A DNA stretch of 64,000 nt, taken from positions 1,969,501 through 2,033,500 of the forward strand of contig NZ_CP112881.1 in assembly GCF_026409565.1 (NCBI RefSeq). Direction: 5' to 3'. The stretch's first letter is position 1; each line of letters starts with the position of its first letter. This stretch comes from Sneathiella aquimaris (lineage in GTDB: Bacteria; Pseudomonadota; Alphaproteobacteria; Sneathiellales; Sneathiellaceae). Positions 1 to 64,000 of the stretch are shown here, piece by piece. Under the pieces are notes generated by a model. It ran no database searches and was not told the DNA's origin. It saw nothing but the letters and a program-made list of their open reading frames with translations. The translations under genes and the position numbers were made by a program.

Positions 1-547
1 TAGCATGCTTGAACAACTCTGACTTTGGGGCAAATGAAATTGAATAGGTTTGGGTGGTTGTATCCGCAGGACTCTCAGGATCTGCATTCGACGCATCGGA
101 TGAAGGACTATCCTGTGTTTCAGACGAGGCCGTTGATTTGTTGTCGGTTTTCTCAGGGTCTTTTCCATGAACAGTGCTTGAAATCTCGTCGAGGATTTGT
201 TTGCCAAAATCCGAAGAAAGCTCTTGCTCATGTTCAGCGGCTTCTATCATCGCGGACAGGATGTCGGACGCGCGAAAAAGGAGGTCGATCCCTTCGTTCG
301 TGACAGCGATGCGCCCATCCCGCATTCGATCCAGAAGGGCTTCATATTCATGAGAGAATTCCGCTAGACTCGTAAATTTGAAAGCACCTGCCCCTGCTTT
401 GATGGAATGGACCGCCCGGAAGATTGCATGCAATATTTCAGGATCGTCTGATCCAGAACTCAATGAGGAGAGTTGAATTTCAACATCTCCCAAGAGTTCT
501 GCGCATTCGGCGAAATAGGTTATTTTGAATTGTGCAAAATCATCCAT
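1..547 (-). CDS. cheA: Chemotaxis histidine kinase CheA, N-terminal part (cut by window edge)
   Basis: Reading the minus strand from an ATG at 547 gives an open frame that runs off the left edge (about 182 residues seen). Residues 1-115 form a histidine phosphotransfer (Hpt) domain with the motif HSIKAGAGAF; the phosphorylated His would be residue 47, close to the usual position in CheA. A Ser/Asp/Thr-rich linker follows (about 130-165), then the start of a second domain (YSISFAPKSELF) of the type that follows Hpt in CheA. CheA autophosphorylates in response to receptor arrays and passes phosphate to CheY. It lies 29 bp behind cheY in one operon with the STAS gene. The kinase core is not visible, so another Hpt-bearing chemotaxis protein cannot be fully excluded. 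Confidence 0.85.
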   Translation of the reverse strand, partial: MDDFAQFKITYFAECAELLGDVEIQLSSLSSGSDDPEILHAIFRAVHSIKAGAGAFKFTSLAEFSHEYEALLDRMRDGRIAVTNEGIDLLFRASDILSAMIEAAEHEQELSSDFGKQILDEISSTVHGKDPEKTDNKSTASSETQDSPSSDASNADPESPADTTTQTYSISFAPKSELFKHA

Positions 548-576
548 GGTCCATATGTCCGATCAAGAGTTTTGGT

Positions 577-942
577 TTAACTGCAAACTTTTTGAACGAC
601 TTTCAGGAGCTTCTCTGGTTCAAACGGTTTGACGATCCAACCGGTTGCTCCGGCGGCGCGACCTTCATCTTTTTTAGAGCTGTCGCTTTCAGTCGTAAGA
701 ACGAGAATAGGGGTAGAACTATGGACCGGGTTTTGACGAAGTGCTTTGACCAGACCGATCCCATCCATGTTTGGCATGTTGATGTCGGTGATAACCAAAT
801 CGACAGCGTTGTTTCCGATCGCATCCAGAGCGAGCAATCCGTCTTCCGCTTCAACCACGTCGTAACCGGCGCCCTTGAGGGTAAAGCTGACCATGTCTCG
901 CATCGTTTTTGAGTCATCGACGGCAAGGATCTTTTTTGACAT
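577..942 (-). CDS. cheY: Chemotaxis response regulator CheY
   Basis: This is a stand-alone 121-residue receiver domain with all catalytic positions present: acidic pair D9/D10, phospho-acceptor D53 (in ITDINMP), T83 and K105 (VKPF). A single REC domain between a STAS protein and CheA is typical of CheY, which is phosphorylated by CheA and binds the flagellar motor switch in the cytoplasm. Its ATG overlaps the stop of the upstream STAS gene (TAATG, shared A at 942), so the two are probably translationally coupled. Whether it is the motor-binding CheY or a phosphate sink cannot be told from this stretch. Confidence 0.9.
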   Translation of the reverse strand: MSKKILAVDDSKTMRDMVSFTLKGAGYDVVEAEDGLLALDAIGNNAVDLVITDINMPNMDGIGLVKALRQNPVHSSTPILVLTTESDSSKKDEGRAAGATGWIVKPFEPEKLLKVVQKVCS

Positions 943-1244
943 TATTTGTCACTCCATTTTTGATAGATATCCATTAGACCCAAATCATCAAAGGCCTGAA
1001 TGAAGGGTGTGCTTGGGCTCAGAATGGTGAAAGTATCGCCGTTTTTCTCCATGGTTTTCCCGGCTGAAATGATGACCTGCAAACAGGGTGTCGTCAGATT
1101 AGTGACGTCTGATGCATTACAAACAAGACTGGAATGCGCTACTAATGAGTGTGTGAATTTTTCTTTTAACTCTTCGGCGGCAGCTAGGTTCAATACTGGC
1201 GGGAAGTGTAAGACAGTATCTTCCAAGCAATTTTTTTCAACCAT
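942..1244 (-). CDS. STAS-domain protein of the chemotaxis operon
   Basis: The 100-residue protein has the size and pattern of a lone STAS (anti-sigma-factor antagonist-like) domain: hydrophobic strand, LNLAAAEELKEKF helix, then the segment around residues 45-60 that carries the phosphorylatable serine in SpoIIAA-type proteins. Here that segment reads NLTTPCL, so threonines T51/T52 stand where Ser is usual. STAS proteins of this kind are often the first gene of alphaproteobacterial che operons, next to CheY and CheA. Their role there is poorly known, perhaps scaffolding or regulation by phosphorylation. It is first in the operon and overlaps cheY by one base. Confidence 0.75.
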   Translation of the reverse strand: MVEKNCLEDTVLHFPPVLNLAAAEELKEKFTHSLVAHSSLVCNASDVTNLTTPCLQVIISAGKTMEKNGDTFTILSPSTPFIQAFDDLGLMDIYQKWSDK

Positions 1245-1694
1245 GGTGTTGGAGCCCTTTTAACACGGAAGTCTCAGATTTTAGTTCTTTGGATGTGGCG
1301 ATGAACTAATACTAACTGTGTATATAAGATGTTAATTAGTGGTTAAAAAAATTAACGATAGGATGTTTTGCGAGTATTTTATTTATGTTTATACGTGTCG
1401 AAACAAAAAAGGTTGTTTGTATCAGAAAAATATTGTCTTGTGAGTACATCGCCTTTTCATTAAAAAAAATTATTTTAAATCAATTAGTTAATGTTTGTTT
1501 ATGAAGTGTTTTTACGATTCACTTATCCAAAGTTGGATTGTTTTAATGAGTTGGTTTGGTTTTTGTAAATTTAGAAAAGTAGTGATAATATGATATGATA
1601 ATTTAATAAACTTAGTTGATTCTAATAATAAAACAAAGGTAGTAGATCGCGTGAATTTTTAAAACATGTTCAAATAGACGTATTGGAAACTGTC
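1245..1694. other. AT-rich intergenic region between divergent genes
   Basis: This 450-bp stretch separates the che operon (minus) from the degenerate GGDEF gene (plus). It is strongly AT-rich with poly-A/T runs, especially 1320-1640, and has no convincing open frame. It must contain both promoters. I could not pick out reliable -35/-10 or sigma-54 elements by eye. Confidence 0.5.
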
Positions 1695-2648
1695 ATGGCG
1701 AATTCGATACCAAAGATCAGGAACAAATTAATTTCTATTTTAATCGTTCAAGATGAAAAGGGTGAGTGCAACAAAATTAAATTAGGTGTTGAAAATAGTC
1801 TTTTTACGAGTGTTCGGATAATGGCATTTGAGGCAGTCCGCGAGACCCTTAAAAAAGATCGTCGCCCGGCTCTGGTGATACTGGATGCGACGGCCTTTGA
1901 TGATAGGGTTTTAGAACGTGTGCCTGAGCTTATCAGTATGCACGAGTTGCCGGACATATCTCTTCTGTATATTGTTGATCGAAAAATGATGGGACGAGGC
2001 CTTTTTCCGATAGAAGATGGTTGTATTGACTTCCTCATGAAACCCTATCGCAAAATGGATTTGAATGCGCGTCTGGAGATATGTGCCGGAAATATCCAGA
2101 ATGCAGTGCAGGCAAAACAGGCGATTACCCGGGACCCACTGACAACGCTTGCGACACGGCAAAACTTTCTGGAACATTCACGCCCCTTATATGCTAGTGC
2201 AAAGCGGGATCAGGCCACGTTATCATTGATGATTATTTCTCCGGATAATCTGGATCGGATAAATCGGGAATATGGCCAACTTGCCGGGGATATTGTTCTA
2301 ATGGAAATGGCGGGTTTGCTGGATAAACGAAAAAGGGACACCGATATGCTGTGCCGTTTTGCGGGCAGCAGGTTCTGTTTGTTGACCCTGAATATGGATG
2401 AAACCCATCTAGTAACGTATCTCGACGATATGCTGGCTTTGGTACAATCCCATGATTATATCGTTGGCAAGGACGTCATTAATATTACCGCCAGCTCTGG
2501 GGCCACAACAAATATCGGAAATGATATTCACGATATGATTTTTCTGGCAGAGCAGGGATTGTTAGCTTCAAGAGAAGCCGGTCAAAATCGGTTCACCGTC
2601 TATAATGAGCTTCAGAACGTTTCATCCAAGGCCCATTCAGTTAGTTAG
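1695..2648 (+). CDS. Response regulator-like protein with degenerate GGDEF domain
   Basis: I start this at ATG 1695, six bases after GGAA; a TTG at 1683 would add four residues. The product has about 317 residues. Residues 8-130 resemble a receiver domain (VILDATAF at the phospho-site region, FLMKPY at the conserved Lys). From about 145 there is a GGDEF fold beginning RDPLTTLATRQNF. The catalytic signature reads AGSRF instead of GGD/EEF, so cyclase activity is unlikely, but the allosteric I-site RxxD is kept as RDTD exactly five residues before it. In the family, proteins with lost A-site and retained I-site (for example Caulobacter PopA) act as c-di-GMP receptors; that role here is inference. 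An apparently active paralogue lies at 4913-6208. Confidence 0.8.
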   Translation: MANSIPKIRNKLISILIVQDEKGECNKIKLGVENSLFTSVRIMAFEAVRETLKKDRRPALVILDATAFDDRVLERVPELISMHELPDISLLYIVDRKMMGRGLFPIEDGCIDFLMKPYRKMDLNARLEICAGNIQNAVQAKQAITRDPLTTLATRQNFLEHSRPLYASAKRDQATLSLMIISPDNLDRINREYGQLAGDIVLMEMAGLLDKRKRDTDMLCRFAGSRFCLLTLNMDETHLVTYLDDMLALVQSHDYIVGKDVINITASSGATTNIGNDIHDMIFLAEQGLLASREAGQNRFTVYNELQNVSSKAHSVS

Positions 2649-2649
2649 A

Positions 2650-3303
2650 TCAAAAAGGGGCCGGATCTGAGACTATAATGGGTTGTTTCTTTACCGGATG
2701 CGAAAATCCGAGCGAGCAGGCATGAAGTAAAAGTCTGGATGCCTTTTGTTGCCCTTCTCGATCGCCGTACAAGCTATCCCCAAGGATGGGATGACCGATA
2801 CTGAGCATATGGACCCTCAGTTGATGAGAGCGCCCTGTGATCGGTGTGAGTTCGACCCGGCTGCTATCTCCCTTGATCTTGTCAACAAGTTTCCAGTGGG
2901 TGACAGATGGTTTTCCAACATCAAAATCCACTTTTTGGCGTGGTCGGTTTGGCCAGTCGGCGATAAGCGGTAAATCAATCGTGCCTTCCGATTGCTCGGG
3001 ATGCCCATCGACAATTGCGTGATACTGTTTGTTGATGGTTCGGCACTGAAAGGAAATACTTAAGGCCTTGTGGATCTCGGGCGAGAGGGCAAGCATAATC
3101 AATCCGGATGTTTCCATATCAAGGCGGTGGACAATAAGGGCGGTGGGGTGCGTCCTTTGAACCCGGCTGATCAGGCAGTCCTGTTTGTCTTCACCGCGAC
3201 CGGGAACACTCAACAAGCCTGACGGCTTGTTGGCAACGATTAGAAACTCATCCTCATATACAATAGGAATTGTATGATCGGGGGGCGGTGAATAAGTGCT
3301 CAT
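2650..3303 (-). CDS. rluA: RNA pseudouridine synthase RluA
   Basis: The 217-residue protein matches RluA along its whole length: NKPSGLLSVPGRGE near the N terminus, catalytic motif HRLDMETSG with nucleophile D62, PLIADWPNRPRQKV in the middle and ITGRSHQLRVHMLSIGHPI near residue 165. E. coli RluA (219 residues) makes pseudouridine at 23S rRNA U746 and at U32 of several tRNAs, using the same short architecture without an S4 domain. Its stop lies one base from the stop of the convergent GGDEF-like gene, so the genes share almost no spacer. Confidence 0.93.
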   Translation of the reverse strand: MSTYSPPPDHTIPIVYEDEFLIVANKPSGLLSVPGRGEDKQDCLISRVQRTHPTALIVHRLDMETSGLIMLALSPEIHKALSISFQCRTINKQYHAIVDGHPEQSEGTIDLPLIADWPNRPRQKVDFDVGKPSVTHWKLVDKIKGDSSRVELTPITGRSHQLRVHMLSIGHPILGDSLYGDREGQQKASRLLLHACSLGFSHPVKKQPIIVSDPAPF

Positions 3304-3374
3304 AAGGGCCCAGACATATAATGGATCGTGCTGTCATACGTCAAAGACCCCTGAATTTGCAATCCTGAAGTTTG

Positions 3375-4523
3375 TCAGGAATATTCTGAAATAAGCTCTT
3401 TTGAAATAATCTGCTTCATGATTTCAGAAGAGCCGCCGGCAATGCGGGTCATACGGTTGTCTGCCCATGCCCGAGTGATGGGATACTCCCACATATATCC
3501 GTATCCGCCATGAAGTTGAACGCATTCATCAAGCACCTGACACAGAATTTCAGTGGATTGCAATTTGGCCATTGCGGCTGTATTGGAATCAAGCTCTCCC
3601 GTCAAATGAGCAGCAAGACAAGCATCCACGAAGCTACGGACCATCACCGCCTGGGATTTTATTTCAGCGAGTTTAAAACGGGTGTTCTGAAAATCGGAAA
3701 CGCTTTTGCCAAACGCCTTTCTCTCCATCGTGTATTTTACGGTCCAATCCAGCGCGGCCTCAATGCAGGTTGCAGATCGAAGGGCGATGACCAGGCGTTC
3801 CTGCGCGAGTTGCTGCATCAGTTGATAGAAACCTTTTCCTTCTTCTCCCAGCAGATTTGTTCTTGGAACCCGAACATCGTTGAAGAATAATTCCGATGTG
3901 TCCTGCGCTTTATAGCCGACTTTCTCCAGATTGCGGCCTCGCTCAAATCCGGCGCGATTCCCTTCCACAAGGACAAGGCTAACTCCTTTCCCTGCCGCAC
4001 CCGGATCTGTTTTGCAAGCCAGAACAACCAGATCTGCCAGTTGGCCGTTACTGATAAAGACCTTTTGGCCGTTAATGACAAAATCGTCGCCCTCCGGCAG
4101 GGCAGTAGTTTTAATATTCTGCAGATCAGATCCTGCACCGGGTTCCGTCATTGCGACAGCCGAGATAACCTCGCCTGAAACCATTTTGGGGAGCCAGTAT
4201 TTTTTCTGTTCTTCCGACCCGTAATGAATAAGGTAAGGGGCAACAATTTCTGAATGAAGATGAAAAGCAGGACCAGTTGCGCCGACACGGGCGACTTCCT
4301 CACAGAAAATCGCACTATACAGAAAATCGGCTCCCGGGCCGCCATATTCTTCTGGCACGGTGCAGCATAAAAAACCGGCTTCTCCGGCAGCCCGCCAAAG
4401 GCTTCGCGGCACCTGACCCTGTTTTTCCCATTCAGCATGAAAGGGAACAATCTGGGTTTCCACGAACTTCCTTGCGGAAGCCCGAAAGATGTTGTGATCT
4501 TCGTTAAACAGCGTGCGCTTCAT
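3375..4523 (-). CDS. Acyl-CoA dehydrogenase family protein
   Basis: I place the start at ATG 4523, where residues MKRTLFNEDHNIFR begin as in the family. An upstream in-frame ATG at 4628 would add 35 unrelated residues. The 382-residue flavoprotein contains AMTEPGAGSD (FAD/substrate contact, about residue 130) and, near the C terminus, QLHGGYGYMWEYPITR followed by AGGSSEIM. The catalytic Glu of the medium-chain type (YEGT) is Gly here, as in long-chain and isovaleryl types, where the base sits elsewhere. It would oxidise an acyl-CoA to its 2-enoyl-CoA, passing electrons to ETF. The substrate cannot be read from sequence. It stands alone, with no ETF or thiolase nearby. Confidence 0.85.
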   Translation of the reverse strand: MKRTLFNEDHNIFRASARKFVETQIVPFHAEWEKQGQVPRSLWRAAGEAGFLCCTVPEEYGGPGADFLYSAIFCEEVARVGATGPAFHLHSEIVAPYLIHYGSEEQKKYWLPKMVSGEVISAVAMTEPGAGSDLQNIKTTALPEGDDFVINGQKVFISNGQLADLVVLACKTDPGAAGKGVSLVLVEGNRAGFERGRNLEKVGYKAQDTSELFFNDVRVPRTNLLGEEGKGFYQLMQQLAQERLVIALRSATCIEAALDWTVKYTMERKAFGKSVSDFQNTRFKLAEIKSQAVMVRSFVDACLAAHLTGELDSNTAAMAKLQSTEILCQVLDECVQLHGGYGYMWEYPITRAWADNRMTRIAGGSSEIMKQIISKELISEYS

Positions 4524-4912
4524 TCTGGTTCTCTTTTTATAATTGTTGATGAATGATGGCTTGATATTAACAGTCCATGATGCAGATGCAACAGGGTGCC
4601 CATATTCAGTTTTTGTAGGGAAAATCAAAATCCGTCAGAAGACAGATGACCGATAATATCACGTTATACGGGAGTATTTATTTTAAAAAACTATCTAAGA
4701 ATATATTGCAAAAATAAGAATGTAATAACGAAAAGTTGATCTGGGGCAAAATCCGGCAAAAACTATTGAGGGTGTTGTTCTTAAAGTATTTAGGGCGCGC
4801 AGATATTACTCAATTCAGAAGAATTATTTTTACACAAACTGAAATAGAGTTGAACAGTTTGTTAATACTCCTTATTTAGTTTAGTGTGTGTGTAATATAA
4901 GGCTAGGAATTG
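4524..4912. other. AT-rich intergenic region, promoters of divergent genes
   Basis: This gap of about 390 bp lies between the acyl-CoA dehydrogenase (minus) and the PleD-like gene (plus). No open frame with coding character is seen. The stretch 4660-4890 is AT-rich. A Shine-Dalgarno-like AGGA at 4905-4908 serves the downstream gene. Confidence 0.5.
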
Positions 4913-6208
4913 GTGTTGAAAGTATCTCCAACTGTTGATGTGGTGACTGAAATAAACAACGATCGGATTCTGGTTGTTGAGAATTCGGAAATTTACAGCA
5001 AACTAATAAAAAACTCTTTGGCGAATATCTTCGCTGGCGAGATAGATACAGCAAATTCCTTTGATCGCGTAAAGGAGTTGGTTGAGCTCTATGGCGACCG
5101 GTACTTTCTGTCCTTGCTGAATATGAGTGTTGAGGGGGCCCCAAGTGGCGAGGCCGTGGAATATGTTTGTTCCAGAAAAATACCCAGCCTTGTTTTTACC
5201 AGCAATACAGACGCAGAGTTTATCAAGAAAATAAGGTCTTATGGCGTTATTGATTATATCTTCAAGGAAAATGTTGCGAACCTGAAGGTTATGACCGGTC
5301 TGGTAAAAAGATTGTCACGAAACCGGTATTCGACGGCGCTAATCGTAGATGACAATCAGATCAATCGATTGCAGATTAACGCACTCTTATCCAAATATCT
5401 TTTTAATACAATCATCGCTGAGAATGGTCAGGAAGCGTTAGAAATTCTGAATGATAATCCGAATGTCGACCTGCTCATAACTGACTATATGATGCCGGTG
5501 ATGGATGGTTTTGAACTTATTAAGAAGGTTCGGGAACACCAGGATTCAAAAGAACTTGCAATCATTGGTATCTCTGCGAATTCAGAGGGCACGCTGGCCT
5601 CGAATTTTATGCGCTTTGGTGCAGATGATTTTGTGACAAAGCCGTTTGGCCAGGAAGAATTTTGTACGCGAGTATCCATTTGTATGGACAAGCGGGACCT
5701 GCTGCAGGATTTATCGAAAAGTGCAACGACGGACTTTCTGACCGGTCTGTCAAACCGGCGGTATTTTCTTGATAAAGCCGTGTCGACCCATGCCAGCTTC
5801 AAACGCCAGCAATTGGATCTTAGCTGCGTCATGCTGGATATCGACCACTTTAAAAATGTGAACGATACCTACGGGCATGACGCTGGTGATCAGGTTCTTG
5901 TCGAGGTTTCACGTGTCCTGAAAGAACGCATACGGGATACGGATTTGCTGGCGCGCTTTGGCGGTGAGGAATTTTGCCTGCTTGCCGTAAATGCGGAAAG
6001 AGGGGAAGCTCATCAATTTTTTGAGGAAATCAGAAAGTTAGTGTCTTCGATTTCTTTTGAAATCAATGGTAAAACCTTCAGTGTTACGATCAGTATGGGG
6101 GTCTGTGATCAGTCTCTGGATACGCTTGATCAAATGATACTGGCCGCGGACCGCGCGTTGTATCAGGCAAAGAACGCGGGCCGTAATCGCATTGAGTTTG
6201 CCCGCTAA
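4913..6208 (+). CDS. PleD-like diguanylate cyclase response regulator (REC-REC-GGDEF)
   Basis: The product has about 431 residues. The start is not ATG: TTG 4910, GTG 4913 and TTG 4916 are in frame behind AGGA (4905-4908); I choose GTG 4913. Domains in order: a degenerate receiver (about 15-125) whose phospho-site reads LLNMS, with Asn for Asp; an intact receiver (about 138-255) with DDN, ITDYMMP and VTKPFG; and a GGDEF domain (about 268-430) with TDFLTGLSNRR, LDIDHFKNVND, GGEEF and the I-site RDTD. The architecture is that of Caulobacter PleD, which makes c-di-GMP when phosphorylated. It should be an active, feedback-inhibited cyclase. A cognate kinase is not adjacent. Its partner may be the I-site-only protein at 1695-2648. 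Confidence 0.88.
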   Translation: MLKVSPTVDVVTEINNDRILVVENSEIYSKLIKNSLANIFAGEIDTANSFDRVKELVELYGDRYFLSLLNMSVEGAPSGEAVEYVCSRKIPSLVFTSNTDAEFIKKIRSYGVIDYIFKENVANLKVMTGLVKRLSRNRYSTALIVDDNQINRLQINALLSKYLFNTIIAENGQEALEILNDNPNVDLLITDYMMPVMDGFELIKKVREHQDSKELAIIGISANSEGTLASNFMRFGADDFVTKPFGQEEFCTRVSICMDKRDLLQDLSKSATTDFLTGLSNRRYFLDKAVSTHASFKRQQLDLSCVMLDIDHFKNVNDTYGHDAGDQVLVEVSRVLKERIRDTDLLARFGGEEFCLLAVNAERGEAHQFFEEIRKLVSSISFEINGKTFSVTISMGVCDQSLDTLDQMILAADRALYQAKNAGRNRIEFAR

Positions 6209-6291
6209 CCTCCTGACGACCTGTTAATCATTTATTCACCGTGTTTTTGTAATATTGGTAATCAAATGGTTTACATCTTTATGGAAGTACC

Positions 6292-7071
6292 GTGACGAAT
6301 TCCTTTATCGACATTGCTGATATTTATACCGTTCAAACGCTCTATGACGGAAAATGGCGGTTTGATGGTACCTATGAAACGGAGCAGGGGGCCCAGAAAT
6401 ATGCGGCACTGCTTGTTCCTGACTGGGGCAAGGCGCGTGTTCGGGTACTTGTGGGCCGATATGATGCGGCGCTTTGTAAGCGTCGCTATTTTAAGCTGGA
6501 AATGACCCCGCCGCTCAATTGGTATCAGTCGGTTGGACAGAAGATGTTTTCATTCACCAGTCGGACACCCTCGCAAAAGGCAGGCCCTTTACTGGGAGGC
6601 ATGATCCTGATGATTATGTTGGTTGGAGGTATTGCAGCATTTCCAAGTAATGCCGCAAATTCCTCACCAACGCAAAAGGCATCATCGGTCGCACAAAATC
6701 AGGTTACAATTCCCAAAAATGTTAAGCAGTTGTTTGGAGATCTGTCCCAGAAGGGGTTTAACAAAACCAACACGTTGGCGCATGCGCCGGTACGACTCCA
6801 TGGACTATGGGGTTTCTCTTGTCCAAGTGGCGGGCGGGAGTTGTTTGTGTCTAAGAACACCATTACCCATGTTGACGGGGCTGTCGCACAGGATATTCCA
6901 TTGCAAGCCGTTTTCCAATCTGGACAAACTTATGGTTTTGTTCATGAAAGTGGCGCAGTCAGTGTTGTGGAGATGGTTTCGTTCGATCAGATAAAACCTG
7001 TGGGGCTGCTGGACCCGGAAGGACGGTTCGAAGCAGCTCCCAACGGTGAACTATTAAAACGCTGTCTTTAG
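6292..7071 (+). CDS. Uncharacterised single-pass membrane protein
   Basis: The product has 259 residues from a GTG start preceded by GGAAG. I do not recognise the family. The N-terminal 75 residues look like a small soluble domain (YTVQTLYDGKWRFDG, with an alternating pattern ending in VRVLVGRYD). One hydrophobic segment (about residues 103-120, GGMILMIMLVGGIAAF) is followed by a Ser/Gln-rich linker and a C-terminal domain of about 120 residues with two Cys far apart (CPSG near 178 and a penultimate CL). The arrangement suggests a cytoplasmic N-terminal domain and a periplasmic C-terminal domain. It is transcribed towards sufA, with the stops 4 bp apart. Confidence 0.6.
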   Translation: MTNSFIDIADIYTVQTLYDGKWRFDGTYETEQGAQKYAALLVPDWGKARVRVLVGRYDAALCKRRYFKLEMTPPLNWYQSVGQKMFSFTSRTPSQKAGPLLGGMILMIMLVGGIAAFPSNAANSSPTQKASSVAQNQVTIPKNVKQLFGDLSQKGFNKTNTLAHAPVRLHGLWGFSCPSGGRELFVSKNTITHVDGAVAQDIPLQAVFQSGQTYGFVHESGAVSVVEMVSFDQIKPVGLLDPEGRFEAAPNGELLKRCL

Positions 7072-7075
7072 AAGA

Positions 7076-7414
7076 TTACACGTGGAAGGATGAGCCACAA
7101 CCACAGCGGCCTTTTTCATTCGGATTTTCAAAAGTGAAACGGGACTGCAAGCCTTCTTCCAGCCAATCCATCTCAGTCCCATCGACAAATTCAATGGCGT
7201 CCTTGTTAATCAACAGTTTGAAATCGCCACTATCTATGATCGCATCATCCTGCCGCTCATCTGTTGCATAATCCATTGTATAACTCAGGCCATTGCAGCC
7301 GGTATTGGTTATACCAATGCGCAGTCCAAGGATTTCCTGATTGTTTTGAGCGATCAAAGCGCGAACACGTTCGGCAGCTTTGTCGGTTAATGTCATAATC
7401 TGTGCGTTACTCAT
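7076..7414 (-). CDS. sufA: A-type Fe-S cluster carrier SufA/IscA
   Basis: The 112-residue HesB/IscA-fold protein has the three invariant cysteines: C40 (NTGCNG) and C104/C106 (RCGCGSSF). A-type carriers accept Fe-S clusters from the SufBCD scaffold and deliver them to target apoproteins. It is the last gene of the SUF operon, 15 bp behind the sufT-like gene. By sequence alone SufA, IscA and ErpA are hard to separate; the operon position decides for SufA. Confidence 0.9.
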   Translation of the reverse strand: MSNAQIMTLTDKAAERVRALIAQNNQEILGLRIGITNTGCNGLSYTMDYATDERQDDAIIDSGDFKLLINKDAIEFVDGTEMDWLEEGLQSRFTFENPNEKGRCGCGSSFHV

Positions 7415-7429
7415 GATCTCAGTATACTC

Positions 7430-7798
7430 CTAAAACATTCCAAGGTCGAGTTTTGCGGCCTCTGACATGTGGTCAGGTGTCCAAGGCGGATCCCACAAGA
7501 TTTCCACCTCAACAGTATTAACTCCGTCAACGGGTTGGACAGCATCTTTTACCCAAATCGGAATTTCACCGGCGACAGGGCATCCCGGCGCTGTCAATGT
7601 CATCCCAATATAGATATTGCCTGACGGATCAATATCAATGACGTAAATCAGGCCCAAGTCATAAATGCTGACCGGTATTTCCGGGTCAAAAACAGTGCGA
7701 AGGGCCTCGATTACCGGTTCTTCCAACGCAGAACCGGTCGTCCCTTCAACAAAAGGCCCTGTTGCAACTGGACGTTCAATGGTTGTTGTGGCTGTCAT
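7430..7798 (-). CDS. sufT: SUF system assembly protein SufT-like (MIP18/DUF59 family)
   Basis: The 122-residue protein contains a MIP18/PaaD (DUF59) domain: ALRTVFDPEIPVSIYDLGLIY, then LTAPGCPVAGEIP with the conserved Cys, and IWDPPWTPDHMSEAAKLDLGMF at the C terminus, which is typical of proteins encoded in SUF operons. The family helps mature or transfer Fe-S clusters; its exact chemistry is unsettled. It lies 10 bp after sufU and 15 bp before sufA, so it is certainly part of the transcript. Confidence 0.87.
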   Translation of the reverse strand: MTATTTIERPVATGPFVEGTTGSALEEPVIEALRTVFDPEIPVSIYDLGLIYVIDIDPSGNIYIGMTLTAPGCPVAGEIPIWVKDAVQPVDGVNTVEVEILWDPPWTPDHMSEAAKLDLGMF

Positions 7799-7808
7799 TC
7801 TACTGCCT

Positions 7809-8264
7809 TTACTCCGTTGTCGTTTCTGCCGCGCCTTTAAACGCGGAATTCATGGCATGCCAGGATAGGGTTGCGCATTTTACACGCATCGGAAATTGTT
7901 TTACACCTGCCAGTACCATAAGCCTTTCGGTATCCTCGCCAGCATCCAAGTCCGTCCCGTCAGCTGCGACAAGTTTATGAAACTGGTCAAACAGCGACAG
8001 GGCCTCGTCTTTGGTTTTGCCCTTTAGGATTTCCGTCATCAGGGAGGCAGAGGCCAGAGAAATGGCACATCCTTTCCCATCAAAAGAAACTTCCTGAATG
8101 GTGTTTTGTTCGTCTAACGTCATGTAAACATTAACTGTATCGCCGCAAAGTGGATTATATCCATGGGCTTCATGGCTGAAATGTTCCGGTTTTCCAAAGT
8201 TTCTGGGATGCTTGGAATGGTCCAGAATAACTTCCTGATACAGCTCTTTCAGACTGTCAGACAT
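7809..8264 (-). CDS. sufU: SufU-type Fe-S assembly / sulfur-transfer protein
   Basis: The 151-residue IscU-like fold has the SufU ligand set: C40 and D42 (LCGDT), C66 (GKGCAIS) and C130 (VKCATL), with the roughly 20-residue insertion between the second and third Cys that separates SufU from IscU. In the family, zinc-bound SufU accepts persulfide sulfur from SufS and relays it to SufBCD. Its ATG overlaps the sufS stop (TAATG), indicating coupled synthesis of enzyme and acceptor. Confidence 0.92.
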   Translation of the reverse strand: MSDSLKELYQEVILDHSKHPRNFGKPEHFSHEAHGYNPLCGDTVNVYMTLDEQNTIQEVSFDGKGCAISLASASLMTEILKGKTKDEALSLFDQFHKLVAADGTDLDAGEDTERLMVLAGVKQFPMRVKCATLSWHAMNSAFKGAAETTTE

Positions 8265-9496
8265 TATCCAAAAAACTCCTGCACTGTTTTAATGGATTGG
8301 ACAAGATGATCCACATCATCGCGATTGTTATACAATGCAAAAGAGGCGCGCGCCGTAGACGGGACATCAAAAAAGTCCATCAGCGGTTGCGCGCAATGAT
8401 GGCCCACCCGAATGGCGACGCCGCTTTGATCCACAATCGTCCCGATATCGTGTGGATGCACCCCTTCCATTGTAAATGAGATAATCGCTGCTTTTTGCTT
8501 GGCTTGCCCGATGATCTTGACAGAATTTAGTTGGGAAAGCTGATCTGTTGCATAGGCCAACAACTTCTGTTCATGCGCCGCAATTGTATCAAATCCGATC
8601 GCGTTGACGTAATTAATCGCGGCTCCAAGACCGATAGCCTGCACAATAGGGGGGGTCCCGGCTTCAAACTTGCTGTGACCCGTTGCATATGTTGTTTTCT
8701 CAAAGGTCACCCGGTTGATCATGTCGCCGCCGCCCTGATAGGGAGGCATTTTTTCCAACCATTCATTTTTAGCATAGAGAACGCCAATGCCGGTGGGGGC
8801 AAAAACCTTGTGGCCCGTGAAGACATAAAAGTCCACGTCCAGCGCCTGGACATCAACTTTCATGTGCGGCATCGCCTGCGAACCATCCAGAAGGACGGGA
8901 ATACCCATGTTATGGGCGGCTTCGATTACCTCTTTGACCGGTACAATAGTACCGATCGCGTTGGAGATATGCGTGATGGCGACAATTTTTGTTTTTGGCG
9001 AAAGGAGCTTGAGATATTCCTCCATCAAAAATTCGCCATTCTGATCAATCGGAACGGCTTTTACGGTTGCACCAACCTTTTCAGCGGCCAGTTGCCACGG
9101 AACGATGTTGGAATGGTGTTCCAGATAGGAAAGCAGGATTTCATCGCCTTCTTTTAGCGCAAGCTGACCATAGGACTGGGCGACCAGATTGATGGCTTCT
9201 GTGGTGTTCTTCGTAAAGATGATTTCATCAAGACTGGTCGCGTTCATGTGGGACCGGACAATTTCCCGTGCCCCTTCATATAACTCAGTCGATTGCTGGC
9301 TTAAATGATGAACACCCCGATGAACATTGGCATAAGTCTTGGCATAGGCATCATGAACGGCGTCCAGAACAGCCTGAGGTTTTTGAGCTGACGCGCCGCT
9401 GTCTAAAAAGGTCAGGCGTTTGCCATGCACTTTTTCGGAAAAAATCGGAAAATCCTGACGAATTCTTTCTACGTCAAATACGGTCATGTCATTCAT
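8264..9496 (-). CDS. sufS: Cysteine desulfurase SufS
   Basis: The product has 410 residues if translated from ATG 9496, which forms an ATGA overlap with the sufD stop; a longer frame to 9523 lies inside sufD and is unlikely. It is a PLP-dependent class V aminotransferase fold with the lysine motif TGHKVFAPTG and the catalytic cysteine C368 in RVGHHCAQP. It removes sulfur from L-cysteine as enzyme persulfide, giving alanine, and hands the sulfur to SufU. The group II desulfurase sequence around the Cys and the neighbouring sufU fit the SUF rather than the ISC pathway. Confidence 0.95.
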   Translation of the reverse strand: MNDMTVFDVERIRQDFPIFSEKVHGKRLTFLDSGASAQKPQAVLDAVHDAYAKTYANVHRGVHHLSQQSTELYEGAREIVRSHMNATSLDEIIFTKNTTEAINLVAQSYGQLALKEGDEILLSYLEHHSNIVPWQLAAEKVGATVKAVPIDQNGEFLMEEYLKLLSPKTKIVAITHISNAIGTIVPVKEVIEAAHNMGIPVLLDGSQAMPHMKVDVQALDVDFYVFTGHKVFAPTGIGVLYAKNEWLEKMPPYQGGGDMINRVTFEKTTYATGHSKFEAGTPPIVQAIGLGAAINYVNAIGFDTIAAHEQKLLAYATDQLSQLNSVKIIGQAKQKAAIISFTMEGVHPHDIGTIVDQSGVAIRVGHHCAQPLMDFFDVPSTARASFALYNNRDDVDHLVQSIKTVQEFFG

Positions 9497-10785
9497 GGCT
9501 TTGCCTGTTCTGTTGTGAGCCAATGTGTTGAAAGGGTTGAAAAATATTCTTTGACCTGTTGGTTCTTAACAGTCTCCAGAACATCTCCCAAAAAGGCCTC
9601 AATCAACATTTTCCGGGCGCGTTCCTCAGAAATTCCGCGCGATTGGAGGTAAAAGAGGGCATCCTCATCCAATTCGCCCGATGTTGCTCCATGACTGCAT
9701 TTCACATCATCTGCAAAAATCTCAAGTTCAGGTTTACAATCTACCGCCGCGTAATCAGACAACAAAAGTGCCTTGCTTAACTGATCGCCCGTCACTTGCT
9801 GGGCATCTTCAGAAATATGAATTTTACCCTGAAAAACACCATGGGATCTGTCGTCCAGAACCCCTTTATATATCTGGCTGCTGGTGTTTTTTGGAACTGT
9901 ATGCTCAGTCAGGGTGGTCGTGTCGGTATGTTGGCTGCCACGCATCAGATAGGCGCCGTTCAGATGGCTTTCCGCGTCTTCCCCGATAATCGTGCTTTTC
10001 AGCTCGTTTCTGGAAATCCGGCCCCCTGTGGACAGGCAAAAATTAGTGTAGTTCGCACCTTTGGCAATTTCACTGTCAATTAACGCCAGATGAAAGGCAT
10101 CAACGCTTTCATTCTGTAGCTTGTAATGTTCCAGCGTTGCCCCTTCGGCCAGGGAAATTCGGGTGACCGGATTGGCAAAATACGCGCCGTCACCCTCATG
10201 TCGTTCCAAAATGGTGAGCGATGCATTCTTGCCCAGCGAAATCAGGTTCCGGCTATGATAGCCTGTATCGGATTTTGCCGAGTTGCGGAATGTAAGAACC
10301 AGTACGGTTTCAGGTGTTGCGCCGTCATCCACATGCAGGGAAAACCCGTCCTGCATATAGGCTGTATTAAGCGCCATAAGGGCCCGGTTTTCATCTTGTT
10401 CCAGATTAAATACGGCCCCCGTTCCCAAACTGCTTGCCAGATTGGATAAGGTAACCCCCTCTGGCAGAGTTGATAAAGAACTTGCTTCCGCAGAAAACTG
10501 GCCATCAATAAAAACCATCTCACAGTCTGATGCAAATTCGCCGTGAAGCGGTGCGAATGTCTGTTTCGCGGCCTGACTGTCATTGGCAGATGGTTTGGTC
10601 AAGGCAGCGAGATTTGTATAGCGCCATTCTTCAATGCGCTTATGCGGGAAGTCCAAACCGGAGAACCGGGTCAGTCCTTCTTTTCGAAGCGCTGTTACAC
10701 TCCGATTATCCGATCCGGGCATCCGGGTAACAGCCTGATCAAACTGATCGATATACTGCTTTGCGAGGGGGGTCAGGTTTTTCAT
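9493..10785 (-). CDS. sufD: Fe-S cluster assembly scaffold subunit SufD
   Basis: The 430-residue protein belongs to the SufB/SufD beta-helix family. The C-terminal half carries GVFQGKIHISEDAQQVTG, the LLLSDYAAVDCKPELEI stretch and the motif CSHGATSGELDEDALFYL with its conserved His. SufD pairs with SufB on a SufC dimer to form the SufBC2D scaffold, and is linked to iron acquisition during cluster assembly. It follows sufC by 35 bp and overlaps sufS by 4 bp. The N-terminal half is variable, as usual for SufD. Confidence 0.94.
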   Translation of the reverse strand: MKNLTPLAKQYIDQFDQAVTRMPGSDNRSVTALRKEGLTRFSGLDFPHKRIEEWRYTNLAALTKPSANDSQAAKQTFAPLHGEFASDCEMVFIDGQFSAEASSLSTLPEGVTLSNLASSLGTGAVFNLEQDENRALMALNTAYMQDGFSLHVDDGATPETVLVLTFRNSAKSDTGYHSRNLISLGKNASLTILERHEGDGAYFANPVTRISLAEGATLEHYKLQNESVDAFHLALIDSEIAKGANYTNFCLSTGGRISRNELKSTIIGEDAESHLNGAYLMRGSQHTDTTTLTEHTVPKNTSSQIYKGVLDDRSHGVFQGKIHISEDAQQVTGDQLSKALLLSDYAAVDCKPELEIFADDVKCSHGATSGELDEDALFYLQSRGISEERARKMLIEAFLGDVLETVKNQQVKEYFSTLSTHWLTTEQAKP

Positions 10786-10820
10786 AATCCTATCCTTGAA
10801 ATTGGGTAGTGAAAAGCAGC

Positions 10821-11564
10821 TTAGGCGGCGCTGATTTCCGTGTACCCTTTCTCCTCAAGTTCCAATGCCAGTGATTTATCGCCGGATTTGACGATTTTTC
10901 CGTCCGCAAGTACATGGACGAAATCCGGAATAATATAATCCAGAAGACGCTGATAGTGGGTGATCACCAGTGCGGACCGTTCCGGGCTGCGTAGACGATT
11001 GACACCATCGGCCGCGACTTTAAGTGCGTCGATATCCAATCCTGAGTCTGTTTCGTCCAGAAGCATCAGGTCAGGCTCCAGTAATGCCATTTGCAGAACT
11101 TCGTTCCTTTTCTTCTCGCCGCCGGAAAAGCCAACATTTACAGCCCGTTTCAGCATGTCATCCTTGATGCCCAGTTCAGTTGTTTTTTCGCGAACAAGTT
11201 TCAGAAACTGCATTGCGTCGAGTTCGTCTTCACCCCTGTATTTTCGTTGGGCGTTGAGGGCTGTTTTCAAGAAGGTGGCAGAGGCAACACCCGGGATTTC
11301 CACAGGATATTGAAACGCCAGAAAAATGCCGCTGCAGGCACGTTCATCAGGATCCATTTCCAAAAGGTCCTGCCCTTTATAATGAACGGAGCCACCGGTC
11401 ACTTCATATCCCTGACGGCCTGATAAAACGTAGGACAGAGTACTTTTACCGGCGCCATTCGGTCCCATGACCGCATGAATTTCGCCTGGATTGATGGTCA
11501 GATTAATCCCTTTCAGGATTTCTTTTCCGCCCACTTCTGCCCGAAGATCTTTAATTTCTAACAT
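10821..11564 (-). CDS. sufC: Fe-S cluster assembly ATPase SufC
   Basis: The 247-residue ABC-type ATPase has Walker [10 protein letters not shown] (about 35-43), signature [11 protein letters not shown] (about 145) and Walker [13 protein letters not shown] (about 165), the last being the SufC form with DETDSGLD. It has no membrane partner; it binds SufB and SufD and drives conformational change of the scaffold. It lies 60 bp downstream of sufB, the widest gap in the operon, and that gap contains a small AT-rich hairpin. Confidence 0.95.
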
Positions 11565-11593
11565 GATCTAGCTCTTTATTTATGACTTTAAAA

Positions 11594-11610
11594 AATACAC
11601 TTAATGTATT
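11594..11610 (-). terminator. AT-rich hairpin between sufB and sufC
   Basis: On the minus strand the spacer carries six-base arms AATACA and TGTATT around a five-base loop, directly followed by a run of T. The stem contains little GC, so it is a weak terminator or RNA processing site at best. Such a site could set the ratio of SufB to the downstream subunits. Inferred from sequence only. Confidence 0.3.
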
Positions 11611-11624
11611 ATTTTTAAATACAA

Positions 11625-13094
11625 TTACCCGACACTGCCTTCGAGGCTAATGCCAACCAGTTTCTGTGCTTCTACTGCAAATTCCATCGGCAGTTTCTGC
11701 AGGACTTCCTTACAAAAACCATTGACGATAAGTGCCATGCTTTCTTCTTCTGAAAGTCCGCGCTGCTGACAGTAAAAAAGTTGTTCTTCACTAACCTTTG
11801 AGGTTGTCGCCTCATGTTCAATCTTGGCTGTACGGCTTTGGTTTTCGATATAGGGCACCGTATGGGCACCGCATTTATCACCGATCAAAAGGCTGTCACA
11901 AACGGTGTGGTTACGGGCGTTTTCTGCCTTGCGCCCCATACGCACCAGTCCGCGGTAGGTGCTTTGTGCGCGACCAGCGGAAATGCCTTTGGAAATGATC
12001 GTGCTGGACGTGTTTTTACCTAGATGGATCATTTTTGTCCCGGTATCCGCCTGTTGAAGATTGTTTGTTATCGCAATCGAATAAAATTCGCCAACAGAAT
12101 TATCGCCCTGCAGAATGCAGGATGGGTATTTCCACGTAATTGCCGACCCCGTTTCAACCTGTGTCCAGGACACTTTGGCATTCACGCCCCGGCAGGCAGC
12201 CCGTTTTGTCACGAAGTTGTAAATCCCGCCAACACCGTTTTCATCGCCCGGATACCAGTTCTGGACCGTCGAGTATTTGATTTCGGCGTTGTCCATAATG
12301 ACCAGTTCAACCACCGCTGCATGCAACTGGTTTTCGTCCCGCATCGGGGCGGTACATCCTTCCAGATAACTTACATAGCTTTCATCGTCAGCTATGATAA
12401 GGGTTCGTTCAAACTGACCGGTCTGCGCCGCATTGATCCTGAAATAGGTGCTCAATTCCATCGGACAGCGAACGCCTTTTGGTATGTAGCAGAAAGAACC
12501 ATCGGTAAAGACAGCAGAATTCAGGGCGGTGAAATAGTTATCCGTATAAGGAACGACAGAGCCAATATATTTCTTCACCAACTCCGGATGGTTTTTAACC
12601 GCCTCAGAGATCGGGCAGAAAATCACGCCTTCTTTTTCAAGGCGTTCCCTGAAAGTCGTGGCCACAGAAACACTGTCAAAAACTGCATCAACCGCCACAT
12701 TGGCAGCGCCTTCAACGCCCGCTAAAACTTCCTGTTCTTTCAGAGGAATACCCAGTTTTGCATAAACTTCCAGCAACTCTGGATCTACTTCATCCAGGCT
12801 TTTCGGTTTATCCTTCGTTTTGGGCGCTGAATAGTAATAGATATCCTGATAATCGATTTCAGGATAATCGACTTTAGCCCAGGTAGGCTCTTCCATTGTC
12901 AGCCAGTGCCGATAGGCCTTCAAACGCCATTCCAGAAGCCATTCAGGCTCTTCTTTCTTGGCTGAAATAAAACGAACGATATCTTCGTTCAATCCTTTAG
13001 GTGCCGTATCTGCTTCAATGTCACTGATAAATCCGTATTTGTATTTTTCAGAGACAGAGGCGACCTGTTCAACAGTTTCTTGGCTAATAGCCAT
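11625..13094 (-). CDS. sufB: Fe-S cluster assembly scaffold subunit SufB
   Basis: The 489-residue protein matches SufB throughout: [15 protein letters not shown] near residue 52, [28 protein letters not shown] with its conserved Cys, [16 protein letters not shown], and [23 protein letters not shown]. The Cys in the last part, with Glu from SufB and His from SufD, forms the cluster site. SufB is the main scaffold on which the nascent Fe-S cluster is built with sulfur from SufS/SufU. It is the first structural gene, 3 bp after the Rrf2 regulator. Confidence 0.96.
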
Positions 13095-13097
13095 GAT

Positions 13098-13571
13098 TTA
13101 CTCCGATACTAAATTGGTGGCAGTGGGCTCAGATCCAGCGCCGACCATTGGGGTAAAAGGTTTTTGGCTGTCCTGACACATATCGGCCAGGGTTACTTCT
13201 TCCATTGCTGTGTTAATAGCGCGATTAATTTTTTCCCAACCGCCACGCATGGGGCAGCAGGTTTCCACCGAGCAGTCGTCATGACTTTCGTCAACACAAG
13301 ACGTTACAGCAACGGGTCCTTCCAGAACGCGAACAATTTCAGCAATGGAAATCTGGTCAGGACGTCTATCTAAACGATATCCACCATGGGCCCCTCTGAT
13401 AGAGGTGAGGAGACTGCTTTTAGCGAGTGCCCGCAAGATCTTTGCAGCAGTCGGTACTTTCAGTCCTGTATAAAGAGACAAATCAGGTGCGGTCAGAATT
13501 CGCCCTTCAATTCGGGCCATTTCTGACATAATCACAACGCCGTAATCTGTCATTTTGCTCAGTTTTATCAT
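13098..13571 (-). CDS. Rrf2-family SUF operon regulator (IscR/SufR-like)
   Basis: The 157-residue protein begins with an Rrf2 winged helix (KMTDYGVVIMSEMAR, VPTAAKILRALAKSSLLTSIRGAHGGYRL). It then has a cysteine cluster that can bind an Fe-S cluster: C92, C100, C105 and C106, with H97 between. Rrf2 regulators of this kind (IscR; the SUF-specific subgroup) sense cluster status and repress or activate the operon they head. The gene is promoter-proximal, directly in front of sufB, and two palindromes lie within 65 bp upstream of its start, consistent with autoregulation. Confidence 0.88.
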   Translation of the reverse strand: MIKLSKMTDYGVVIMSEMARIEGRILTAPDLSLYTGLKVPTAAKILRALAKSSLLTSIRGAHGGYRLDRRPDQISIAEIVRVLEGPVAVTSCVDESHDDCSVETCCPMRGGWEKINRAINTAMEEVTLADMCQDSQKPFTPMVGAGSEPTATNLVSE

Positions 13572-13586
13572 GGTATATTCTATATC

Positions 13587-13600
13587 GTACTAATTTAGTC
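13587..13600 (-). promoter_or_regulatory. Candidate Rrf2/IscR operator, gene-proximal copy
   Basis: In the operon direction the site reads GACTAAATTAGTAC, with perfect arms ACTAA and TTAGT around a central A. It begins 16 bp upstream of the regulator start, where a bound repressor would block RNA polymerase. It shares GAC-Y-AAATT-W-GT with the second copy at 13622-13634. The assignment to the adjacent Rrf2 protein is inferred from position and duplication. Confidence 0.55.
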
Positions 13601-13621
13601 TGATTTCAAGATTTTATAACA

Positions 13622-13634
13622 GACAAATTTGGTC
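13622..13634 (-). promoter_or_regulatory. Candidate Rrf2/IscR operator, distal copy
   Basis: In the operon direction this reads GACCAAATTTGTC, a near-perfect inverted repeat of the same consensus as the proximal copy, with centres about 34 bp apart. An AT-rich stretch between the copies could hold the -10 element. Tandem sites are common in promoters controlled by Rrf2 regulators. Confidence 0.5.
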
Positions 13635-14230
13635 TTGTATATAGGGGAAGGTGTATTTTTGAGCAAGAAAAGAAATACCCTGAAGTGCGATATTCGTTGC
13701 GAATAATACGCATTATCAGGCTCGGTTTTATGAACGATCGGCAGCGGTCCCGCAGGCAGCCTTTATTAGGAATTGAACAAAGGCAGTAATCCGCGATATC
13801 CTCATATTAGATCAATCTTTAGTGATCTTTTTTTGTTTTGTTGGACTTCGTGTCAATGAAAGAAATAGCGCTAAGTCTGCCCCTCCGGACCCTTAAAAAT
13901 GCTTGATCCGTTCTGATCTTTTAACGTGGATTCACATCTTGGGCAGCGCAAGCGGATCTGCTTATCTGTTGTCGTTTCAAACCGGGCTGCTGGATGTCCG
14001 AGCTTAGTACAATCCTGCCATGTTTCGCCTCAGCGAAGGGCCAGTAATTACCACCAGCAGGGATCGTTTTCGAATGAGATTCTGCGACCCGTCGCCTGAT
14101 TTTGTGTCTGTGCCTTTAAATGGGTTTTGTGCATTCGGCACTATTTAATATCGAGGTCCGGACGGGTTCCTGCTGACTTTTGTTTCAGAACATGCCAAGC
14201 TTTCTGAAAATAAAGAAAAGGGGAGCAAAC
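13635..14230. other. Intergenic region upstream of SUF operon and DUF169 gene
   Basis: These nearly 600 bp contain no convincing gene. Around 13735-13830 there is a hairpin-rich, GC-mixed segment ending in an orphan terminator-like stem. The stretch 13840-14160 shows short stop-bounded frames on the minus strand, one with a CPRC motif, but none has a start and length that support a gene. The promoter and a strong Shine-Dalgarno (AGGGGAG) of the DUF169 gene lie at the right end. Confidence 0.4.
13809..13834 (+). terminator. Orphan terminator-like hairpin
   Basis: Six-base arms AGATCA and TGATCT enclose an eight-base loop and are followed by a run of seven T on the plus strand. There is no plus-strand gene upstream, so it may end an unannotated small RNA, or be fortuitous. 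The stem is short and half AT. Confidence 0.35.
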
Positions 14231-15010
14231 ATGAGCGACATTCTTCAAGGCCATTACGACTGGGACAAAATTCTGGATGGATTAACCCGGTATTTGCGTA
14301 TTCGGGCAACGCCCATCGGGATGAAACTGTTTGAGACAGTTGAAGAAATGGAAGCTGTTCCGCGTATTCGCCGTCCGAACTCTATCCATACAGCCGATCA
14401 GATCGTCGGGCAGGCGTGCCGTCTTGGATGGACCGTCGGCGCGACCGCCGAGGATTTTGTAGGCTCTCAATGCGGCGCGGTTTTGGGCCTGCATCCACAA
14501 GATGAAGAGTGGAAGAAAGGCGAGCGCTATGTCGGGGTCTGGTGGGAAAGCGAAGAAGACACCAGAAAACATCAGGAAGCGATGACGGTTGTTCCGTCCG
14601 GCCAATATAAGGCCATGGCAGTGTCGCCTTTGGCTTCTGGCCGGCTTGACCCACCTGATATCTGTATGATTTATGCAACGCCAGCCCAGATGATCTTGTT
14701 CATCAATGGCTTGCAGTGGGCGGGGTATAAGAAGCTCGACTTTTCCTGTGTGGGCGAAAGTTCCTGTGCGGATAGTTGGGGCCGGGCTTTGTCAACGGGC
14801 GAGCCCAGCCTTTCCTTGCCCTGTTTTGCTGAACGTCGGTATGGCGGCGTTATGGAAGACGAATTGCTGATGGCGCTGCCCCCCGCGTATCTTCCGGGTG
14901 TCATAGAAGGACTTGCGAAACTGGACAAAAACGGACTGCGCTACCCGATACCGCCTTATGGTATTCAGAATGATGCGCGAGCTGGCTTAGGTGTTAGTTA
15001 CGGGAAGTAA
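14231..15010 (+). CDS. DUF169 family protein
   Basis: The start is set at ATG 14231, preceded by AGGGGAG; an upstream ATG at 14180 would add 17 residues with no ribosome site. The 259-residue product matches the DUF169 family: TPIGMKLFE near residue 25, CGAVLGL, an FINGLQWAGY segment and a C-terminal part with several Cys (FSCVGESSCADSW, LSLPCFAERRYGG). The function is unknown; conserved cysteines suggest metal or redox binding but do not prove it. It overlaps the convergent HU-like gene by 17 bp. Confidence 0.75.
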   Translation: MSDILQGHYDWDKILDGLTRYLRIRATPIGMKLFETVEEMEAVPRIRRPNSIHTADQIVGQACRLGWTVGATAEDFVGSQCGAVLGLHPQDEEWKKGERYVGVWWESEEDTRKHQEAMTVVPSGQYKAMAVSPLASGRLDPPDICMIYATPAQMILFINGLQWAGYKKLDFSCVGESSCADSWGRALSTGEPSLSLPCFAERRYGGVMEDELLMALPPAYLPGVIEGLAKLDKNGLRYPIPPYGIQNDARAGLGVSYGK

Positions 15011-15509
15011 CGGCCTGTTTCAGATTTTTTCCGGCTTTGAACTGGAGGTCTGCGCCTTTCCCTCGGGCAGGGGGCAGATCTGCTCCAACCACTGTCGTGA
15101 TCTCACGGTTTTGGGCAACAGTAAAGGTGCCAAAGCCTGTCAGGCGGACAGCCTGTCCTTCCGTCAACGCATGGGTGATGGTTTCAAGAGCCGTATCGAC
15201 AACGCGTCGGGCATCTTTAATTGTCATACCGTTTTTTTTAGCAACACTTGTTGCAAGGTCTGCTTTGGTCAAGGGATGGGCGGTCGGCGCAGAGGGAGAC
15301 GGCGCTTTTGCCGGCAATGCCTTGACCATCTCGTCAAGATTAGCGTTGCCGCTTTCTGCTGCCAGCAGAAATTCACCGATTTTGTCGACGCCTTCTTCCG
15401 TGAAGCTCGTTTCCATCGAATTAAAAAACTGCTCTACCGCATTGTCATCAGCGGCATCATATCCATAATTGTGAAGCAGGCACTCTATTACTGTGTTATC
15501 GGTTGGCAT
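14994..15509 (-). CDS. HU-family DNA-binding protein with extra N-terminal acidic domain
   Basis: The product has 171 residues from ATG 15509, one base after the stop of the upstream gene. Residues 1-70 are acidic and helix-rich (DAADDNAVEQFFNSMETSF...) with no family I can name. A Pro/Ala/Ser linker (about 70-80) leads to an HU/IHF domain starting LTKADLATSVAKKNGMTIKDA, with GFGTF and FKAGKNLKQAV. HU is normally about 90 residues. The arm keeps its length, but the DNA-intercalating RNP tip is replaced (VVG). It may bind DNA without the usual bending, with the extra domain mediating interaction or dimer control; that is inference. Confidence 0.78.
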   Translation of the reverse strand: MPTDNTVIECLLHNYGYDAADDNAVEQFFNSMETSFTEEGVDKIGEFLLAAESGNANLDEMVKALPAKAPSPSAPTAHPLTKADLATSVAKKNGMTIKDARRVVDTALETITHALTEGQAVRLTGFGTFTVAQNREITTVVGADLPPARGKGADLQFKAGKNLKQAVTSRN

Positions 15510-15510
15510 T

Positions 15511-16158
15511 TTAACTCTCGCGGTAAATGTCAAATGTCGTCAATGCGACTTCTGACTGGGTCTGATCGAAATACAGATAACGTCCGTCATTCCGATCAGC
15601 GCCGAAGCGCAAAATCTTTACCTCTGACGGAATTTGTTTCATACCCCAGCTTATGTAGGTATTGATCAGCTTTTTTCCACCCCGTCCATCGGCATGTAAC
15701 CAAACGCAGCCATTATGCCCTTTTTTGAGCGATTTTACCAGCGTTGTGTCCAAACTGCCCCGGCCAATAAGGCCAGGAAGCTGTTTTTCCTCGATAAAGG
15801 GGGTCAGTGCCTCTTTAGGGGCGCCGCTTAAGTACCAGACAAATAAAGCCTTTTCCTGATCACCTACCGGAAAACGTTCATCACATAAACACAGGCAGAG
15901 TGACAGAACAACAGTGCCATTTATTCCTTGAGTACAAAGCGCGAAATACTGTGGGTCTTTCTGCGGGTAGGCCCGCCGCATAAAATAAAGGCGCTTCCAG
16001 TTCCAGTCATGATCAGCGCGTTCAGTTTGTGTTGAAATGGAAGGCTGAATATTCTGGTGCCACCAATCAATGTAATTTGAACTGGTAAGTTGTTCGACCC
16101 AAACAGGTTTTTCCTGCGTTGATTTTAATGGCAATTTGCTGATGTAATTTCTTGCCAT
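15511..16158 (-). CDS. Hypothetical protein (possible GNAT-like fold)
   Basis: The product has 215 residues. I do not recognise it securely. It is Trp/Tyr-rich at the N terminus (WVEQLTSSNYIDWWHQNIQ, DWNWKRLYFMRRAYPQ), has a hydrophobic central strand (GTVVLSLCLCLCDE) and a C-terminal part with CVWLHADGRGGKKLINTYISW, which is reminiscent of the cofactor-binding end of GNAT acetyltransferases (residue pattern HADxxGGxxLxxxY). It is two-gene-operonic with the HU-like gene, whose start follows its stop by one base, so the two probably work together. Confidence 0.5.
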   Translation of the reverse strand: MARNYISKLPLKSTQEKPVWVEQLTSSNYIDWWHQNIQPSISTQTERADHDWNWKRLYFMRRAYPQKDPQYFALCTQGINGTVVLSLCLCLCDERFPVGDQEKALFVWYLSGAPKEALTPFIEEKQLPGLIGRGSLDTTLVKSLKKGHNGCVWLHADGRGGKKLINTYISWGMKQIPSEVKILRFGADRNDGRYLYFDQTQSEVALTTFDIYRES

Positions 16159-16336
16159 GTCGATGCAACGCTTCCCGATCCAATTATTTGATATATGATT
16201 GATTGTTCACAGAATATGTTATCGTTACACGGTTGCAGGTTCAATGGGATTTTGTTCACGAAGGGTTTGTTTTTCTGATTTTTTAGACTAAGCTTGGAAA
16301 AAATAAAACAAACGACTTAATTGGTGGGAGAAGACC

Positions 16337-17836
16337 GTGAAAATGGCGAACCAAAAAGCCAAGGGCATCGAAAAAACAAAACATTATGATGTATTGATCG
16401 TTGGGGCCGGGATCTCGGGGATTGATGCGGCGTATCATCTCAAGAATGAATGCCCCGAAAAGACCTTTGCTATTGTCGAAAATCAGGAAAGTTTTGGCGG
16501 AACCTGGCGGACGCATACCTATCCTGGTATTCGATCTGACAGCGATCTTTTCACGTTTGGGTACAAGTGGAAGCCCTGGTCCGGAACGCCAATTGCGACG
16601 GCACCGGAAATTCTTAAATATTTAGGCGAAGCGATAGAAGAGCATGGGCTGGAAGAGCATATCCAGTATTCCCATCAGGTGAAGTCTGCACATTGGTCCA
16701 GTAAGGATAACCTTTGGACATTGGTGCTGCTGGATAAGAACGCTGATTCGTTAACCGAGATTACCTGTGAATTTCTTTGGATGTGTCAGGGTTACTATCG
16801 TCATTCAAAAGGGTATACACCGGATTTCCCCGGTATGGAGAATTTCAAGGGTGATATTATTCATCCACAAAACTGGCCGAAAAACCTTGATTATTCAGGC
16901 AAGAAGGTGGTTGTCATCGGCTCAGGTGCCACCGCAGCAACACTTATTCCTGCCATGGCAGATACGTGCGAACACATCACAATGCTTCAACGGTCACCCA
17001 CCTATTTCTTCCCGGCGCCCAATCGAAATGATCTGGCGGATACACTGCGGGAACTGGATGTGAAACCTGAATGGATACATGAGATTACGCGGTTAAAAGT
17101 ACTTCAGGATCAGAAAGTTGTTGCCCGCCGTTCGTTTGAAGAACCAGAAAAACTCAAGCAAGAGCTGATTGCTGGTGCGCGACATTATCTGGGGCCAGAC
17201 TTCGACGTGGAAACTCATTTTACGCCCAGTTATCGCCCATGGCGCCAGCGACTGGCATTTGTGCCTAATGGTGACCTGTTTTCTGCAATCAATGATGGGA
17301 AAGCCTCCGTCGTTACGGATCACATTGAACAAATAACAGAAAACGGGATTTCACTGAAGTCCGGGGCAAGCCTCGATGCGGATATTATTATTACGGCAAC
17401 CGGGTTTAACCTGTCCGTGCTTGGGGATATCGAGTTTGTTATTGATGGACAGGAATTGGATTTTGCAGATACCTGGGCCCATCGCGGGATCATGTTTTCA
17501 GGGATCCCCAACATGGCGTGGGTGTTCGGGTACTTGCGGACCAGCTGGACCATGCGGGCCAATCTTGTGTCTGAATTCGTCTGTAAATTGCTGAAGCATA
17601 TGGATGAAAAAGGGGTGAAGCGCGTTACACCTCAGTTGCGCGAAGAAGATAAGGATATGCCGAAACTCCCGTTTGTGGACGAGGAAAACTTCAACGCAGG
17701 CTATTTGATGCGCAACATGCATTTAATGCCCAAGCAGGGGAACCGTCAGCCGTGGATTTTCAGTCAGGATTATTACCGGGAAAAAGATGAAATCCCCGAA
17801 GCAGACCTGGAAGATGGCACTCTGATTTATAAATGA
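16337..17836 (+). CDS. Flavin monooxygenase, Baeyer-Villiger type
   Basis: The product has 499 residues from GTG 16337 behind GGGAG (ATG 16343 is the alternative). It has an FAD-binding GAGISG near residue 23, GGTWR near 56 and a second Rossmann motif GSGATA about 196. Between them lies FKGDIIHPQNWP, which fits the Baeyer-Villiger fingerprint FxGxxxHxxxW. These enzymes use NADPH and O2 to insert oxygen next to a carbonyl; the natural substrate cannot be predicted. A PECR-like reductase follows on the same strand about 105 bp later, so both may act on the same ketone or acyl substrate. Confidence 0.85.
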   Translation: MKMANQKAKGIEKTKHYDVLIVGAGISGIDAAYHLKNECPEKTFAIVENQESFGGTWRTHTYPGIRSDSDLFTFGYKWKPWSGTPIATAPEILKYLGEAIEEHGLEEHIQYSHQVKSAHWSSKDNLWTLVLLDKNADSLTEITCEFLWMCQGYYRHSKGYTPDFPGMENFKGDIIHPQNWPKNLDYSGKKVVVIGSGATAATLIPAMADTCEHITMLQRSPTYFFPAPNRNDLADTLRELDVKPEWIHEITRLKVLQDQKVVARRSFEEPEKLKQELIAGARHYLGPDFDVETHFTPSYRPWRQRLAFVPNGDLFSAINDGKASVVTDHIEQITENGISLKSGASLDADIIITATGFNLSVLGDIEFVIDGQELDFADTWAHRGIMFSGIPNMAWVFGYLRTSWTMRANLVSEFVCKLLKHMDEKGVKRVTPQLREEDKDMPKLPFVDEENFNAGYLMRNMHLMPKQGNRQPWIFSQDYYREKDEIPEADLEDGTLIYK

Positions 17837-17910
17837 TTTTCTATTCAAGAAGAAAGGTGTTCGCCGACTTGGACAGGCGCGGGAATGCGCTGTATCATAA
17901 ATTAAAAAAA

Positions 17911-17926
17911 GGTGACTAATGTCACC
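17911..17926 (+). repeat. Perfect inverted repeat upstream of the PECR-like reductase
   Basis: Six-base arms GGTGAC and GTCACC flank TAAT, 16 bp before the preferred start codon at 17943 and overlapping a possible upstream ATG at 17919. It can be a small hairpin affecting translation or a protein-binding site. There is no T-run, so it is not a terminator. Confidence 0.4.
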
Positions 17927-17942
17927 GGTGCGGAGAGTTCAC

Positions 17943-18830
17943 ATGGTTTATGACAGCGTCTTCAAAAACGATCTTTTTTCAGGACAAACCCATATTGTAA
18001 CGGGTGGCGGCAGCGGGATCGGTCGCTGCATAGCGCATGAATTAAGCAGTCTAGGCGCCAAGGTGGTATTAACCGGACGCTCTCAGGAAAAACTGGACAC
18101 GGTCGCCGCTGAAATCCGGGAAGATGGCGGAACGGTCGATACTGAGGCGTTTGATATTCGCTCTGAAGAGACGGTTGTTGAAAAAGTAGCCGCAATTTTG
18201 AACAGAAATGGCCCGGTTCATGGTCTGGTGAATAATGCAGGGGGTCAGTTTCCGGCTTTACTGGAAGATATCAGTCTTAAGGGGTGGGATGCCGTCATCC
18301 GGACAAATCTGACCGGTGGTTTTTTAATGAGTCGCGAGCTGGTCCGCCAATCCATGTCTGATAACGGGGGAAATATTGTCAATATAGTCGCCGATTTTTG
18401 GAATAGCATGCCGCGCATGGGCCATTCCGGTGCGGCACGGGCCGGGATGAGCAATTTTACCAAAACAGCGGCTGTAGAATGGGCGCATTATGGCATTCGT
18501 GTGAATGCCGTGGCGCCGGGAACAATCGCGTCTTCAGGACTTGATACCTATGACGAGGCGGCACATCAACGTCTTCACAAACGTAAGATGATGATGCCTA
18601 TGAAACGATATGGAACAGAAGCCGAAGTTTCTGGAATGGTGGTATTTTTATTAAGCCCCGCCGCGAATTTTATTTCCGGCGAGACTATTCGGATTGATGG
18701 TGCTGTTCCCAATATGACAAATGCGTATCAAGTGCCTGACCATGAAAAGTCCCATCCATTTAACGGATTTCACAGGGCAGTCGATCCGGAATTTATGTCC
18801 CGGAAACCAGACGGGGACGACGGCGATTAA
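17943..18830 (+). CDS. Short-chain dehydrogenase, peroxisomal trans-2-enoyl-CoA reductase (PECR)-like
   Basis: ATG 17943 is preceded by GGAGAG and starts the family-typical sequence MVYDSVFKNDLFSGQ; the ATG at 17919 is less likely. The 295-residue product has cofactor motif GGGSGIGR and NNAGG. At the active site the usual YxxxK is replaced: the stretch reads GHSGAARAGMSNFTK, like mammalian PECR and related 2,4-dienoyl-CoA reductases, which have SGAAR-type motifs. It therefore probably reduces an enoyl-CoA with NADPH rather than oxidising an alcohol. It follows the flavin monooxygenase on the same strand. Confidence 0.82.
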   Translation: MVYDSVFKNDLFSGQTHIVTGGGSGIGRCIAHELSSLGAKVVLTGRSQEKLDTVAAEIREDGGTVDTEAFDIRSEETVVEKVAAILNRNGPVHGLVNNAGGQFPALLEDISLKGWDAVIRTNLTGGFLMSRELVRQSMSDNGGNIVNIVADFWNSMPRMGHSGAARAGMSNFTKTAAVEWAHYGIRVNAVAPGTIASSGLDTYDEAAHQRLHKRKMMMPMKRYGTEAEVSGMVVFLLSPAANFISGETIRIDGAVPNMTNAYQVPDHEKSHPFNGFHRAVDPEFMSRKPDGDDGD

Positions 18831-19393
18831 TACTCGCCTCTCACCCGTTTATCTTCTATTTGAAGATATTCTTCCAATTGCTGTTCTATATAAATCGCTT
18901 GTCGGTCATTGGGCAAACCAGATAAAATTTTGACGTCTTTTCCCGAATGCATTTTCGCACGCACCTCATATGAAACGGATGTGCTGTTCTTGCTCCTGCT
19001 GATCTTCTTTTTAACGTAAATCTGTCCGATTTGCGACACTTCAATCTTTTTTGCCCCGAACCATGGAAATGGTTTATGCATGATTTCCATTTTTGTGTGA
19101 TCCGCAAAGATATAAGAGGTATTAAACCAGCTGGCCAAAGCAAAATATCCTATACCGACCCCGGCGAGAACATGCGGAATAGGGATCAAGGAGCCCAAGC
19201 TAAATTGGGTTTCATTGGAAAAGAGTTCCGGCAGAATTTTTAGCAATATAAACCACCAAAACACGCAGAAACCCGTTAGGATAAAGGCGGTTATTCCTCG
19301 CCAGCGACGGGAAATTTCCAGGTAACTTCCATGGTTGACCAAATTCATTTGTGCCGGTAGCTCAACGGCGCCTTCATCCCATCTGTCAGCCAC
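18827..19393 (-). CDS. Uncharacterised two-pass membrane protein
   Basis: The 188-residue protein has two hydrophobic segments (about 34-55, FILTGFCVFWWFILLKIL, and about 72-92, with HVLAGVGIGYFALASWF). A C-terminal soluble domain has beta-strand character and basic patches (VKKKISRSKN, SVSYEVRAKM). The layout resembles membrane-anchored PH-like domain proteins, but I cannot assign it. Its stop overlaps that of the convergent reductase by 4 bp. Confidence 0.55.
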   Translation of the reverse strand: MADRWDEGAVELPAQMNLVNHGSYLEISRRWRGITAFILTGFCVFWWFILLKILPELFSNETQFSLGSLIPIPHVLAGVGIGYFALASWFNTSYIFADHTKMEIMHKPFPWFGAKKIEVSQIGQIYVKKKISRSKNSTSVSYEVRAKMHSGKDVKILSGLPNDRQAIYIEQQLEEYLQIEDKRVRGEY

Positions 19394-19525
19394 AAGAGGT
19401 CCTTATAATTGGTTTTTCAAGGTCAATATTCGTAATTTTACCCTTTGAAATGCTGGTAAAATTAAAGGTTGTTTTTTGCACTTTATCGGTCTTAAGTAAG
19501 CTGAAATATTACATAGGAAAAAGAA

Positions 19526-20149
19526 ATGTCAATCGAACTCTGGGTATCGTTTGCGGTTGCCTGTTTTGTCCTGGTGTCAATCCCGGGTCCGACAGTTTTG
19601 CTTGTTGTCAGCTATGCGTTAGGACGCGGCCGGCAAACCGCAATCGCGACGGTTCCGGGCGTTGTTCTTGGTGACTTTACAGCGATGACCGTCTCTCTCC
19701 TTGGGGCAGGTACCATTATCGCGGCCTCTGCCACCCTCTTTACCGCTTTAAAGATTGTTGGGGCGCTTTATCTTGTCTGGCTTGGCATTGGTCTTTGGCG
19801 CGAAGGGGGTCAACTAACCGCTGTTGCAGCCGAGCCAACCGAAAAGGCCCTTGGAAAGATGTTCTGGAATTCCTGGCTTGTGACGGCTCTTAACCCCAAA
19901 GGGATCGTATTTTTTATTGCTTTCGTGCCGCAGTTTGTTGATCAAAGTCAGCCTGTATTACTGCAATTTGCCGTGTTGGAGGGAACCTTTTTGTTCTTTG
20001 CCGGGTTGAATGTGTTGTTGTGGGCGTTACTGGCAGGCAAATTACGACAACAATTTCAAAAGCCCGGTTTAATGAAGGTTATTAAACGGCTGGGAGGCAG
20101 TTTTCTGGTCGGAGCCGGTCTTTTGACCGCAATGGTTCAGCGGGCATAA
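19526..20149 (+). CDS. LysE/RhtB family amino acid exporter
   Basis: The 207-residue membrane protein has about six hydrophobic helices and the family's N-terminal signature SIPGPTVLLVVSYALGRG with an acidic residue in GVVLGDF about 50 residues in. A further motif, VWLGIGLWREG, follows helix 3, and NPKGIVFFIAFVPQFVD is characteristic. Members export amino acids such as threonine, homoserine or lysine; which one is not readable here. The next gene (gamma-glutamylcyclotransferase fold) follows after 5 bp, suggesting a joint transcript. Confidence 0.88.
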   Translation: MSIELWVSFAVACFVLVSIPGPTVLLVVSYALGRGRQTAIATVPGVVLGDFTAMTVSLLGAGTIIAASATLFTALKIVGALYLVWLGIGLWREGGQLTAVAAEPTEKALGKMFWNSWLVTALNPKGIVFFIAFVPQFVDQSQPVLLQFAVLEGTFLFFAGLNVLLWALLAGKLRQQFQKPGLMKVIKRLGGSFLVGAGLLTAMVQRA

Positions 20150-20154
20150 GACGA

Positions 20155-20589
20155 ATGACGGACACTTATATTTTTGTCTATGGGACGCTGAGGAAAGACA
20201 GTCCGCAGGCGATGGCGCGATTACTGGTTGCCAATAGCGCGTTTCTGGGGCCGGCACAGATGAAAGGAATGCTGTACGATTTGGGGCGTTACCCGGGTAT
20301 GGTTCGCCTCTCCGACGCTGGCAGAAATACCTCTTCGTTTGTGAACGGGGAACTATTTCACGTGTTGGACCCGGACACTGTTTTACCAGCACTGGATTAT
20401 TATGAAGAATGTGGGGACAATTTTTCTCAGCCTACGCTGTATGTTCGCGAGAAGGAAACCGTCTTTTTTAATGGCAATCATACCGTTCAGGCGTGGGTCT
20501 ATCTGTATAACCGAGACATCACGGGTTTTCATTACATAGAAAGTGGTGACTATCTGTCCTATCTGACTGACAAAAGCGGGACGGGTTAG
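20155..20589 (+). CDS. Gamma-glutamylcyclotransferase-like (AIG2/GGCT) protein
   Basis: The 144-residue protein begins FVYGTLRKDS, the substrate-loop motif of the GGCT/AIG2 fold, and has ALDYYEEC with the conserved acidic residue region near 85. Such proteins cleave gamma-glutamyl amino acids or gamma-glutamylamines to 5-oxoproline; small bacterial members are mostly untested. Its close linkage to a LysE-type exporter suggests release and export of an amino acid or amine; that is inference. Confidence 0.8.
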   Translation: MTDTYIFVYGTLRKDSPQAMARLLVANSAFLGPAQMKGMLYDLGRYPGMVRLSDAGRNTSSFVNGELFHVLDPDTVLPALDYYEECGDNFSQPTLYVREKETVFFNGNHTVQAWVYLYNRDITGFHYIESGDYLSYLTDKSGTG

Positions 20590-20620
20590 ACAGTCACCAT
20601 CATTGGGGCTTTATATCGGG

Positions 20621-21532
20621 CTAATCCGCTTTACTGCCGATATGGGCTTCTCCGCGTTTTGCAGCTAACTGGATCTGTTTTTGGCGTTCTGCAAAACGGG
20701 CCCGTTTTTCTTCTGTCAGGCTGTCGTGGCAGCGCGGACAGGAAACCCCTTTTTCATAATATTCTGACAGTTTATCTTCTTCTGTGATCGGGTATCGACA
20801 GGCATAACACTGGTCGTATGAGCCTTTTTCAAGATCATGGTTGACCGTCACGCGCTGATCAAACACAAAACATTCACCTTCCCAGCTGCTTTCTTCTTTC
20901 GGTACATCTTCCAGATACTGCAAGATCCCACCTTCCAGGTGATACACATTTTCGAACCCTTCACGAAGCAGGTAAGACGTTGATTTTTCGCAGCGAATAC
21001 CCCCGGTGCAGAACATGGCTACTTTTTTGTGTTTGTCCTTGTCCAGATTGTTGGACACATATTCCTTGAACTCGCGGAAGGTTCCGGTTTCCGGGTTAAT
21101 AGCCCCTTGAAAAGTTCCGACTTCATATTCGTAATCATTGCGGGTATCGATCAGGATAACCTCGGGATCATTGATCAGGTCGTTCCAATCCTGAGGTTTT
21201 ACGTACGAGCCAACCATTTTAAGCGGATCGGTTCCCGGCGCGCCCAGTGTTACAATTTCTTTTTTCAGACGGACCTTCATTCGGTAAAATGGCTGCTCTT
21301 CATTGATCGCTTCCTTGTGTCGCAGATCGGAAAGGCGCTCGTCCTTTTTCAGATACGCAAGAAGCGTGTCAATCCCATCGCGAGACCCTGCGACAGTGCC
21401 GTTTATTCCTTCTTCGGCCAGCAGAAGTGTTCCAAAAATGTTGTTGTCCATACAGACTTTCAGGATCTTCGGTTGAAGGTCCTTATAGTCGGGCAAAGAC
21501 ACAAATTTATACAGGGCTGCTATTACAAACAT
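20621..21532 (-). CDS. trhO: tRNA uridine(34) hydroxylase TrhO (rhodanese family, YceA)
   Basis: The 303-residue protein has the TrhO layout: N-terminal acylphosphatase-like domain with [14 protein letters not shown] (about 38-51), a rhodanese domain with DTRNDYE and the active-site loop [12 protein letters not shown] (about 173-184), and a C-terminal zinc-type cysteine set (CYAC, CPRC). Known members use O2 to make 5-hydroxyuridine at position 34 of tRNA, the first step to the cmo5U/mcmo5U wobble base. It stands alone on the minus strand. Confidence 0.92.
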
Positions 21533-21778
21533 GGTTTTCTCGAATGATCAGTCAGTGTTTAGTTCGCATTGGGAACAATAGTTGCTGGTCTTATAATAAA
21601 AATACCCTATTTCCGCAACCAGCGAGTGGGGGGCTTTCTGTGACAAATTGTCTTATCTATCGCGTGTCCCTAATGTACCGATCAGATCGTTTTACAGCGA
21701 TAGGGGTATAGAATTTGCTGTCTTCCGCGTTAAATGATAGAAGCCTTTCAGTTTCTTTATTATTGGATTTACTTTGTT

Positions 21779-23605
21779 ATGGCAGCTCCGGTTCTTGCGT
21801 TACAGGATGCACGTATTACCTTCGGTGGTGGCGATCTTTTTAATGGGATCTCCCTTGGGATTGAGCCTGGAATGCGCATTGCGCTTGTTGGTCGTAACGG
21901 ATCAGGTAAATCGACATTGCTGAAAGCCATTGCCGGTGATATCGAGTTGGACGGTGGGGACCGTTTTCTGCAAGCTGGGACACGCGTTGGATATTTGAAG
22001 CAGCAACCCGACATTGTCCCCGGGCGCACGGTTGCAGAACAGGTGCAGCAAGGACTGTCGCCTGATTTAACGGCGGATGGAATGGAAACCGGTTATTTGG
22101 TCGATCAGGTTCTTGAAGGTGTTGGTATCGATGGCAGCCGGCTTCTTGAAACCTTGTCCGGCGGTGAAGCGAGGCGTGTATCCCTTGCAGAAGCCCTTGT
22201 TTCCGATCCCGATGTCCTGTTGCTCGACGAGCCCACCAACCATCTGGATATCAAGACTATTTTGTGGCTTGAAGAAGAACTGAAAGGTTTCCGCGGCGCC
22301 TTGATGGTGATCAGCCATGATCGTCAGTTTCTTAAAAATCTGACCAATCGCCTGTTTTGGCTGGATCGCGGCAAACTCCGGACCCATGGGAAAGGCTTTT
22401 CGGCTTTTGATGAATGGTCTGAGGAGATTTTACGCGGCGAAGAAGTCGAGCTTAAAAAGCTTGATAAAAAAATTGCTGAAGAAACAGACTGGTCCCGAAA
22501 AGGGATTACGGCCAGACGGGCGCGTAATGAGGGTCGCATCAGGGCGTTGCATCGTTTGCGGGCCGAACGTCAGGAGCGGACCAGTCGCGTGGGAAATGCG
22601 AAGCTGGAAGTAGCCTCTGGATCCAAAAGTGGCAAGGTGGTGATCGAAGCCAAGGATATTTCTAAAACGTTCACAGACGAAGACGGAAACGAAAAGACGG
22701 TTATCAAGAATTTCTCCAGCCGGATTATGCGGGGGGACCGTGTCGGGATTATCGGGGCGAACGGCGCCGGAAAAACAACGCTCTTGAACATGTTTATGCA
22801 GAAGTTGGCGCCGGATACCGGTTTTGTTAAACTGGGAACAAATCTGACAGAGGCCGTTTTTGACCAACAGCGGGAGAGCCTTGATCCAGAAGAGAGCCTT
22901 TGGGACACTTTGGCCGACCCGGGCAGTGGGCAGCTTTTGGTTAAGGGCGAAGTGCGTCATGTGGTTGCGTATCTTAGAGACTTTCTTTTTGATGAAAAAC
23001 AAGCCAAAAGCCCGGTCAAATCATTATCGGGCGGCGAGAAAAACCGGTTATTGCTGGCTAAACTTTTAGCGCGCGAAAGTAATCTTCTGGTGCTGGATGA
23101 ACCGACCAATGATCTGGATATGGAAACGCTGGATCTGTTACAGGATATGCTGGCCAGCTATGACGGGACGCTGCTTGTTATCAGCCATGATCGTGATTTT
23201 CTGGATCAACTGGTGTCGTCGGTCATCGTAATTGATCCGGGTGGGGACATAGAAGAATATGTCGGTGGATATTCGGATTATGTGAGGCAGCGGACTCACC
23301 TTGAAATTCCGAAGGCGAAAAAGGGCCTGCCGGAAAAAACGGTAGCGAGTAAACCGAAACAGGCCCGAAAGCGGCTTTCCTATAAGGACCAGCGGGATCT
23401 GGATCGTCTTCCTGACGTCATTGGCGCGCTGGAAGAACAAATCAAGTCGATGGAAAAGGCGTTGGGGGATCCGGATCTGTTTACAAAACAGCCCGATCAG
23501 TTCAACAAAATCTCGAAAGAACTGGTTGTTGCACAGGAAAAGCTTGCCTTGTCCGAAGAACGATGGCTTGAACTTGAAATTCTGCAAGAAGAGATGACCG
23601 GGTGA
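21779..23605 (+). CDS. uup: ABC-F family ATPase, Uup-like
   Basis: I begin at ATG 21779 (MAAPVLALQDARITFG); an ATG at 21734 would add a hydrophobic 15-residue leader that looks non-coding. The 608 residues hold two ABC cassettes: Walker A GRNGSGKST and GANGAGKTT, signatures LSGGEARR and LSGGEKNR, Walker B LLLDEPTNHLD and LVLDEPTNDLD. A charged inter-domain linker joins them, and a C-terminal coiled coil (about 530-605) is the Uup hallmark. ABC-F proteins act on the ribosome; Uup is linked to translation or ribosome assembly and to precise transposon excision. There is no membrane domain. Confidence 0.85.
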   Translation: MAAPVLALQDARITFGGGDLFNGISLGIEPGMRIALVGRNGSGKSTLLKAIAGDIELDGGDRFLQAGTRVGYLKQQPDIVPGRTVAEQVQQGLSPDLTADGMETGYLVDQVLEGVGIDGSRLLETLSGGEARRVSLAEALVSDPDVLLLDEPTNHLDIKTILWLEEELKGFRGALMVISHDRQFLKNLTNRLFWLDRGKLRTHGKGFSAFDEWSEEILRGEEVELKKLDKKIAEETDWSRKGITARRARNEGRIRALHRLRAERQERTSRVGNAKLEVASGSKSGKVVIEAKDISKTFTDEDGNEKTVIKNFSSRIMRGDRVGIIGANGAGKTTLLNMFMQKLAPDTGFVKLGTNLTEAVFDQQRESLDPEESLWDTLADPGSGQLLVKGEVRHVVAYLRDFLFDEKQAKSPVKSLSGGEKNRLLLAKLLARESNLLVLDEPTNDLDMETLDLLQDMLASYDGTLLVISHDRDFLDQLVSSVIVIDPGGDIEEYVGGYSDYVRQRTHLEIPKAKKGLPEKTVASKPKQARKRLSYKDQRDLDRLPDVIGALEEQIKSMEKALGDPDLFTKQPDQFNKISKELVVAQEKLALSEERWLELEILQEEMTG

Positions 23606-23619
23606 GGGGCTTCCTGCCG

Positions 23620-25503
23620 TTAAGTACTGGCCGCCAGCGCCGTACTGATTGCCTGTGATAAATCCGCCTTCCTGAAAGGCTTTTCTAAAAGCGTGATGGG
23701 TATTTGGCCGGTCTCGTTATCTTCAAAAGCATCTTTTGTGTATCCGGACATAAAAACAATTTTAATGTTCGGGATAATTTCTGCGGCTGCTTTGGCAATA
23801 TCCGGACCCTTCATGCCGCCAGGTAAAACGACATCTGTCAGCAATAAATCGATGGTCGGAGTTTCTGTCAGTTTATCGAGGGCCTTTGGCCCATTCTCGG
23901 CGGCGCACACATCGTATCCGAGGCTGTTCAATTGCGCGACAATCAGGCTTAAAACATCCTGATCGTCTTCGACAACCAGAATAGAGCCACTTCCTTGTAT
24001 ATTTTTTTGATTTATCATTGTCCCCCGCGTTTTCGTTTCTTGTTGTGATCTTGGAAGATAAAGTTTGGCAACCGTTCCTTTCCCGGTTTGCGAGTCAATT
24101 ACTACATTGCCGCCCGATTGTTTGGCGAACCCATATACCATACTCAGGCCGAGGCCCGTGCCTTTGCCGATTTCCTTTGTTGTAAAAAAGGGCTCGAAAA
24201 TATGCTTCAGGTTTTCTTCTGGTATCCCGCGTCCTGTGTCCGATACCGTCAAAAGAATATAATCGCCCGCGTCCAGATCAAGAGGCTGAGCTTCCTGTTG
24301 ATCAAGGGTAACATTTTTTGTCGTGATGGCGATTTGCCCCCCATCGTCCATTGCATCTCTGGCATTTAGTGTCAGGTTTAGCAGGGCATTTTCAACCTGT
24401 CCGACGTCCGCAACGCATCGCCACAAGAATTCTTCATGTTTAACATGAAGCTGAATGGTTTCATCCAAGGTGCGTTTGAGAAACTTTATAACGTCGACAA
24501 GTTCCTCATTCAGGCAGATGTTTGACGGCTGTAAATCCTGTTTACGAGAAAACGCGAGAAGGTTATTCGTCAGTTCAGCCCCCTTGTTCGCGGACTTTAT
24601 GATCGCCTCAATAGAGCTTTTTGAAATAGGTTGACCATTTTCCAGTTTTTCTTGAATTAGCTCTGAGTTTCCAAGAATTATTGCGAGTATATTATTAAAA
24701 TCATGGGCCACACCGCCAGTAAGCTGGCCAACGGCCTGCATTTTTTGAGACTGACGTAGCTTTTCCTCCAATTCGATTTCTTTGGTCAGGTCTGTGCCTG
24801 TTCCGCGGTATCCTAAAAAGGCACCGTGGGCATCAAAGACGGGTTTGCCATTGGTCGACCAATAATGCGTCTTTCCGCTGGGATCCTGATGGCAATAAAT
24901 AAAATTTTTGTAAGCACGCCGATTTTCCAGATCGTCCAGATGGGATTCCCAGTTTTCATCGATATCTGTGCCATACCGCATTTCACCACGGCTTTTACCA
25001 ATAAAGTCCTTCTTTTTCAGGCCAGTTACCTGCGTCATTCTATCAGAAATATAAGTGATCCTGAGCTGGTCATCCATTTCCCAATACCAATCAGCAGCAA
25101 GTTCAATCAGATCCGCAAACCGGTCTTCGCTCATTTCTTTGGATTTCAGGGCTTCGTTTAAATAGGAAATGTCCTGTGTTATGCCAAAATAAGCGACGTG
25201 TTTTCCGTTTTCGTCATACTCGGGTTCAAAGACACCTCGAACATACCGGATAACGCCATCCTGTCGTCGAACCCGGTATTGGAACTCCTTCGGGCCCGTT
25301 TGTTTAGCATATGTATCAAACAGATCGGCAAACAGATGAGTGTCTTCTGGAAGTTTAAAGGACTTGGCCAGGTCACGGGTGATTTTTACTTTTGCCGGAT
25401 CAAGGCCGTAAATTCGATAGAGCTCGTCGGACCAGTATAGCTCCTCCGTCTCAACGTCTATACGCCAGTACCCAACATGGGCAAGAGAAAGCGCAGAATC
25501 CAT
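23620..25503 (-). CDS. Cytoplasmic hybrid sensor histidine kinase (PAS-PAS-HisKA-HATPase-REC)
   Basis: The 627-residue protein has no membrane segment. Two PAS domains come first (about 5-115 and 130-245), each followed by PAC-like ends (YFGITQDIS, GYRGTGTDL). The dimerisation/phosphoacceptor helix is VAHDFNNIL with His267. The ATPase domain carries NLTLNARDAM, DTGRGIPEENL and GTGLGLSMVYG. A receiver domain (about 508-625) has VEDDQD, phospho-site D557 (LLTDVVLPGG) and EKPF. The soluble PAS layout suggests sensing of an internal cue such as redox or a small ligand. No response regulator is adjacent. Confidence 0.9.
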   Translation of the reverse strand: MDSALSLAHVGYWRIDVETEELYWSDELYRIYGLDPAKVKITRDLAKSFKLPEDTHLFADLFDTYAKQTGPKEFQYRVRRQDGVIRYVRGVFEPEYDENGKHVAYFGITQDISYLNEALKSKEMSEDRFADLIELAADWYWEMDDQLRITYISDRMTQVTGLKKKDFIGKSRGEMRYGTDIDENWESHLDDLENRRAYKNFIYCHQDPSGKTHYWSTNGKPVFDAHGAFLGYRGTGTDLTKEIELEEKLRQSQKMQAVGQLTGGVAHDFNNILAIILGNSELIQEKLENGQPISKSSIEAIIKSANKGAELTNNLLAFSRKQDLQPSNICLNEELVDVIKFLKRTLDETIQLHVKHEEFLWRCVADVGQVENALLNLTLNARDAMDDGGQIAITTKNVTLDQQEAQPLDLDAGDYILLTVSDTGRGIPEENLKHIFEPFFTTKEIGKGTGLGLSMVYGFAKQSGGNVVIDSQTGKGTVAKLYLPRSQQETKTRGTMINQKNIQGSGSILVVEDDQDVLSLIVAQLNSLGYDVCAAENGPKALDKLTETPTIDLLLTDVVLPGGMKGPDIAKAAAEIIPNIKIVFMSGYTKDAFEDNETGQIPITLLEKPFRKADLSQAISTALAAST

Positions 25504-25614
25504 GTCTTTTTTTGGGTCAGCCAGCTTCTATCTCCGATAACACAATAAATTCTAATAAAGAGTAGTCTCGGAAATCCTAAAAGTCATGTGGAATTGTTAC
25601 AAAAGCAATAACAT

Positions 25615-26292
25615 TCAACAAGTTCCATTCTTCAACCGCTCTGGCAAAGGCATTAAACCGCAGTTGCGAAGCACTGTTGTAATGATGGAATTTGTGGCCT
25701 GTTCATAATCTTCATCTAAGAGAACACCTTCCTCCCGCCCAAGGACAGAGGCCCACTGGATCTCAAAATCCGCCCAGGTCTGCGTCATCGCCCATATATG
25801 AAATATGAGCCGTTTACTGTCAACGGGCGCCATTTTGCCTTGCTCAATCCAAGTATCCAAAACCGCTGATTTTTTTTCAACCCAGGCTTTCAGATCCCCT
25901 GAGAGATAGGGTTTGATACGCGGCGCTCCCCGAATGAGTTCATTGGCGAACACGCGGGAGGCTTCTGGCCGGTTTTTGGAAAGCTCCATTTTCGCGCGGA
26001 TATAATCAGCAAGGGTCGACGCCGGGTCATCCTCCGCCGTGATTTCCCGAAAAGAAGAAAGCCACAACTCGACGATTTCATCAACAACGGTCCTGTACAA
26101 TTCTTCCTTCGTGCCAAAATAGTAATGAATATTCGCTTTGGGCAATCCCGCCTGTTTTGCAATAGAGGCCGTTGTTGATCCTCTAAATCCGTTTTCGGCA
26201 AAAACTTTTTCCGCAGCGTCCATGATCCGTTTCCGGTTTTCCAAGCGAATGCGACCCTGATTATTTAATGCGACGGCTTCTTTTTCTGACAT
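25615..26292 (-). CDS. rutR: RutR-like TetR family regulator of pyrimidine catabolism
   Basis: The 225-residue protein has an N-terminal TetR helix-turn-helix (IMDAAEKVFAENGFRGSTTASIAKQAGLPKANIHYYF in parts, residues 23-58). Its C-terminal ligand domain resembles RutR (ASRVFANELIRGAP, IFHIWAMTQTWADFEIQ). E. coli RutR binds uracil/thymine and the operator TTGACCA-N2-TGGTCAA. A perfect copy of that operator lies 82 bp upstream of this gene, and further copies control the pyrimidine catabolic genes up to 41 kb. That site evidence supports the name better than similarity alone. Confidence 0.85.
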   Translation of the reverse strand: MSEKEAVALNNQGRIRLENRKRIMDAAEKVFAENGFRGSTTASIAKQAGLPKANIHYYFGTKEELYRTVVDEIVELWLSSFREITAEDDPASTLADYIRAKMELSKNRPEASRVFANELIRGAPRIKPYLSGDLKAWVEKKSAVLDTWIEQGKMAPVDSKRLIFHIWAMTQTWADFEIQWASVLGREEGVLLDEDYEQATNSIITTVLRNCGLMPLPERLKNGTC

Positions 26293-26373
26293 ATGTAAGC
26301 GTGGCCTCTATTATATGCGGTATCAGGAGAATGGTGATTAAATGCCTGAAGGATACTATTATTCTATTAAAAC

Positions 26374-26389
26374 TTGACCAGATGGTCAA
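26374..26389. promoter_or_regulatory. RutR-type operator, perfect palindrome
   Basis: The sequence is TTGACCA-GA-TGGTCAA, matching both half-sites of the RutR consensus exactly. It lies between the regulator (start 26292, minus) and the isocitrate lyase-like gene (start 26577, plus), so it can give autoregulation and may also control the divergent gene. Confidence 0.85.
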
Positions 26390-26576
26390 TAAATGTGCGT
26401 GAATACACCGTTAAACCGGCTGAGTAGCATTTTAACGAGCGGATCAGCAAGGGAAGATCTGATTAAACTTCAGGCTGAGTTCCCTTATGAAAAAAGGTTG
26501 AATACCGTAAGGGAAAGAGGTATAGAACAAAAAGGGAACAAACTGCATTAAAAAAGGGACGATAAGGGGCGGACAA

Positions 26577-27452
26577 ATGAACATAGAATTGCGGCGCGCG
26601 CGCTTTTCAGCGTTACACTTTCGGAAAAATACCTTTGTTCTGCCAAACCCTTGGGATATTGGCTCCGCGAAAATGATGACGGCTTTGGGAGCAGAAGCCC
26701 TGGGCACAACAAGTGCGGGATATGCGTTTTCACAAGGACGGCCGAGTGATCTGGGGGAGATTGGCCGGGAACAGGCGTTGGCGCACGCAAAGCAGATCCT
26801 GTCTGCGACCTATTTACCGGTGAGCGCTGATCTTGAAAATGGATATGGCCATACGCCAGAGGAGGTGGCAACAACGGTCGAGAGGGCGATTGAAACAGGT
26901 TTGTCAGGTTGCACCATTGAAGATGCAACGGGTGATCCTGAGAATCCGCTTTATGACAGGAATTGTGCTATCGAACGAATTGCGGCTGCCAGCGAACGGG
27001 CAAAAAAGCTGGATGTTAATTTCGTTCTGACTGCGCGTTCAGAAAATTTTCTGAATGGGTGTCCAGATCTGGACGATACCGTCGCCCGATTAAGGGGCTA
27101 TCAGTCTGTCGGTGCTGATGTTTTATACGCCCCGGGTTTACCAGATCTGGGTTCCATCACTGATGTCTGTCAGGCCGTCGACAAACCCGTAAATGTGGTC
27201 GCGGGCATCGGTCTTGAAGGGGTATCATTTGGGCAACTTCAAAAAGCAGGTGTTAAGCGTATCAGTACGGGGTCGGCCTTGTCTCGCGTGGCGTATGGCG
27301 CAATGATAACGGCGACCAATCGTATCTTGCAATCGGGCTCGTTTGAGGATTTGGACCAGTCGGCCAGCTTTAACAGTATTGACGGGCTGTTTCGTAAGGC
27401 CGACCTGTTCGCCGAACATGGAAGATGGATTGGTTCTGGCTGGGCCTGCTAA
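26577..27452 (+). CDS. Isocitrate lyase/PEP mutase superfamily protein
   Basis: The 291-residue protein has the TIM-barrel pattern of the superfamily: LPNPWDIGSAKMM (about 22-35), the metal-site segment SADLENGYG (about 82-90), the TIEDATGD region, LTARSENF (about 143) and AGIGLEG. The KKCGH catalytic loop of true isocitrate lyase is missing, which fits the uncharacterised oxaloacetate-decarboxylase or PEP-mutase-like branch. It is divergent from the RutR-like gene with an operator between them. Any part in pyrimidine or beta-alanine breakdown is inference. Confidence 0.8.
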   Translation: MNIELRRARFSALHFRKNTFVLPNPWDIGSAKMMTALGAEALGTTSAGYAFSQGRPSDLGEIGREQALAHAKQILSATYLPVSADLENGYGHTPEEVATTVERAIETGLSGCTIEDATGDPENPLYDRNCAIERIAAASERAKKLDVNFVLTARSENFLNGCPDLDDTVARLRGYQSVGADVLYAPGLPDLGSITDVCQAVDKPVNVVAGIGLEGVSFGQLQKAGVKRISTGSALSRVAYGAMITATNRILQSGSFEDLDQSASFNSIDGLFRKADLFAEHGRWIGSGWAC

Positions 27453-27578
27453 ATGTTTCTGGCTGCTTTTTGTTTCAACTTTGGGTAAATTGTTTTTCGT
27501 TAATTCCAATAATTTGACTTGACGCGCAACTAAATAAAGGTCAATAGTGCTGACACTTAAGGTGTGAAAGGCTTCGTA

Positions 27579-28811
27579 ATGAATTGGGAAAACAGACTAT
27601 CCAAAGATGCACAATCGATTAAAGCATCTGAAATCAGGGAGTTGCTGAAAATTCTGGAAGATCCAGAAATTTTGTCTTTCGCTGGCGGGATACCCGACCC
27701 GCAGTTATTTCCCATGGACCGCGTCAGGGATATTCGAATAAATCTTGAGAAAAATCCGGCGGCAGATCGCCAGGCTATGCAATATTCCCAGACGGAAGGG
27801 TATGCACCTTTGCGCGATTGGATAGCTGATCGATGTTCAACTGAAAACACGATTTTAGAGCGAGAAAACGTTCTGATCACCAATGGTGCGCAGCAGTCCC
27901 TTACGCTTCTTTCCACCATATTCCTGGAGGCCGGAACCAAACTGGCCGTTGCCAGTCCGACATATCTGGGTGCCTTGCAGGTCTTTGGAACCCGCAGACC
28001 TGACTACATCACTGTTGATACCGACGAAAACGGAATCATCCCTGAAAGTCTGGAAGAAGCCTTTAAAAAAGGCGCGCGGCTTTTTTATACAATTCCTGAT
28101 TTTCAGAATCCGGGTGGCATGACAATTCCAGAAGATCGTCGTGTAAGGATTATCGAGCTGGCCCATCAGTATGACGTTGTTATTTTTGAAGATACTGCCT
28201 ATCGAACCCTGTATTATGATGCCCCGCCTCCGCCTTCGTTGCTAGAGCTTGAAGGCGCGTTTCTGGGCAAAGGGCAATGGCAGGAAAAGGGCCTTGTTAT
28301 TCAAATGGGCACAGCCTCAAAAACATTGATGCCCGCCTTGCGTGTTGGCTGGACGACGGCCCCCAAGATCATTTTGGATAAAATGGTATTGTTGAAACAA
28401 GCCAATGATCTGCATACTTCGACCCTTAATCAGATTATCGCCCATGAGCTTTTTTTCAATGGCCTGGACGAACATGTTGCGATTTTACGGGAAGTCTATG
28501 GAAAGCGCCGCGATGCGATGCTGGACGCTTTACGGCAATATATCCCCAATAGTGCCAGCTACACTGTCCCCAAGGGCGGTATGTTCGTTTGGATTACGTT
28601 GCCGGAAGGGATGGACGCAAAAGATCTGCTTGAAAAATCCATTGCTCACGAAAAACTGGCCTTTGTTCCGGGGAAAGCGTTTTTTGCCGATGAAAAAGGG
28701 GCCAACACATTGCGTCTTTCTTTTTCGACCTGCTCCCCTGATGTGATCCGTGATGGTATGAAGCGACTGTGCGCCCTTATTCAAAGAGAACAAATGGCGC
28801 AGGTTGCTTGA
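27579..28811 (+). CDS. PLP-dependent class I/II aminotransferase
   Basis: I choose ATG 27579, eight bases after AAAGG; an in-frame GTG lies at 27564. The 410-residue fold-type I enzyme resembles the 2-aminoadipate/valine aminotransferase (LysN, MocR-domain) group: FAGGIPDPQLFP near residue 35, ITNGAQQSL, the PDFQNPGG motif, DTAYRTLYYD and the PLP-lysine region QMGTASKTLMPALRVGW. It transfers amino groups between an amino acid and a 2-oxoacid. The substrate is unknown; a role in disposing of nitrogen from pyrimidine products is possible but unproven. A strong terminator follows. Confidence 0.85.
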   Translation: MNWENRLSKDAQSIKASEIRELLKILEDPEILSFAGGIPDPQLFPMDRVRDIRINLEKNPAADRQAMQYSQTEGYAPLRDWIADRCSTENTILERENVLITNGAQQSLTLLSTIFLEAGTKLAVASPTYLGALQVFGTRRPDYITVDTDENGIIPESLEEAFKKGARLFYTIPDFQNPGGMTIPEDRRVRIIELAHQYDVVIFEDTAYRTLYYDAPPPPSLLELEGAFLGKGQWQEKGLVIQMGTASKTLMPALRVGWTTAPKIILDKMVLLKQANDLHTSTLNQIIAHELFFNGLDEHVAILREVYGKRRDAMLDALRQYIPNSASYTVPKGGMFVWITLPEGMDAKDLLEKSIAHEKLAFVPGKAFFADEKGANTLRLSFSTCSPDVIRDGMKRLCALIQREQMAQVA

Positions 28812-28836
28812 TTTAGTGTCATGGTGCGAAATGATA

Positions 28837-28863
28837 AAAAGCCGGCTTTTTGCCGGCTTTTTT
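28837..28863 (+). terminator. Rho-independent terminator after the aminotransferase
   Basis: Arms AAAAAGCCGGC and GCCGGCTTTTT surround a five-T loop, giving a GC-rich core stem and a T-run. It is 25 bp past the aminotransferase stop and ends that transcript before the acyl-CoA synthetase gene. Confidence 0.9.
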
Positions 28864-28977
28864 GCATTTATGTGGTGGTGTTAGGGGAGCCTTTTTCCGC
28901 ATTCTACAATTAGTTGCTTTTAATCGAAATTTTCTTTGGCTATCCTTTTTTTATAACAATAATAAAGGGAGGGGACC

Positions 28978-30525
28978 ATGGGATCGGTTCGAGTATTTGA
29001 CTGGTTGGAGCATCACGCAAATTTCCGCGGAACTGAAAAAGCCGTTTGTGATCTGGAAAGCGGGCGATCCTATAACTGGATTGAATTTAACGATCGGTGT
29101 AGCCGGCTCGCCGGATATCTTAAGCACGAGTTATCCATCAAAAAAGGGGATCGGGTTGGGGTTTTAATGGCCAACTCAACCGATTTTCTGGAAATTCAGT
29201 TTGCCTGTAATAAAGTCGGCGCCGTATTCCTGCCGCTTAACTGGCGTCTAACGGTCCCTGAATTGGTGTTTATCGCGGGCGATGCTGCGCCTGAAATATT
29301 AATTTGCGGGTCTGAATTCAAAGAGGTTGCAGACGCTGTGGCCGCCGAGGTGATCTGTGTCAGGCATGTGATCGAGGCAGATGGGGCGGGCGGAAAAACG
29401 GCCTATGAAGACGGCATATCCCATAATACACCGCTTGCTTCAATTTCGGACTTAACCCATGATGATTTGGCGGCGATTATGTATACTTCTGGCACAACGG
29501 GCTTGCCGAAGGGGGCGATGATCACCCATGGCATGACCTTTTGGAATGCCATCAATCTGGGCATGCCACACCGGATTTCCCCTGATACCGTTCATCTGTC
29601 GGTTTTGCCCCTGTTTCATACGGGCGGCCTTAATTGTTATACCAACCCCGTAATTCATGCAGGCGGTACTGTATATATCATGCGTAATTTTGATCCTGTC
29701 GAATGTCTTCGGATTATCGGGGATCCTGAGTATGGTCTCACCCATTTCTTTGGGGTTCCAGCGAATTATCAATTTATGGCGCAACAGCCTGAGTTCCAAA
29801 AAACCGACTTTTCGCGCATCAAGACGGCGGGAATCGGGGGGGCACCGGTGCCGGTTCCTTTGTTGGAAACCTATCATGCGCGGGGACTTTCAATCGCTCA
29901 GGGCTTCGGTATGACCGAGACCAGCCCCACGGTTCTGGGTTTGGATACAAGCGAGGCGATGGCCAAACCGGGTTCCACCGGAAAACCTGTTTTGCATAAT
30001 GAAGTCCGCATTGTTAATGAGAACGGTGAGGACGTCGTCCCAGGCGAAATGGGCGAATTATGGGTGAGGGGGCCCAACATTACCCCGGGTTACTGGAACA
30101 GACCTGATGCGACTGCCGAAACCATTACAGATGGTTGGTTGCACACGGGAGACGCCTGCCGGATGGATGAAGACGGGTTCTACTATATTCTGGACCGGAC
30201 GAAAGATATGTATATCTCGGGCGGGGAAAATGTTTACCCCGCTGAAGTAGAAAATATTCTGTATCAACTGGATGAAGTTGTGGAGGCCGCGGTTATCGGC
30301 TTGCCAGATGACAAGTGGGGCGAAACAGGATGCGCCGTCCTTGTCTTGAAAGCGGGTGCCACAACAACCGAAAATGAAGTTTTGACGCATTGCAGATCAC
30401 AGCTTGCCAGTTTTAAGATTCCGAAGAATGTGACCTTTGTGAAAGCCCTACCTCGAAATGCGACGGGTAAAATTCTAAAACGGACGCTTCGCGAGCAATT
30501 TGAGAAAGGCTCGAAAATACAATGA
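28978..30525 (+). CDS. Acyl-CoA synthetase (AMP-forming)
   Basis: The 515-residue member of the ANL adenylating family starts at an ATG behind GGGAGGGG. It contains the P-loop-like motif YTSGTTGLPKGAM (about 163-175), GFGMTETSP (about 307), TGD-AC and DRTKDMYISGGENVYPAEVE (about 402), and the catalytic lysine region PRNATGKILKRTLRE at the C terminus. It activates a carboxylic acid to acyl-AMP and then the CoA thioester; chain length or acid type is not determinable. It lies between the regulator block and the RutR-controlled preT gene. Confidence 0.9.
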   Translation: MGSVRVFDWLEHHANFRGTEKAVCDLESGRSYNWIEFNDRCSRLAGYLKHELSIKKGDRVGVLMANSTDFLEIQFACNKVGAVFLPLNWRLTVPELVFIAGDAAPEILICGSEFKEVADAVAAEVICVRHVIEADGAGGKTAYEDGISHNTPLASISDLTHDDLAAIMYTSGTTGLPKGAMITHGMTFWNAINLGMPHRISPDTVHLSVLPLFHTGGLNCYTNPVIHAGGTVYIMRNFDPVECLRIIGDPEYGLTHFFGVPANYQFMAQQPEFQKTDFSRIKTAGIGGAPVPVPLLETYHARGLSIAQGFGMTETSPTVLGLDTSEAMAKPGSTGKPVLHNEVRIVNENGEDVVPGEMGELWVRGPNITPGYWNRPDATAETITDGWLHTGDACRMDEDGFYYILDRTKDMYISGGENVYPAEVENILYQLDEVVEAAVIGLPDDKWGETGCAVLVLKAGATTTENEVLTHCRSQLASFKIPKNVTFVKALPRNATGKILKRTLREQFEKGSKIQ

Positions 30526-30581
30526 TATACAAGGGTTTTCTAAACGTTCTTTTATAGATGTATAGGCAAACGGAATAAAAC

Positions 30582-30597
30582 CTGACCAGATGGTCAA
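30582..30597. promoter_or_regulatory. RutR-type operator 1 upstream of preT
   Basis: The sequence CTGACCA-GA-TGGTCAA differs from the RutR consensus at the first base only. It is the left member of a tandem pair, centres 24 bp apart, in front of the dihydropyrimidine dehydrogenase genes. Confidence 0.85.
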
Positions 30598-30605
30598 ATT
30601 ATTTC

Positions 30606-30621
30606 TTGACCATTTGGTCAG
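30606..30621. promoter_or_regulatory. RutR-type operator 2 upstream of preT
   Basis: TTGACCA-TT-TGGTCAG differs at the last base only. Together with the copy at 30582-30597 it spans the presumed promoter 78 bp before the preT start. Two sites suggest tight, perhaps cooperative, repression released by pyrimidines. Confidence 0.85.
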
Positions 30622-30698
30622 TTTCTAGCTATGGTTTTTTTATGGGAAAACCGGCGCTATGCCGGGGTATAAGTTTAACTGGGCTAGGAACTATCAAG

Positions 30699-32045
30699 AT
30701 GGGTGATATCGCAGATATCGCAGCCGGACGTCTGTCCGCTGACGAGCTCTCACAAAATTTTAAGGACATGTATCCGCCGTTGGATCCGCGGCAAGCTGGC
30801 ATTGAAGCAAGCCGCTGTTATTTTTGCTTTGATGCACCATGTATGGAAGCCTGTCCGACAGGGATCGATATCCCAAACTTTATTCGCAAAATTCAGACAG
30901 AAAACTATCGCGGTTCTGCCATCGATATTCTGACAGAAAATATCATGGGCGGTGCCTGTGCACGGGTTTGTCCAACTGAAATTCTGTGCGAAGAAGCCTG
31001 TGTGCGGACCACGCAGGAAAGTAAACCGGTTACAATTGGTAAACTGCAACGCTTTGCCACGGACTGGTTGATGGAAACCGGCGAGCAGCCTTTTGAACGG
31101 GCCGCGTCAACCGGTAAAAAAATCGCAGTCATCGGGGCAGGACCAGCCGGTCTTTCAGCGGCCCATCGTCTGTCGATGCTCGGACATGATGTTGTTGTGT
31201 TTGAAGCAAAAGAAAAAGCTGGCGGACTGAACGAATATGGCATTGCAGCCTACAAAGTTCCCAACGATTTTGCGCAGGAAGAAGTCAACTTCATATTAAG
31301 CCTTGGCGGTATCGAGATCAAATATGGCCAGGCGCTTGGCAAGGACATTTCACTTGCTGGATTAAAGGCAGAGTATGATGCTGTCTTCTTTGGCGGCGGT
31401 TTAGGCGCGGTACGGTCTCTTGGCCTCGATGATGAAAGTGTCAGCGGTGTTTATAATGCGGTCGACTTTATTGCTCAGCTGCGCCAGTCATCCACGAAAA
31501 CAGATGTTCCGATTGGGCGCAAAGTTGTCGTGATCGGCGGTGGTAACACGGCAATTGATATGGCTGTGCAGGCGAAACGTTTGGGGGCAGAAGAAGTAAC
31601 CCTTGTGTATCGCCGGGGGCCTGACGCCATGAGCGCCACCCATCACGAACAGGAATATGCACAGATTAACGGCGTAACCATTCGTCACTATGCCAAACCT
31701 TCGCGGATTTTGTCATCTGATGGTGTCGTGACAGGAATGGAGTTTGAATATACGGAAATTGGCAACGACGGTAAGCTGAACGGCACCGGCGAAACCTTCA
31801 CCCTACAGGCAAATATGGTCTTTAAAGCAATTGGGCAGGTCTTTGTTGCCGACCCTGTTACGGAAGAGGCCGCGTGTCTTGAAGTGCAGGATGGCCGAAT
31901 TGTCGTCAACGACGACAAAGCAACCTCCATTAGCGGAATTTATGCAGGCGGTGACTGCATTTTGGGCGGAGAAGACCTGACAGTAGCCGCTGTTCAGGAC
32001 GGTAAACTTGCCGCCCATGCAATCGACAAATATTTAAGCGCCTGA
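30699..32045 (+). CDS. preT: NAD-dependent dihydropyrimidine dehydrogenase, PreT subunit
   Basis: The start is set at ATG 30699 (MGDIADIAAGRL) behind AGGA; longer frames begin inside the operator. The 448-residue protein has an N-terminal double Fe-S domain (CYFCFDAPCMEACPTG, ARVCPTEILCEEAC), then FAD (VIGAGPAGLSAAHRL) and NAD(P)H (VVVIGGGNTAIDMAV) Rossmann folds, and a C-terminal GGDC FAD-closing motif. PreT passes electrons between NADH and PreA for the reduction of uracil and thymine to their dihydro forms. The gene is 14 bp from preA. Confidence 0.93.
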   Translation: MGDIADIAAGRLSADELSQNFKDMYPPLDPRQAGIEASRCYFCFDAPCMEACPTGIDIPNFIRKIQTENYRGSAIDILTENIMGGACARVCPTEILCEEACVRTTQESKPVTIGKLQRFATDWLMETGEQPFERAASTGKKIAVIGAGPAGLSAAHRLSMLGHDVVVFEAKEKAGGLNEYGIAAYKVPNDFAQEEVNFILSLGGIEIKYGQALGKDISLAGLKAEYDAVFFGGGLGAVRSLGLDDESVSGVYNAVDFIAQLRQSSTKTDVPIGRKVVVIGGGNTAIDMAVQAKRLGAEEVTLVYRRGPDAMSATHHEQEYAQINGVTIRHYAKPSRILSSDGVVTGMEFEYTEIGNDGKLNGTGETFTLQANMVFKAIGQVFVADPVTEEAACLEVQDGRIVVNDDKATSISGIYAGGDCILGGEDLTVAAVQDGKLAAHAIDKYLSA

Positions 32046-32059
32046 GGAAGGATTATAAA

Positions 32060-33334
32060 ATGGCAGACTTAAGCTATGATTTCGTAGGAATCAAAACCCC
32101 CAATCCTTTCTGGCTGGCCAGTGCGCCTCCGACGGATAAGGAAATTAACGTTGTTCGTGCCTTTGAAGCAGGCTGGGGCGGCGTTGTCTGGAAGACTTTG
32201 GGTGAAGATCCACCGGTGGTGAATGTCTCATCTCGTTATGGTGCCATCAATTATGGTGGTCAGCGGATGGCAGGGCTGAATAATATCGAACTGATCACAG
32301 ATCGTCCGCTGGATGTTAATCTGGAAGAAATCAAACGGGTTAAAAAAGCATGGCCGGATCGGGCGATCATTGTTTCATTGATGGTCCCCTGCGAAGAGGA
32401 GCCGTGGAAATATATTCTTGGACGGGTCGCAGAAACCGGTGCCGATGGGATCGAACTGAATTTCGGTTGTCCGCATGGCATGTCAGAACGCGGCATGGGC
32501 GCCGCGGTTGGTCAGGTTCCTGAATATGTGGAAATGGTGACTGCCTGGTGCAAACAGCATTCGGATATGGCGGTTATTGTTAAATTAACACCCAACATTA
32601 CGGATATTCGTCAATCTGCTCGTGCAGCAGTGCGCGGCGGTGCAGACGCGGTTTCTTTGATCAATACAATCAATTCGATTGTGAATATTGATCTGGATAT
32701 CATGGCGCCGACCCCCACCGTGGACGGAAAAGGCGCTCATGGCGGTTATTGCGGCCCTGCCGTGAAGCCAATCGCTTTGAATATGACCGCCGAAATCGCA
32801 CGTGATCCTGAATGTCAGAATATTCCAATGTCCGGCATTGGTGGTATTTCCAACTGGCGCGATGCTGCCGAGTTCATTTCTCTTGGATGCGGAACTGTTC
32901 AGGTGTGTACCGCCGCCATGCATCACGGTTTTAAAATCGTTGATGATATGAAAACGGGTCTGTCAAACTGGATGGATAGCAAAGGGTACAAGACCATTGA
33001 TGATTTCCGCGGCCTTGCGTCGGGGAACGTCACGGACTGGAACCAGCTGAACATGAACTATGACGTTAAGGCGCTGATTGATCAGGACAAATGTATCAAA
33101 TGCGGGCTTTGTCATATTGCCTGTGAAGATACGTCCCATCAGGCGATTACAGCGGGTCGTGTTGATGGCGATCGTCGTTATGAAGTGGTTGACGAAGAAT
33201 GTGTTGGCTGTAACCTGTGTCAATTGGTCTGTCCGGTTGATGAATGTATTACGATGGTCGAACAGGACAACGGGAAACCGTATATGAACTGGAATCAGGA
33301 TCCACGAAATCCTCACCGTACAGCAGCAGAATAA
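32060..33334 (+). CDS. preA: NAD-dependent dihydropyrimidine dehydrogenase, PreA subunit
   Basis: The 424-residue protein matches the catalytic domain of dihydropyrimidine dehydrogenase: FMN TIM barrel with ASAPPTDKE, KTLGED, the active-site cysteine loop FGCPHGMSERGMG (about 135-147) and GIGGISNWRDA. At the C terminus are two 4Fe-4S motifs (CIKCGLCHIACED, CVGCNLCQLVCPV). It reduces the 5,6 double bond of uracil/thymine, the first step of the reductive pathway, in a complex with PreT. It precedes the carbamoylase gene by 14 bp, so preT-preA-carbamoylase form one operon. Confidence 0.95.
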   Translation: MADLSYDFVGIKTPNPFWLASAPPTDKEINVVRAFEAGWGGVVWKTLGEDPPVVNVSSRYGAINYGGQRMAGLNNIELITDRPLDVNLEEIKRVKKAWPDRAIIVSLMVPCEEEPWKYILGRVAETGADGIELNFGCPHGMSERGMGAAVGQVPEYVEMVTAWCKQHSDMAVIVKLTPNITDIRQSARAAVRGGADAVSLINTINSIVNIDLDIMAPTPTVDGKGAHGGYCGPAVKPIALNMTAEIARDPECQNIPMSGIGGISNWRDAAEFISLGCGTVQVCTAAMHHGFKIVDDMKTGLSNWMDSKGYKTIDDFRGLASGNVTDWNQLNMNYDVKALIDQDKCIKCGLCHIACEDTSHQAITAGRVDGDRRYEVVDEECVGCNLCQLVCPVDECITMVEQDNGKPYMNWNQDPRNPHRTAAE

Positions 33335-33348
33335 GTGGTGAATTGATA

Positions 33349-34584
33349 ATGAAAAATATGAATGTAACAGGGGATCGTCTTTGGGACAGTCTCATGGAAA
33401 TGGCGAAAATCGGCGGAACAGAAAAGGGCGGCTGTTGCCGCCTGGCTCTCACTGATCTTGATAAAGACGGTCGGGACCTTTTTTCCAACTGGTGCAAGGA
33501 TGCTGGATGCACCATTAAAGTCGACAAAATGGGCAATATCTTCGCTCGCAGGGCCGGTCAGGATGATGATTTGCCTCCTGTGATGATGGGCTCCCATCTG
33601 GATACTCAGCCGACCGGCGGTAAGTATGACGGTGTTTACGGTGTTCTGGCGGGTCTTGAGGTTCTTCGGACACTCAATGACTATGATGTAAAGACCAAGC
33701 ATCCGGTTGAAGTTGCGGTCTGGACAAATGAAGAAGGGTCCAGATTTGCGCCTGCCATGGTGTCATCCGGCGTTTTTGCTGGTGTTTTTGATTTGGATTA
33801 CGGTCTCAGCCGTGCCGATCTTGACGGAAAGACCATGGGCGAAGAACTGGCACGCATCGGTTATGCCGGTGATGAAGAAGTAGGGGGCCGCGAAATTAAA
33901 GCATTCTTTGAAGCCCATATCGAGCAAGGTCCTATTCTGGAGCATGAAGAAAAAACAATTGGCGTTGTAAAAGGCGCTCAAGGGCAACGCTGGTACGAAA
34001 TTAAAGTAACCGGTCAGGAAGCCCATGCCGGCCCAACACCAATGGCCCGCAGAAAAGATGCCTTGGTGGCAGCCTCAAAAATCGTGACAGAGGTAAACCG
34101 GATTGGACTGGACAACCAGCCATATGCCTGTGCAACTGTGGGTTTGATACAATCCAGCCCTAATTCCAGAAATACCATTCCGGGTGAAGTGTTCTTCACT
34201 GTCGATTTCCGCCATCCTGACGATGCAATTTTGTCTAAAATGGATCGCGAGCTTCGTGAATATTCTGAAAAAGTCACTTCAGAAGGCGGCTTTGAACTGG
34301 AATTCGAACAAATCTGGTATTCACCACCCGTTGCGTTTGATGAAGATTGTGTCAAAGCAGTTCGTCACGGTGCAGAAATGGCTGGTTACAGCCATATGGA
34401 CATTATTTCCGGTGCTGGGCATGACGCCTGCTATATCAATCGTGTTGCCCCGACCGGGATGATTTTTGTTCCGTGTGAAAACGGGATCAGTCATAACGAA
34501 CTTGAAGAAGCCACCCCAGAAGATCTTGCTGCCGGTTGCAATGTTTTATTGCATGCGGTTGTGGAACGGGCGAATGTAGCGTAA
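33349..34584 (+). CDS. M20-family N-carbamoyl amidohydrolase (beta-ureidopropionase type)
   Basis: The start ATG 33349 follows the preA stop. The 411-residue metallo-hydrolase has the M20 carbamoylase motifs: GSHLDTQPTGGKYDG (about 80-94), WTNEEGSRFAPA (about 125-136), HIEQGPILE and GAGHDACY near the C terminus. The family includes N-carbamoyl-L-amino acid hydrolase, allantoate amidohydrolase and bacterial beta-ureidopropionase. Its place in the preTA operon points to hydrolysis of N-carbamoyl-beta-alanine to beta-alanine, CO2 and ammonia. A second, nitrilase-type candidate for the same step lies at 41240-42112. Confidence 0.88.
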   Translation: MKNMNVTGDRLWDSLMEMAKIGGTEKGGCCRLALTDLDKDGRDLFSNWCKDAGCTIKVDKMGNIFARRAGQDDDLPPVMMGSHLDTQPTGGKYDGVYGVLAGLEVLRTLNDYDVKTKHPVEVAVWTNEEGSRFAPAMVSSGVFAGVFDLDYGLSRADLDGKTMGEELARIGYAGDEEVGGREIKAFFEAHIEQGPILEHEEKTIGVVKGAQGQRWYEIKVTGQEAHAGPTPMARRKDALVAASKIVTEVNRIGLDNQPYACATVGLIQSSPNSRNTIPGEVFFTVDFRHPDDAILSKMDRELREYSEKVTSEGGFELEFEQIWYSPPVAFDEDCVKAVRHGAEMAGYSHMDIISGAGHDACYINRVAPTGMIFVPCENGISHNELEEATPEDLAAGCNVLLHAVVERANVA

Positions 34585-34622
34585 CAAGTGTAATCGAAAA
34601 GAGTACGTTGTTCAGGATGGGA

Positions 34623-34643
34623 ACCTTTCTGTAAAAGAAAGGT
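34623..34643 (+). repeat. Perfect hairpin between carbamoylase and ABC transporter genes
   Basis: Eight-base arms ACCTTTCT and AGAAAGGT flank a five-base loop. There is no T-run, so it is not a standard terminator. It may stabilise or process the mRNA between catabolic and transport genes. Confidence 0.4.
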
Positions 34644-34719
34644 CCTGACTGCGTTTGTATAAGAGAGGTAAAGCATTGGGATGCACCGATCATTGGGGCT
34701 TGACGAAGGGACGAATGCG

Positions 34720-35511
34720 ATGACTGATATGGGAAAACCGGTCATCGAGATCGAAAAGCTGAATTTAATATTCGAGACACCGGATGCTCCGGTTCACGCG
34801 TTGAGTGATGTGGATTTAACGATCAATGAAGGGGACTTTGTTTCTTTTATTGGACCATCTGGTTGCGGTAAAACCACGCTTATGCGCGTTATTGCCGATC
34901 TGGAAAAACCGACGAATGGAACGATTTCTGTTAATGGAATGACGCCGCAACAGGCCCGTGAGAAACGCGCTTATGGCTATGTGTTTCAGGCGCCAGCGCT
35001 TTATCCATGGCGAACGGTTCAGAAGAACATCATGCTTCCCCTTGAAATCATGGGGCTTTCCAAAGAAGAACAGTTGGCACGAGCCAGAAAAAATCTGTCG
35101 CTGGTCAACCTGGAAGGGTTTGAAAAAAAGTTTCCATGGCAGTTGTCAGGAGGGATGCAGCAACGGGTCTCCATCGCACGGGCTTTGTCAGTTGAACCTG
35201 ACCTTCTGTTAATGGACGAGCCATTTGGGGCATTGGACGAAATCACACGGGATCATTTGAACGAACAATTGCTCCGGCTGTGGGATCAAACAGGAAAAAC
35301 GGTTATTTTCGTAACCCATTCTATTCCTGAATCTGTGTTTCTTTCTTCAAAAATTGTCGTAATGTCACCGCGGCCTGGTAAGATTACCGATGTCATTGAT
35401 TGTAATCTTCCAAGGGACCGAACACTGGATATTCGGGAAACTCCAGAATTTCTGGAAATAGCCCATCGGGTCCGCGAAGGGCTTAGGGCAGGACATTCAT
35501 ACGATGACTGA
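34720..35511 (+). CDS. ABC transporter ATPase (pyrimidine-cluster importer)
   Basis: The start ATG 34720 is preceded by AAGGGA at good distance; ATG 34681 is an alternative adding 13 residues. The 263-residue ATPase has Walker A GPSGCGKTT (about 48), Q-loop YVFQAPALYPW, signature LSGGMQQR and Walker B LLLMDEPFGALDE, as in the nitrate/sulfonate/taurine (SsuB/TauB) type. It energises import through the two permeases that follow and overlaps the first of them by 8 bp. Confidence 0.9.
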   Translation: MTDMGKPVIEIEKLNLIFETPDAPVHALSDVDLTINEGDFVSFIGPSGCGKTTLMRVIADLEKPTNGTISVNGMTPQQAREKRAYGYVFQAPALYPWRTVQKNIMLPLEIMGLSKEEQLARARKNLSLVNLEGFEKKFPWQLSGGMQQRVSIARALSVEPDLLLMDEPFGALDEITRDHLNEQLLRLWDQTGKTVIFVTHSIPESVFLSSKIVVMSPRPGKITDVIDCNLPRDRTLDIRETPEFLEIAHRVREGLRAGHSYDD

Positions 35512-36421
35512 TATGGCACTTAATCCAGCGGGTGCCACAGTTTGGCAGAGGCTCTATTACGGAAAAACGCTGCCGGTTCTAACAGTTCTGCTCAGTCTTC
35601 TTGTTATTTGGTATGCAGGGGCAGTGTATCTGAACAAAGATACCCTGATTTCCAATTACGAACGCAATGATATTTCCTGGGATGCAGAAAAACTGATTTC
35701 GGATGCATGGGCGATGGAGCGGCCCATCCTGCCGGCCCCGCATCAAATCGCAACCGAAATCAATAAAACCGTCTTTCAAAAGAAAATCACCTCAAAACGC
35801 AGCCTTGTTTATCACGCTTGGGTGACAACCTCAGCCACGTTGTTAGGTTTCGGGATGGGAAGTATTCTGGGGATCCTGTTGGCTGTGGGAATTGTCCATG
35901 TCCAGACACTGGACCGCAGTCTGATGCCTTGGGTTATTGCCTCGCAGACCATTCCAATTCTGGCAATTGCGCCGATGATTATTGTGGTGTTGGGGAATTT
36001 GGGTATTACCGGTACAATTCCAAAATCCATTATCTCCATGTATCTGTGCTTTTTCCCGATTACCATTGGCATGGTCAAGGGGCTTCGTTCTCCCGATGTT
36101 CTACAAATGGACCTTATGAGAACCTATAGTGCGTCAACAGGTCAGATTTTCTGGAAGCTCAGAGTCCCTGCATCGGTTCCGTTTTTATTTACATCCCTGA
36201 AAGTTGCTGTTGCCATCAGTCTTGTTGGTGCAATCGTTGGTGAACTGCCAACGGGCGCGGTTTCTGGTATCGGTGCGCGGTTGCTAAGCGGTTCCTATTA
36301 CGGACAAACCATTCAGATTTGGTCAGCGTTGATCGTGGCTTCTGTTTTGGGAATGTTGCTGGTTTATCTGGTGTCGATGATTGAAAAAATTGTAATGAGT
36401 AAAATGGGATATAGGGCATGA
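35504..36421 (+). CDS. ABC transporter permease 1 (BPD-type)
   Basis: The 305-residue integral membrane protein has a long periplasmic loop after the first helix (about 45-100) and a C-terminal BPD_transp_1 core with five helices. The EAA-type cytoplasmic loop reads YSASTGQIFWKLRVPASVPFL. Its ATG lies within the end of the ATPase gene, and an alternative start is Met at 35513. It pairs with the second permease, so the importer is probably a heterodimer. Confidence 0.88.
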   Translation: MTDMALNPAGATVWQRLYYGKTLPVLTVLLSLLVIWYAGAVYLNKDTLISNYERNDISWDAEKLISDAWAMERPILPAPHQIATEINKTVFQKKITSKRSLVYHAWVTTSATLLGFGMGSILGILLAVGIVHVQTLDRSLMPWVIASQTIPILAIAPMIIVVLGNLGITGTIPKSIISMYLCFFPITIGMVKGLRSPDVLQMDLMRTYSASTGQIFWKLRVPASVPFLFTSLKVAVAISLVGAIVGELPTGAVSGIGARLLSGSYYGQTIQIWSALIVASVLGMLLVYLVSMIEKIVMSKMGYRA

Positions 36422-37554
36422 TCAGGACAATATCTCAAGATCGCCCCATGTTGGTTTTTCTGATACTGGGGCTTCTTTCCCTGCTTTTTCCCGTTGGCAT
36501 GGTGGAAGAGGCAGGCTTTGGCTGGACCAATGATATGTTTGCGCTTAGTTTGGCGATCATCGGGCTGGCAATTGCCGTTTTTTATATGATCACACGGCCA
36601 ACCGGCAGGGGGGGGGCCCTGGTGGTTATTGCCGGGGTTATAATTGCAGCGGCTGCACCGCTTGCCTTAATCGAAGCAAATACCGTTCATTCCTTTAGCG
36701 CTTATGGCCTATGGCTGTTTGTGATCGGGCTGGGATTTTATGCCTGGCGTGCCATGGAACATATGTCAGGGCAGGTGAAGGATAGCAAGCTTCTGTCCCT
36801 TGTGGTGCCGGCGTTGTTTGGAATGTGGCTTTTATACATCTGGCAGGTCGTTACAACCGGTTTCAAGGTACCCTCGGTCTTATTACCAAGCCCAGATTTG
36901 ATTGGTTTGGCATTTATGGCAAATCTGGACATTCTGGCCGGTGATTTTTACCAGACCTTTGTTAAATCTGTGTTGAGCGGGTTTGCTTTTGGGTGCGGAT
37001 CGGGGTTTTTGGTCGCCATACTCGTCGACAAAATTCCGTTCATGCAGCGGGGCCTGTTGCCTTTGGGCTCATTGGTTAGTGCTATTCCGATTGTTGGTAT
37101 TGCGCCCATTATGGTGATGTGGTTCGGGTTTGACTGGCAGTCAAAAGCGGCAGTTATTGTTGTCATGACCTTCTTCCCCATGCTGGTGAATACGCTAGCA
37201 GGGTTGGAGGCCACCAGCCATCTGGAAAAGGATCTAATGCGGTCTTACGCAGCGTCTTATTTTCAAACTCTTTTCTTCGTCAGATTACCAAATGCGTTGC
37301 CGTTCATTTTTAATGCATTGAAGATTAATTCCACGCTGGCGTTGATCGGGGCGATCGTGGCAGAATTTTTTGGAACACCGATTGTCGGGATGGGATTTCG
37401 CATTTCGACAGAAGTAGGAAGAATGAATGTGGATATCGTTTGGGCGACAATTGCGGTTGCTGCGGTCGCCGGTTCGTTATTTTACGGTATTCTTGCAATA
37501 ATTGAGAGGTCACTTACTTTCTGGCACCCCTCATATCGGAGTTCAAGAAGCTAG
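36418..37554 (+). CDS. ABC transporter permease 2 (BPD-type, extra N-terminal helices)
   Basis: This 378-residue permease overlaps the preceding gene by ATGA (36418-36421). About 130 N-terminal residues form four extra hydrophobic helices not needed for transport in simple family members. A standard BPD core follows, with the EAA loop YAASYFQTLFFVRLPNALPFI (read in part). It should complete the membrane pore of the importer. Confidence 0.88.
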   Translation: MIRTISQDRPMLVFLILGLLSLLFPVGMVEEAGFGWTNDMFALSLAIIGLAIAVFYMITRPTGRGGALVVIAGVIIAAAAPLALIEANTVHSFSAYGLWLFVIGLGFYAWRAMEHMSGQVKDSKLLSLVVPALFGMWLLYIWQVVTTGFKVPSVLLPSPDLIGLAFMANLDILAGDFYQTFVKSVLSGFAFGCGSGFLVAILVDKIPFMQRGLLPLGSLVSAIPIVGIAPIMVMWFGFDWQSKAAVIVVMTFFPMLVNTLAGLEATSHLEKDLMRSYAASYFQTLFFVRLPNALPFIFNALKINSTLALIGAIVAEFFGTPIVGMGFRISTEVGRMNVDIVWATIAVAAVAGSLFYGILAIIERSLTFWHPSYRSSRS

Positions 37555-37640
37555 ACGCTGAAGAATTTATACAGGATAATAAAGATAAAAATAATAAGGG
37601 AAGAAACAAATATAAAAGTCTAACAGGAGAGGTGAAGATT

Positions 37641-38639
37641 ATGAAAAAGATTGGGTTAATGGCGACAGCAGCGATGCTGAGTTTGGCGGCCGTAACGGCA
37701 CAAGCAGCAGATAAGCTGACATTGCAGTTAAAATGGGTCACTCAGGCACAATTTGCGGGCTACTATGTTGCAAAAGACAAAGGCTTTTACGACGAAGTTG
37801 GCCTGGACGTTACAATTAAACCGGGCGGACCGGATATTGCTCCAGCACAGGTTCTTGCCGGTGGCGGGGCAGATGTGGTCATTGACTGGATGCCTTCTGC
37901 ACTGGCAACACGGGAAAAAGGTGTTCCACTTGTCAATATCTCACAGGTATTCTCCAAATCAGGCATGATGCTCACCTGTCGTAAGGACATGGGAATTTCG
38001 GGCCCTAAAGACTTCAAAGGGAAAACTTTGGGCGTCTGGTTCTTCGGAAACGAATATCCGTTCCTTTCCTGGATGGACAAACTGGGTCTGAAAACAGACG
38101 GTACCGGGGCGGATATTACGGTATTGAAACAGGGCTTTAACGTTGACCCTCTATTGCAGAAACAGGCCGCGTGTGTGTCTACAATGACATATAACGAATA
38201 CTGGCAGGTTCTGGATGCAGGTCTGAAGCCGGCAGAACTCAGCGTTTTCAAATATGAAGAACAGGGCGTAGCAACGCTTGAAGACGGTCTTTATGTCCTT
38301 GAAGACAGCCTCAAAGATGCAAAAATGAAAGACAAACTGGCACGTTTTGTTAAAGCATCCCTTAAAGGTTGGAACTACTCTGTCGAAAATGTTGATGAAG
38401 CCGCGGATATTGTTCTTGAAAATGATGCGACCGGTGCACAAACTGAGAAACATCAGCGTCGGATGATGGGCGAAATTGCAAAACTGATTGATACGGAAAA
38501 ACTGGGACGTTTGAACGAACGGGCTTATAAACGGACAGTTGCAACTCTGTTGTCTGGTAAATCTGCACCCGTGATCAGTAAAGCGCCAGTTGGTGCCTAT
38601 ACTCAGGAAATTTGGGATATGGCTTCCAAAATTAAATAA
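37641..38639 (+). CDS. NMT1/THI5-like periplasmic substrate-binding protein
   Basis: The start ATG 37641 follows AGGAGAGG. The 332-residue precursor has a signal peptide (MKKIGLMATAAML... cut after AQA, about residue 22). The mature part begins ADKLTLQLKWVTQAQFAGYYVAKD, the NMT1/THI5 family hallmark, shared with binding proteins for thiamine-pyrimidine (ThiY), riboflavin and similar heteroaromatics. Location between carbamoylase and dihydropyrimidinase suggests binding of uracil, thymine or a hydantoin-like ring. A terminator follows. Confidence 0.88.
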   Translation: MKKIGLMATAAMLSLAAVTAQAADKLTLQLKWVTQAQFAGYYVAKDKGFYDEVGLDVTIKPGGPDIAPAQVLAGGGADVVIDWMPSALATREKGVPLVNISQVFSKSGMMLTCRKDMGISGPKDFKGKTLGVWFFGNEYPFLSWMDKLGLKTDGTGADITVLKQGFNVDPLLQKQAACVSTMTYNEYWQVLDAGLKPAELSVFKYEEQGVATLEDGLYVLEDSLKDAKMKDKLARFVKASLKGWNYSVENVDEAADIVLENDATGAQTEKHQRRMMGEIAKLIDTEKLGRLNERAYKRTVATLLSGKSAPVISKAPVGAYTQEIWDMASKIK

Positions 38640-38661
38640 CGAAATACATATTTCTGGATCA

Positions 38662-38688
38662 AGGGGCGCTTTGGCGCCTCTTTTTTTT
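38662..38688 (+). terminator. Rho-independent terminator after the ABC operon
   Basis: Arms AGGGGCGC and GCGCCTCT (one G-T pair) around TTTG, followed by eight T. It lies 22 bp after the binding-protein stop and ends the preT-to-transporter region. Confidence 0.88.
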
Positions 38689-38805
38689 ATCCTGAAGCCT
38701 TAATTTACTCATTTTTTTTGCAAATAATAAGATTTATCTTATATTAATTCGCTTTTCTGTTAGTCTTTTAGCGTCGGTTTTTATGTAGTATTTTGGAACC
38801 TTTGT

Positions 38806-39525
38806 ATGAAATCTGCGGTTTGGTATTTTTTTGTTCTGTGTCTTGCAGTATTGGTTGTTTTTGAAAACGATACGGCTGCGAACGAACGTCCTGCCCGCTT
38901 ACTAATTTCGCAAAGTATGGGGGTTCCGACCCATGAAGCAGGGGCACGCGTTTTAACTGCACTTTATGCGAAAATGAACATCGACGTTGCCTTCAAAATA
39001 TTGCCTGCCCGCCGAAGCCTTTTATCCGCTGTAAATAATGAAACAGATGGCCTTGTGTTTAGGATTGCTGAAATCGGGGATCTGTATCCAAATCTGATCC
39101 GGGTTCCAACACCCTTCATGCGTATTAGTGGATATGCCTATTCGATCGATGGCAGAATTGTCAATTCCCAAAAAGAGCTTAAAAATCTGAGGATTGGAAT
39201 CATTAGAGGAATTGTCTGGGCGGAGAGGATAGCAAAGAAGGCGCATATTGTTTACTTCGATGATTACTCGGCTATGTTAGGTAAGTTATTTGATGGTGGA
39301 ATTGACGTTGTCGTCTCTGTCGAGCATAGCATCCAGCGCGAAATCAAGGCCAAAAACTATAAAAACAAATTTTATCGGGGGCGAGCGCTGACAGAATTTG
39401 ACCTCTATCATTACTTGAACATCAAACATAAAGCATTGGTGGATCGAGTGGACTATTACCTGCAGGTCATGCAAAAAAGTGGCGAGTTCGATCGTCTATT
39501 CAGTAATAGAAAGCAATATCCATAA
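38806..39525 (+). CDS. Periplasmic family 3 solute-binding-like protein
   Basis: The 239-residue protein has an N-terminal hydrophobic signal segment (about 5-24). The mature part follows the short family 3 binding-protein pattern seen in stand-alone alphaproteobacterial and Pseudomonas proteins: ILPARRSLLSAVNNETDG, an IGIIRGIVWAERIAKKA middle and a C-terminal YYLQVMQKSGEFDRLF. Such proteins lack linked permeases, and their ligand is unknown. It has its own promoter region and terminator and may be unrelated to the pyrimidine genes around it. Confidence 0.75.
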   Translation: MKSAVWYFFVLCLAVLVVFENDTAANERPARLLISQSMGVPTHEAGARVLTALYAKMNIDVAFKILPARRSLLSAVNNETDGLVFRIAEIGDLYPNLIRVPTPFMRISGYAYSIDGRIVNSQKELKNLRIGIIRGIVWAERIAKKAHIVYFDDYSAMLGKLFDGGIDVVVSVEHSIQREIKAKNYKNKFYRGRALTEFDLYHYLNIKHKALVDRVDYYLQVMQKSGEFDRLFSNRKQYP

Positions 39526-39533
39526 TCCAAAAT

Positions 39534-39563
39534 AAAAACCCCCGTTGCGGGACGGGGGTTTTT
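39534..39563. terminator. Bidirectional rho-independent terminator
   Basis: Twelve-base arms, AAAAACCCCCGT and its exact complement, enclose a six-base loop. The A-run/T-run symmetry lets it stop the plus-strand binding-protein gene and the minus-strand dihydropyrimidinase gene, which converge here. Confidence 0.92.
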
Positions 39564-39601
39564 ATCGTTAGACAGGCACGAATAATCGGACTTGTCTCCC
39601 T

Positions 39602-41186
<1,585 letters not shown>

Positions 41187-41239
41187 AAAATGTATTTTGT
41201 CATCCTAAACGGCATAAAACAGCAAACAGGAGAGGTGTC

Positions 41240-42112
41240 ATGGCAATCGTAAAATCCGGTCTTATCCAGGTAGGATTAAAAGGAAATACAGATATGTCGC
41301 CAAAAGAAATCAGTGATCTGATGATCGAGGCGCATATTCCGTTCATTGAAGAAGCTGGTCAGAAAGGCGTTCAGGTTCTCAGTTTCCAGGAAGTATTCAA
41401 CCAACCTTATTTCTGTCCGTCACAGGATAGTAAATGGTATGCGGCCGCTGAAAAAGTGCCTGATGGTCCCACTGTCAACCTGATGAAAGAATATGCCAAG
41501 AAATATAACATGGTGATCGTTGTCCCAATTTATGAAGAAGAGAAAACAGGGATTTATTACAATACGGCAGCGGTGATCGATGCGGATGGCACCTATCTGG
41601 GTAAATACCGTAAAACCCACATTCCGCAAGTCGCAGGCTTTTGGGAAAAATTCTTCTTCCGCCCCGGAAATAGTGGATGGCCTGTCTTTGATACGGCTTA
41701 TTGCAAGCTGGGTGTCTATATTTGTTATGACCGGCACTTTCCAGAAGGATGGCGGGCTCTTGCATTAAATGGTGCTGAATATATTGTTAATCCGTCTGCA
41801 ACCGTAAAAGGGGTCAGCCAGTATCTTTGGGAGTTGGAGCAACCCGCCTCGGCCGTTGCAAATGGTGTTTACATTGGTGCCAGTAACCGGGTTGGCACCG
41901 AAGCGCCGTGGAATATTGGTGAATTTTACGGGTCATCCTATATCGTCAATCCGCGTGGTGAACTGATTGTTCAGGCATCTGACAACAAAGACGAATTGAT
42001 TGTTGCTGATATGGACATGGATATGATCCGCGAGATCCGCAACAACTGGCAGTTCTTCCGGGATCGGCGCCCAGATACTTATCTGGATCTGGCGGACGAT
42101 CACGTCAGTTAA
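41240..42112 (+). CDS. Nitrilase-superfamily beta-ureidopropionase
   Basis: The 290-residue protein has the nitrilase catalytic triad: E51 (SFQEVF), K125 (YRKTHIP) and C162 (YICYDRHFPE). Its closest described relatives by motif are N-carbamoyl-beta-alanine and N-carbamoylputrescine amidohydrolases (FNQPYFCPSQD, ASNRVGTE, FYGSSYIVNPRGE). Its place in a RutR-type regulon favours N-carbamoyl-beta-alanine. It duplicates the presumed activity of the M20 enzyme at 33349-34584, though the two could split uracil- and thymine-derived substrates. Confidence 0.88.
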   Translation: MAIVKSGLIQVGLKGNTDMSPKEISDLMIEAHIPFIEEAGQKGVQVLSFQEVFNQPYFCPSQDSKWYAAAEKVPDGPTVNLMKEYAKKYNMVIVVPIYEEEKTGIYYNTAAVIDADGTYLGKYRKTHIPQVAGFWEKFFFRPGNSGWPVFDTAYCKLGVYICYDRHFPEGWRALALNGAEYIVNPSATVKGVSQYLWELEQPASAVANGVYIGASNRVGTEAPWNIGEFYGSSYIVNPRGELIVQASDNKDELIVADMDMDMIREIRNNWQFFRDRRPDTYLDLADDHVS

Positions 42113-42124
42113 ACCGTCCCGGTC

Positions 42125-43069
42125 TTATGCGGTGACCCGCTGGGCAAATTCAAGCCAGAAGGGAATCGCCATAAGGGATAAAATAACCTGAAGGGAAGAG
42201 GCGTTTGCGTAAAGCGGTGCGTCTCCTCCCATTTCTCTGGCCAACAGATATCCATTTGCAGCAGTTGGCATGGCAGCAAGGATCATCAGAATGTTTAATT
42301 CCAGCCCATTGATGCCCAGTAACAGGGCAATTACAAGAACCAAAGCAGGCATAAAAACCAATTTGAAGAAGCAGGCCAGAAGAAGCTTAAGGCGCATCGC
42401 TTCCAGATTGCCCAGTGTTAATCCGGCGCCGACCGTAAGAAGTGTAATGCCAAGAGAGGCCCGCCCCAGAATTGTCAGGCCCTCATGAACGGGTTGCCAA
42501 AGCGACAAACCGCTTAGATTAATAGCAATGCCGACCAGACATCCAATGATTAACGGGTTTTTCAGGATCTTGAGAAGGATTTGACCGGGTGCAATCTGTT
42601 TATCGGTCAGGAGCCACGTCATGACTGTAATATTGACCACGTTGATAGGTGGGATCATTGTGATTAAGCCCAGTGCAACAATGGCTGTTGCATTTTCACC
42701 GTACAGGCTGGCCACCAATGCGAGGGCAATAAAACCGTTGAACCGTGTGGATGTTTGAAACAGGGAGGTATAGGCCGCTATTTTCTGTTTGTTCTTACGG
42801 GTAAGGGAGGGGTAAAGCAGTGCAAGTATCACAAAGGTGGTGGCTAACGCGCATAGTAATGTCAGGACAAATGGCCAAACATCCAGGGAGGCCATGTCGA
42901 CCGAGGCCAGAGCGACGATGATAAAGCAGGGCATCAAAATCAGGAATGTTATTTTTTCAATGGGAATCCATTGGCTGTCGTCTTTCAAAACACGGCTTTT
43001 AAGATAAAAACCGAGCATCATGATGCCGAATACAGGTAAAAAGCCGTTTAACAGAACACCAATATCCAT
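42125..43069 (-). CDS. AEC (auxin efflux carrier) family transporter
   Basis: I start at ATG 43069 (MDIGVLLNGFLPVFGIMMLGF), with AGGGA upstream; the longer frame to 43123 adds a non-membrane leader. The 314-residue protein has about ten hydrophobic helices in the AEC/malonate-transporter arrangement, with NPLIIGCLVGI and AAMPTAANGYLLAREMG. Members carry organic anions such as malonate. It converges on the ureidopropionase gene; movement of a pathway product is possible but unproven. Confidence 0.85.
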   Translation of the reverse strand: MDIGVLLNGFLPVFGIMMLGFYLKSRVLKDDSQWIPIEKITFLILMPCFIIVALASVDMASLDVWPFVLTLLCALATTFVILALLYPSLTRKNKQKIAAYTSLFQTSTRFNGFIALALVASLYGENATAIVALGLITMIPPINVVNITVMTWLLTDKQIAPGQILLKILKNPLIIGCLVGIAINLSGLSLWQPVHEGLTILGRASLGITLLTVGAGLTLGNLEAMRLKLLLACFFKLVFMPALVLVIALLLGINGLELNILMILAAMPTAANGYLLAREMGGDAPLYANASSLQVILSLMAIPFWLEFAQRVTA

Positions 43070-43229
43070 GCATTGATCCCTTTTTTTTTGATGGCATCCT
43101 ATACACAAATTTAGTCTTGTCAAAAAAATGCAGTACGGGTATTGTTTTTAGATAATTCAGTATTAAAGGGTATTCAAAACTGCTTTATCGAAAGCGTTAT
43201 ATCCCGTGGGCAGGGCGTTCGTGAACACA

Positions 43230-43916
43230 ATGAGTATAATTGCCAGAATATTTCTGGGGTCTTTTGCTTTGGCAGGATGTCAAACGATAGACGTCCAAAA
43301 TGGCAGCGGGGATATCTATTTTTTCAAGGATGGTTTTGTTTCAAGCTATAAGGCTTATCGGACCGGTTTCCAATTAGGAAACGACAACCCACGCGCGTTT
43401 GCCTTTGACCCGACAACTGACACGGTTTCCTGGAATTCTGTACGGAAGCTGGATGGGGTTGATGCCGCCAGGAACAAGGCAATTATTCAATGTGAAGAAC
43501 ACGCAAAAAGTGGGAATTGCCGGTTGTTTGATGTGGATGGTGTCATTGTATGGACGGGGCTCGATCCCAAACGAAAAAAGGAACTCCTCGATGTCGCATC
43601 AAAGACCGTTGATCTTACCAATACGCCGGTGATCGATTATCAAATGGACCGCTTTAAACTGTCCAGCAGACAGATTAAACTGGCAAAAACCTATATTGAG
43701 GCATCTGAAAAATATGACGCGTCTGCATTTTTTGTCAGTGCAAATGCGTATTCGACAGGCTGGTCCTTTTATAACGGCACGGATGCCTATCAGACGGCTG
43801 TTCAGGCGGCACTGGTCCATTGTAAACAAAAGTCTGAATATTCAGATTGCTATTTATTTGCCGCAGATGGCAAGCCCATCAACAAAGATGCTGTGCAGGC
43901 ATTGGGCCCGTCATAA
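43230..43916 (+). CDS. Predicted lipoprotein with two DUF4189-like repeats
   Basis: The likely start is ATG 43230 (MSIIARIFLGSFALAGC); a GTG further upstream is possible. LAGC is a lipobox, so the mature protein would be a lipid-anchored outer- or inner-membrane protein. Two repeats are clear: a Cys pair eight residues apart followed by LFxxDG occurs near residues 80-100 and 207-227 (CRLFDVDG, CYLFAADG), as in DUF4189-like domains. The function is unknown. It has its own promoter region and no operon partner. Confidence 0.65.
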   Translation: MSIIARIFLGSFALAGCQTIDVQNGSGDIYFFKDGFVSSYKAYRTGFQLGNDNPRAFAFDPTTDTVSWNSVRKLDGVDAARNKAIIQCEEHAKSGNCRLFDVDGVIVWTGLDPKRKKELLDVASKTVDLTNTPVIDYQMDRFKLSSRQIKLAKTYIEASEKYDASAFFVSANAYSTGWSFYNGTDAYQTAVQAALVHCKQKSEYSDCYLFAADGKPINKDAVQALGPS

Positions 43917-43921
43917 TCTAT

Positions 43922-44542
43922 TTAATAGAGTGTTTTCTTTTGCCGCGAAAGCAAGGTTTGATCATAGTTTATGGCATCAAATGTCGGGTTTCCGGACTTC
44001 GCCATTTCGCCGGCAGTTGGAACTTGGTCTTGTGTCAGAAATAAATCCGGGTTCCAAAAGTCAGATCGGATCAGCGCGCGGGCACATTGAAAATATACGG
44101 TTTCGATTGTTACCAGTATAACGCAGGTTGGCCGTTTTCCGTTCATTTCAAAATTTGTGGTCCATTGGGGATCCGTGGTCAACCGGGCTTTCCCATTTAC
44201 ACGCAGGCATTCATTGATCCCCGGTATCATAAACAGCAACCCGACCCTTGGATCCTCAACAATATTGCGCAAAGTATCAATCCGGTTGTTTCCGCGTCTG
44301 TCCGGGATGGCCAGAGTCTGGTCGTCGATGATTTGGAACAACTCCCCCTTGACGTCCCCGCGAGGAGAGCAATCAAGACCCTGACTACCCGAACTGGCCA
44401 AGGCAAAAAAGGGCGATTGTTCGATCCATCGTCTATAAACAGGATTTAGGCTGGTGACTTCTTTTTCCAAGGAGGTCGACGCAGGTGGCTGATACAGATT
44501 TTCCAATTGCTCAATGGATGTGATCAAGTGCATATTTTTCAC
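43922..44542 (-). CDS. Pyridoxamine 5'-phosphate oxidase-like FMN-binding protein (MSMEG_1061 type)
   Basis: The 206-residue split-barrel protein has the pattern of the MSMEG_1061 subfamily: FFALASSGSQGLDCSPRGD (about 44-62), LAIPDRRGNNRIDTLRNI (about 77-94), GLLFMIPGINECLRVNGKA and a C-terminal CARALIRSDFW. Members bind FMN or F420-like flavins and probably reduce a small substrate; none is assigned here. Its stop is 5 bp from the convergent lipoprotein gene. Confidence 0.82.
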   Translation of the reverse strand: MKNMHLITSIEQLENLYQPPASTSLEKEVTSLNPVYRRWIEQSPFFALASSGSQGLDCSPRGDVKGELFQIIDDQTLAIPDRRGNNRIDTLRNIVEDPRVGLLFMIPGINECLRVNGKARLTTDPQWTTNFEMNGKRPTCVILVTIETVYFQCARALIRSDFWNPDLFLTQDQVPTAGEMAKSGNPTFDAINYDQTLLSRQKKTLY

Positions 44543-44658
44543 TGGTTTTACTTTTTTCGTTGCCGGAATCGCACCATACTACCCAAAAAATTATTTCAAG
44601 ACTAAGACAGTTTTTCCCGTCCATTTGAATGGGGATTATTTTGAAAGGATAATGAGGC

Positions 44659-45081
44659 ATGTCACAAGGGCAGAAAACGAAAACAGGAGCCTGTATGTGC
44701 GGGGCGGTTACATTTCGTGTGACAGGCCCGTTTCGAGATCTGATCATGTGTCATTGTAACCAATGTCAACGGGCAAGCGGGCATCATATTGCCGCGACAG
44801 CAGCACCGATCGAGAATTTTGAATTTTCTCAAGATCAAGGGTTGCGATGGTTTCAATCCTCCAGCCATGCAAAACGCGGCTTTTGCGAAAAGTGCGGAAG
44901 CAGCCTTTTCTGGCAAATGGCTGGAAACAAGGACAGGAGCATTTTTGTCGGATGCCTTGATGGGGATGTTGATCTGCCTGTTTCCATGCATGTTTTTGCC
45001 AAAGGCCGCAAATCCTATTATTCCCTTGAACAGGATGTCCCTGTTTATGATTATTATCCGGGGGCCGACAATGAAGGGTAA
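44659..45081 (+). CDS. GFA-family zinc protein (CENP-V/GFA domain)
   Basis: The 140-residue protein has the full zinc-ligand set of the Gfa fold: GACMCGAVTF, CHCNQCQRASG and CEKCGSSLFW. The best-known member speeds the reaction of glutathione with formaldehyde; most bacterial copies are of unknown function. It overlaps the following glyoxalase-fold gene by 11 bp, so the two are co-translated. Confidence 0.85.
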   Translation: MSQGQKTKTGACMCGAVTFRVTGPFRDLIMCHCNQCQRASGHHIAATAAPIENFEFSQDQGLRWFQSSSHAKRGFCEKCGSSLFWQMAGNKDRSIFVGCLDGDVDLPVSMHVFAKGRKSYYSLEQDVPVYDYYPGADNEG

Positions 45082-45475
45082 CTCCTTGCAGATTGCTCGG
45101 GCCGGCATCATTTTAAACACGGAAAATTTTAACGCCTGTGTTTCTTTTTACAAGCAGGTGCTGGGCTTGAAACTGTTGTTTGAAGAGCAGTCAGAAGGTT
45201 TTAGGCTTGCCTGCCTGGAATGCCTTGGAACCTATCTGATGATCGAAACAGGGGGTGTTTCGGTTCCTTCTGGAAAAACAGTTTCACAAAATCCGACCAA
45301 ATTACGATTTAATGTAAAAAGTATGGAAAATACCCTTAATTATTTGAAATCAAAGAACATTGACGCCAAAATTACCAATAATTCGTGGGGTCAGTGTATT
45401 AATATATTTGACCCTGACGGAAACCGTGTGGCCTTTCGGGACGAGTCCACTTTTGTCAGCCAAATCAAAAATTAA
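45071..45475 (+). CDS. VOC/glyoxalase superfamily protein
   Basis: The start ATG 45071 lies in the end of the GFA gene; the open frame continues upstream to 44789 only as a shadow of that gene. The 134-residue protein has two beta-alpha-beta-beta-beta modules typical of the vicinal oxygen chelate fold (GIILNTENFNACVSFYKQVLGLKL and FDPDGNRVAFRDE, read in part). It could be a dioxygenase, lyase or resistance protein. Pairing with a GFA protein suggests a small detoxification unit, which is inference. Confidence 0.8.
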   Translation: MKGNSLQIARAGIILNTENFNACVSFYKQVLGLKLLFEEQSEGFRLACLECLGTYLMIETGGVSVPSGKTVSQNPTKLRFNVKSMENTLNYLKSKNIDAKITNNSWGQCINIFDPDGNRVAFRDESTFVSQIKN

Positions 45476-46359
45476 GTTTGTTTGCGAACACGTTCCCGAT
45501 ACAGGATGTACAGGCCACTGGCGACAATAACAATCGCGCCTAAAATTGTATACTGATCCGGCAAATCTCCAAACGCAAAATACCCGAAAATGGCAGTCCA
45601 GACCAATTGGGTGTAGGAGAATGGCGCGGCCGTTGACGCAGAGGTATAAGAGAACGCTTTAATGATCACAAAATGACTGACCCCACCGATTAACCCGATC
45701 ACAGCCAGCAAACCCCATCCTTTGGCATCTGGCGCTGTCCAGACAAAAGGGGCAACAATGGACATCACAACCGTTCCCACAAGCGCCGTATAAAACAGGG
45801 TGGTTACAGAACTGTCTATGCCCGCAAGTTTCCGGGTCGCGATCTGGTAAGACGCATAAAAAACAGACATGCCAACGACGAGAAACATTGCAGGATGAAC
45901 AATGCCAAGTCCGGGGCGCAAGATAATCAAAGCCCCCATAAATCCAATGATAACAGCACTCCAGCGGCGAAAGCTTACTTTTTCCTTTAATATTAAAACG
46001 GAAAGAACCGTCACAAAGAGCGGAGATGTGCTGCCCATGGCACCGGCGTCGGCGAGGGGTACATATTTAAGGGCTGTAAAGAAGCAGATTGTCGCGCCCA
46101 GTAGCAGCATGGACCTGAAAACCTGCAATTTCAAATTGCTGGTTCGGATAAGTTTCATGCCTTGACTGGGGGCAAGAAACAATGTCATCAACACCATGTG
46201 AAAGAAATATCTGGCCCATACGACTTGTGACGGATCGTAAAATTGCGCCGTGTATTTTACGATACTGTCCATGCACACAAACAGAAAAATTGCGGTGCAA
46301 TACAGCAAAATCCCTTGATAGGACTGCGTTATTGGTAATGCGTTGGATGGAGCAGACAT
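45472..46359 (-). CDS. EamA/DMT-superfamily transporter
   Basis: The 295-residue protein has ten predicted membrane helices in two EamA repeats, with the family's motifs ARYFFHMVLM and LILKEKVSFRRWSAVIIGFMG after helix 4. EamA proteins are mostly exporters of metabolites such as amino acids or nucleosides; the substrate here is unknown. It overlaps the convergent VOC gene by 4 bp and lies 60 bp after the amino acid dehydrogenase on the same strand. Confidence 0.87.
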   Translation of the reverse strand: MSAPSNALPITQSYQGILLYCTAIFLFVCMDSIVKYTAQFYDPSQVVWARYFFHMVLMTLFLAPSQGMKLIRTSNLKLQVFRSMLLLGATICFFTALKYVPLADAGAMGSTSPLFVTVLSVLILKEKVSFRRWSAVIIGFMGALIILRPGLGIVHPAMFLVVGMSVFYASYQIATRKLAGIDSSVTTLFYTALVGTVVMSIVAPFVWTAPDAKGWGLLAVIGLIGGVSHFVIIKAFSYTSASTAAPFSYTQLVWTAIFGYFAFGDLPDQYTILGAIVIVASGLYILYRERVRKQT

Positions 46360-46418
46360 TGATTGTCCAGTTCTTATTGTTTGCGGACATTTTCAACGGA
46401 TAACGACTGTCCTAATGA

Positions 46419-47669
46419 TCAGAAACGATCAACTGAATACCCCAAGATGTCAAGCTTTGTTGTTTTTCCGGCAATATGTTTAGCGATCAGGTCTGCTGAC
46501 CCGCAGGCGAGAGTCCAACCCAGCGGACCATGCCCGGTATTTGTGTAGAAATTTTTAATTTTGGTTGGGCCAACCAGAGGGACGCTATCCGTTGTCATTG
46601 GCCGTAACCCTGCCCAACGTGTAGCTTTGGCAGGATCTCCGCATTCCGGAAACAGGTCCATAACGGATTTAAGGACCATATCCTCCCGTACGGAATTAGG
46701 GTCTGTCTGATACCCGTTAATTTCAGCTGTTCCAGCGGCACGAAGGGTATCCCCTAGGCGACTTATTACAATATGGCGGGTTTCATCAGTGATGCTTGTC
46801 ATTGGGGCGGTATTGACGCCTTTCACCGGAATACTGACAGAATAACCCTTTACCGGATAGATCGGCAGGTTGACCCCGGCCTTTTGAGCAATGGGTCGGC
46901 TGAAAGCACCAGAGCATAACACAAAGGCGTCAAAACGTTCTGTCTGGTCATTTACAATCATCGCGTCAATGGTTGTGGCTGTGGTGTCAAAGCCGTTGAT
47001 TGTTGCGGAATAGTGAAATTGCACCCCTTTTTCTTTCAGAATACTTTCAAGGGCTTTGGTAAAGGCTCGGGCATTACCACTTTCATCCCCTTTTGAATAG
47101 GTTCCCCCAATGAAGTTGGAGGCTGTATTGTGAAGAGATGGTTCAATATCCATGCAGCCTTCGCGCGACAGAAACTCCTGTTCAACACCATGGTCGCGCA
47201 GCCATTTTTGCCGGGCCAGGGCGTCTTCTGCTTCTCTGTCTGTTTCAAACAGCTTTAAGATACCTCTTTGTTCCCGGTCATATTTCAGATTTTCTGCGCT
47301 GATCAGATCATTCAAAGCGAGTTGGCTGTATTTGGCCAGCTCAACAATTTTTTCTGCGTTCTTAAAAAACAAACTGGTCCGGCAATTCAAAAGATATCGA
47401 ACACCCCATGCCCATTGATAGGGATCAGCCTGCATTTTAAATACAAGCGGGGCGGCGTCATGGCCTAACCAGCGGATGAGTTTGCGCGGTAAATCAGGGC
47501 TGGACCATGGGAAGGGCTGACTAACAGAAATCTGGCCCCCATTTGCAAAACTGGTTTCTTCGGCGGAGGCAGGCTGGCGATCAAATACAGTGACCGCGTA
47601 TCCTTGACTGGCAAGGGAGTAGGCTGTTGTTACGCCTGTAACGCCGGCTCCAAGGACTGCTATTTTCAC
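46419..47669 (-). CDS. dadA: D-amino acid dehydrogenase, DadA-like
   Basis: The 416-residue FAD-dependent oxidoreductase of the DAO family has the N-terminal dinucleotide motif VLGAGVTGVTTAYSLA, TSFANGGQIS near residue 40 and the C-terminal ATRWAGLRPMTTDSVPLVG / TGHGPLGWTLACGS segments that mark DadA. It oxidatively deaminates D-amino acids to 2-oxoacids, feeding electrons to the respiratory chain. No alanine racemase (dadX) is adjacent; the following EamA transporter may be co-transcribed. Confidence 0.88.
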   Translation of the reverse strand: MKIAVLGAGVTGVTTAYSLASQGYAVTVFDRQPASAEETSFANGGQISVSQPFPWSSPDLPRKLIRWLGHDAAPLVFKMQADPYQWAWGVRYLLNCRTSLFFKNAEKIVELAKYSQLALNDLISAENLKYDREQRGILKLFETDREAEDALARQKWLRDHGVEQEFLSREGCMDIEPSLHNTASNFIGGTYSKGDESGNARAFTKALESILKEKGVQFHYSATINGFDTTATTIDAMIVNDQTERFDAFVLCSGAFSRPIAQKAGVNLPIYPVKGYSVSIPVKGVNTAPMTSITDETRHIVISRLGDTLRAAGTAEINGYQTDPNSVREDMVLKSVMDLFPECGDPAKATRWAGLRPMTTDSVPLVGPTKIKNFYTNTGHGPLGWTLACGSADLIAKHIAGKTTKLDILGYSVDRF

Positions 47670-47806
47670 GATGAGAATTCCCGAGTTGTCACTTGCGGTG
47701 CACCATACTCAATCCCGTTAAGGAACCCCACCCAAAAATGAAAAAAAGTGACAGGGATATCTATCTTGTTTCCAAGACGGCAAAACTCTTCTAAAGTTAT
47801 CGGATC

Positions 47807-48607
47807 ATGACTGAACCATTAATTTATGAACAGAATGAGGGGATTGTAACCCTCACGATCAATCGTCCGGAGGAGCGAAATGCCCTCTCTGACGATCTCA
47901 TTTTTCGCGCATTTGTCGATGCTGCGGAGCGAATTAACAAAGATAACAGCGTCCGCTGTGTGATCCTGACAGGGAAAGGCAAAGCTTTTTCTGCTGGCGG
48001 GAATGTGAAGCATATGCGGGACAAGGAAGGGCTTTTCGCAGGATCTCCGACAGAACTGCGGCAAGGCTATCGTCACGGCATTCAAAAGATCCCGCTGGCC
48101 TTTTACAATTTGGAAGTGCCAACAATTGCGGCAGTAAACGGACCCGCCATTGGTGCCGGGTGTGACCTTGCCTGTATGTGTGATATCCGAATTGCTGGTA
48201 AATCAGCCAAGTTTGGCGAAACCTTTGTTGCTTTGGGGATTATTCCCGGTGATGGCGGCGCTTGGTTTTTACCCCGGACAATTGGTCGAAGCCGCGCGGC
48301 TGAACTGACCTTTACAGGGGATGTCATTGATGCGGAAACCGCCCTTGAATATGGTATGGTTTCCCGCGTTGTTGAAGATGACGATCTTTTGGCGGCGGCG
48401 AATGAGCTTGCGGGACGGATTGCCAGAAATCCCCCTCATGCATTGCGTTTGTCTAAAAAACTGATGCGGGAAGGTGAACATACACGCCTCGACAGCCTTT
48501 TGGAAATGTCTTCAGCATTTCAAGCCCTTAGCCACTATACTGAAGATCATATGGAAGCAATTGACGCGTTTTTTGAAAAACGCCCGGGCGACTACAAAGG
48601 GAAATAA
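47807..48607 (+). CDS. Enoyl-CoA hydratase/isomerase (crotonase) family protein
   Basis: The 266-residue crotonase-fold protein has the oxyanion-hole sequences GKGKAFSAGGNVKHM (about 56-70) and NGPAIGAGCDLACMCDIRIAG (about 110-130, read in part). A Glu in GETFVALGIIPGDGG falls at a catalytic position of hydratases. It would hydrate or isomerise an unsaturated acyl-CoA. No other beta-oxidation gene is adjacent; the acyl-CoA dehydrogenase at 3.4 kb is remote. Confidence 0.87.
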   Translation: MTEPLIYEQNEGIVTLTINRPEERNALSDDLIFRAFVDAAERINKDNSVRCVILTGKGKAFSAGGNVKHMRDKEGLFAGSPTELRQGYRHGIQKIPLAFYNLEVPTIAAVNGPAIGAGCDLACMCDIRIAGKSAKFGETFVALGIIPGDGGAWFLPRTIGRSRAAELTFTGDVIDAETALEYGMVSRVVEDDDLLAAANELAGRIARNPPHALRLSKKLMREGEHTRLDSLLEMSSAFQALSHYTEDHMEAIDAFFEKRPGDYKGK

Positions 48608-48613
48608 CAATCG

Positions 48614-48647
48614 ATGGGTCAGTATCATCATGTGATTGCTGACCCAT
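48614..48647. terminator. Terminator-like hairpin between convergent genes
   Basis: Nine-base arms ATGGGTCAG and CTGACCCAT with a 16-base loop lie between the stops of the crotonase (plus) and serine hydrolase (minus) genes. It lacks a clear T-run, so it is a moderate candidate for bidirectional termination. Confidence 0.5.
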
Positions 48648-48662
48648 TTCAAACGGCGAACT

Positions 48663-49859
48663 TCAAAGTTTGTTCCACTGATCGTAAATGGACATAAACT
48701 GAAGGCCGGATCCGGCGTCCTGTCGGTAACTGAATTTTATCATGATTTTGTCTGTTTCCGGATTAAGTGCCAGCATCTGGCCCGCATAACCCAACCCCCA
48801 AAATCCCGGTGCCCTCTTATTATCGGTCCACCATTGATACCCATATCCTCTGAAAGATGTTTTCAGGGTGCTGGGAAAGGTGATTTGTGTGGTGGTGGCT
48901 TTCTTTAAATACTCCGCAAAACAGGTATTTTGTTTGCGTTCTTTTAGGATCCAGACGGCAAGGCGACCCCAATCTTTAAGGCGGGCCTGAAACCCTGAAC
49001 TCGCCATGGTCGCTCCATTTCGATCGGCTTCCCAGTGGGCAGGGCCTTCAGGGCCGGTTTTCTGCCATATCATCTGGTCAAAATACGCGGCCAAGGGTTT
49101 CCCGGTACGGCGCTCTACAATTGTTGATATCGCAAGCGTATCTGCCCCTTTATAGATGAACATGTCTCCGGGAGAATGCACGTTTTTGTTTTCAATCCGT
49201 TCCCATAGTGGGCCCCAAAGAATGTCGGAAACCGTTACCTGACCCAAACGGATTGGCCAGGAATAACCGTTGAAGGGTTTTCCTGTTCTGGGGTTTGAGC
49301 CAATGCCGCCGGTAAATTTAGGCTGGCCACTTCTGGCGGATTGATAGGCGCCACTGCTCATGGTCAACAGGTGCCGAACAGTCGCGTGGCCAAAGGGTGT
49401 TTCGCCAAACTCAGGCACGAACTTGTTGGCGCTCTGATCGAGGGATGGGATAAGTCCGCCGCAAACGGCTTGTCCGGCAGCAAGACTGGTCAGGCTTTTG
49501 GCAATGCTCATGCTATAAAATTCAGAGTTTTCAGATCCAGCGCCCTGATATGCTTCATACAATATCTGGCCGGCCTCTATGGCAAGGATTGCTGTTGTGG
49601 CAGGATAGGCCTTTAAATAGTCCTGCAGGTTCTTCTGGTGCCCGTTTTGAAAAAACTGTTTTCGCGCCTGTTCGCTGGCAACCTGTAATTCACTGGGAAA
49701 AGGCGAGGGCTGAAAAACATAATCCACGGTTGGTCCCACATCGATATACCCACCTACATTATGCGCCGGTGTCATCTTTTTAATGTCTGCTGCCGCCATT
49801 CCCCCTGTTAAAACGATTAAGAAAAGGCTCAGAAGGGCCGTGTGTAATAAAGCGAGCAT
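48663..49859 (-). CDS. Exported serine hydrolase, beta-lactamase class C family
   Basis: The 398-residue protein has a signal peptide (about 1-24, ending MAAAD). It has the class C/penicillin-binding SxxK motif in FYSMSIAKSLTSLA (about residue 145), a YxN-like region with FIYKGADTLA and a late GLGYAGQ. The family contains esterases, peptidases and few true beta-lactamases, so no resistance is implied. It probably acts in the periplasm on an ester or amide. Confidence 0.85.
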   Translation of the reverse strand: MLALLHTALLSLFLIVLTGGMAAADIKKMTPAHNVGGYIDVGPTVDYVFQPSPFPSELQVASEQARKQFFQNGHQKNLQDYLKAYPATTAILAIEAGQILYEAYQGAGSENSEFYSMSIAKSLTSLAAGQAVCGGLIPSLDQSANKFVPEFGETPFGHATVRHLLTMSSGAYQSARSGQPKFTGGIGSNPRTGKPFNGYSWPIRLGQVTVSDILWGPLWERIENKNVHSPGDMFIYKGADTLAISTIVERRTGKPLAAYFDQMIWQKTGPEGPAHWEADRNGATMASSGFQARLKDWGRLAVWILKERKQNTCFAEYLKKATTTQITFPSTLKTSFRGYGYQWWTDNKRAPGFWGLGYAGQMLALNPETDKIMIKFSYRQDAGSGLQFMSIYDQWNKL

Positions 49860-49942
49860 GATTTAGGGAACCCCTTTCATCCTTTCATAGAGTTGCACTA
49901 GAATATAAACCAATCAATCGTAAAAGAGTGGACGTGATCCAA

Positions 49943-50920
49943 ATGCGCTACAAGTTAAAATACTGTTTTGTCATTGCTGTGCTTTTCATTGGTGCCTGTT
50001 CACCGATGGTTCAACGTTCAGGAACGATAAATCAGGCGCCGGAACTGAAAGAAAATCAATTTATTGCACAAGACGGTGTTTCATTGCCGATCAAACAATG
50101 GCCGGCCCTTGAGGACGAGAAAGCGGTGATTGTTGCGGTTCACGGGTTTAACGATTATCGAAACGGCTTTTCCTTTCCAGCAAGCTGGTGGATGCAAAAA
50201 GGACTGACAACCTACGCTTATGACCAACGGGGATTTGGGGAAACAGAACAGCGGGGAATTTGGGCGACAAGCGACCGTTTAACCGGGGATTTGTCATCGC
50301 TTGTTGCGCTCATCAAAACTCGGCATCCCGGCAAACCCATTTACCTATTGGGCGAAAGTATGGGCGGTGCCGTTGTCATGAGCTCCATCACTCAAGACGA
50401 TTTTCCAGAGGTTGATGGTGTTATCCTGTCAGCACCCGCAGTGTGGGGCTGGAAAAGCCTGAATCTGTTTTATAAGAGTAGCTTATGGGTAAGTGCTCAT
50501 GTTTTTGGTTCGGTAAAAGCAACGGGAAAAGGCCTTGGTATACAGGCCTCTGACAACATTCCCATGCTAAGAAATCTTGGTCGCGATCCATACTTTATCA
50601 AAAAGACGCGTTTGGATGCCGTATACGGTTTGGTTGGTCTAATGGATGAGGCCTATGAAAGCGCAGAAGAAATGACGTTGCCGACCCTTGTTTTATATGG
50701 CGCAAACGATCAGGTCATCCCAAAGAAACCGGTTGAAGATGTGGTGCACAGGTTACCGAAAAGCGCTGATATCGTCCTGTATGAAAAGGGATGGCATCTT
50801 TTGCTTCGCGATTTGCAGGCCCCAGTGGTCTGGGAAGATATCCGTAGCTGGATCGAGAAGAAAGAAATCCCGTCGGGCAGTAAAGTCAGGACCCTTCCGC
50901 TTTTTCCAGATGATGCCTAG
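49943..50920 (+). CDS. Lipoprotein alpha/beta hydrolase (lysophospholipase-like)
   Basis: I take ATG 49943 as start; GTG codons at 49928 and 49934 are in frame upstream. The 325-residue product has a lipobox FIGACS (about residues 16-21), then an alpha/beta hydrolase domain. It has VAVHGFNDYRNGF as oxyanion strand, nucleophile elbow LGESMGGAV (Ser near 137), Asp in LYGANDQVIP and His in KGWHLLL. The sequence is of the monoglyceride lipase/lysophospholipase (PldB-like) type. Its 3' end overlaps the convergent gph gene by 35 bp. Confidence 0.85.
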   Translation: MRYKLKYCFVIAVLFIGACSPMVQRSGTINQAPELKENQFIAQDGVSLPIKQWPALEDEKAVIVAVHGFNDYRNGFSFPASWWMQKGLTTYAYDQRGFGETEQRGIWATSDRLTGDLSSLVALIKTRHPGKPIYLLGESMGGAVVMSSITQDDFPEVDGVILSAPAVWGWKSLNLFYKSSLWVSAHVFGSVKATGKGLGIQASDNIPMLRNLGRDPYFIKKTRLDAVYGLVGLMDEAYESAEEMTLPTLVLYGANDQVIPKKPVEDVVHRLPKSADIVLYEKGWHLLLRDLQAPVVWEDIRSWIEKKEIPSGSKVRTLPLFPDDA

Positions 50921-51581
50921 AGATTTTTTCCAAAATTCCGGTCAATTGATCAAAATGATCAATCATAAAAGTGGCACCCAGTTGATCCGCGGGGGTTTGA
51001 GAATACCCAAAGGTGACAGCAATGCTGTAAATTCCGGCGGACGTTGCCGCATCGATATCATTGTGGGTATCCCCGATCATGACCGAGGGGCCGTTCAACG
51101 GGGGAAGTATTTCCAGCGTTTTGGTAATATGGGCAGGATCGGGTTTTCGGGTATCAAAACTATCCCCGCCCGTGATAACGGAAAAATAATCCGCCATTTG
51201 GTAATCATGAATGATCGTCTTGGCAAATTCATAGGGTTTATTGGTACAAACACCCATCTTGCACCCAGATTTTTGCAAGTGGTCCAACGTTTCGCCTACA
51301 GCAGGGTAGGGAAAACTATGAACGGAAAGGTGATCCCGGTAATGATCAAAGAAAAGAGTAACCAGTTCTTCAAATTCATCATTGGCAGGTAACCCCCCTG
51401 TCGCTTTCAGGCTTTTTTCCAGCAAAACACGGGCGCCTTGACCAACCATATGTTTGACACTTTCAAGAGATACGAGGTCTCTATCAAATGTTTTCAAACA
51501 ATGATTTAGGGTATTGTGAAGATCTGGCGCGGTATCCAAAAGGGTCCCATCCAGATCAAAAAGCAGGTTCATAGGGTGCAT
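50886..51581 (-). CDS. gph: Phosphoglycolate phosphatase (HAD family)
   Basis: The likely start is ATG 51581 (MHPMNLLFDLDGTLLDTAPDL); longer starts add unconserved residues. The 231-residue HAD phosphatase has motif I DLDGTLLDT, the small helical cap, motif II (VCTNKP) and motif III/IV TRKPDPAHI and MIGDTHNDIDAA. Gph removes phosphate from 2-phosphoglycolate arising from DNA repair or photorespiration-like reactions. It diverges from glmU with 112 bp between. Confidence 0.87.
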   Translation of the reverse strand: MHPMNLLFDLDGTLLDTAPDLHNTLNHCLKTFDRDLVSLESVKHMVGQGARVLLEKSLKATGGLPANDEFEELVTLFFDHYRDHLSVHSFPYPAVGETLDHLQKSGCKMGVCTNKPYEFAKTIIHDYQMADYFSVITGGDSFDTRKPDPAHITKTLEILPPLNGPSVMIGDTHNDIDAATSAGIYSIAVTFGYSQTPADQLGATFMIDHFDQLTGILEKISRHHLEKAEGS

Positions 51582-51693
51582 TTGTGAAAAATCCCGTAAC
51601 ATTGTTTGATTTGGGAGCAAAGTAATCATTGTGTAAGAGTGCAATCAACAGATAAAAGTTGATCTATTGCAATATTTTATATTGAGAGACTAA

Positions 51694-53031
51694 ATGACAG
51701 CGATCGCGACCGTTATCCTGGCGGCTGGTGCGGGTTCCCGCATGAAGTCGAAAATGCCAAAAGTACTGCATCAAATTGCCGGACGGGCAATGGTGTCTCA
51801 TTTGCTGGATACTGTTTCCACTTTAAACGCGACCAAAAACATTGTCGTTGTAGCACCGGGTATGGATGACGTGCGGGCAGAAGTGGCCCCAGCACAGACA
51901 GCTGTGCAGAAAGAGGCGCTTGGAACCGGTCATGCTGTGGCCGCAGCCCTTCCTGACCTGGAAGGCTTTGTCGGGGATATACTGGTCCTGTACGGTGATA
52001 CACCGTTAATAACAGCGGAAACATTGCGGACGATGATCGAGGCACGCCGGGCATCAACGGGCAATGCTGTGGTGGTTCTGGGCTTTGAGCCGGAGGACCC
52101 GCTGGAATATGGCCGACTGGTGACAAACGAGGCTGGAGATCTGGAAGCGATCGTTGAATTTGCTGATGCAACAGATAAAGAAAAATCGGTAAGGCTCTGT
52201 AATTCTGGCGTTATGGCGATTTCGTCAGAACATATTGAGGGGTTGATTTCAGCGGTTGGCAATGAAAATGCCAAAGGTGAATATTACCTAACGGATATAG
52301 TTTCGATAGCCCGTTCAAAAGGATTGACCTGCAAGGTGGTCAAGGGTCAGGAGACTGAACTCCTGGGCGTGAATAACCGGGTTCAGTTGGCCGAAGCAGA
52401 AGAAATTGCGCAGGAACGCTGGCGCAAACAGGCCATGACACAGGGCGCAACGCTGATTGATCCTAAAAGTGTCTTTTTCAGCCATGACACAATTTTGGGG
52501 CAGGATGTGGTTGTCGAGCCCAATGTTTTCTTTGGTCCAGGTGTCACCATTTCGGACGGTGTGCGCATCAAAGCCTTTTCCCATATCGAAGGTGCGACAG
52601 TTGGCGTCAAATCGCAGGTTGGTCCTTATGCCCGCTTGCGGCCCGGCGCCGCCCTTGGCGAAAAGGTGAAAGTTGGAAATTTTGTTGAGGTGAAAAAAGC
52701 GTCTTTGGACGATGGAGCCAAGGTCAGCCATCTTTCCTATATCGGGGATGCGTATGTGGGCGCACAGGCTAATATAGGGGCCGGCACGATTACATGTAAT
52801 TACGACGGTTATGACAAAGCAAAGACGGTTATTGGGGCCGGTGCGTTTGTTGGCTCCAACACGGCCCTTGTTGCACCTGTCAAGATTGGGGATGGCGCAA
52901 TCATCGGGGCCGGTAGCACTGTTACAAAAGAAGTGGCGCCGGATGCGTTGATGGTGGAGCGGGCCTCGGAAACCCAAAAGGCGGGATGGGCAAAACGTTT
53001 TCGGGCAATGAAAGCCCGGCTTAAGAAATAA
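51694..53031 (+). CDS. glmU: Bifunctional UDP-N-acetylglucosamine pyrophosphorylase/glucosamine-1-P acetyltransferase GlmU
   Basis: The 445-residue protein begins with the uridyltransferase motif ILAAGAGSRMKSKMPK (about 7-22), then LYGDTPLI and NSGVM. The C-terminal left-handed beta-helix (about 250-430) shows hexapeptide repeats and the acetyltransferase segments SHLSYIGDAYVG, NIGAGTITCNYDG and NTALVAPV. It makes UDP-GlcNAc for peptidoglycan and lipopolysaccharide. It is 31 bp upstream of glmS in one operon. Confidence 0.96.
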   Translation: MTAIATVILAAGAGSRMKSKMPKVLHQIAGRAMVSHLLDTVSTLNATKNIVVVAPGMDDVRAEVAPAQTAVQKEALGTGHAVAAALPDLEGFVGDILVLYGDTPLITAETLRTMIEARRASTGNAVVVLGFEPEDPLEYGRLVTNEAGDLEAIVEFADATDKEKSVRLCNSGVMAISSEHIEGLISAVGNENAKGEYYLTDIVSIARSKGLTCKVVKGQETELLGVNNRVQLAEAEEIAQERWRKQAMTQGATLIDPKSVFFSHDTILGQDVVVEPNVFFGPGVTISDGVRIKAFSHIEGATVGVKSQVGPYARLRPGAALGEKVKVGNFVEVKKASLDDGAKVSHLSYIGDAYVGAQANIGAGTITCNYDGYDKAKTVIGAGAFVGSNTALVAPVKIGDGAIIGAGSTVTKEVAPDALMVERASETQKAGWAKRFRAMKARLKK

Positions 53032-53062
53032 TTCAGAAGCTTTTTAGCGGATAAGAGGATCT

Positions 53063-54886
53063 ATGTGCGGAATAATCGGTGTCTTGGGCAAAACAGATGT
53101 TGTCCCATCTCTGATCGGTGGCCTTAAACGGCTTGAATATCGGGGATATGACAGTGCGGGCATTGCCGTCCAGACGGGTGGTTTGATGGACCGCCGACGG
53201 GCAGAGGGGAAGCTTGTTAATCTGGAGAAAGTCGTAACTGATGATCCCTTGACCGGGCTTACCGGTATTGGTCACACCCGGTGGGCAACCCATGGGGTTC
53301 CCAATGAAACCAATGCTCACCCGCATATGACACCGCTTGTTGCCCTTGTGCATAACGGGATCATTGAAAATTACCGGGAACTGGCCGCTGAGCTTGAGCC
53401 GCGGGGCTATTCTTTTTCATCAGAAACAGATACGGAAATAGCCGCCTGGGTCATTACCAGTTTTCTGGAGGATGGCAAAACACCTGAAGAAGCCATTGCA
53501 CTGTCTCTTAAAAAATTTCAGGGCGCCTTTTCGCTCGCCGTTATCTTCAAGGGGGAAGATGATCTGATGATTGGCGCCAAGCGTGGCGCCCCTCTTGCCA
53601 TTGGCTGGGGGGATGGCGAAATGTTTTTCGGCTCTGATGCCATGGCGCTTGCACCGCTTACCAGCCGGATTTCCTATCTGGAAGAAGATGACTGGGCGGT
53701 TTTGCGCCGGGAAGGGGCAACCATTTATGATGGAAATGGTGCACAGGTTGATCGGGAAATCAAGCTCACCAAGCTTTCAGGTGCGATGATCGGCAAAGGA
53801 AACCATCGTCATTTCATGATGAAGGAAATAGTCGAGCAGCCGGCGGTGATCGGGGAAACACTGAACGGGTTTTTTAACCCGAAATCACGGACCATCACAT
53901 TGCCTGATCTTCCGTTCAGCTGGACGGACCTGCCAAAAGTAACAATTGTAGCCTGCGGAACGTCCTATTATGCCGCCATGGTTGCCAAATACTGGTTTGA
54001 ACGTCTGGCCCATTTACCGGTTGAAGTGGATATCGCCTCTGAATTCAGGTATCGCAGTATGCCATTACCAGAAGGCGGATTGGCAATGTTTATCTCCCAA
54101 TCGGGAGAAACGGCCGACACGTTGGCAGCATTACGCTATGCCCGGCAACAAGGCCAGCATATTGCCAGTATCATCAATGTTGAAGAAAGCTCGATGGGGC
54201 GCGAGTCGGATTTTGTCTTTCATACCAAAGCAGGGCCAGAAATCGGGGTTGCCTCGACAAAAGCCTTTACCTGCCAGCTGGTGACCCTTGCCTGTATTGC
54301 GATTGATGCTGGTGTGAAGCGGGGTACGTTGTCCGCCGAAGAAGAAGCGCATTTAAGTTCGGCCCTTTCCGAGGTGCCCGCGCGGGCTGCCGAAATTCTG
54401 GATCATGATGGCGCTATTCGTGAGCTTGCCAAAAAAATCTTTGAAGCCAGAGACATTCTCTATATCGGCCGTGGACCCGGTTATCCCATTGCCCTTGAAG
54501 GGGCACTGAAATTAAAGGAACTGTCCTACATCCATGCGGAAGGATACGCGGCGGGAGAGCTGAAACACGGCCCCATCGCGCTGATAGACGAAACCGTTCC
54601 GGTCATCGTGGTTGCACCGACCGATCATTTCTTCGAAAAAACAGCATCGAACATGCAGGAAGTCATGGCGCGAAATGCCCAGGTGATTTTCCTGTCGGAC
54701 GCGGAAGGAATGAAGCAACTGGGCGAACATGCCTTGGGATCGATTGAAATTCCGACGGTGGACCCGTTTGTCACTCCGATCCTGTACGCAATCCCTGTTC
54801 AGATACTCGCCTATCATGTCGCGGTTCTAAAAGGCACCGATGTGGACCAACCCCGCAATCTGGCAAAGTCCGTTACTGTCGAATGA
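53063..54886 (+). CDS. glmS: Glutamine-fructose-6-phosphate aminotransferase GlmS
   Basis: The 607-residue enzyme starts MCGIIGVLG, with Cys2 as glutaminase nucleophile, preceded by AGAGGA. Two SIS sugar-phosphate domains follow (TIVACGTSYYAAMVAK and DILYIGRGPGYPIALEGALKLKE in parts), ending DVDQPRNLAKSVTVE. It makes glucosamine-6-phosphate from fructose-6-phosphate and glutamine. The gene's 3' end is the integration site of the genomic island that follows: the last codons recur at 61468-61494, so the present 3' terminus may be island-supplied, while the reading frame is intact. Confidence 0.97.
   Translation: MCGIIGVLGKTDVVPSLIGGLKRLEYRGYDSAGIAVQTGGLMDRRRAEGKLVNLEKVVTDDPLTGLTGIGHTRWATHGVPNETNAHPHMTPLVALVHNGIIENYRELAAELEPRGYSFSSETDTEIAAWVITSFLEDGKTPEEAIALSLKKFQGAFSLAVIFKGEDDLMIGAKRGAPLAIGWGDGEMFFGSDAMALAPLTSRISYLEEDDWAVLRREGATIYDGNGAQVDREIKLTKLSGAMIGKGNHRHFMMKEIVEQPAVIGETLNGFFNPKSRTITLPDLPFSWTDLPKVTIVACGTSYYAAMVAKYWFERLAHLPVEVDIASEFRYRSMPLPEGGLAMFISQSGETADTLAALRYARQQGQHIASIINVEESSMGRESDFVFHTKAGPEIGVASTKAFTCQLVTLACIAIDAGVKRGTLSAEEEAHLSSALSEVPARAAEILDHDGAIRELAKKIFEARDILYIGRGPGYPIALEGALKLKELSYIHAEGYAAGELKHGPIALIDETVPVIVVAPTDHFFEKTASNMQEVMARNAQVIFLSDAEGMKQLGEHALGSIEIPTVDPFVTPILYAIPVQILAYHVAVLKGTDVDQPRNLAKSVTVE
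54860..54882 (+). repeat. Left attachment site (glmS 3' end)
   Basis: The 17-nt core CTGGCAAAGTCCGTTAC (54860-54876), then one mismatch and GTCGA, occurs in the same orientation at 61468-61490. As in Tn7 and other elements that use glmS, the conserved 3' end serves as target and the gene stays functional after insertion. Confidence 0.8.
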
Positions 54887-54914
54887 TTTGATCGGTGCCG
54901 ATAACGTTCTCCGA

Positions 54915-55508
54915 CAGTAATACCAAGGTCATCATCGGTGAACAGAGGCACCTTTAACCCAATAGAAACAACGTGTTCCTTGTCTTCTGGAAGGTGCTGA
55001 ACGTCGATACGTTCAACGACCTGTGACAGCCATTTTTGTTTTTTACGTTTGTTGAAAGCGTTTAAACGGTCAAAATCAACCACCAGACTTTGCAAATTCA
55101 ACAACCAACCGTCTTCGTTGCTTTGGTGTTTATAGCATATTGAAGCCTGTTCCAACAGTTCCAGTACCGATTGTCGTTCAGTGTTTAGATTGTCAGAAAC
55201 TCGGTCGTAGATACGCTTGGGGGTCTTTCCCATGCGATAATCGGTTTCCACATCAGCCAGTGACGTATCAAGGGTGTCTAACTGTTCTTCAAGATTATGA
55301 ACACGCTTGTGAATTGCAGCACGACGCTTCCTGTAACTGTTGTCGATGCCAAATTGTTCTGACAACTGGTTATGAATTTCTGATGGGTCAGATAAAGTTC
55401 CCATAATCGTATCCCAAACGATTTCATCTGTACGAAGAATGTTTAGGGATTTGATCATGTCGCAACCTCTGCCGCGTTTCCATTTTTGTTTATCCTGCGG
55501 TGGGTTTA
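54915..55508 (-). pseudogene. Truncated serine recombinase, 3' fragment (left inverted copy)
   Basis: This fragment encodes the C-terminal 198 residues of the island recombinase (NPPQDKQKWKRGRG... to DDLGIT), with no catalytic or zinc-ribbon part. It is the minus-strand twin of 60877-61470, with only three mismatches noticed. Its frame runs on through 28 bp into antisense glmS. It is a remnant, not a gene: the 5' side is cut exactly where the repeat ends, 5 bp from the TauE gene. Confidence 0.85.
54915..55508 (-). repeat. 594-bp inverted repeat, left copy
   Basis: It is nearly identical to the reverse complement of 60877-61470 and of equal length. Differences seen by eye change His to Arg, Leu to Ile and Tyr to Asp in the encoded fragment. 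The pair flanks 5.4 kb of cargo and could support inversion by homologous recombination. Confidence 0.88.
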
Positions 55509-55513
55509 TTCGG

Positions 55514-56260
55514 CTAACTCGTAACGAAGAACGCAATTGCCATTAAAATCCCGACAACGACTATTATCCGACGAACCATTTCTTTGGATAACTTTCGTGC
55601 AAGGAGCGCACCAACATACCCACCCACTGTTGCTGAAATCATCATGATCAGTGCCCAGTCCCAATTAATAATCCCTGCTATAGTAAATGTAACTATTGAT
55701 GCAATTGAAAGGATGAACGACAGTAAGTTTTTCAATCCGTTCATCAAGTTAATGTCTTTAAAACCCAAGACCGAAAATAACGACAGCAGAACAATACCTA
55801 AACCGCCGTTAAAATAGCCCCCATATGTTGTTACGATAAGAGATATGGCATTGCTCTTAAATGGTGTGAGAACTCTATTTCGTGGTAAAAGTGCCGTAAT
55901 TTTGTCCCCAAATGCAAACAATGCAGTGGCGAATATCAGAAGATAAGGAACAATGGTTCTGAAAATTTCATTCGGAGTGATGAGGAGTAAAGTCGCACCT
56001 AAAACTCCACCAGCAATCGAGATGAACACTAATGTGAGAAGCGGTTTTAATCCGAAATTTTTCAGCTCTTTCATAAAACCAAAAGTGCCACTGAGGTAAG
56101 CAGGGAAGACAACAACAGCACTCGTGGCATTAGCGGATACTGATGGCAATCCAACATATACCAAAGCAGGAAACGTCAGGAAACTACCTCCTCCTGCAAT
56201 GGAATTTAAGCCGCCTGCTAAGAAAGCCGATAAAATTAATAGTGAGGTTTCAAACATCAA
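55514..56260 (-). CDS. TauE/SafE family membrane exporter
   Basis: The 248-residue protein has about eight hydrophobic helices and the N-terminal family signature AFLAGGLNSIAGGGSFLTFPAL (about 13-34, read in part), repeated in degenerate form as TYGGYFNGGLGIVLL in the second half. Members export sulfite, sulfoacetate or related anions, or are uncharacterised. It is island cargo, divergent from the histidine kinase gene by 164 bp, so the two may share regulation. Its last codon is 5 bp from the inverted repeat. Confidence 0.87.
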   Translation of the reverse strand: MMFETSLLILSAFLAGGLNSIAGGGSFLTFPALVYVGLPSVSANATSAVVVFPAYLSGTFGFMKELKNFGLKPLLTLVFISIAGGVLGATLLLITPNEIFRTIVPYLLIFATALFAFGDKITALLPRNRVLTPFKSNAISLIVTTYGGYFNGGLGIVLLSLFSVLGFKDINLMNGLKNLLSFILSIASIVTFTIAGIINWDWALIMMISATVGGYVGALLARKLSKEMVRRIIVVVGILMAIAFFVTS

Positions 56261-56424
56261 ATACCGTCGGATATAAATTTCAAATTAGACTATGCATTCC
56301 ATCTTTGAATAAACGATTTGGTTCTTTCTGAAAATCTCAATTACACTACCTTGAGGGGACAGGTATTAAATTCACCGTTTTTTGTATTGATCTGTCTGGT
56401 GAAATTGAGAGTTCAATTATTTTA

Positions 56425-57960
56425 ATGAAACACTTTTTAAAACATAAGAATATCGTTTCATGGGTTCTCGTATCGGCAATAGTTCTAAGCATACTTGCAT
56501 ACCGAGACTTCAATTCTATTCGCACTGGACTGAATGCAAAAGCAACATCACTGCATCGGCTTGTTTCGCAACGTGCTGATCAGCATGATGCTCACTTAAC
56601 AGGGTTGTCTGCATTAGCCTCAGCAAATGAAAAACCATTAGAAGGGATGATGTTGAATTTATCGGAGACAATTCGGAAATTCTACTCACGCATTGAACAT
56701 GTTGACCTGATCAAGTTGGACAAAAACAACCCTGAAACAGTTTTTTCAACTCGGTACTCCCATTTAGCACAAGACGATACCCGTGCGATTAATGATGCAG
56801 CCTTTGCGTCTGATGGTCGACTACAGATCATCCCGGCATCAAATGGATACTTTTTAGTCAAGCGTTCTCCCAATTCGGATAATGCAAGATATGGGTTAGC
56901 ACTATTTATCAATGCTGAGAAATTGATAGAGAATGAACTGGATTTCAATTCAAATACACAAATCGACCTAAAAACAAATTCTGGCATGACTGTTTACTCT
57001 GTGGGACAACTTGAAGCCACGAATCGATTTACTCGAAACATTTCCTTTTCAAAGGTATTAGGTAGCAGAAGTCAGCCCTTGACATTAGTTGTTACGCTGC
57101 ATCTGAATGTAACTGACTATATCCGGTGGCAAACAATTCTGCCTGTTATCTTATTCATGGTGTTAGGAATTGTGTTCAGCCAAGCCTTTTTAACACAGCG
57201 ACAAAAAACAAGACTTGCCGAAGAACGAGCATTACTTGGTGAACATGAAGCAAGAATCGCACAAGCATCACGAATAAATGGATTGGGTGAAATGGCTTCT
57301 GGTTTGGCACATGAAATCACTCAACCTTTAACAGCGATCCTTAGTCAAAGTCAGGCAGGAGTTCGTCTAATTGATGCAAGACCGGATGACCTTGAGACTT
57401 TGAAACAGGTGCTTGGAAACATATCCAAGCAAGCGAAAAGAGGCGGAGATATTGTTCAGAGACTTCGAACATGGACCACCCATAGCACTGAAACGATTGA
57501 AACGTTTGACCTGAATTCTGTTGCTGAAGGTATCCGTGATTTAACGAAAGCAGATTTAAAAGAAAAGGGTGTAACGATTGAAACCACACTCCATTCTAAC
57601 CCTTTAATGATTCAGGCAGACCATGTTGCGATTGAACAAGTGATTTTCAATCTATCACGAAATGCAGTAGATGCGATGGAGGGGGTCGAGTCAGGGTATC
57701 TTCATTTATCGACATACATTGATCAACAATACGCAATTTTCATGGTTAAAGATAATGGCAAAGGCATTGATGAAGAGACACTACAGCACCTTTTCGAGCC
57801 ATTTTACACCACCAAAGAAAAGGGTATGGGATTGGGATTATCCCTATGTGAAAACATCATCAACCGATACAACGGACAGATTGAAATTTCAAATAATGAT
57901 GGTGGTGGGGTCACTACACTTGTGAAACTTCCTCTTAAAGACAACGGAACAGGACAATGA
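56425..57960 (+). CDS. Membrane sensor histidine kinase of the island two-component system
   Basis: The 511-residue kinase has a short N-terminal helix (about 11-27), an extracytoplasmic domain of about 200 residues and a second helix (about 232-255). A linker coiled coil leads to the FixL/DctB-type phosphoacceptor helix ASGLAHEITQPLTAI with His296. The ATPase domain has NLSRNAVDAM, DNGKGIDEETL and GMGLGLSLCENI. The external domain shows no family I recognise. The stop overlaps the response regulator start (ATGA). The exported HbpS-like protein encoded next is a candidate ligand or accessory of the external domain; that is inference from gene order. Confidence 0.88.
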   Translation: MKHFLKHKNIVSWVLVSAIVLSILAYRDFNSIRTGLNAKATSLHRLVSQRADQHDAHLTGLSALASANEKPLEGMMLNLSETIRKFYSRIEHVDLIKLDKNNPETVFSTRYSHLAQDDTRAINDAAFASDGRLQIIPASNGYFLVKRSPNSDNARYGLALFINAEKLIENELDFNSNTQIDLKTNSGMTVYSVGQLEATNRFTRNISFSKVLGSRSQPLTLVVTLHLNVTDYIRWQTILPVILFMVLGIVFSQAFLTQRQKTRLAEERALLGEHEARIAQASRINGLGEMASGLAHEITQPLTAILSQSQAGVRLIDARPDDLETLKQVLGNISKQAKRGGDIVQRLRTWTTHSTETIETFDLNSVAEGIRDLTKADLKEKGVTIETTLHSNPLMIQADHVAIEQVIFNLSRNAVDAMEGVESGYLHLSTYIDQQYAIFMVKDNGKGIDEETLQHLFEPFYTTKEKGMGLGLSLCENIINRYNGQIEISNNDGGGVTTLVKLPLKDNGTGQ

Positions 57961-58559
57961 ATACACGGGTCTATCTGGTCGATGATGATGAAGCCGTGCG
58001 TGACGGATTGAGTTTGCTATTACAAACCATTAACTATGATGTTACGACATTTGCGGACCCTATGAAGTTCTTGGATGACCTTCCAACCCTGTCAGCAGGG
58101 TGTATCATCATGGATATTCGAATGCCCATGATTTCAGGTTTGAAAGTGCAAGAAAAACTGGTGGAGGCAAACTGTTCGTATCCTATCATTATTATCAGTG
58201 GTCATGGCGACATCAACGCTTGTCGCAAGGCATTTAAAAACGGTGCCATTGATTTTATCAGCAAACCGATTGATGAACAGGACTTGATTGATGCTATCCA
58301 AAAAAGTGAAGCAGTCCTTCAAAGCGAGAACCAAAAACAAGAAGAAGTAAATGAAGTCATTTCGCTGGTTGAAAAACTTACGCCACGGGAAAAAGAGGTT
58401 CTTGAAATGATCTCGCGCGGATGGACTACTAAAGAGATCGCATCAAGTCTTGACCTCTCTCCACGAACAGTAGAAAGCCATCGTGCAAAAATTGCAGACA
58501 AGATTGGTACAACATCCGTTGCTGAAATGGCACGGATCGTTATTGAGGCCGGTTTATAG
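57957..58559 (+). CDS. FixJ/NarL-type response regulator
   Basis: The 200-residue protein has a receiver domain with D9-D11, phospho-acceptor D53 (IIMDIRMP) and ISKPID, then a LuxR-type helix-turn-helix (LTPREKEVLEMISRGWTTKEIA, about 140-161, read in part) and SPRTVESHRAKI. It should be phosphorylated by the overlapping kinase and bind DNA as a dimer. A perfect 10-bp-arm palindrome begins at its stop codon, in front of the HbpS-like gene, and is the obvious candidate operator. Confidence 0.92.
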   Translation: MNTRVYLVDDDEAVRDGLSLLLQTINYDVTTFADPMKFLDDLPTLSAGCIIMDIRMPMISGLKVQEKLVEANCSYPIIIISGHGDINACRKAFKNGAIDFISKPIDEQDLIDAIQKSEAVLQSENQKQEEVNEVISLVEKLTPREKEVLEMISRGWTTKEIASSLDLSPRTVESHRAKIADKIGTTSVAEMARIVIEAGL

Positions 58560-58580
58560 TATCCGTAGCACTACGGATAC
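58559..58580. promoter_or_regulatory. Perfect palindrome, candidate response-regulator operator
   Basis: Ten-base arms GTATCCGTAG and CTACGGATAC are separated by CA. A further CTACG half-site starts at 58593, 22 bp (two helical turns) after the one at 58571. It lies 82 bp before the HbpS-like start, and no T-run follows, so an operator is likelier than a terminator. Confidence 0.6.
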
Positions 58581-58661
58581 ATAGTCGTTACCCTACGAAT
58601 TACCACACCAACACAAAAGTCATATCTTAATTCCAGAACAACACATCATGGAGTTAAGGTT

Positions 58662-59165
58662 ATGAAAAACATTCGTTCTACATTTGTTAAATTTGGTTTC
58701 GCTGCAATGGGTGCAGCAATGACAACATCTGCAACAGCAGCAGACCTGCCGACTGCACCGTACCTGCCGCTTGAAATGGCACAAAAGGCAGCAAGTGCCG
58801 CGATCAAACAATGTAAAGCCGATGGGTTCAATGTTAGCGTTGCGATTGTTGCACGTTCTGGCGAGACAAAAGTTTTGCTCAAAGCCGATGGCTCTGGTCC
58901 CCACACGGTTGGTAGCAGCACAGGTAAAGCCTTCACATCAGCAAGCATGGGTCGCCCGACAATGGGGCTGGCAAACTTCCTGAAAGATCACCGTGAATTG
59001 GACGGTCTTCGTGACATGGACTCTCGTTTGGTCATTCTCGGCGGCGGACTACCGATTAAAATCAACGGTGCGTTGGTTGGTGGCATTGGTGTCGGTGGCG
59101 CACCGGGTGGCGACAAAGATGAAAAATGCGCACAAGTTGGCTTGGCTGCTATTGGTGCTGAATAA
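58662..59165 (+). CDS. Exported GlcG/HbpS-family (DUF336) protein
   Basis: The 167-residue precursor has a signal peptide (about 1-27, ending TSATAAD). The mature part is a single GlcG/HbpS domain: LPLEMAQKAASAAIKQCKADG, SVAIVARSGETKVLLKADG, STGKAFTSASMG and the Gly-rich loop LGGGLPIKINGALVGGIGVGGAPGG (read in part). In Streptomyces the secreted family member HbpS binds haem and modulates the sensor kinase SenS. Here the gene directly follows a kinase/regulator pair, giving the same three-component content. The haem-binding residues of HbpS cannot be confirmed by eye. Confidence 0.85.
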   Translation: MKNIRSTFVKFGFAAMGAAMTTSATAADLPTAPYLPLEMAQKAASAAIKQCKADGFNVSVAIVARSGETKVLLKADGSGPHTVGSSTGKAFTSASMGRPTMGLANFLKDHRELDGLRDMDSRLVILGGGLPIKINGALVGGIGVGGAPGGDKDEKCAQVGLAAIGAE

Positions 59166-59209
59166 TTAAAATCGGATCGGGGTATGTGAATTGTGAAAGG
59201 AATAAGACT

Positions 59210-59887
59210 ATGTTGAAGAAGTTTGTATATTGCACATTGTTTAGCATTTACCTTCTGTCTGCATCCGACAGCAAGGCACAGACCCCACCGTCTTCCGATG
59301 AAGTCACTCAATATTCACCTTTCTTTAAGGCAGTGATCGAAGGTGATGTTGAAAAGACACAAAAATATATAAGTCAAGGTGACGACCTTGAACAACGAGA
59401 TACGGCTGGTCGTACAGCACTACACATTGCCGCGTATGAGTCTAACGAAGAGATGTTTACACTGCTTGTTCAAGCAGGGAGTAATGTAAATGCATTTGAA
59501 AACGACGAGTATGATGTCGTAACAATAGCCGCAGTAGCAAATGACATTGAAATGTTGGAACTGGCTTTGTCATCAGGCGGTGATGCCAAGAATACAACCA
59601 GCCCATATAAGGGCACGGCATTAATCGCTTCGGCTCACCTTGGTCATGTCAAAGTCGTGGAAATGCTACTGAAAGCGGGTTCAAACATTGACCATGTGAA
59701 CAATCTCGGTTGGACCGCGCTTTTGGAAGCGATCATATTAGGGAACGGAAGCAGCAATTATATTAAGGTTGTCGAACTGCTTATGGCTTTTGGTGCTGAC
59801 AAAGCGATTACTGACAATCAAGGTGTTTTGCCAATTTCACATGCTCGACAAAGAGGTTACACTGAGATCGTTCACTTACTTGAATAA
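59210..59887 (+). CDS. Exported ankyrin-repeat protein
   Basis: The start ATG 59210 follows AAAGGA; a GTG/TTG start at 59186 is less likely. The 225-residue protein has a signal peptide (about 1-24, ending SKAQT) and four to five ankyrin repeats (for example DTAGRTALHIAAYESNEEMF, GTALIASAHLGHVKVVEMLL and LGWTALLEAI). It is probably a periplasmic binding or protective partner. It sits 44 bp behind the HbpS-like gene and ends at a terminator, so the two form one transcript. Confidence 0.85.
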   Translation: MLKKFVYCTLFSIYLLSASDSKAQTPPSSDEVTQYSPFFKAVIEGDVEKTQKYISQGDDLEQRDTAGRTALHIAAYESNEEMFTLLVQAGSNVNAFENDEYDVVTIAAVANDIEMLELALSSGGDAKNTTSPYKGTALIASAHLGHVKVVEMLLKAGSNIDHVNNLGWTALLEAIILGNGSSNYIKVVELLMAFGADKAITDNQGVLPISHARQRGYTEIVHLLE

Positions 59888-59907
59888 ACTTCTCTGGAAT
59901 ATCAAAA

Positions 59908-59929
59908 AAAGCCCAGTATTCTGGGCTTT
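59908..59929 (+). terminator. Rho-independent terminator after the ankyrin gene
   Basis: Arms AAAGCCCAG and CTGGGCTTT enclose TATT. The recombinase start codon follows at once, so the recombinase was either expressed from elsewhere or lost its own promoter. Confidence 0.75.
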
Positions 59930-60876
59930 ATGACAAAAATACTTCACGTTTCATCGGCTATTCAGGAAATGCAAGGAACGTCTTTACAGACCCAAGAAGA
60001 ACTTGGGATCGCAAAGGCGAAAGAACTCGGTTTCGCCTATAAACTTTGGAATGAGGGTGGGCAACCGTCAAGGTTTGAAGACCTTCACAATAGACCAGTT
60101 CTTCGCAAGTTATTGCTTGAAATAGAAGATGGAAAAGTTCACCACCTTTTTGTTTTCAATACTGATCGACTAAGCCGCAACCAGAAAACGTAGGGCGGGA
60201 TACGATGGAAACTCAAAGAAAACAGGGTGAAACTTCATACAGCATCAGGTGCCATTGATTTTTCATCATCAATGGATGAATTGATTATCGGAATTCTGTC
60301 AGAGATCAGCCAGTATGATAATGCGCTTCGTTCTGAAAAAAGCCAAATCGGGAAATTAAAGAAAGTTCAGGCTGGCTGTTGGATGGGTGGACCCGCACCT
60401 TTTGGGTACAAACTTGTTGATGGTATGCTTGAAGAAAACCCAGATGAAAGCAAATGGGTTAAACGTATCTATGAACAATATCTGGATGGGGTACCCAACG
60501 TTAAAATCAAAGCGGAATTGGAAGAAAACGGTGTAATGCCTCGTCGTTAAAAAAGCGTCATGGTCATTAGGTTCTTTGCAAAAAATTCTTCAAAACACAC
60601 TCTATATCGGACGATACACCTACCGTGACAAGAAAATGATAGAGCCGTTGGAATGTCAGTGTCCTGCTTTCATTTCAGAAGCCACATGGAACCGCGCTCA
60701 AGATAAACGTAAGAAAATTCTGAAACGCAAAGGTCAAATCAATAAGACCAAACACTTCTAACTGTTACGGGATTTCATGTACTGTGCACACTGCGGTAGT
60801 TTTATGTCAGCGAGAAAGTGTAATGATGGATGCGAACAGCATTATTACTGCTCCTGTAATGAACGTAATTGGAAGT

Positions 60877-61470
60877 TAAACCCACCGCAGGATAAACAAA
60901 AATGGAAACGCGGCAGAGGTTGCGACATGATCAAATCCCTAAACATTCTTCGTACAGATGAAATCGTTTGGGATACGATTATGGGAACTTTATCTGACCC
61001 ATCAGAAATTCATAACCAGTTGTCAGAACAATTTGGCATCGACAACAGTTACAGGAAGCGTCGTGCTGCAATTCGCAAGCGTGTTCATAATCTTGAAGAA
61101 CAGTTAGACACCATTGATACGTCACTGGCTGATGTGGAAACCGATGATCGCATGGGAAAGACCCCCAAGCGTATCTACGACCGAGTTTCTGACAATCTAA
61201 ACACTGAACGACAATCGGTACTGGAACTGTTGGAACAGGCTTCAATATGCTATAAACACCAAAGTAACGAAGACGGTTGGTTGTTGAATTTGCAAAGTCT
61301 GGTGGTTGATTTTGACCGTTTAAACGCTTTCAACAAACGTAAAAAACAAAAATGGCTGTCACAGGTCGTTGAACGTATCGACGTTCAGCACCTTCCAGAA
61401 GACAAGGAACACGTTGTTTCTATTGGGTTAAAGGTGCCTCTGTTCACCGATGATGACCTTGGTATTACTG
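60877..61470 (+). repeat. 594-bp inverted repeat, right copy
   Basis: This copy is continuous with the zinc-ribbon part of the recombinase, so it is the parental copy; the left one at 54915-55508 is derived. Its outer end overlaps the right attachment core by three bases. Confidence 0.88.
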
Positions 61471-61490
61471 GCAAAGTCCGTTACAGTCGA
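61468..61490 (+). repeat. Right attachment site (glmS terminus copy)
   Basis: The core CTGGCAAAGTCCGTTAC (61468-61484), then A and GTCGA. Read in the glmS frame it gives LAKSVTVE and a TAG stop at 61492-61494. It marks the island/chromosome junction and is likely the original chromosomal glmS end, displaced by integration. Confidence 0.8.
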
Positions 61491-61508
61491 GTAGGGAACG
61501 GGCCTTGA

Positions 61509-62015
61509 TTCCACCGCGTGTCGGTGAACAATAAAGTTGTTAATTTCGATATCTGAGTGAATTTGGCATTCATTCGCTCAGCGGACCATTTTGGATGGGC
61601 AACAAGCGGTTGTTAAGGGCATTACAATGAAAGCCCATCACGGGTGGGAAGCGGACGTTGGCTGATATTGCATAGCACAAATAAACTCAGTCAATTGCAG
61701 ACTTCGCTGTGATTACTGTATCAACCGAAACTTTGCCCAAAGCCTTTTGCGCGACCCTTCATAATATCGTTCTCTTAAGATCGGATTATTTCGCTTTTCA
61801 AGGCTCTAATTGCATTAGGGCTCTTAAGATCCTTCTTTTAGTCATAGCTACTATCTTTTGCCTTGATCTCATAATTTAGGTTCATAACTAGTCCTAACAA
61901 ACGCTCAGGAATTTCTTCAAGAATCATGTTACGCTCAACCGGTAAAAGTTTAAATATATTGGATAATATTCTGCTCGGTGACTGCGTTTCACTTTTGCTA
62001 TTTAGCGCAACACAA
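61509..62015. other. Post-island intergenic region
   Basis: About 500 bp to the right of the island contain no clear gene apart from a doubtful 62-residue frame (61838-62026, minus). The stretch 61560-61720 has coding-like composition without a long frame and may be decayed sequence. No tRNA or terminator was recognised. Confidence 0.4.
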
Positions 62016-62026
62016 TCATTTTCCAA
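61838..62026 (-). CDS. Doubtful small ORF downstream of the PadR gene
   Basis: The frame encodes 62 residues, overlapping the PadR stop by 11 bp on the same strand. It has an amphipathic stretch (FKLLPVERNMILEEIPERLL) and ends in charged residues. There is no recognised family and no clear ribosome site other than coupling to padR. It could be a small operon partner, or chance. Confidence 0.3.
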   Translation of the reverse strand: MENDCVALNSKSETQSPSRILSNIFKLLPVERNMILEEIPERLLGLVMNLNYEIKAKDSSYD

Positions 62027-62576
62027 TGTGAGTATCTGGCTGAATTTTTAGCTGTTCGGTAAGCCAGCGTTTGGTGCATCTTTGTTGGGCGGCACCAAGA
62101 TCCAGCAGGGCGATGCGGTTTTGATCTGCGCCCCGTTCTATCATTCCGGTGCGAATTTCAGCAAACAGTTTGAGTTTGGTATTTGTTCGTTGCAGATGGG
62201 CTGATAATTTTTCGAAGCGTTGTTCTTTTGAAATGCGATCAAAGAACTGCATTTTGACAAAGAACGGATTACCCAGGAAAAAATCGTAGAGAGTTGCCTC
62301 TTCCTCATTGGTATCACTTTCCAACCAGTTCATGAACCAGTCCCGGCCTTTCGGAGTCACCGAATAGATTGTTCGGGTTCTGTTGCTGGCACTGACATCT
62401 TTGCGGCCGCTGATGATTTCTTCTTTTTCCAATTTTCGCAGCAGTGGATAAAGCACACCGTCATTAATGGTTTCTGACTGTGAGACACGCGGCGCAAGAA
62501 GGCGTTTCAGCTTGTAAGCGTGATTGGGATGTTCCAATAACAAGCCCACCAACGCCTCCCGTAGATTTGTTGACAT
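62016..62576 (-). CDS. PadR family transcriptional regulator
   Basis: The 186-residue protein has the PadR winged helix at the N terminus (ALVGLLLEHPNHAYKLKRLL, INDGVLYPLLRKLEKEEII, YSVTPKGRDWFMNWL). A C-terminal helical dimerisation part follows (about 95-175). PadR proteins usually repress a nearby detoxification or efflux gene; here the alpha/beta hydrolase and MATE transporter upstream on the same strand are candidate targets. It starts 95 bp after the hydrolase stop. Confidence 0.87.
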   Translation of the reverse strand: MSTNLREALVGLLLEHPNHAYKLKRLLAPRVSQSETINDGVLYPLLRKLEKEEIISGRKDVSASNRTRTIYSVTPKGRDWFMNWLESDTNEEEATLYDFFLGNPFFVKMQFFDRISKEQRFEKLSAHLQRTNTKLKLFAEIRTGMIERGADQNRIALLDLGAAQQRCTKRWLTEQLKIQPDTHIGK

Positions 62577-62671
62577 TTCATGCCCTTATCCAAATTTGAC
62601 GACGAGCATGGTAGGTTTATGACACCAAGAATGCAAGAGCCCCTCACCGTCAATTGTATAGATCAAATCAG

Positions 62672-63484
62672 CTAGTGACTTAAAAAATCCCCGACGATTG
62701 TGTTGAGTTCTTCTGACGCCAAAATGCGTGTATGGCCATACTCTTCTGTTTTAACGAGAGAAGAGTTTGGATGTAGGGTATGGATTTTGTCACCCTCTGT
62801 ATGGGGAACAAACTTGTCTTTTTTGTCATAAATCAATAGCATTTTGGAGGTTGGGTTGGTGTAGAATTCCGATGTTTCCAGCTGATTCCATGGAATTTCA
62901 AACTGTTTACTGATATGGGCCTTGTATAAAGACATCACGGAGGCCCGTGGATTAAGCTTGCGCCGCACACCTTCAATCGGCGGGAACGGAAATGAGGGAG
63001 CACATACGCAAATGAGTTTTTTGGCCTGAATGCGACCGTGATGATGGGCGGCCATCATGGTCATGCCTCCGGCAGAATGGCCGATATAAGCATATATTTC
63101 TTCGTTCAAGGAGTTGGACAGGTCGGTGATGTCGCGGATAAAATAGTCCCATTGCGTGTAGTTTTTGCTCGATCTTCCATGACCTGTAACGTCGAATATG
63201 ATACATCGAAAACCGCGCTTGGCGATTTCCATAGCGTGCGGTGCCATCTGACTTGCCTGTCCGCCCCATCCATGAATGAGAACTACGATCGGTCCTGTTC
63301 CCCATTCCCATGCTCGAATCTGCTTTTTTTGGCCCAGATAAATTGGTTTTGCTTGCGAAAGCGCGGCCTGTTCAAATTCGCGGACATCAAGTGGTTTCAC
63401 AATGCCAGCGGCTTTACCGATTATACGCAAAGCGAGCGTATCTGGAAGGATTGGGAGAATCTTTTTTACAATTTTTGTGGGCAT
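62672..63484 (-). CDS. Alpha/beta hydrolase
   Basis: The 270-residue protein has VVLIHGWGGQASQMAP (oxyanion loop, about 68-83), the nucleophile elbow IGHSAGGMTMMA (Ser near 137), an Asp in LLIYDKKDKFVPH and the catalytic His in EYGHTRIL. There is no signal peptide, so it is cytoplasmic. The substrate is unknown. It lies between the MATE gene and the PadR regulator on one strand. Confidence 0.87.
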   Translation of the reverse strand: MPTKIVKKILPILPDTLALRIIGKAAGIVKPLDVREFEQAALSQAKPIYLGQKKQIRAWEWGTGPIVVLIHGWGGQASQMAPHAMEIAKRGFRCIIFDVTGHGRSSKNYTQWDYFIRDITDLSNSLNEEIYAYIGHSAGGMTMMAAHHHGRIQAKKLICVCAPSFPFPPIEGVRRKLNPRASVMSLYKAHISKQFEIPWNQLETSEFYTNPTSKMLLIYDKKDKFVPHTEGDKIHTLHPNSSLVKTEEYGHTRILASEELNTIVGDFLSH

Positions 63485-63519
63485 ATTGGCTCGCCTTTTT
63501 TGAATGAATTAGATTATGT

Positions 63520-64000
63520 TTAGGTTTTTACTGCCAAAGTTTGAGGGGGCGTCGTCGGCTTCCAGTTTGTTTGATAAACAGAAATTGCGGCAAAAATTCC
63601 GTAAATAGACATGCCAATTCCAACAAGCATGAAGAAATGCCGTGGTGTCGCGTCGATTTGCGAGAGGAACAAGCAGCCGATAGTGACAACAATCAGCCGA
63701 ACAGTTCCAGCCAGCACCGGCCCAAGTACTTTTTGAGCCCCTTGGGAGGCAAAGAGCAGACATAGCCCAAGACCAAAAAAAGCATAGGCCGGTCCCGACC
63801 AGATAAGGTACGAATAAGCAACGCCAAGAACTCTGGGATCAGACGTGAATATGTCGGCCCATAAGCCCGGCGCGATTATAACGATCAATCCTATGAGGCC
63901 AACAATGAGCGCCGCCAAACCACCGCCATAGGCAGCTGCTCTGCGCGCGCGCGATACATCTCCTGCCCCGATAGCCATGCCGACAATTGGAACACAGGCG
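63520..64000 (-). CDS. MATE family efflux transporter, C-terminal part (cut by window edge)
   Basis: The open frame enters from the right edge (first residues seen ACVPIVGMAIGAGD) and covers about 159 residues with four hydrophobic helices. The GAGDVSRARRAAAYG segment is the typical post-helix loop of the second MATE repeat, followed by the helices to the C terminus (YLIWSGPAYAFFGLGLCLLFASQGA in part). MATE proteins export cationic drugs or metabolites with Na+ or H+. The start is outside the window. Confidence 0.85.
   Translation of the reverse strand, partial: ACVPIVGMAIGAGDVSRARRAAAYGGGLAALIVGLIGLIVIIAPGLWADIFTSDPRVLGVAYSYLIWSGPAYAFFGLGLCLLFASQGAQKVLGPVLAGTVRLIVVTIGCLFLSQIDATPRHFFMLVGIGMSIYGIFAAISVYQTNWKPTTPPQTLAVKT

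Follow-up and report, generated by a model that had tools for sequence, protein, structure and literature searches.

DUF336 proteins with a worked-out role are few, those named being HbpS, PduO and EfgA (PMC8153426). In Streptomyces, HbpS contacts the sensing domain of the kinase SenS and modulates its autophosphorylation, with hbpS-senS-senR in one orientation; the same paper, from 2016, states that an hbpS-like gene is clustered with senS and senR in actinobacteria only (PMC4991794). SenS is described as membrane-embedded (PMC8396549), and HbpS, for which a Tat signal is reported (PMC8153426), is protective against iron and haem stress, its H28 mutant being monomeric (PMC3754957). EfgA, a DUF336 formaldehyde sensor, is cytoplasmic and modulates translation (PMC8153426). 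The DUF3365 dealt with in PMC12889525 is different from DUF336. Exported DUF336 proteins are mostly annotated as "heme-binding protein" in the records examined, and no description of the four-gene cassette considered here was found in the literature searched, which covered few subscription papers.

Our window was a stretch of 64,000 nucleotides from Sneathiella aquimaris (Table 1). At positions 56425-59887 an earlier note had placed in series a membrane kinase, a LuxR-type regulator overlapping it, a palindrome and two exported proteins, one with a GlcG/HbpS (DUF336) domain and one with ankyrin repeats, and open reading frames and Pfam bear this out: the kinase matches HisKA (1e-7) and HATPase_c (1e-23); the regulator, overlapping it by 4 bp, Response_reg (8e-27) and GerE (3e-18); the DUF336 protein PF03928 (108 bits against a cut-off of 25; E 4e-31); and the ankyrin protein Ank_2 (7e-31). 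The signal peptides of the last two were read by hand from the sequence. The ankyrin frame was called at 59186-59887 from a GTG, and we adopted the ATG listed in the table; protein queries started one codon past it, at 59213. The terminator assigned to the end of the series stands in part, as a hairpin is present at 59908-59929 but passes the terminator scan on the minus strand only. A promoter scan returned 6 sites against 8.2 in shuffles. In PADLOC the kinase and DUF336 protein had no match and the regulator only weak ones, and the ankyrin protein matched the candidate model PDC-M72A (1.8e-22) over its repeats.

Table 1. Features of the locus and its surroundings, in coordinates of the window.
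Feature	Position	Strand	Remarks
Left att-like direct repeat, glmS 3' end	54860..54882	+	Repeat pair 96% identical
Inverted partial copy of recombinase 3' part	54902..55508	-	607 nt, ~99%
TauE/SafE exporter	55514..56260	-	PF01925 5e-39; cargo, not conserved with module
Membrane histidine kinase	56425..57960	+	ORF; TM ~7-25, double Cache ~26-231, TM ~232-250, HisKA/HATPase
FixJ-like response regulator (REC + LuxR/GerE)	57957..58559	+	ORF, Pfam, NCBIfam
Operator-like palindrome TATCCGTAGCACTACGGATA	58560..58579	none	Core of multi-locus conserved site
Second conserved half-site CTACGAAT	58593..58600	+	15 bp past palindrome core
Exported DUF336 (PF03928, HbpS-like) protein	58662..59165	+	Putative effector; mature from ~residue 27, hand-read
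Exported ankyrin-repeat protein	59210..59887	+	ATG 59210; putative accessory effector
Serine recombinase gene, broken	59930..61508	+	In-frame stops and frame change
Right att-like direct repeat	61468..61490	+	Partner of left repeat at glmS

The module combines a recurrent gene order, an operator-like site linked to it, a predicted sensor fold and a patchy spread. We favour, at a probability of roughly 0.55, the reading of the module as a self-contained sense-and-respond cassette of the two-component type that moves horizontally and has an exported DUF336 effector. The membrane sensor and the regulator appear to activate one target only, a secreted protein of the HbpS family that often has a secreted ankyrin protein as its partner.

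The search across genomes proposed in the note found the kinase-regulator-DUF336(-ankyrin) linkage well outside the island described below. Kinase and regulator lie directly upstream of DUF336 at 67 of 80 loci, these being the 80 best among 536 relatives confirmed in the scan and chosen by DUF336 peptides, so the sample leans to the near subfamily. Within the same best 80, an ankyrin gene directly follows DUF336 at 40 loci; of the 67 loci that have the pair, 24 show no ankyrin gene within the stretch retrieved. The kinase-regulator-DUF336 order is far beyond chance. The same set of four genes, with a similar palindrome and half-site, is found on plasmids of Deinococcus (two) and Variovorax (one). 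In a sample of 100 genomes from a single family, six carry the kinase at E <= 1e-10, and these same six are the ones that carry DUF336 at E <= 1e-40; this sample was centred on a genome chosen as a module carrier (G407), and the kinase candidates of some genomes were only partly scored.

As the note had supposed, the module is carried by an island, marked by att-like repeats at the end of glmS and a broken serine recombinase whose C-terminal part has no match among plasmids. One might then regard the linkage as a functionally meaningless by-product of one mobile island, given its place at a glmS hotspot and its frequent occurrence on plasmids. The same order recurs, however, in varied surroundings and in another phylum, and this conservation outside the island refutes the by-product reading, to which we assign next to no probability; the island is real, yet incidental to the module. 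The TauE/SafE exporter, which the note had placed on the island together with the system, was dropped as a part of it because only two of the 58 upstream neighbours scanned at relatives carry TauE. The DUF336 tree, with strong support for 12 of its 45 inner branches, intermixes Halomonas, Alcaligenaceae and Alphaproteobacteria, a pattern that would fit horizontal transfer; DUF336 had no match among 50,697 phage records.

Between regulator and DUF336 lies a conserved site consisting of TCCGTAGnnCTACGGA, a gap of 14-15 bp and CTACGAAT, the palindrome containing its core. Its best placement scores 15-21 (of 21) at all 78 distinct regulator-linked loci. Nine of 13 regulator-less loci score 11-13, which is chance level, and the other four (L011-L013 and L071) score 21. 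Two repeats (L057, identical to L006, and L097, identical to L016) and L095, which is without upstream sequence, are left out of these counts. The score floor lies near 11 because the best placement is taken; of 1772 control stretches from the same loci, four reach 15 and none exceeds 16. Part of the conservation of its TAG may stem from the stop codon of the regulator gene, with which the site overlaps in some loci. The downstream half-site was absent from the earlier note.

The palindrome also forms a hairpin of 9 pairs (z -4.6) between two same-strand genes, which could suggest an RNA element rather than an operator. Against this, no U-run follows the hairpin, CTACGAAT is conserved in sequence 14-15 bp downstream in 78 of 80 rows (the repeats L057 and L097 included), the site is kept where other genes precede DUF336 (L011-L013, with a similar one in L164), and most regulator-less loci have the chance-level scores given above. 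An RNA element is thus highly improbable.

The exact site occurs in four of the six module genomes of the family sample and in none of the other 94, and ten genomes picked as module carriers each hold one site with 0-1 mismatch when up to 3 mismatches are allowed, the source genome likewise holding one. Further matches in the ten number four, all with 3 mismatches, against 29 for a reversed-pattern control; each search used one fixed spacing, so that diverged or otherwise-spaced sites would escape it. Because the ten genomes hold one site each, the regulator's likely target is the module itself, and with no other target visibly marked by the site, the functional output is expected to be the exported DUF336 protein. 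The note's proposal that this protein is an output is strongly implied by sequence. Two genomes (L055 and L082) encode such a kinase elsewhere, and their DUF336 genes, with no adjoining pair, are without the site.

Structural modelling of kinase residues 1-287 (pLDDT 93.8) predicts a double Cache domain, its two lobes, as also seen in solved fold matches, lying between two TM helices placed by hydropathy. The top matches include rpHK1S-Z16 (Z 16.1) and KinD with pyruvate (Foldseek 5e-7, Z 15.5); the kinase shares this periplasmic fold with KinD-type double-Cache kinases but only 12-15% identity, and differs in regulator and target. H54, H57, Y87, Y142, K146 and R147 are invariant in 59 of 59 aligned kinases. 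Likeness in the kinase sensor is partial for Deinococcus KNUC1210, D. aetherius and Variovorax and undetectable in the Pantoea, Pseudomonas silvicola and D. actinosclerus kinases, so the signal may differ between lineages. The label FixL, attached to the kinase in the note, does not hold: Pfam finds no PAS domain, and NCBIfam scores FixL at 150.6 of 850 bits. The pair resembles both FixL/FixJ and TtrS/TtrR in kinase core and regulator family (FixJ 194.1 of 255 bits, TtrR 161, TtrS 159), but every score falls below its curated cut-off, and the sensor fold and target are different.

HbpS is the closest solved structure to the DUF336 protein (profile 2.5e-30; Foldseek 5.9e-14), and EfgA shares the fold (Foldseek 1e-8), though it acts in the cytoplasm on translation. 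Since only one of five models of the DUF336 protein was good (83.5 against ~62), we used it for the family fold only. K83 and D143 of HbpS correspond to K89 and D153, which all 94 sequences share. Several other HbpS positions are not conserved: for E78xxE81 this protein has G84 and T87, with an E78 equivalent in 0 and an E81 equivalent in 13 of the 94; at E43xxE46 the first position is E or D in 37 of 94 and the second E in none; and H28 is replaced by Y34 in all 94. C51 and C156, aligned to A and Y of HbpS, are invariant in 94 of 94, and the leader is Sec-type by hand reading, in contrast to the Tat signal of HbpS.

The note had regarded the locus as a proteobacterial counterpart of HbpS-SenS-SenR. 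What survives is an exported DUF336 protein of the same family beside a two-component pair; the order is kinase-regulator-DUF336, here and at the 67 of the best 80 of 536, rather than hbpS-senS-senR, and the HisKA kinase with double Cache differs in class from that at a Streptomyces chartreusis DUF336 locus, where a divergent HisKA_3 kinase goes with a NarL-type regulator (one locus, which may not be SenSR). The likeness holds only as an analogy. It could still be taken further, with the exported protein serving above all as a periplasmic accessory sensor: it would dock on the kinase and signal haem, iron or redox stress, while being a target of the regulator as well, in a feedback. The contact of HbpS with SenS, the structural closeness of HbpS and the tight linkage of DUF336 to the pair (67 of the best 80 of 536; the same 6 of 100 genomes) speak for it. 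The kinase, unlike the membrane-embedded SenS, has its own predicted double Cache domain, however, so that a sensor partner is not needed; a regulator with nothing but a part of its own sensor as target would be left without an output; the equivalents of E46, E78 and H28 are wanting throughout; and DUF336 lacks an adjoining pair at 10 of the best 80 of 536 loci (two at contig ends, one, L071, with a short kinase remnant close by), from which the protein may work without the pair. We consider such a docking role unlikely; DUF336 feedback on the kinase is possible, not required.

Overlapping the favoured reading, and naming the stress, is the idea of an oxidative-stress cassette, in which DUF336 would handle haem or iron and the ankyrin protein would support another protein of the periplasm, in the way that KatB is supported by AnkB in Pseudomonas aeruginosa. 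The protection by HbpS against iron and haem stress and the invariant equivalents of its K83 and D143, which matter for iron binding, are consistent with this, as are the reported ankB-katB pair of P. aeruginosa and the induction of Burkholderia ankB by H2O2 (PMC2830190), and DUF336 is likewise paired with an ankyrin protein in one actinomycete (L154) and in Deinococcus. The ankyrin protein, however, is likened to AnkB by protein class alone, both being exported, and is paired with DUF336 and the kinase rather than with a catalase. No catalase or peroxidase is among the 25 commonest neighbour families of 91 downstream and of 88 upstream, the sensor region is cysteine-free in 43 of 59 kinases and holds two cysteines at most, and the HbpS ExxE iron motifs are absent. 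The oxidative-stress idea is possible, if on the doubtful side.

In the sense-and-respond cassette that we favour, a small molecule would bind the periplasmic double-Cache domain of the kinase, which would phosphorylate the FixJ-like regulator; the regulator, acting as an activator, would bind the palindrome and downstream half-site and switch on the exported DUF336 protein, together with the ankyrin protein where present. In the periplasm, DUF336 would then probably bind, sequester or transform either the compound sensed or something else that the same stress produces, helped by the ankyrin protein. More tentatively, and short of even odds, we propose a cross-phylum, horizontally moving "sense-and-sponge" cassette, whose kinase would directly bind a small periplasmic compound and whose regulator, with one operator per genome, would serve the sole purpose of filling the periplasm with DUF336 (and ankyrin) that captures or converts it. 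If the proposal is true, exported DUF336 proteins would be detoxification effectors that are induced in the periplasm and have been placed next to three or more unrelated classes of two-component system: a FixJ-like one here, an OmpR-type one on a Vibrio plasmid and a HisKA_3/NarL-type one on a Streptomyces plasmid.

What sets the locus apart from the actinobacterial setting is a different kinase-regulator pair tied to an hbpS-like gene in Proteobacteria and Deinococcota, with a candidate operator found once per genome in ten. The role of secreted DUF336 proteins would narrow to the inducer of one promoter, for example in the laboratory strain Paracoccus denitrificans DSM 413 (L039), which has kinase, regulator, DUF336 and one operator-like site, and a cassette recurring in distant bacteria offers a route to the function of such proteins. 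The neighbours scanned (63 of 78 downstream and 58 of 75 upstream, the rest being near-duplicates, module members or dropped for brevity) gave no shared metabolic context, with no family at more than 4 on either side, and ten neighbours of DUF336-only loci had no common theme. On a Leisingera plasmid (L010) the kinase-regulator pair occurs without an adjoining DUF336 gene, and quinohemoprotein amine dehydrogenase genes adjoin the pair there, the one such case.

The kinase, regulator, DUF336 and ankyrin genes form a real and conserved module that is apparently undescribed; our literature search for this cassette found no description. All five elements listed in the earlier note (kinase, regulator, palindrome, exported HbpS-like protein and exported ankyrin protein) were located by ORF, Pfam and palindrome analysis, and the kinase and regulator genes share 4 bp. 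The terminator proposed to follow them was supported in part: a hairpin is present, but the scan rates it as terminator-like on the minus strand only.

Features of the module and its flanks (window coordinates)
Feature	Position	Basis or remark
Histidine kinase	56425-57960	ORF; HisKA/HATPase by Pfam
Regulator	57957-58559	ORF; REC/GerE by Pfam
Palindrome TATCCGTAGCACTACGGATA	58560-58579	
DUF336 gene (predicted exported)	58662-59165	PF03928 by Pfam
Ankyrin gene (predicted exported)	59210-59887	Ankyrin repeats by Pfam
Hairpin	59908-59929	
glmS 3'-end direct repeat	54860-54882 and 61468-61490	23 nt, 96% identical
Insertion hotspot at the glmS 3' end	54860-55508 and 60877-61490	Two recombinase ends in opposite orientation

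The comparison collection was scanned with DUF336 peptides alone, and the best 80 of 536 relatives were kept as loci. The full kinase-regulator-DUF336-ankyrin order recurs outside the island at 36 of these best 80 loci, and kinase-regulator-DUF336 occurs at a further 31, of which 24 have no ankyrin gene in the examined stretch, 5 have one elsewhere in it and 2 lie at contig ends (L032, with ankyrin, and L087). The rest of the best 80 comprise DUF336 alone (10 loci, two at contig ends), DUF336 accompanied by a regulator alone (L017, at a contig end, and L044, split by an insertion) and one truncated DUF336-ankyrin pair. The regulator gene at L044:2719-5879 (Sulfitobacter brevis) appears to be interrupted by an insertion of about 2.5 kb.

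The spread of the module is scattered. Among 23 plasmid records with the kinase sensor, 22 carry a same-strand DUF336 gene with at most about 2.3 kb between the two starts, the sole exception being from Leisingera. On a Leisingera plasmid (L010:5463-7609), the kinase-regulator pair lacks an adjoining DUF336 gene and lies close to quinohemoprotein amine dehydrogenase genes. Matches on the Rhizobium RCAM05350 plasmid are fragmented, resembling broken genes. In 100 genomes from the family of Litoreibacter (L043), the kinase occurs in 6 and DUF336 in the identical 6. Two Deinococcus plasmids and Variovorax share the four-gene order; kinase-regulator-DUF336 was found in Pantoea and Rhizobium N324. 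Annotation alone points to this three-gene order in D. actinosclerus and Pseudomonas silvicola, with a short regulator gene. The core observation of the earlier note was right, and its reach across genomes and plasmids is wider than claimed. Its inclusion of TauE in the system was not borne out, as TauE appeared at 2 of 58 upstream neighbours scanned.

Alignment of the spacers yielded a fixed pattern, TCCGTAGnnCTACGGA, a 14-15 bp gap and CTACGAAT, which would be a candidate operator. Scored by best placement per locus out of 21, the site reaches 15-21 at all 78 distinct regulator-bearing loci (at least 17 at 77), versus 4 of 1,772 control stretches from the same loci that reach 15 (maximum 16). 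Of 13 loci without a regulator, 9 score 11-13 and 4 score 21; the four high scorers comprise three DUF336-ankyrin pairs on plasmids and one locus in Devosia, near which the genome has a short kinase remnant. Such a kinase is absent from seven of the remaining nine genomes with DUF336 alone; those of L055 and L082 each encode one at another place. The exact pattern was present in 3 of 385 genomes of the class, one copy each, always ahead of DUF336, and in 4 of the 6 module genomes versus none of the other 94 in the Litoreibacter family. Ten module genomes had one site each at up to 3 mismatches and a single fixed spacing, besides four 3-mismatch matches, and the reversed-pattern control gave 29 matches in the same search. 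Similar palindromes, with a CGAAT or CGGAT half-site at comparable spacing, occur at the Deinococcus and Variovorax loci, and a Deinococcus DUF336-ankyrin pair without an adjoining kinase still has a similar site. A second DUF336 paralogue in the window's genome (L002, G000:C1:419804-420208) is 33% identical; no operator-like site was found there.

The glmS end is an insertion hotspot. Flanking the module are two directly repeated copies of the glmS 3' end and an inverted repeat, 607 nt long, of recombinase sequence; stops and a frame change disrupt the recombinase gene. Two recombinase ends lie there in opposite orientation. Island G+C is 0.42 versus 0.475 in the remainder of the window, and the lowest-G+C 6.6-kb window, beginning at 55401, overlaps it. 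In congener G007, the same four genes begin about 40 bp past glmS, and blastn found no recombinase sequence; G014 keeps a recombinase-like remnant at the glmS end, and G018 has module and glmS on different contigs. A close DUF336 occurs in 3 of 24 genus genomes searched, several of them incomplete, counting the window's own.

Kinase residues 1-287 (pLDDT 93.8) are predicted to match double-Cache sensors, including KinD, crystallised with pyruvate, and rpHK1S-Z16. Across 59 sequences of this region, H54, H57, Y87, Y142, K146 and R147 are invariant, and cysteine is absent from 43; at best, the ligand can be guessed to be small and perhaps anionic. The nearest solved structure to the DUF336 protein is HbpS. 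With the window protein aligned to HbpS, numbered following a passage in PMC3754957, the 94 sequences never have E, E and H at the equivalents of E46, E78 and H28, and 13 have E at that of E81, whereas K83 and D143 are kept in all 94. C51 and C156 are likewise invariant (94/94).

Most likely, a ligand would act through kinase and regulator on the promoter of DUF336 (and ankyrin), with the DUF336 protein as effector; since the regulator has no other visible target, it would act through DUF336. The DUF336 protein may additionally contact the kinase, the sensor-partner role the earlier note drew from HbpS. A passage in PMC4991794 limits clustering with senS and senR to actinobacterial hbpS-like genes, which our results do not contradict because this pair seems to differ in class from SenS-SenR. 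Linkage of a two-component pair to DUF336 is thus not confined to Actinomycetota. HisKA_3 kinase and NarL-type regulator genes diverge from a DUF336 match on a Streptomyces chartreusis plasmid (L162:2678-5312), as do OmpR-type regulator and kinase genes from a DUF336 gene on a Vibrio tubiashii plasmid (L165:2673-5387). At least three unrelated two-component classes therefore adjoin DUF336 genes, which argues for a common inducible function of DUF336 proteins. In Nonomuraea (L154:3840-7201), an ankyrin match comes after a DUF336 match, upstream of which a REC/GerE protein is encoded in divergent orientation.
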